A stretch of 7,320 nucleotides of DNA from Dehalococcoidales bacterium (GTDB lineage Bacteria; Chloroflexota; Dehalococcoidia; Dehalococcoidales; UBA5760): NCBI GenBank assembly GCA_028710655.1, contig JAQTTS010000103.1:1-7320 (forward strand), written 5' to 3'. This document shows positions 1-7,320 of the stretch, one piece after another. A program made the position numbers and the translations under genes. Position 1 is the stretch's first letter. Each line of letters begins with the position of its first letter. A model generated the notes under the pieces. It did no database searches, was not told where the DNA came from, and saw only the letters and a program-made list of their open reading frames with translations.

Positions 1-1413
1 CGCCGTGTAGTTGCCATAGACCACAGTTTCACCCCACTGGAACCTAACCCTTATCTGGCTATCGCTCAACAGGTACGGGTCGGCGATGGCTCCCTCGTTG
101 TTGATAACGGTTCCCTTCAACGTGACTACAGTGCCTGTGTAACCGGCATATCTTTCGGTACGCACCGAAGCGTCATGGTAAATCACTGAGCAGTAATGAT
201 AAGAGCTTCCTACGCCGGAAGGGATGCCGGAGTCGAAGAAGTTTAGCCCGGCAAGCACGGCATCAATTTCGGCCAGCGTCCAGGGATTCCCGTTAATCGG
301 ATTCGTGGTTAGGGTGTAGTATCTGGACCCCGCTGCCTGGTAACCGCCCCAAGTGTTCTGTGGCCCGGTATAAAGCCCGCCATTTGTATAGACAGTAAAT
401 TTGCCCCAGGCCAGCGGGTTGTTCCGGTAGCCGATGGAGTGGAAACGGATCTTCCTGACCGCCGGTATCTCGCGCTGGACCGGCTTATCCAAACTCCAGA
501 GGTCACCTGCTTCTGATGCCAGGTCCCAGTAGACCCGGTTTAGCCACTCGGGGTCTCTCACCTTGTCGTAGTGAGTTGAAGGAGAGGCGGGGTAGGTTTT
601 CAGAGACTTTGTACCCGTGTCCGCTTTAGGCAGGATGTATTCCCAATCGACCGCAGTGATGCGGGTGATGGTGATGGTGTAGGTTTTCGTCTCGTAGCCG
701 GCCTTTTCCACCGTGATAGTGACCACGTTCGGACCGATCTCAAGTGGGATGGTTTCGCCCACTCCTGAAGGTACAAACTTATCAACCACGGAGCCATAGG
801 AATACTTGATGGTAGCCCCGTCCAGCGTAGCCGTCAGGGCAACCTCGTCCTCGCTGTTGGAGGCGTTCAAGGAATAAGCATAGACAGGCTGGGGATATCC
901 CCTGAAAGCCGGACTCAAATCGGCGAATAAGTCTTCCGTCAGGGTTTCCAGCACAGTCGGAGGAACGAAGTCAGTGGTTCCGATTCCCTTTACGCTGAGG
1001 ATACGGCCGGAGCTGATCAGCGAGTATGACGCTTCATCGCCCGGGTCGGCATACTCACCGGAGATGTACCGGGCGCCGGCACCGCCGGAGTCGGTTCTGG
1101 CCAGCGTGCCGCCCTGGTGCCAGAAACCGATGTAGTCTCCAACCCTGACCTCCATTACCAGGCCGGCAATGATATAAGTTATGCCCGATTGAACGCCCTC
1201 AAGCGTAACGCTGTTACGGCATCGCCAGGTGGAGCCGCTCACCAGGTAGAAAAGTCCTATCTTGCACAGCGTCGGGGCGGTATGGAAATAGACCTGGAAA
1301 GCCGTAATCCAGCCATCAACAGTAGCCGGGTTAGCCAGGTAGATGTAGGTATACCCGGATGGTGACGAACTGGGCCTGGAAACGGCATCGGAGCCGAGAA
1401 TGATGTCTGCCAT
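1..1413 (-). CDS. Virion/tail-type beta-sandwich protein, C-terminus off the window
   Basis: An open frame of 471 codons runs from ATG at 1413 to the window edge without a stop, so the C-terminus is missing. AGGA lies 8 nt before the ATG. Residues 1-145 form a beta-rich module containing VGDYIGFW and ending SGRILSVKGIG, a pattern I associate with phage or surface attachment proteins. Residues about 161-251 fit a cadherin-like beta-sandwich (PF12733 type): strands, then IPLEIGPNVVTITVEKAG, then the closing KTYTITITR. Further on, NPINGNPWTLAEIDAVLAG followed by a SVIYHDASV strand matches a module common in phage tail and virion proteins. No signal peptide is seen. It is last in the minus-strand operon, 30 nt after the winged-helix gene. 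The likely role is a virion or tail surface component; a secreted adhesin-like protein is the alternative. The reading frame is certain, the exact role is not. Confidence 0.8.
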   Translation of the reverse strand, partial: MADIILGSDAVSRPSSSPSGYTYIYLANPATVDGWITAFQVYFHTAPTLCKIGLFYLVSGSTWRCRNSVTLEGVQSGITYIIAGLVMEVRVGDYIGFWHQGGTLARTDSGGAGARYISGEYADPGDEASYSLISSGRILSVKGIGTTDFVPPTVLETLTEDLFADLSPAFRGYPQPVYAYSLNASNSEDEVALTATLDGATIKYSYGSVVDKFVPSGVGETIPLEIGPNVVTITVEKAGYETKTYTITITRITAVDWEYILPKADTGTKSLKTYPASPSTHYDKVRDPEWLNRVYWDLASEAGDLWSLDKPVQREIPAVRKIRFHSIGYRNNPLAWGKFTVYTNGGLYTGPQNTWGGYQAAGSRYYTLTTNPINGNPWTLAEIDAVLAGLNFFDSGIPSGVGSSYHYCSVIYHDASVRTERYAGYTGTVVTLKGTVINNEGAIADPYLLSDSQIRVRFQWGETVVYGNYTA

Positions 1414-1443
1414 AGTTTAATTCCTGCGTTGCGACCATTTCCG

Positions 1444-1977
1444 TTAGTCTTTCTTCATGTGACTGGGCCCGATTTCCGGATAAAGAGTAAAGAGAGGATT
1501 GGACCAATATTCGTCCGCGGCCTCGATTCCCTTCTCCGTCAGGCGGTAGTAGGTCCGCTCCGGTGCCGGTGGGTAGTTGTCCTGGATGGCGGATGGCTCG
1601 GTTTTATCGGTTGTCTCTACCCATCCCAGTCTCTTAAGCACCCCGAAGTACATCAGGAAGGAGTGGTAACGCATGTGAGTAAACTTGCGAGATAGCCTTT
1701 TCAGCTCTCGCTCGTAGATTCTATCCGCCTGCTCTTCGGTAACATCAGCACCGCTTACCACCATGCGGCTGATGATTCTTTCTGCCCGCTCCCTGGCGGT
1801 AGCCCGAGCCAACGCTTCCTTGTATTCGAAGTTGATGTCAGCCTGGGGAGCGCCTTTCTGCGGGTCGATGACGCGAGAGCCTTCGGGGCCTTTACCCAGA
1901 AGAAACTCACGTATGAACCAGCCGCAGCCGAACGGCCTCAAAAATCCTCCCCTGTTTGGCTTTAGTTCCAATGCCAT
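1444..1977 (-). CDS. Winged-helix-like phage protein, paralogue A
   Basis: This 177-residue protein has no family I can name with certainty. The N-terminal 50 residues are conserved with paralogue B (NRGGF, RPFG, GWFIRE, GPEGS, GAPQADIN) and are followed by a charged helical stretch (EYKEALARATARERAE). The C-terminal half, about residues 96-160, has the look of a winged helix: a helix with MRYHSFL, then YFGVLKRLGWVE, then a wing ending YYRLTEKG. That suggests nucleic-acid binding, as in PadR- or MarR-type folds, but this is inference. Its ATG lies 5 nt after the metallopeptidase stop, and the nearest SD-like sequence (AAAGGA) is rather far upstream, so translational coupling is likely. About 130 of 177 residues are identical to paralogue B at 4060-4629 on the opposite strand, with no gaps. 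Confidence 0.85.
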   Translation of the reverse strand: MALELKPNRGGFLRPFGCGWFIREFLLGKGPEGSRVIDPQKGAPQADINFEYKEALARATARERAERIISRMVVSGADVTEEQADRIYERELKRLSRKFTHMRYHSFLMYFGVLKRLGWVETTDKTEPSAIQDNYPPAPERTYYRLTEKGIEAADEYWSNPLFTLYPEIGPSHMKKD

Positions 1978-1982
1978 GTTGC

Positions 1983-2474
1983 TTAGACCGGAATCCTTTT
2001 GCTCATTTCTTCCAAGGCATCAATTATCACGGTTGAAACTCGGCGTATGGCACCAAGATTGTTCTCCAGGACTTTCTTATCCTTCGCCCAAAACGCCACG
2101 TAAGGAAACGACCTTACCCCGGTATCAAAACCGAAGTGTGTGCCCACAACAAAGGCGGCGCTCTCGGCAATGGTCTCAGCATCCTGCCGGGGTATATGAA
2201 ACACACCTTCAGAATAATAGTGGGCGATTTCGTGGAGCAGGGTCTTCAACTGCTGCGCCCTCGGCTCCTCTGGTCGTACCCAGATTCCGTCATGACTGTA
2301 ATAGCCCTTTATTCCAGGGTCCATGTGGGGCATCGGCTCGAAGTCCACACTGACGCCCCTCTGTCTCATATGGGCAAGCAGGTCTGCAAACAGCCCTTCA
2401 TTGGCTTCACCGGTAAGCACCGGCACATCAAACTCGGGCAAAGGCTTGCCCTCGGTCTGGCCGACATCAGACAC
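1983..2474 (-). CDS. ArdC/ImmA-IrrE-like zinc metallopeptidase
   Basis: This 163-residue protein is a probable zinc protease. The gluzincin-type motif HEIAH is at residues 81-85 and a second acidic block, AETIAES, at 99-105; E100 or E104 would be the third zinc ligand. The C-terminal part (AFVVGTHFGFDT, SFPYVAFW, then a long helix to IIDALEEM) matches the metallopeptidase domain of ArdC-type antirestriction proteins, which is related to ImmA/IrrE proteases that cleave phage or element repressors. The N-terminal ssDNA-binding domain of full ArdC is absent, so only the protease domain is present. The start is GTG at 2474, with AAGGT about 9 nt upstream. It is the first gene of the minus-strand operon and faces a divergent HTH gene, an arrangement that would suit repressor cleavage. 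The substrate is unknown. Confidence 0.8.
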   Translation of the reverse strand: MSDVGQTEGKPLPEFDVPVLTGEANEGLFADLLAHMRQRGVSVDFEPMPHMDPGIKGYYSHDGIWVRPEEPRAQQLKTLLHEIAHYYSEGVFHIPRQDAETIAESAAFVVGTHFGFDTGVRSFPYVAFWAKDKKVLENNLGAIRRVSTVIIDALEEMSKRIPV

Positions 2475-2503
2475 ATAGCGTAGCTGACCTTGATATAGCG
2501 AGG

Positions 2504-2532
2504 CTTATGTTTGACCTGGCTGAGTTCCTCAA
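2504..2532 (-). promoter_or_regulatory. Candidate promoter of the minus-strand operon
   Basis: Read on the minus strand, TTGAGG (2532-2527) and CATAAG (2509-2504) are separated by exactly 17 bp. Each matches the sigma-70 consensus at four of six positions. The placement fits a short leader for the GTG at 2474. The match is modest, and the assignment rests mainly on spacing and position. Confidence 0.35.
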
Positions 2533-2546
2533 GTCGGCTCCGGCTA

Positions 2547-2585
2547 TTAATTCACAGGGAGGTGCGCCATGAAACTGTGAATTAA
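2547..2585. repeat. Perfect 11-bp inverted repeat with a ribosome binding site in its loop
   Basis: TTAATTCACAG (2547-2557) and CTGTGAATTAA (2575-2585) are perfect inverted complements separated by 17 nt. The loop contains GGAGG and an ATG six nt later. As DNA it could be an operator between the two diverging operons. As RNA on the plus strand it would display the SD and start codon in the loop and place the stop of the three-codon ORF in the 3' arm. It has no T tract, so it is not a terminator. Confidence 0.7.
2569..2580 (+). CDS. Minimal three-codon ORF (Met-Lys-Leu), possible leader
   Basis: ATG AAA CTG TGA is preceded by AGGGAGG with 6-nt spacing, an excellent initiation site. The product would be only three residues. 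Any role would lie in ribosome occupancy of the hairpin just upstream of the 269-residue HTH gene, not in the peptide. The site could also be a chance remnant of a gene start. Confidence 0.3.
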   Translation: MKL

Positions 2586-2621
2586 GAAACAGGGAGAGAA
2601 ACTATCACGGGGAGGTCATTT

Positions 2622-3431
2622 ATGCAAGAAGAGTACGTAATCCAGCCAAACGACGACGAGGCAGAAGTCCAGGATGAGTCACCAACGCCGGAGACCATTA
2701 CAGACGCCATCGACGAGAAGACCGAAATCAACCGGCTGCTCGATGAAGGCTACACCGCCAAGCAGATCATCGACCTCGGCTTCAAACGCCGCACCGTCTA
2801 CTACTATGCCAAGAAGAGGGTAAAGCCGGAGGGCATCCCGGTGTCGTCCAATGGCCAGACACCTTCAACAACGCTACTACCGGCCAAGCTGGACGGCAAA
2901 CAGGTCATTGTTCCCGAGTACCTTATCAAGCACCTGTCCTTTATCGACGGTGACAAGAAACAGGTGGCCATTGACATGATACTCATCTGGGAAGCAGCCC
3001 GCAGGTCCGTCATGGAGGATGTCATGATACTACAGGGGCTAACCACCGCCCAGGCGCAGACCACCGAGACGCAGCTCAGGATACTACGCGAGGCCAAGAG
3101 CGAGAGCCGGGAAATAGCCCAGGCCGCGGCGGAACAGGCTGCCCAAATGGTCGGCGGACAGGTGCACGAAATAGTCCGCCAGGCAGCCAAGCCGGAGAGT
3201 CCCAATCCCTTCGCGTCTATGCTCAGCCAGACCATGCAGCCCTACCTGTCCCAAGTATTTTCCCAGATGTTCGGCATGTTCGGCGGCATGGGTCAGGCAC
3301 CGGGGATGGTGCCGCCCCAGCCGGGGCAACCAGCTCAACGAGGGCCAGCGCAGGGACAAACACCTGCGTTTGGTGGCCCGGCTAATCAAATAAGCAAACA
3401 GGAGATGGAGGACGCATTTGATGGTGAATAA
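2622..3431 (+). CDS. HTH protein with coiled coil and Met/Gly/Pro/Gln-rich tail
   Basis: This is a 269-residue protein; I do not recognise a named family. An acidic N-terminus (1-33) precedes a helix-turn-helix at about 34-66 (INRLLDEGYTAKQIIDLGF, then RRTVYYYAKKR), which resembles resolvase- or terminase-small-subunit-type HTHs. Residues 92-178 are mainly helical, with a Gln/Ala/Glu-rich stretch at about 120-178 that should form a coiled coil. Residues 181-250 are low complexity: NPFASMLSQTMQPYLSQVF, then Met-Phe-Gly and Pro-Gln-Gly repeats, suggesting a flexible or self-associating tail. The ATG at 2622 follows GGGGAGGT by 5 nt, a very strong site. It heads the plus-strand operon and overlaps the next gene by 11 nt. 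A DNA-binding structural or regulatory phage protein is plausible; the function is unknown. Confidence 0.85.
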   Translation: MQEEYVIQPNDDEAEVQDESPTPETITDAIDEKTEINRLLDEGYTAKQIIDLGFKRRTVYYYAKKRVKPEGIPVSSNGQTPSTTLLPAKLDGKQVIVPEYLIKHLSFIDGDKKQVAIDMILIWEAARRSVMEDVMILQGLTTAQAQTTETQLRILREAKSESREIAQAAAEQAAQMVGGQVHEIVRQAAKPESPNPFASMLSQTMQPYLSQVFSQMFGMFGGMGQAPGMVPPQPGQPAQRGPAQGQTPAFGGPANQISKQEMEDAFDGE

Positions 3432-3681
3432 CATGGGTAATCAGGATATGCAAAACCAGGTCGATATGTTCCGGCAAATGTCCCAGCAGCAGGGAGTCAG
3501 CGGTGTCGCCTATATCGATATTTACCCCGCCAGTGGCTCTCTGCGGTATAAGCTGAAGGTTACGCCGCCGGAACGAAGGGCAGAGATGATTGCCAACATT
3601 TCCCTCATCCTGGAAATGATGAGCCAGGCATTCAATCTTCAGACAAAGAAAATAACCAACAAGGAGGCTGACAATGGATGA
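3421..3681 (+). CDS. Small hypothetical protein, 86 residues
   Basis: The protein has a Met/Gln-rich N-terminus (NQDMQNQVDMFRQMSQQQG), a central beta-like segment (VAYIDIYPASGSLRYKLKVTP) and a C-terminal helix (AEMIANISLILEMMSQAFNL). The Met/Gln-rich start echoes the tail of the preceding gene product, so the two may interact (inference). GGAGG lies 9 nt before the ATG at 3421, which overlaps the end of the upstream gene. A TTG at 3418 and an in-frame ATG at 3433 are less likely starts. It overlaps the next gene by 8 nt, so the three genes are probably translationally coupled. No known domain is recognised. Confidence 0.75.
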   Translation: MVNNMGNQDMQNQVDMFRQMSQQQGVSGVAYIDIYPASGSLRYKLKVTPPERRAEMIANISLILEMMSQAFNLQTKKITNKEADNG

Positions 3682-3940
3682 ACTGGAACGGTATCTCAAC
3701 AGCATGATGGGGTGGGTGATGCTCATCACGGCTCACGACATGGTTAAGAACTTTGTCGAAAAAGTGATCGAGGCTGAAAGAGAAAAGCTCGCTAAGACGC
3801 TGGGGCATGAGCCGGACTCAGAGAACTGGCAATACTACCGTGACCTGCAGTGGCAGAAATTGAACCGGGAAAAAGCTCAGCAGAGAGAAATTGACCGTGG
3901 AAAACTCCGCCGCCTGGTATTCGGCGAAGAAGAGGTCTAA
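3674..3940 (+). CDS. Small helical hypothetical protein, 88 residues
   Basis: AAGGAGG lies 6 nt before the ATG at 3674, and the start overlaps the previous stop by 8 nt. The protein looks almost wholly helical. A hydrophobic N-terminal helix (YLNSMMGWVMLITAHDMV) is followed by a long charged helix (FVEKVIEAEREKLAKTLGH) and a basic, Gln/Glu-rich end (KAQQREIDRGKLRRLVFGEEEV). The first segment is too short and too interrupted for a confident membrane helix. No family is recognised. Tight packing with the genes on either side suggests a shared function with the HTH/coiled-coil protein. Confidence 0.75.
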   Translation: MDELERYLNSMMGWVMLITAHDMVKNFVEKVIEAEREKLAKTLGHEPDSENWQYYRDLQWQKLNREKAQQREIDRGKLRRLVFGEEEV

Positions 3941-3952
3941 GAGGTGGACACT

Positions 3953-4066
3953 ATGGCGGACAGTAACGAAGTCCGGGCATCGATACTGTCCGCCATTTTC
4001 AAAGCTAACGCGGACACTAAGGACGGAGCGGACGGTTTATTGAGAAAGAAGGCTATGAGATGGTAA
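3953..4066 (+). CDS. Tiny ORF, 37 residues, coupled to the winged-helix gene
   Basis: The ATG at 3953 follows GAGGTGG by 5 nt and opens a 37-codon frame (MADSNEVRASILSAIFKANA, ending KKAMRW). Its stop TAA at 4064-4066 overlaps the start of paralogue B at 4060, so it may act as a coupling leader as well as a peptide. The sequence suggests a short amphipathic helix. No homologue is recalled. Support is the strong SD, the gene packing and the overlap. Confidence 0.55.
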   Translation: MADSNEVRASILSAIFKANADTKDGADGLLRKKAMRW

Positions 4067-4629
4067 TGGAACTTCGACCGAATAGAGGCGGTTTCGCCAG
4101 ACCCTTTGGGGCAGGCTGGTTTATCCGGGAGTATCTCCTGGGGCATGGACCGGAAGGCTCGACTCCCATAGACCCGGAGCGAGGCGCTCCTCAGGCGGAT
4201 ATCAATTACGAGTACAAGGAAGCCTTAGCTCGGGCTACGGCGAGGGAACGTGCCGAAAAAATCATCAGCCACATGGTGGTAAGCGGCGCCGATGTTACCG
4301 AAGAACAGGCGGAAAAGATACGTGAGCGCGAACTGAAAAAGGTCTCCCGAAAATTCACGCGGATGAGGTATCATTCCTTCCTGGTATATTTCGGGGTGAT
4401 CCGGCGTCTTGGCTGGGTGGAATTAACGTCAGAATCTGAAAGCTCTTCTATTCAGGATAATTATCCTGATGCCCCCGACCGCGCCTACTACCGTCTGACA
4501 CAGGCCGGTAGACAAGCAGGCGATGACCTCTGGTCGAATCCCCAGTATGCCCTTTACCCTGAAAATGGCCGCAGCCACCAATCGAAGCAGACTGGCTGGC
4601 CGCATCGTAAAGTAAGAACCACAAAGTGA
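4060..4629 (+). CDS. Winged-helix-like phage protein, paralogue B
   Basis: This 189-residue protein matches paralogue A (1444-1977, minus strand) without gaps over 177 residues, at about 73% identity by my count. Differences are mostly conservative and cluster in the wing region (about residues 122-175). Paralogue B has 12 extra C-terminal residues, basic and Lys/Arg/Thr-rich. The predicted fold is the same: a conserved N-terminal block (NRGGF, GWFIRE, GAPQADIN), a charged helix, then a winged-helix-like end with YYRLTQAG. The start at 4060 is supported by alignment with the start of A and by a GAAAGAAGG stretch upstream; the in-frame ATG at 4066 is an alternative. It is the last gene of the plus-strand operon. 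It may be a nucleic-acid-binding phage protein, possibly forming hetero-oligomers with A (inference). Confidence 0.85.
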   Translation: MVMELRPNRGGFARPFGAGWFIREYLLGHGPEGSTPIDPERGAPQADINYEYKEALARATARERAEKIISHMVVSGADVTEEQAEKIRERELKKVSRKFTRMRYHSFLVYFGVIRRLGWVELTSESESSSIQDNYPDAPDRAYYRLTQAGRQAGDDLWSNPQYALYPENGRSHQSKQTGWPHRKVRTTK

Positions 4630-4662
4630 AACCAGAGGTGAACTCGCTGAGCTTATGTGTGG

Positions 4663-4950
4663 CTACTTGACCTTGGTACGCCTGCCTATCAAAGCTTTGG
4701 TTAGTTGATAGTCGGTCTCCAGGTTTAGCCAGAAACGCGCCGGGATTTCCGGCATGACTTCCTCAAGCTGAAGGGCCGTGTCTGCCGTAATCGACTTCTT
4801 CCCTTTAATTATCTCGTTTATCGCGTTAAGCGGCCGTCCCATGCGCCTGGCGAGCTCCGTCTGGGAGATTCCCCTTGCCTCAATCTCCTCTGCGAGATAC
4901 TCACCAGGAGGAATAGCAACGTCGGGATAAGTATCCGTCTTAGTCACCAT
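4663..4950 (-). CDS. higA: HigA-family antitoxin, XRE-type HTH
   Basis: The 95-residue protein has the HigA layout: an N-terminal segment with PPGEYLAEEIEARGIS, an XRE-type helix-turn-helix at about 29-50 (QTELARRMG, then NAINEIIKGKKSIT), and the hallmark LNLETDYQL near the end. It would bind HigB and, as the complex, repress its own promoter. The ATG at 4950 is chosen because GGAGG (4961-4957) sits 6 nt upstream. A longer frame from ATG at 4965 would place that SD inside the gene. It overlaps the toxin stop by 11 nt, giving the toxin-first order typical of higBA. No clear terminator is seen in the 33 nt between its stop and the convergent paralogue B gene. Confidence 0.92.
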   Translation of the reverse strand: MVTKTDTYPDVAIPPGEYLAEEIEARGISQTELARRMGRPLNAINEIIKGKKSITADTALQLEEVMPEIPARFWLNLETDYQLTKALIGRRTKVK

Positions 4951-5236
4951 GGTAATCCTCCACATCCAGAATACGAACTCTGTCTTCCTCGACCCTTTCC
5001 ATTATGAGCCGGAAGTTTCCGGTAAGGGTAATCGCATACTGTCCGGCTCGATTCCCTTTCAAGGGATGCAACCTCAACGCCCGGTGCCCGAATAGCTGGG
5101 TGAATTTGTCTGTGGCTTTAAGGATCGCCAGCCGCTGGATATACTTCCGGCCAATCGGAACGCCAAAAAGGCGACTAGCCTCTGCTAGACTAGCACCTGC
5201 ATCAGCCAGCCGATTCGTTGCGAACTCGATATGCAC
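4940..5236 (-). CDS. higB: HigB-family toxin, RelE/ParE superfamily
   Basis: This 98-residue protein fits the plasmid-maintenance killer (HigB) family. It has an N-terminal helical pair (ADAGASLAEASRLFG, then KYIQRLAILKATDKFTQLF), then LRLHPLKGNRAGQYAITL, TGNFRLIMERVEED and the terminal ILDVEDYHG. These are the beta-sheet and C-terminal DYH signature of ribosome-dependent mRNA interferases. The length is normal for the family and no key segment is missing, so it is probably functional. The start is GTG at 5236; an in-frame stop lies four codons upstream, and AGGGTG in the leader can serve as SD. A strong promoter lies immediately upstream. Known role: cleaves translated mRNA when HigA is lost, giving stabilisation, stress response or phage defence. 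Confidence 0.92.
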   Translation of the reverse strand: MHIEFATNRLADAGASLAEASRLFGVPIGRKYIQRLAILKATDKFTQLFGHRALRLHPLKGNRAGQYAITLTGNFRLIMERVEEDRVRILDVEDYHGD

Positions 5237-5251
5237 CCTTACACCCTATGG

Positions 5252-5276
5252 CTAAATAATACCTCACTTTATTTAG
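5252..5276. promoter_or_regulatory. Probable HigA operator, inverted repeat over the -10 region
   Basis: CTAAATAA (5252-5259) and TTATTTAG (5269-5276) are perfect inverted complements with a 9-bp spacer. The repeat covers the -10 hexamer and most of the spacer of the higBA promoter, the usual place for an antitoxin operator. Binding by HigA is inferred from position. Confidence 0.6.
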
Positions 5277-5284
5277 TCTGTCAA
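5256..5284 (-). promoter_or_regulatory. Sigma-70 promoter of higBA
   Basis: On the minus strand, a perfect TTGACA (5284-5279) and TATTAT (5261-5256) are separated by exactly 17 bp. Transcription should start near 5249, giving a leader of about 13 nt before the GTG of higB. Confidence 0.8.
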
Positions 5285-5585
5285 GCAGTCAGGCTTTGCG
5301 CAATGCCAATTTTCCGGTAACGCCCATTATTCGTCCCTACCTTTCGTCCTGTTTTATGTTTTTTAAGTTCTTTCGGAGAGGGGGAGGGGGTGACAATTTA
5401 GCTAATGCTTGAAATATCTCAAAAGCGTTTTTTGTTGGACAATGAAGCTGGAAACACAAAAACACGAAGCACCTTAAAAACTGAATACGCCGTGTCCAGA
5501 GCCTTGCCTTGTGGCTGGCAATAAAAATGCCCTGGGACTAGCTGACACTAGCCAGGGCAAATCTAACAAAGGGAGCGTGTCCACA
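5285..5585. other. Gene-free leader region between higBA and the sigma-like gene
   Basis: I find no convincing gene in these 300 bp. The stretch holds T-rich segments (5353-5374), a purine-only run with two G5 blocks (5375-5390), a small hairpin TTGCC/GGCAA (5504-5521) and a larger hairpin at 5528-5559. CGTGTCCA occurs twice (5491-5498 and 5576-5583). It presumably contains the promoter and 5' leader of the sigma-like gene, but no good -35/-10 pair is visible. Confidence 0.6.
5528..5559 (-). terminator. Strong hairpin, terminator-like on the minus strand
   Basis: TGCCCTGG (5528-5535) and CCAGGGCA (5552-5559) pair perfectly. The stem continues with CTAG/CTAG after a 2-nt bulge and closes on a 6-nt loop. 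On the minus strand the stem is followed at once by TTTTTATT, a classic rho-independent layout. On the plus strand it would be a hairpin in the mRNA leader, 26 nt before the ATG at 5586, without a T tract. Confidence 0.5.
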
Positions 5586-6242
5586 ATGCTAGACTATCAG
5601 GAATATACCATAGACGGTAACGGCTATCAAGGCAACGGCAACGGTAATGGCAACGGTAACGGCTACAGCCATTTACAGGGCGATTGGGCTACATTCTATA
5701 AGGTAGCAAAGGGCTTCACCCACAGGGTAAGACCAGAGGATAGACAGGACTTTCTACACGACCTCTTGCTCACGATGGCGAAAGTCAAAGCCAAATATGA
5801 CGCTATCGGTAAGGAATTGACGGAAGGGGGATTAGTCAGAATAGCCTGTTACGATGTTGCCCAATACTGGAGAGAGAAGTTCAAGCGGATTAACGGCACC
5901 GATTGCGGGCGGTGTAGTCAGGAACAACGCCGTAAATGCAAAGGAAAAGACCTGTATCGTGAGTGTCCCAAAGCTATCAGGATAGACAGCCTTGACCGGC
6001 TGATAACCGATGGTGAAGGCAATCAGGTTGAGCTTCACCAGATGATAGCCGATGACCACGCCGTTGACGTTTCGGCAAGGCTTGATGCCAGGCTTATCCT
6101 GGAAAGCTATCCTCACAAGTTCATCAGGATAGCCTATAAGAAGTATGCGGGGTATCCGCTTACCCCTACCGAAAAAACCTACCTTTACAGGCAAAGAAGC
6201 AAGGCTCATAAAAATTCTCAAAAAAGTCTGGTTTTCGTGTAA
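5586..6242 (+). CDS. Sigma-factor-like protein with four-cysteine insert
   Basis: This 218-residue protein resembles a small sigma-70-type factor. Residues 33-101 look like region 2 (WATFYKVAKGF, EDRQDFLHDLLLTMAKV, then LVRIACYDVAQYWREKFKR). Cysteines 107, 110, 118 and 127 follow as a CxxC-x7-C-x8-C cluster, a likely zinc site absent from ordinary sigma factors. SLDRLITDGEGN and MIADDHAVD resemble the linker seen in sigma factors. Residues about 170-210 (FIRIAYKKYAGYPLTPTEKTYLYRQR) could be a region-4-type HTH. A Gly-Asn repeat (16-26) lies near the N-terminus. ATG 5586 is preferred because GGGAG lies 10 nt upstream; an in-frame GTG at 5511 has no SD and would read through a hairpin. Core-polymerase binding is inferred. 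It may act on element or phage genes. Confidence 0.75.
   Translation: MLDYQEYTIDGNGYQGNGNGNGNGNGYSHLQGDWATFYKVAKGFTHRVRPEDRQDFLHDLLLTMAKVKAKYDAIGKELTEGGLVRIACYDVAQYWREKFKRINGTDCGRCSQEQRRKCKGKDLYRECPKAIRIDSLDRLITDGEGNQVELHQMIADDHAVDVSARLDARLILESYPHKFIRIAYKKYAGYPLTPTEKTYLYRQRSKAHKNSQKSLVFV
5631..5663 (+). repeat. Hexanucleotide GGY-AAY repeat encoding Gly-Asn
   Basis: Five consecutive GGY-AAY units plus a final GGC encode a Gly-Asn run in the N-terminus of the sigma-like protein. Unit length keeps frame, so copy-number changes would alter only linker length. Confidence 0.8.
6184..6212 (+). promoter_or_regulatory. Candidate internal promoter for the downstream RNA region
   Basis: TTTACA (6184-6189) and CATAAA (6207-6212) are separated by 17 bp, matching five and four positions of the consensus. 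It lies inside the 3' end of the sigma-like gene. Initiation near 6219 would give a separate transcript of about 500 nt ending at the first terminator. Such matches also arise by chance in A/T-rich coding sequence. Confidence 0.3.
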
Positions 6243-6409
6243 CTTTTTGGCGGTTTTTACCGATGTATACAGTGAGAGGACTGAAAACCTCTTGCAGGAC
6301 TTGACCAGTGCTAGCGTATCGCAGGCTGGGGCAAGGCTCTGGACAATTGAATATCGGGACTTCACTTATGGGCAAAGACTTGCCCTGTTTTGAGGATACC
6401 CCTTACAAG

Positions 6410-6461
6410 CCGACTTGTGGACTGGCTCACGGGCTAAAATGATGGGCTAGTCCACAAGCGG
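6410..6461 (+). repeat. Longest hairpin of the RNA region
   Basis: The stem CCG-(A)-CTTGTGGACTGGC pairs with GCTAGTCCACAAG-CGG: 16 pairs, one G-U and one bulged A, closing a 19-nt loop. The core CTTGTGGACT/AGTCCACAAG is a perfect 10-bp inverted repeat, and no T tract follows. Confidence 0.75.
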
Positions 6462-6623
6462 TAGTGCCAGCGGGTTGCGGGCTACTGATAAAACGCTTGA
6501 CGGGGGTAGGGAGTAAAAACAGGGTGATAATTGGTCAAAGCTAAGGGAAAGCCTTACCCTGTGAAAACCAGTGAGCTGTAAAGGCAAGCTGGCAAGCCTA
6601 ACCGATGCGGGGTAAGTCTTACC

Positions 6624-6648
6624 GATAGCCAATGAAACGATGGCTATC
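6624..6648 (+). repeat. Perfect 8-bp hairpin in the RNA region
   Basis: GATAGCCA and TGGCTATC pair perfectly around a 9-nt A-rich loop. It directly abuts the GGTAA/TTACC hairpin, so the two could stack coaxially. Confidence 0.65.
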
Positions 6649-6677
6649 AAATGAAGTCCAAAGGGTAGAAAGTTACA

Positions 6678-6721
6678 GGCAAGGTAGCCTCTAATGCAGT
6701 AGGGGTTGCCTTGCCTTTTTT
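6678..6721 (+). terminator. Rho-independent terminator 1
   Basis: The 14-nt arms 6678-6691 and 6702-6715 pair fully if G-U pairs are allowed, with GGCAAGG/CCTTGCC at the base. Six T follow at once (6716-6721). It ends the candidate RNA or the sigma-like mRNA. Confidence 0.85.
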
Positions 6722-6735
6722 GTTGCCTAAATTTA

Positions 6736-6772
6736 GGGCAGCCAGGAGATAAGAATCCTGGTTGCCCTTTTT
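6736..6772 (+). terminator. Rho-independent terminator 2, in tandem
   Basis: GGGCAGCCAGGA (6736-6747) pairs with TCCTGGTTGCCC (6756-6767) over 12 positions with one G-U, around an 8-nt loop. Five T follow (6768-6772). It backs up the first terminator. On the minus strand the downstream sequence is only A/T-mixed, so it would be weaker for the convergent operon. Confidence 0.85.
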
Positions 6773-6865
6773 GTTATCTTAAGCCATGACCAGTAGAAGA
6801 ATCGAGAAGCGACGGAGGATTACGGAGTGTTCAGGATGTTGGTGAGAGATATTTGGGTTATTGTT
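6773..6865. other. Short intergenic stretch with no feature recognised
   Basis: This lies between the tandem terminators and the end of the convergent minus-strand operon. Short frames here lack ribosome binding sites and I see no structure worth naming. Confidence 0.5.
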
Positions 6866-6973
6866 CTAGCTTGAAAGAGTTCTCTCCAGGTAAATGGTAT
6901 AGTTTTCCTTTCGAGATAGGTCTTCCTCAAACGAATATGCTTGGTATTTGACAAGGCAGTCGTCGCCGACCAT
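6866..6973 (-). CDS. Tiny ORF, 35 residues, downstream of the excisionase-like gene
   Basis: ATG at 6973 lies 4 nt after the stop of the HTH gene, and AAAGGAG, formed by the last codons of that gene, sits 7 nt upstream. The 35-residue product (MVGDDCLVKYQAYSFEEDLS, ending IYLERTLSS) is acidic to neutral with no recognised domain. The strong SD and coupling suggest it is translated. It could be a genuine small protein or the N-terminal remnant of a longer gene, but neither other frame continues it convincingly. Confidence 0.5.
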   Translation of the reverse strand: MVGDDCLVKYQAYSFEEDLSRKENYTIYLERTLSS

Positions 6974-6977
6974 TTTG

Positions 6978-7202
6978 TTACTCCTTTTGTGCTTGGCTGC
7001 GAAAGAAATCTTCTCTGACAGACATACTTTGGCGCCTGAGGAATTCTCTGAAATCCATAGTCTTTATTCGGTAATGACCACCAGCCACTCGAATAGCTGG
7101 CAAGATGTTTTGCTTAATCCATCGCCGTACCGTGCCTTGACTGACTTCACAGTACTGAGCGATTTCGCTCACAGTTAGCCATTGTCTATCATGACTACTC
7201 AT
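6978..7202 (-). CDS. Excisionase/BldC-type HTH DNA-binding protein
   Basis: The 74-residue protein is a single MerR-like winged HTH of the excisionase type (HTH_17, PF12728). Residues 8-30 hold the HTH (WLTVSEIAQYCEVSQGTVRRW) and residues 33-53 the wing and following helix (ILPAIRVAGGHYRIKTMDFREF). GGHYRI is the usual wing signature. Such proteins bend DNA at attachment sites or regulate transcription; no integrase is in view, so the role is open. ATG 7202 is chosen because family members begin just before the WLTV segment and GGAAG lies 4 nt upstream. The frame stays open to TTG at 7301 and includes ATG at 7268, but neither has a good SD. Confidence 0.8.
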   Translation of the reverse strand: MSSHDRQWLTVSEIAQYCEVSQGTVRRWIKQNILPAIRVAGGHYRIKTMDFREFLRRQSMSVREDFFRSQAQKE

Positions 7203-7281
7203 ACCACTTCCATTTGAAAGAAGAAAAAAGGCTCCGTCTTGTTCTTTTAGCCCTTGTTCGTTCGGCATTTCCACAGTCCAC
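7195..7281 (-). CDS. Possible leader ORF, 28 residues, overlapping the HTH gene start
   Basis: GTG at 7281 follows AAGGAG (7296-7291) by 9 nt and opens 28 codons. The product would be strikingly basic and aromatic (ERTRAKRTRRSLF, ending KWKWYE). Its stop TAG at 7197-7195 overlaps the ATG at 7202 of the HTH gene, which would couple their translation. It competes with an N-terminal extension of the HTH gene in another frame, and only one of the two is likely to be real. Confidence 0.3.
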   Translation of the reverse strand: MDCGNAERTRAKRTRRSLFSSFKWKWYE

Positions 7282-7320
7282 AGTGAACCGCTCCTTGACA
7301 AAACGTTAGATCGTATCCGA

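What the first reader, a model, noticed from the sequence alone, without database searches (positions are those of the whole stretch)
6243..6721. Gene-free 480-nt stretch packed with stem-loops and closed by a terminator: candidate new structured RNA
At least six well-formed stems, including a 16-pair one, follow each other after a sigma-like gene and end in a textbook terminator. No plausible protein is encoded. Recurrent GGCAAG and CTTGCC words could allow switching between folds. I could not match it to tmRNA, RNase P, SRP RNA, group I or group II introns. Size and phage-type context recall GOLLD and ROOL RNAs, but no core is recognised.
Basis: partly seen in the sequence, partly recalled or inferred. 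Interest (0 to 1): 0.75.

Follow-up and report, generated by a model that had tools for sequence, protein, structure and literature searches.

The report
Mobile-element RNA with rRNA-operon-like architecture
The gene-free stretch is a real, conserved folded RNA from mobile elements of Dehalococcoidia bacteria; it looks like the tail of a transcript laid out like a ribosomal RNA transcript (same boxA signal at the front, front and tail complementary), and we found no earlier description of it.

Summary
Window 6243-6721 is non-coding, folds far better than shuffled sequence (z -7.2), ends in a terminator (a second follows) and has no Rfam match. Nine other Dehalococcoidia loci carry a homologue without a gene in it. 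It is not free-standing: it is the 3' part of a unit starting at 5469 with the boxA that precedes 16S and 23S rRNA in related genomes. Just after boxA, 16 nt (X) are exactly complementary to 16 nt of the RNA (X', 6330-6345). Such complementarity of 10 nt or more is present in 37 of 44 relatives examined, with paired changes. Two doubly bulged hairpins (H1, H2) covary strongly. In 42 of 60 loci a DnaN-like gene takes the RNA's place. RNA-only loci fall in two separate places of the tree of the upstream sigma-like gene. Best reading: an rRNA-operon-like boxA plus leader-trailer layout used by an integrative element, with a new structured RNA as trailer. Processing, protein partners and function are inferred; there were no expression data.

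The parts
5469..5487 (+). boxA-like element GCACCTTAAAAACTGAATA
   Evidence: Conserved upstream of the sigma-like gene; the same kind of element lies 67-75 nt before 16S rRNA in 7 of the 30 loci fetched (an eighth, L141, by other 16S marks) and 65-74 nt before a 23S 5' mark in 4
5493..5508 (+). X, 5' strand of the proposed leader-trailer helix
   Evidence: 16-nt exact complement of 6330-6345; mean pairing probability 0.99 in the folded transcript
5529..5558 (+). HL, leader hairpin before the ribosome-binding site
   Evidence: Folds alone; similar hairpins with changed stem letters in the alignment; no formal covariation count; absent in part of the dnaN group
5586..6242 (+). sigma-like gene (218 aa) with a Cys-rich insertion
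   Evidence: 826 homologues at E 0.001; no significant Pfam, PHROG, NCBIfam or PDB sequence match; low-confidence model resembles sigma factors weakly
6274..6293 (+). H0 hairpin GAGAGG/CCTCTT
   Evidence: Present in the 7 of 8 sequences of A5 that are complete there; one compensatory pair in L017
6305..6329 (+). H1, doubly bulged hairpin
   Evidence: 92.2% of cells paired, covariation score 0.629 vs 0.202 shuffled
6330..6345 (+). X', 3' strand of the proposed leader-trailer helix
6346..6353 (+). rest of GGACAATTGAATA (second boxA-like sequence, or trace of the dnaN start)
   Evidence: Conserved in the RNA-only sequences of A2 and A5 although no shared frame is seen there
6414..6448 (+). P3 hairpin CTTGTGGACT/AGTCCACAAG
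   Evidence: Stem kept with other letters in several of 10 homologues, small or not in the predicted fold in others
6459..6487 (+). H2, second doubly bulged hairpin
   Evidence: 96.7% of cells paired, covariation score 0.491 vs 0.287 shuffled; inside the DnaN-like reading frame in relatives
6677..6721 (+). T1 intrinsic terminator
6736..6772 (+). T2 second terminator
   Evidence: a like pair stands right after a DnaN-like stop in L096 (read by eye)

Best explanation
The stretch is the structured, non-coding 3' part of a roughly 1.25-kb transcript of a Dehalococcoidia integrative element. Order: boxA, X, hairpin HL, sigma-like gene, H0, H1, X', P3, H2, two terminators. Shown by sequence: the fold, its conservation, covariation of H1 and H2, conserved X:X' complementarity, and the likeness of the boxA to the rRNA boxA of related genomes. 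Inferred: that one transcript spans the unit; that boxA recruits the host NusB/S10 antitermination complex; that X:X' forms an rRNA-like leader-trailer helix which loops out the sigma-like gene and couples the two ends, tuning translation and/or giving RNase III a cut site that frees a stable RNA of about 0.4-0.45 kb; that H1 and H2 bind a protein, possibly the sigma-like protein itself. In relatives with a DnaN-like gene X' lies within about the first dozen codons of that gene, so the same pairing would sit on its translation start. RNA-only loci keep the RNA control module without the gene.
For: Fold z -7.18; z -4.5 to -8.7 in homologues L003, L004, L017, L019, L023, L035 (25 shuffles each). 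H1: 30 distinct sequences, 92.2% of cells paired, covariation 0.629 vs 0.202 shuffled and 0.04-0.12 slid. H2: 30 sequences, 96.7%, 0.491 vs 0.287 shuffled and 0.08-0.16 slid. The inner Y-R pair, left free by the search pattern, is C-G or T-A in 65 of 65 distinct hairpins. Over nine of the twelve pairs G-T outnumbers A-C 22:0 and 27:2, marking the sense strand as the one that folds. X:X': 44 loci, mean longest exact match 14.1 nt, at least 10 in 37; controls 6.4 (shuffled X, max 11), 7.0 (sigma-like gene, 3 of 70 at 10 or more), 6.9 (further downstream, 0 of 38). In 25 distinct duplexes pairing runs over about 16 positions with several standard pair types at many of them. boxA before 16S and 23S. 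RNA-only in two separated clades of the gene tree.
Against: No transcript data. boxA function, processing and protein binding rest on sequence alone. X and X' are themselves conserved: X of one locus against the downstream part of another locus still averages 11.6 nt (own 14.1), and much of the paired change is one switch between the RNA-only and the dnaN type; the 25 duplexes were chosen for a match of 10 nt or more. In 7 of 44 loci X:X' is under 10 nt; in L035 its predicted probability is 0.23. In 11 further rows the boxA pattern was not found. For H2 the number of pairs with a change on both sides (78 of 500 shuffles as high) and of further pair types (227 of 500) is not above shuffles; for H1 the former is 23 of 500. 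HL is absent in part of the dnaN group. The sigma assignment has no sequence support. Only 10 RNA-only sequences.
Confidence: 0.62

Rival explanations
1. Decoy RNA. The RNA-only module copies the control region of the DnaN-like gene (H1, X', H2) and acts in trans, titrating the protein or 5'-leader RNA that controls dnaN in sibling elements of the same cell.
For: Same ordered parts as the dnaN leader. RNA-only and dnaN-type loci occur in one genome: G312 (L017, L070) and G182 (L035, L023, L089). Terminators would free the RNA.
Against: X of the RNA-only group differs from X of the dnaN group, so cross-pairing would be partial; no protein partner is known.
Confidence: 0.18
2. Decayed remnant: a dnaN-like operon that lost its gene, with hairpins surviving by chance.
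For: Terminator pair and start-region sequence shared with dnaN loci; pieces of the RNA occur alone (L093-L095, L178).
Against: No DnaN similarity is left (tblastn), yet H0, H1, X', H2 and T1 persist although 41 of 45 sequence pairs are at most 80% identical, and the module occurs in two clades of the gene tree.
Confidence: 0.08
3. DNA-level element: H1 and H2 are folded single-strand DNA sites for recombination, transfer or replication near the end of the element.
For: Neighbouring tyrosine recombinases; an RNA 3' piece next to a tRNA-3'-end-like fragment in L093; bulged hairpins recall integron attC sites (recalled).
Against: The strand bias of wobble pairs fits a folded sense strand (it would also fit that strand as single-stranded DNA), while boxA, X:X' and terminators point to RNA; H2 lies inside a gene in relatives.
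Confidence: 0.07
4. Independent ornate RNA like GOLLD or ROOL, working as its own particle.
For: Large folded RNA in a mobile context.
Against: No Rfam match; parts are shared with an mRNA leader and tied to the upstream gene.
Confidence: 0.05

Closest known systems
Bacterial rRNA operon leader (boxA and leader-trailer helix; PMC10250234, abstract and introduction read)
   Same: Same kind of boxA as in the related genomes' 16S/23S leaders; complementary flanks around the first unit, 12-19 nt in 33 of 44 loci
   Different: Encloses a protein gene, not rRNA; X' lies in a large structured trailer with H1/H2
boxA control of non-rRNA genes (suhB and a Citrobacter koseri gene; PMC5725501, passages read)
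   Same: boxA in the 5' leader of a protein-coding transcript
   Different: Here boxA is about 100 nt before the start codon and comes with a long-range complement and a 3' RNA domain
Lambdoid nut sites (boxA plus boxB; described in the introduction of PMC10250234)
   Same: boxA with hairpins in a mobile element
   Different: H1/H2 lie about 0.8-1 kb from boxA; no N-like protein identified
GOLLD and ROOL RNAs (abstract start of PMC12286853 seen in a search listing)
   Same: Large structured RNA in mobile or phage-like DNA
   Different: No Rfam match; different architecture

Membership tests
rRNA-type boxA leader | boxA sequence of related bacteria's rRNA leaders | tested here: met
   no genome is held for the window itself
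rRNA-type boxA leader | boxA binds NusB/S10 and modifies RNA polymerase | not testable with these tools
   needs binding and antitermination assays
leader-trailer helix | complementary sequences flanking the enclosed unit, kept by paired changes | tested here: met
   37 of 44 loci with 10 nt or more; pair types
leader-trailer helix | RNase III cleavage | not testable with these tools
   needs an RNase III assay
GOLLD / ROOL / other Rfam families | match to the family covariance model | tested here: not met
   window: one sub-cut-off hit outside the stretch; 7 relatives: two sub-cut-off hits on the L035 terminators
lambda-type nut site | boxB-like hairpin close to boxA bound by an N-like protein | tested here: inconclusive
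   HL follows boxA in the window but not in part of the dnaN group; protein binding not testable
sigma-70 family (upstream gene) | regions 2 and 4 of sigma factors | tested here: inconclusive
attC-like ssDNA site | recognised as folded DNA by a recombinase | not tested
   no such assay or model run

The most novel reading that the evidence does not exclude
A mobile element has copied the whole logic of an rRNA operon: host boxA, a leader-trailer helix and RNase III release. It uses this to make a stable non-coding RNA with two protein-docking hairpins, and that RNA module can replace a DnaN-like gene and move between element lineages.
Probability: 0.25. Interest if true: 0.88.

Novelty: new variant of a known kind. 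Interest (0 to 1): 0.72.

Why it matters
boxA-Nus control and leader-trailer helices are known from rRNA. Finding both signatures, conserved, around a protein gene with a covarying RNA trailer in mobile elements would extend rRNA-type transcription control to a new use. The H2 hairpin kept inside a reading frame, and the exchange of gene for RNA, give a natural comparison for separating RNA function from protein function.

Tried and rejected
GOLLD/ROOL and other Rfam families: no match. Plasmid hits fall on the GGTAACGG-type repetitive coding stretch of the sigma-like gene; phage hits are 27 nt in two records of one Salmonella phage; both discarded. The protein had no match in phage records by tblastn. 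Viral collection: pattern scans gave 0 and 1 loci, the protein scan 1, the alignment scan 0. Genome-contig scan: 4 loci. The hairpin pattern alone is not specific: 100 of 393 genomes carry it, many as single copies; pairs downstream of the gene are the informative ones. ARAGORN found no whole tRNA in L093, so the attachment-site reading there rests on a tRNA-3'-end-like fragment seen by eye. The predicted model of the upstream protein is poor. A weak likeness of H1/H2 to the 16S 530 loop (recalled) was not pursued. In one search the script's T1 label in L017 and L180 fell on an earlier T-run, so what it prints as T2 there is T1; their second terminators were read by eye.

Full report
What was checked. 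The interval 6243-6721 was read, folded, searched against Rfam and compared with other genomes. It folds to -193.6 kcal/mol against -152.7 for shuffles (z -7.18, 0 of 100), holds no convincing ORF and has no Rfam match. It ends in terminator T1, and a second terminator, T2, follows at 6736-6772. No whole genome is held for the window.

Homologues. DNA search of 393 genomes of the class of G002 gave 17 with a match at E 0.01 or better, several of them only hairpin or terminator pieces. A covariance model of the 5' part (R1) matched 5 of 156 genomes of one order, 1 of 15 of a second and 3 of 84 of a third, one of these only a remnant (L178); several of these genomes are the ones the model was built from. 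In all, ten RNA-only sequences were compared: the window, L003, L004, L097, L017, L019, L035, L023, L180 and L177. The compared pieces are 323-454 nt long, cut at the first T-run past a fixed point (before T1 in L017 and L180; L097 lacks its 5' end), and pairwise identities are 53-95%. No reading frame runs through all of them.

The upstream gene. The 218-aa protein has 826 homologues at E 0.001 (120 listed), two of the listed ones named from Dehalococcoides mccartyi. Relatives occur in 41 of 393 class genomes, in some of them several copies. Of 60 loci examined (rows of one script), 42 have a DnaN-like reading frame downstream (one of them the query itself), 8 rows are RNA-only (L004 counted twice), and 10 are truncated or neither. 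The DnaN-like protein of L102 matches Pfam DNA_pol3_beta_2 above its cut-off and NCBIfam dnaN below its cut-off.

Two covarying hairpins. By pattern, H1 lies 41-76 nt after the gene's stop, in L081 20 nt. H2 lies at 313-372 nt in most dnaN-type loci, at 274-275 in a subgroup whose H1 lies 289-290 nt before H2 at the end of the gene, and at 195-227 nt in RNA-only loci. The consensus is stem, bulged G, CY, bulged A, GC, five-base loop, GC, RG, stem. Counts on 30 distinct sequences each gave 92.2% and 96.7% of cells paired, with covariation scores above all 500 shuffles and above every slid control. Two cruder measures do not exceed shuffles for H2 (pairs with a change on both sides, 78 of 500 as high; further pair types, 227 of 500), and the first is 23 of 500 for H1. 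The inner Y-R pair was free in the search pattern and is coupled in 65 of 65 distinct hairpins. Wobble pairs are G-T, hardly ever A-C (22:0 and 27:2 over nine pairs), which marks the sense strand as the folding strand. In dnaN-type loci H2 lies inside the reading frame, so the pairing is kept in a coding sequence.

boxA and the leader-trailer helix. About 100 nt before the gene start lies a conserved GCACCTTAACAACTGAATA-type element. A search of nine genomes with up to two mismatches gave 45 places against 12 for the reversed pattern. Among the 30 of these fetched as loci, the element lies 67-75 nt before the 16S start in seven and 65-74 nt before a 23S mark in four; L141 is an eighth 16S case by other marks; others lie at the sigma-like loci and a few elsewhere. 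It is therefore taken as the rRNA boxA of these bacteria. Directly downstream, X is complementary to X' after the gene: 16 nt exactly in the window. In 44 loci the longest exact complement averages 14.1 nt, 10 or more in 37 and 12 or more in 33; shuffled X gives 6.4, the sigma-like gene 7.0 and sequence further downstream 6.9. Against other loci's downstream sequence X still gives 11.6, because both strands are conserved; the gain of own over other loci is the part due to paired change. There are 21 distinct X strings of 10 nt or more. In 25 distinct duplexes, about 16 positions (from -10 to +5 around the TTGC core) are mostly paired, with two or three Watson-Crick types at many of them (for example T-A, C-G and A-T at -7; C-G and G-C at -3), although these rows were chosen for their match and much of the change separates RNA-only from dnaN loci. 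Single examples within each type are L017 and L063. In the folded window transcript X:X' has mean probability 0.99; for L017, L019, L036, L004 and L035 it is 0.77, 0.84, 0.999, 0.99 and 0.23. In E. coli rRNA such leader-trailer helices are cut by RNase III and are needed for active 30S subunits (PMC10250234, abstract and introduction read).

Evolution. On a tree of 52 proteins the six RNA-only rows fall in two separate places, each clade starred and each inside a starred clade with dnaN-type rows; at least two changes are forced. The second clade is two loci of one genome (G182). The RNA has therefore been exchanged with dnaN, or moved between element lineages, at least once. Neighbouring genes include tyrosine recombinases (L169, L170, L173) and ParB (L170), and an excisionase-type protein in the window. 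A 3' piece of the RNA next to a tRNA-3'-end-like fragment in L093 fits an integration boundary, but ARAGORN found no complete tRNA there.

Novelty. Ten literature searches showed no description of this RNA. What I saw were listings, plus passages of PMC11109978 and PMC5725501 and the abstract and introduction of PMC10250234. The one Dehalococcoides RNA motif seen (rdhA motif, PMC11109978) lies upstream of reductive dehalogenases, a different context.

Noticed in passing
window 4663-5236, - strand: HigA/HigB-like toxin-antitoxin pair (HTH_3 above cut-off; HigB-like toxin below cut-off, PHROG toxin match).
   Followed up: no
window 1444-1977 (-) and 4060-4629 (+): Two copies of one gene family without a Pfam family above cut-off; in L169, L170 and L173 a relative (by eye) sits beside a tyrosine recombinase upstream of the sigma-like gene.
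   Followed up: partly
L154 (G088:C1:1033497, - strand): boxA-like CCTTAACAACTCAATA upstream of a gene whose start looks, by eye, like a reductive dehalogenase twin-arginine signal; a second similar site lies 1.7 kb away.
   Followed up: no
L093 2785-2887, L094 2681-2730, L095 716-826, L178: Isolated pieces of the RNA (3' terminator part, or 5' half); L093's piece abuts a tRNA-3'-end-like fragment: perhaps scars of element integration or decay.
   Followed up: partly
dnaN-type loci, e.g. L036, L059, L102: A leader hairpin loop CTTGCCC can also pair with GGGCAAG of X', so the dnaN start could switch between a local and a long-range partner (seen in sequences; not counted).
   Followed up: no
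L004 3406-4059: The sigma-like gene is broken into two open pieces in this copy, while its RNA keeps its parts.
   Followed up: no
window 5396-5489: The region around and upstream of boxA is more alike in distant relatives L025 and L036 (77%) than the matched part of the gene (about 67%).
   Followed up: partly
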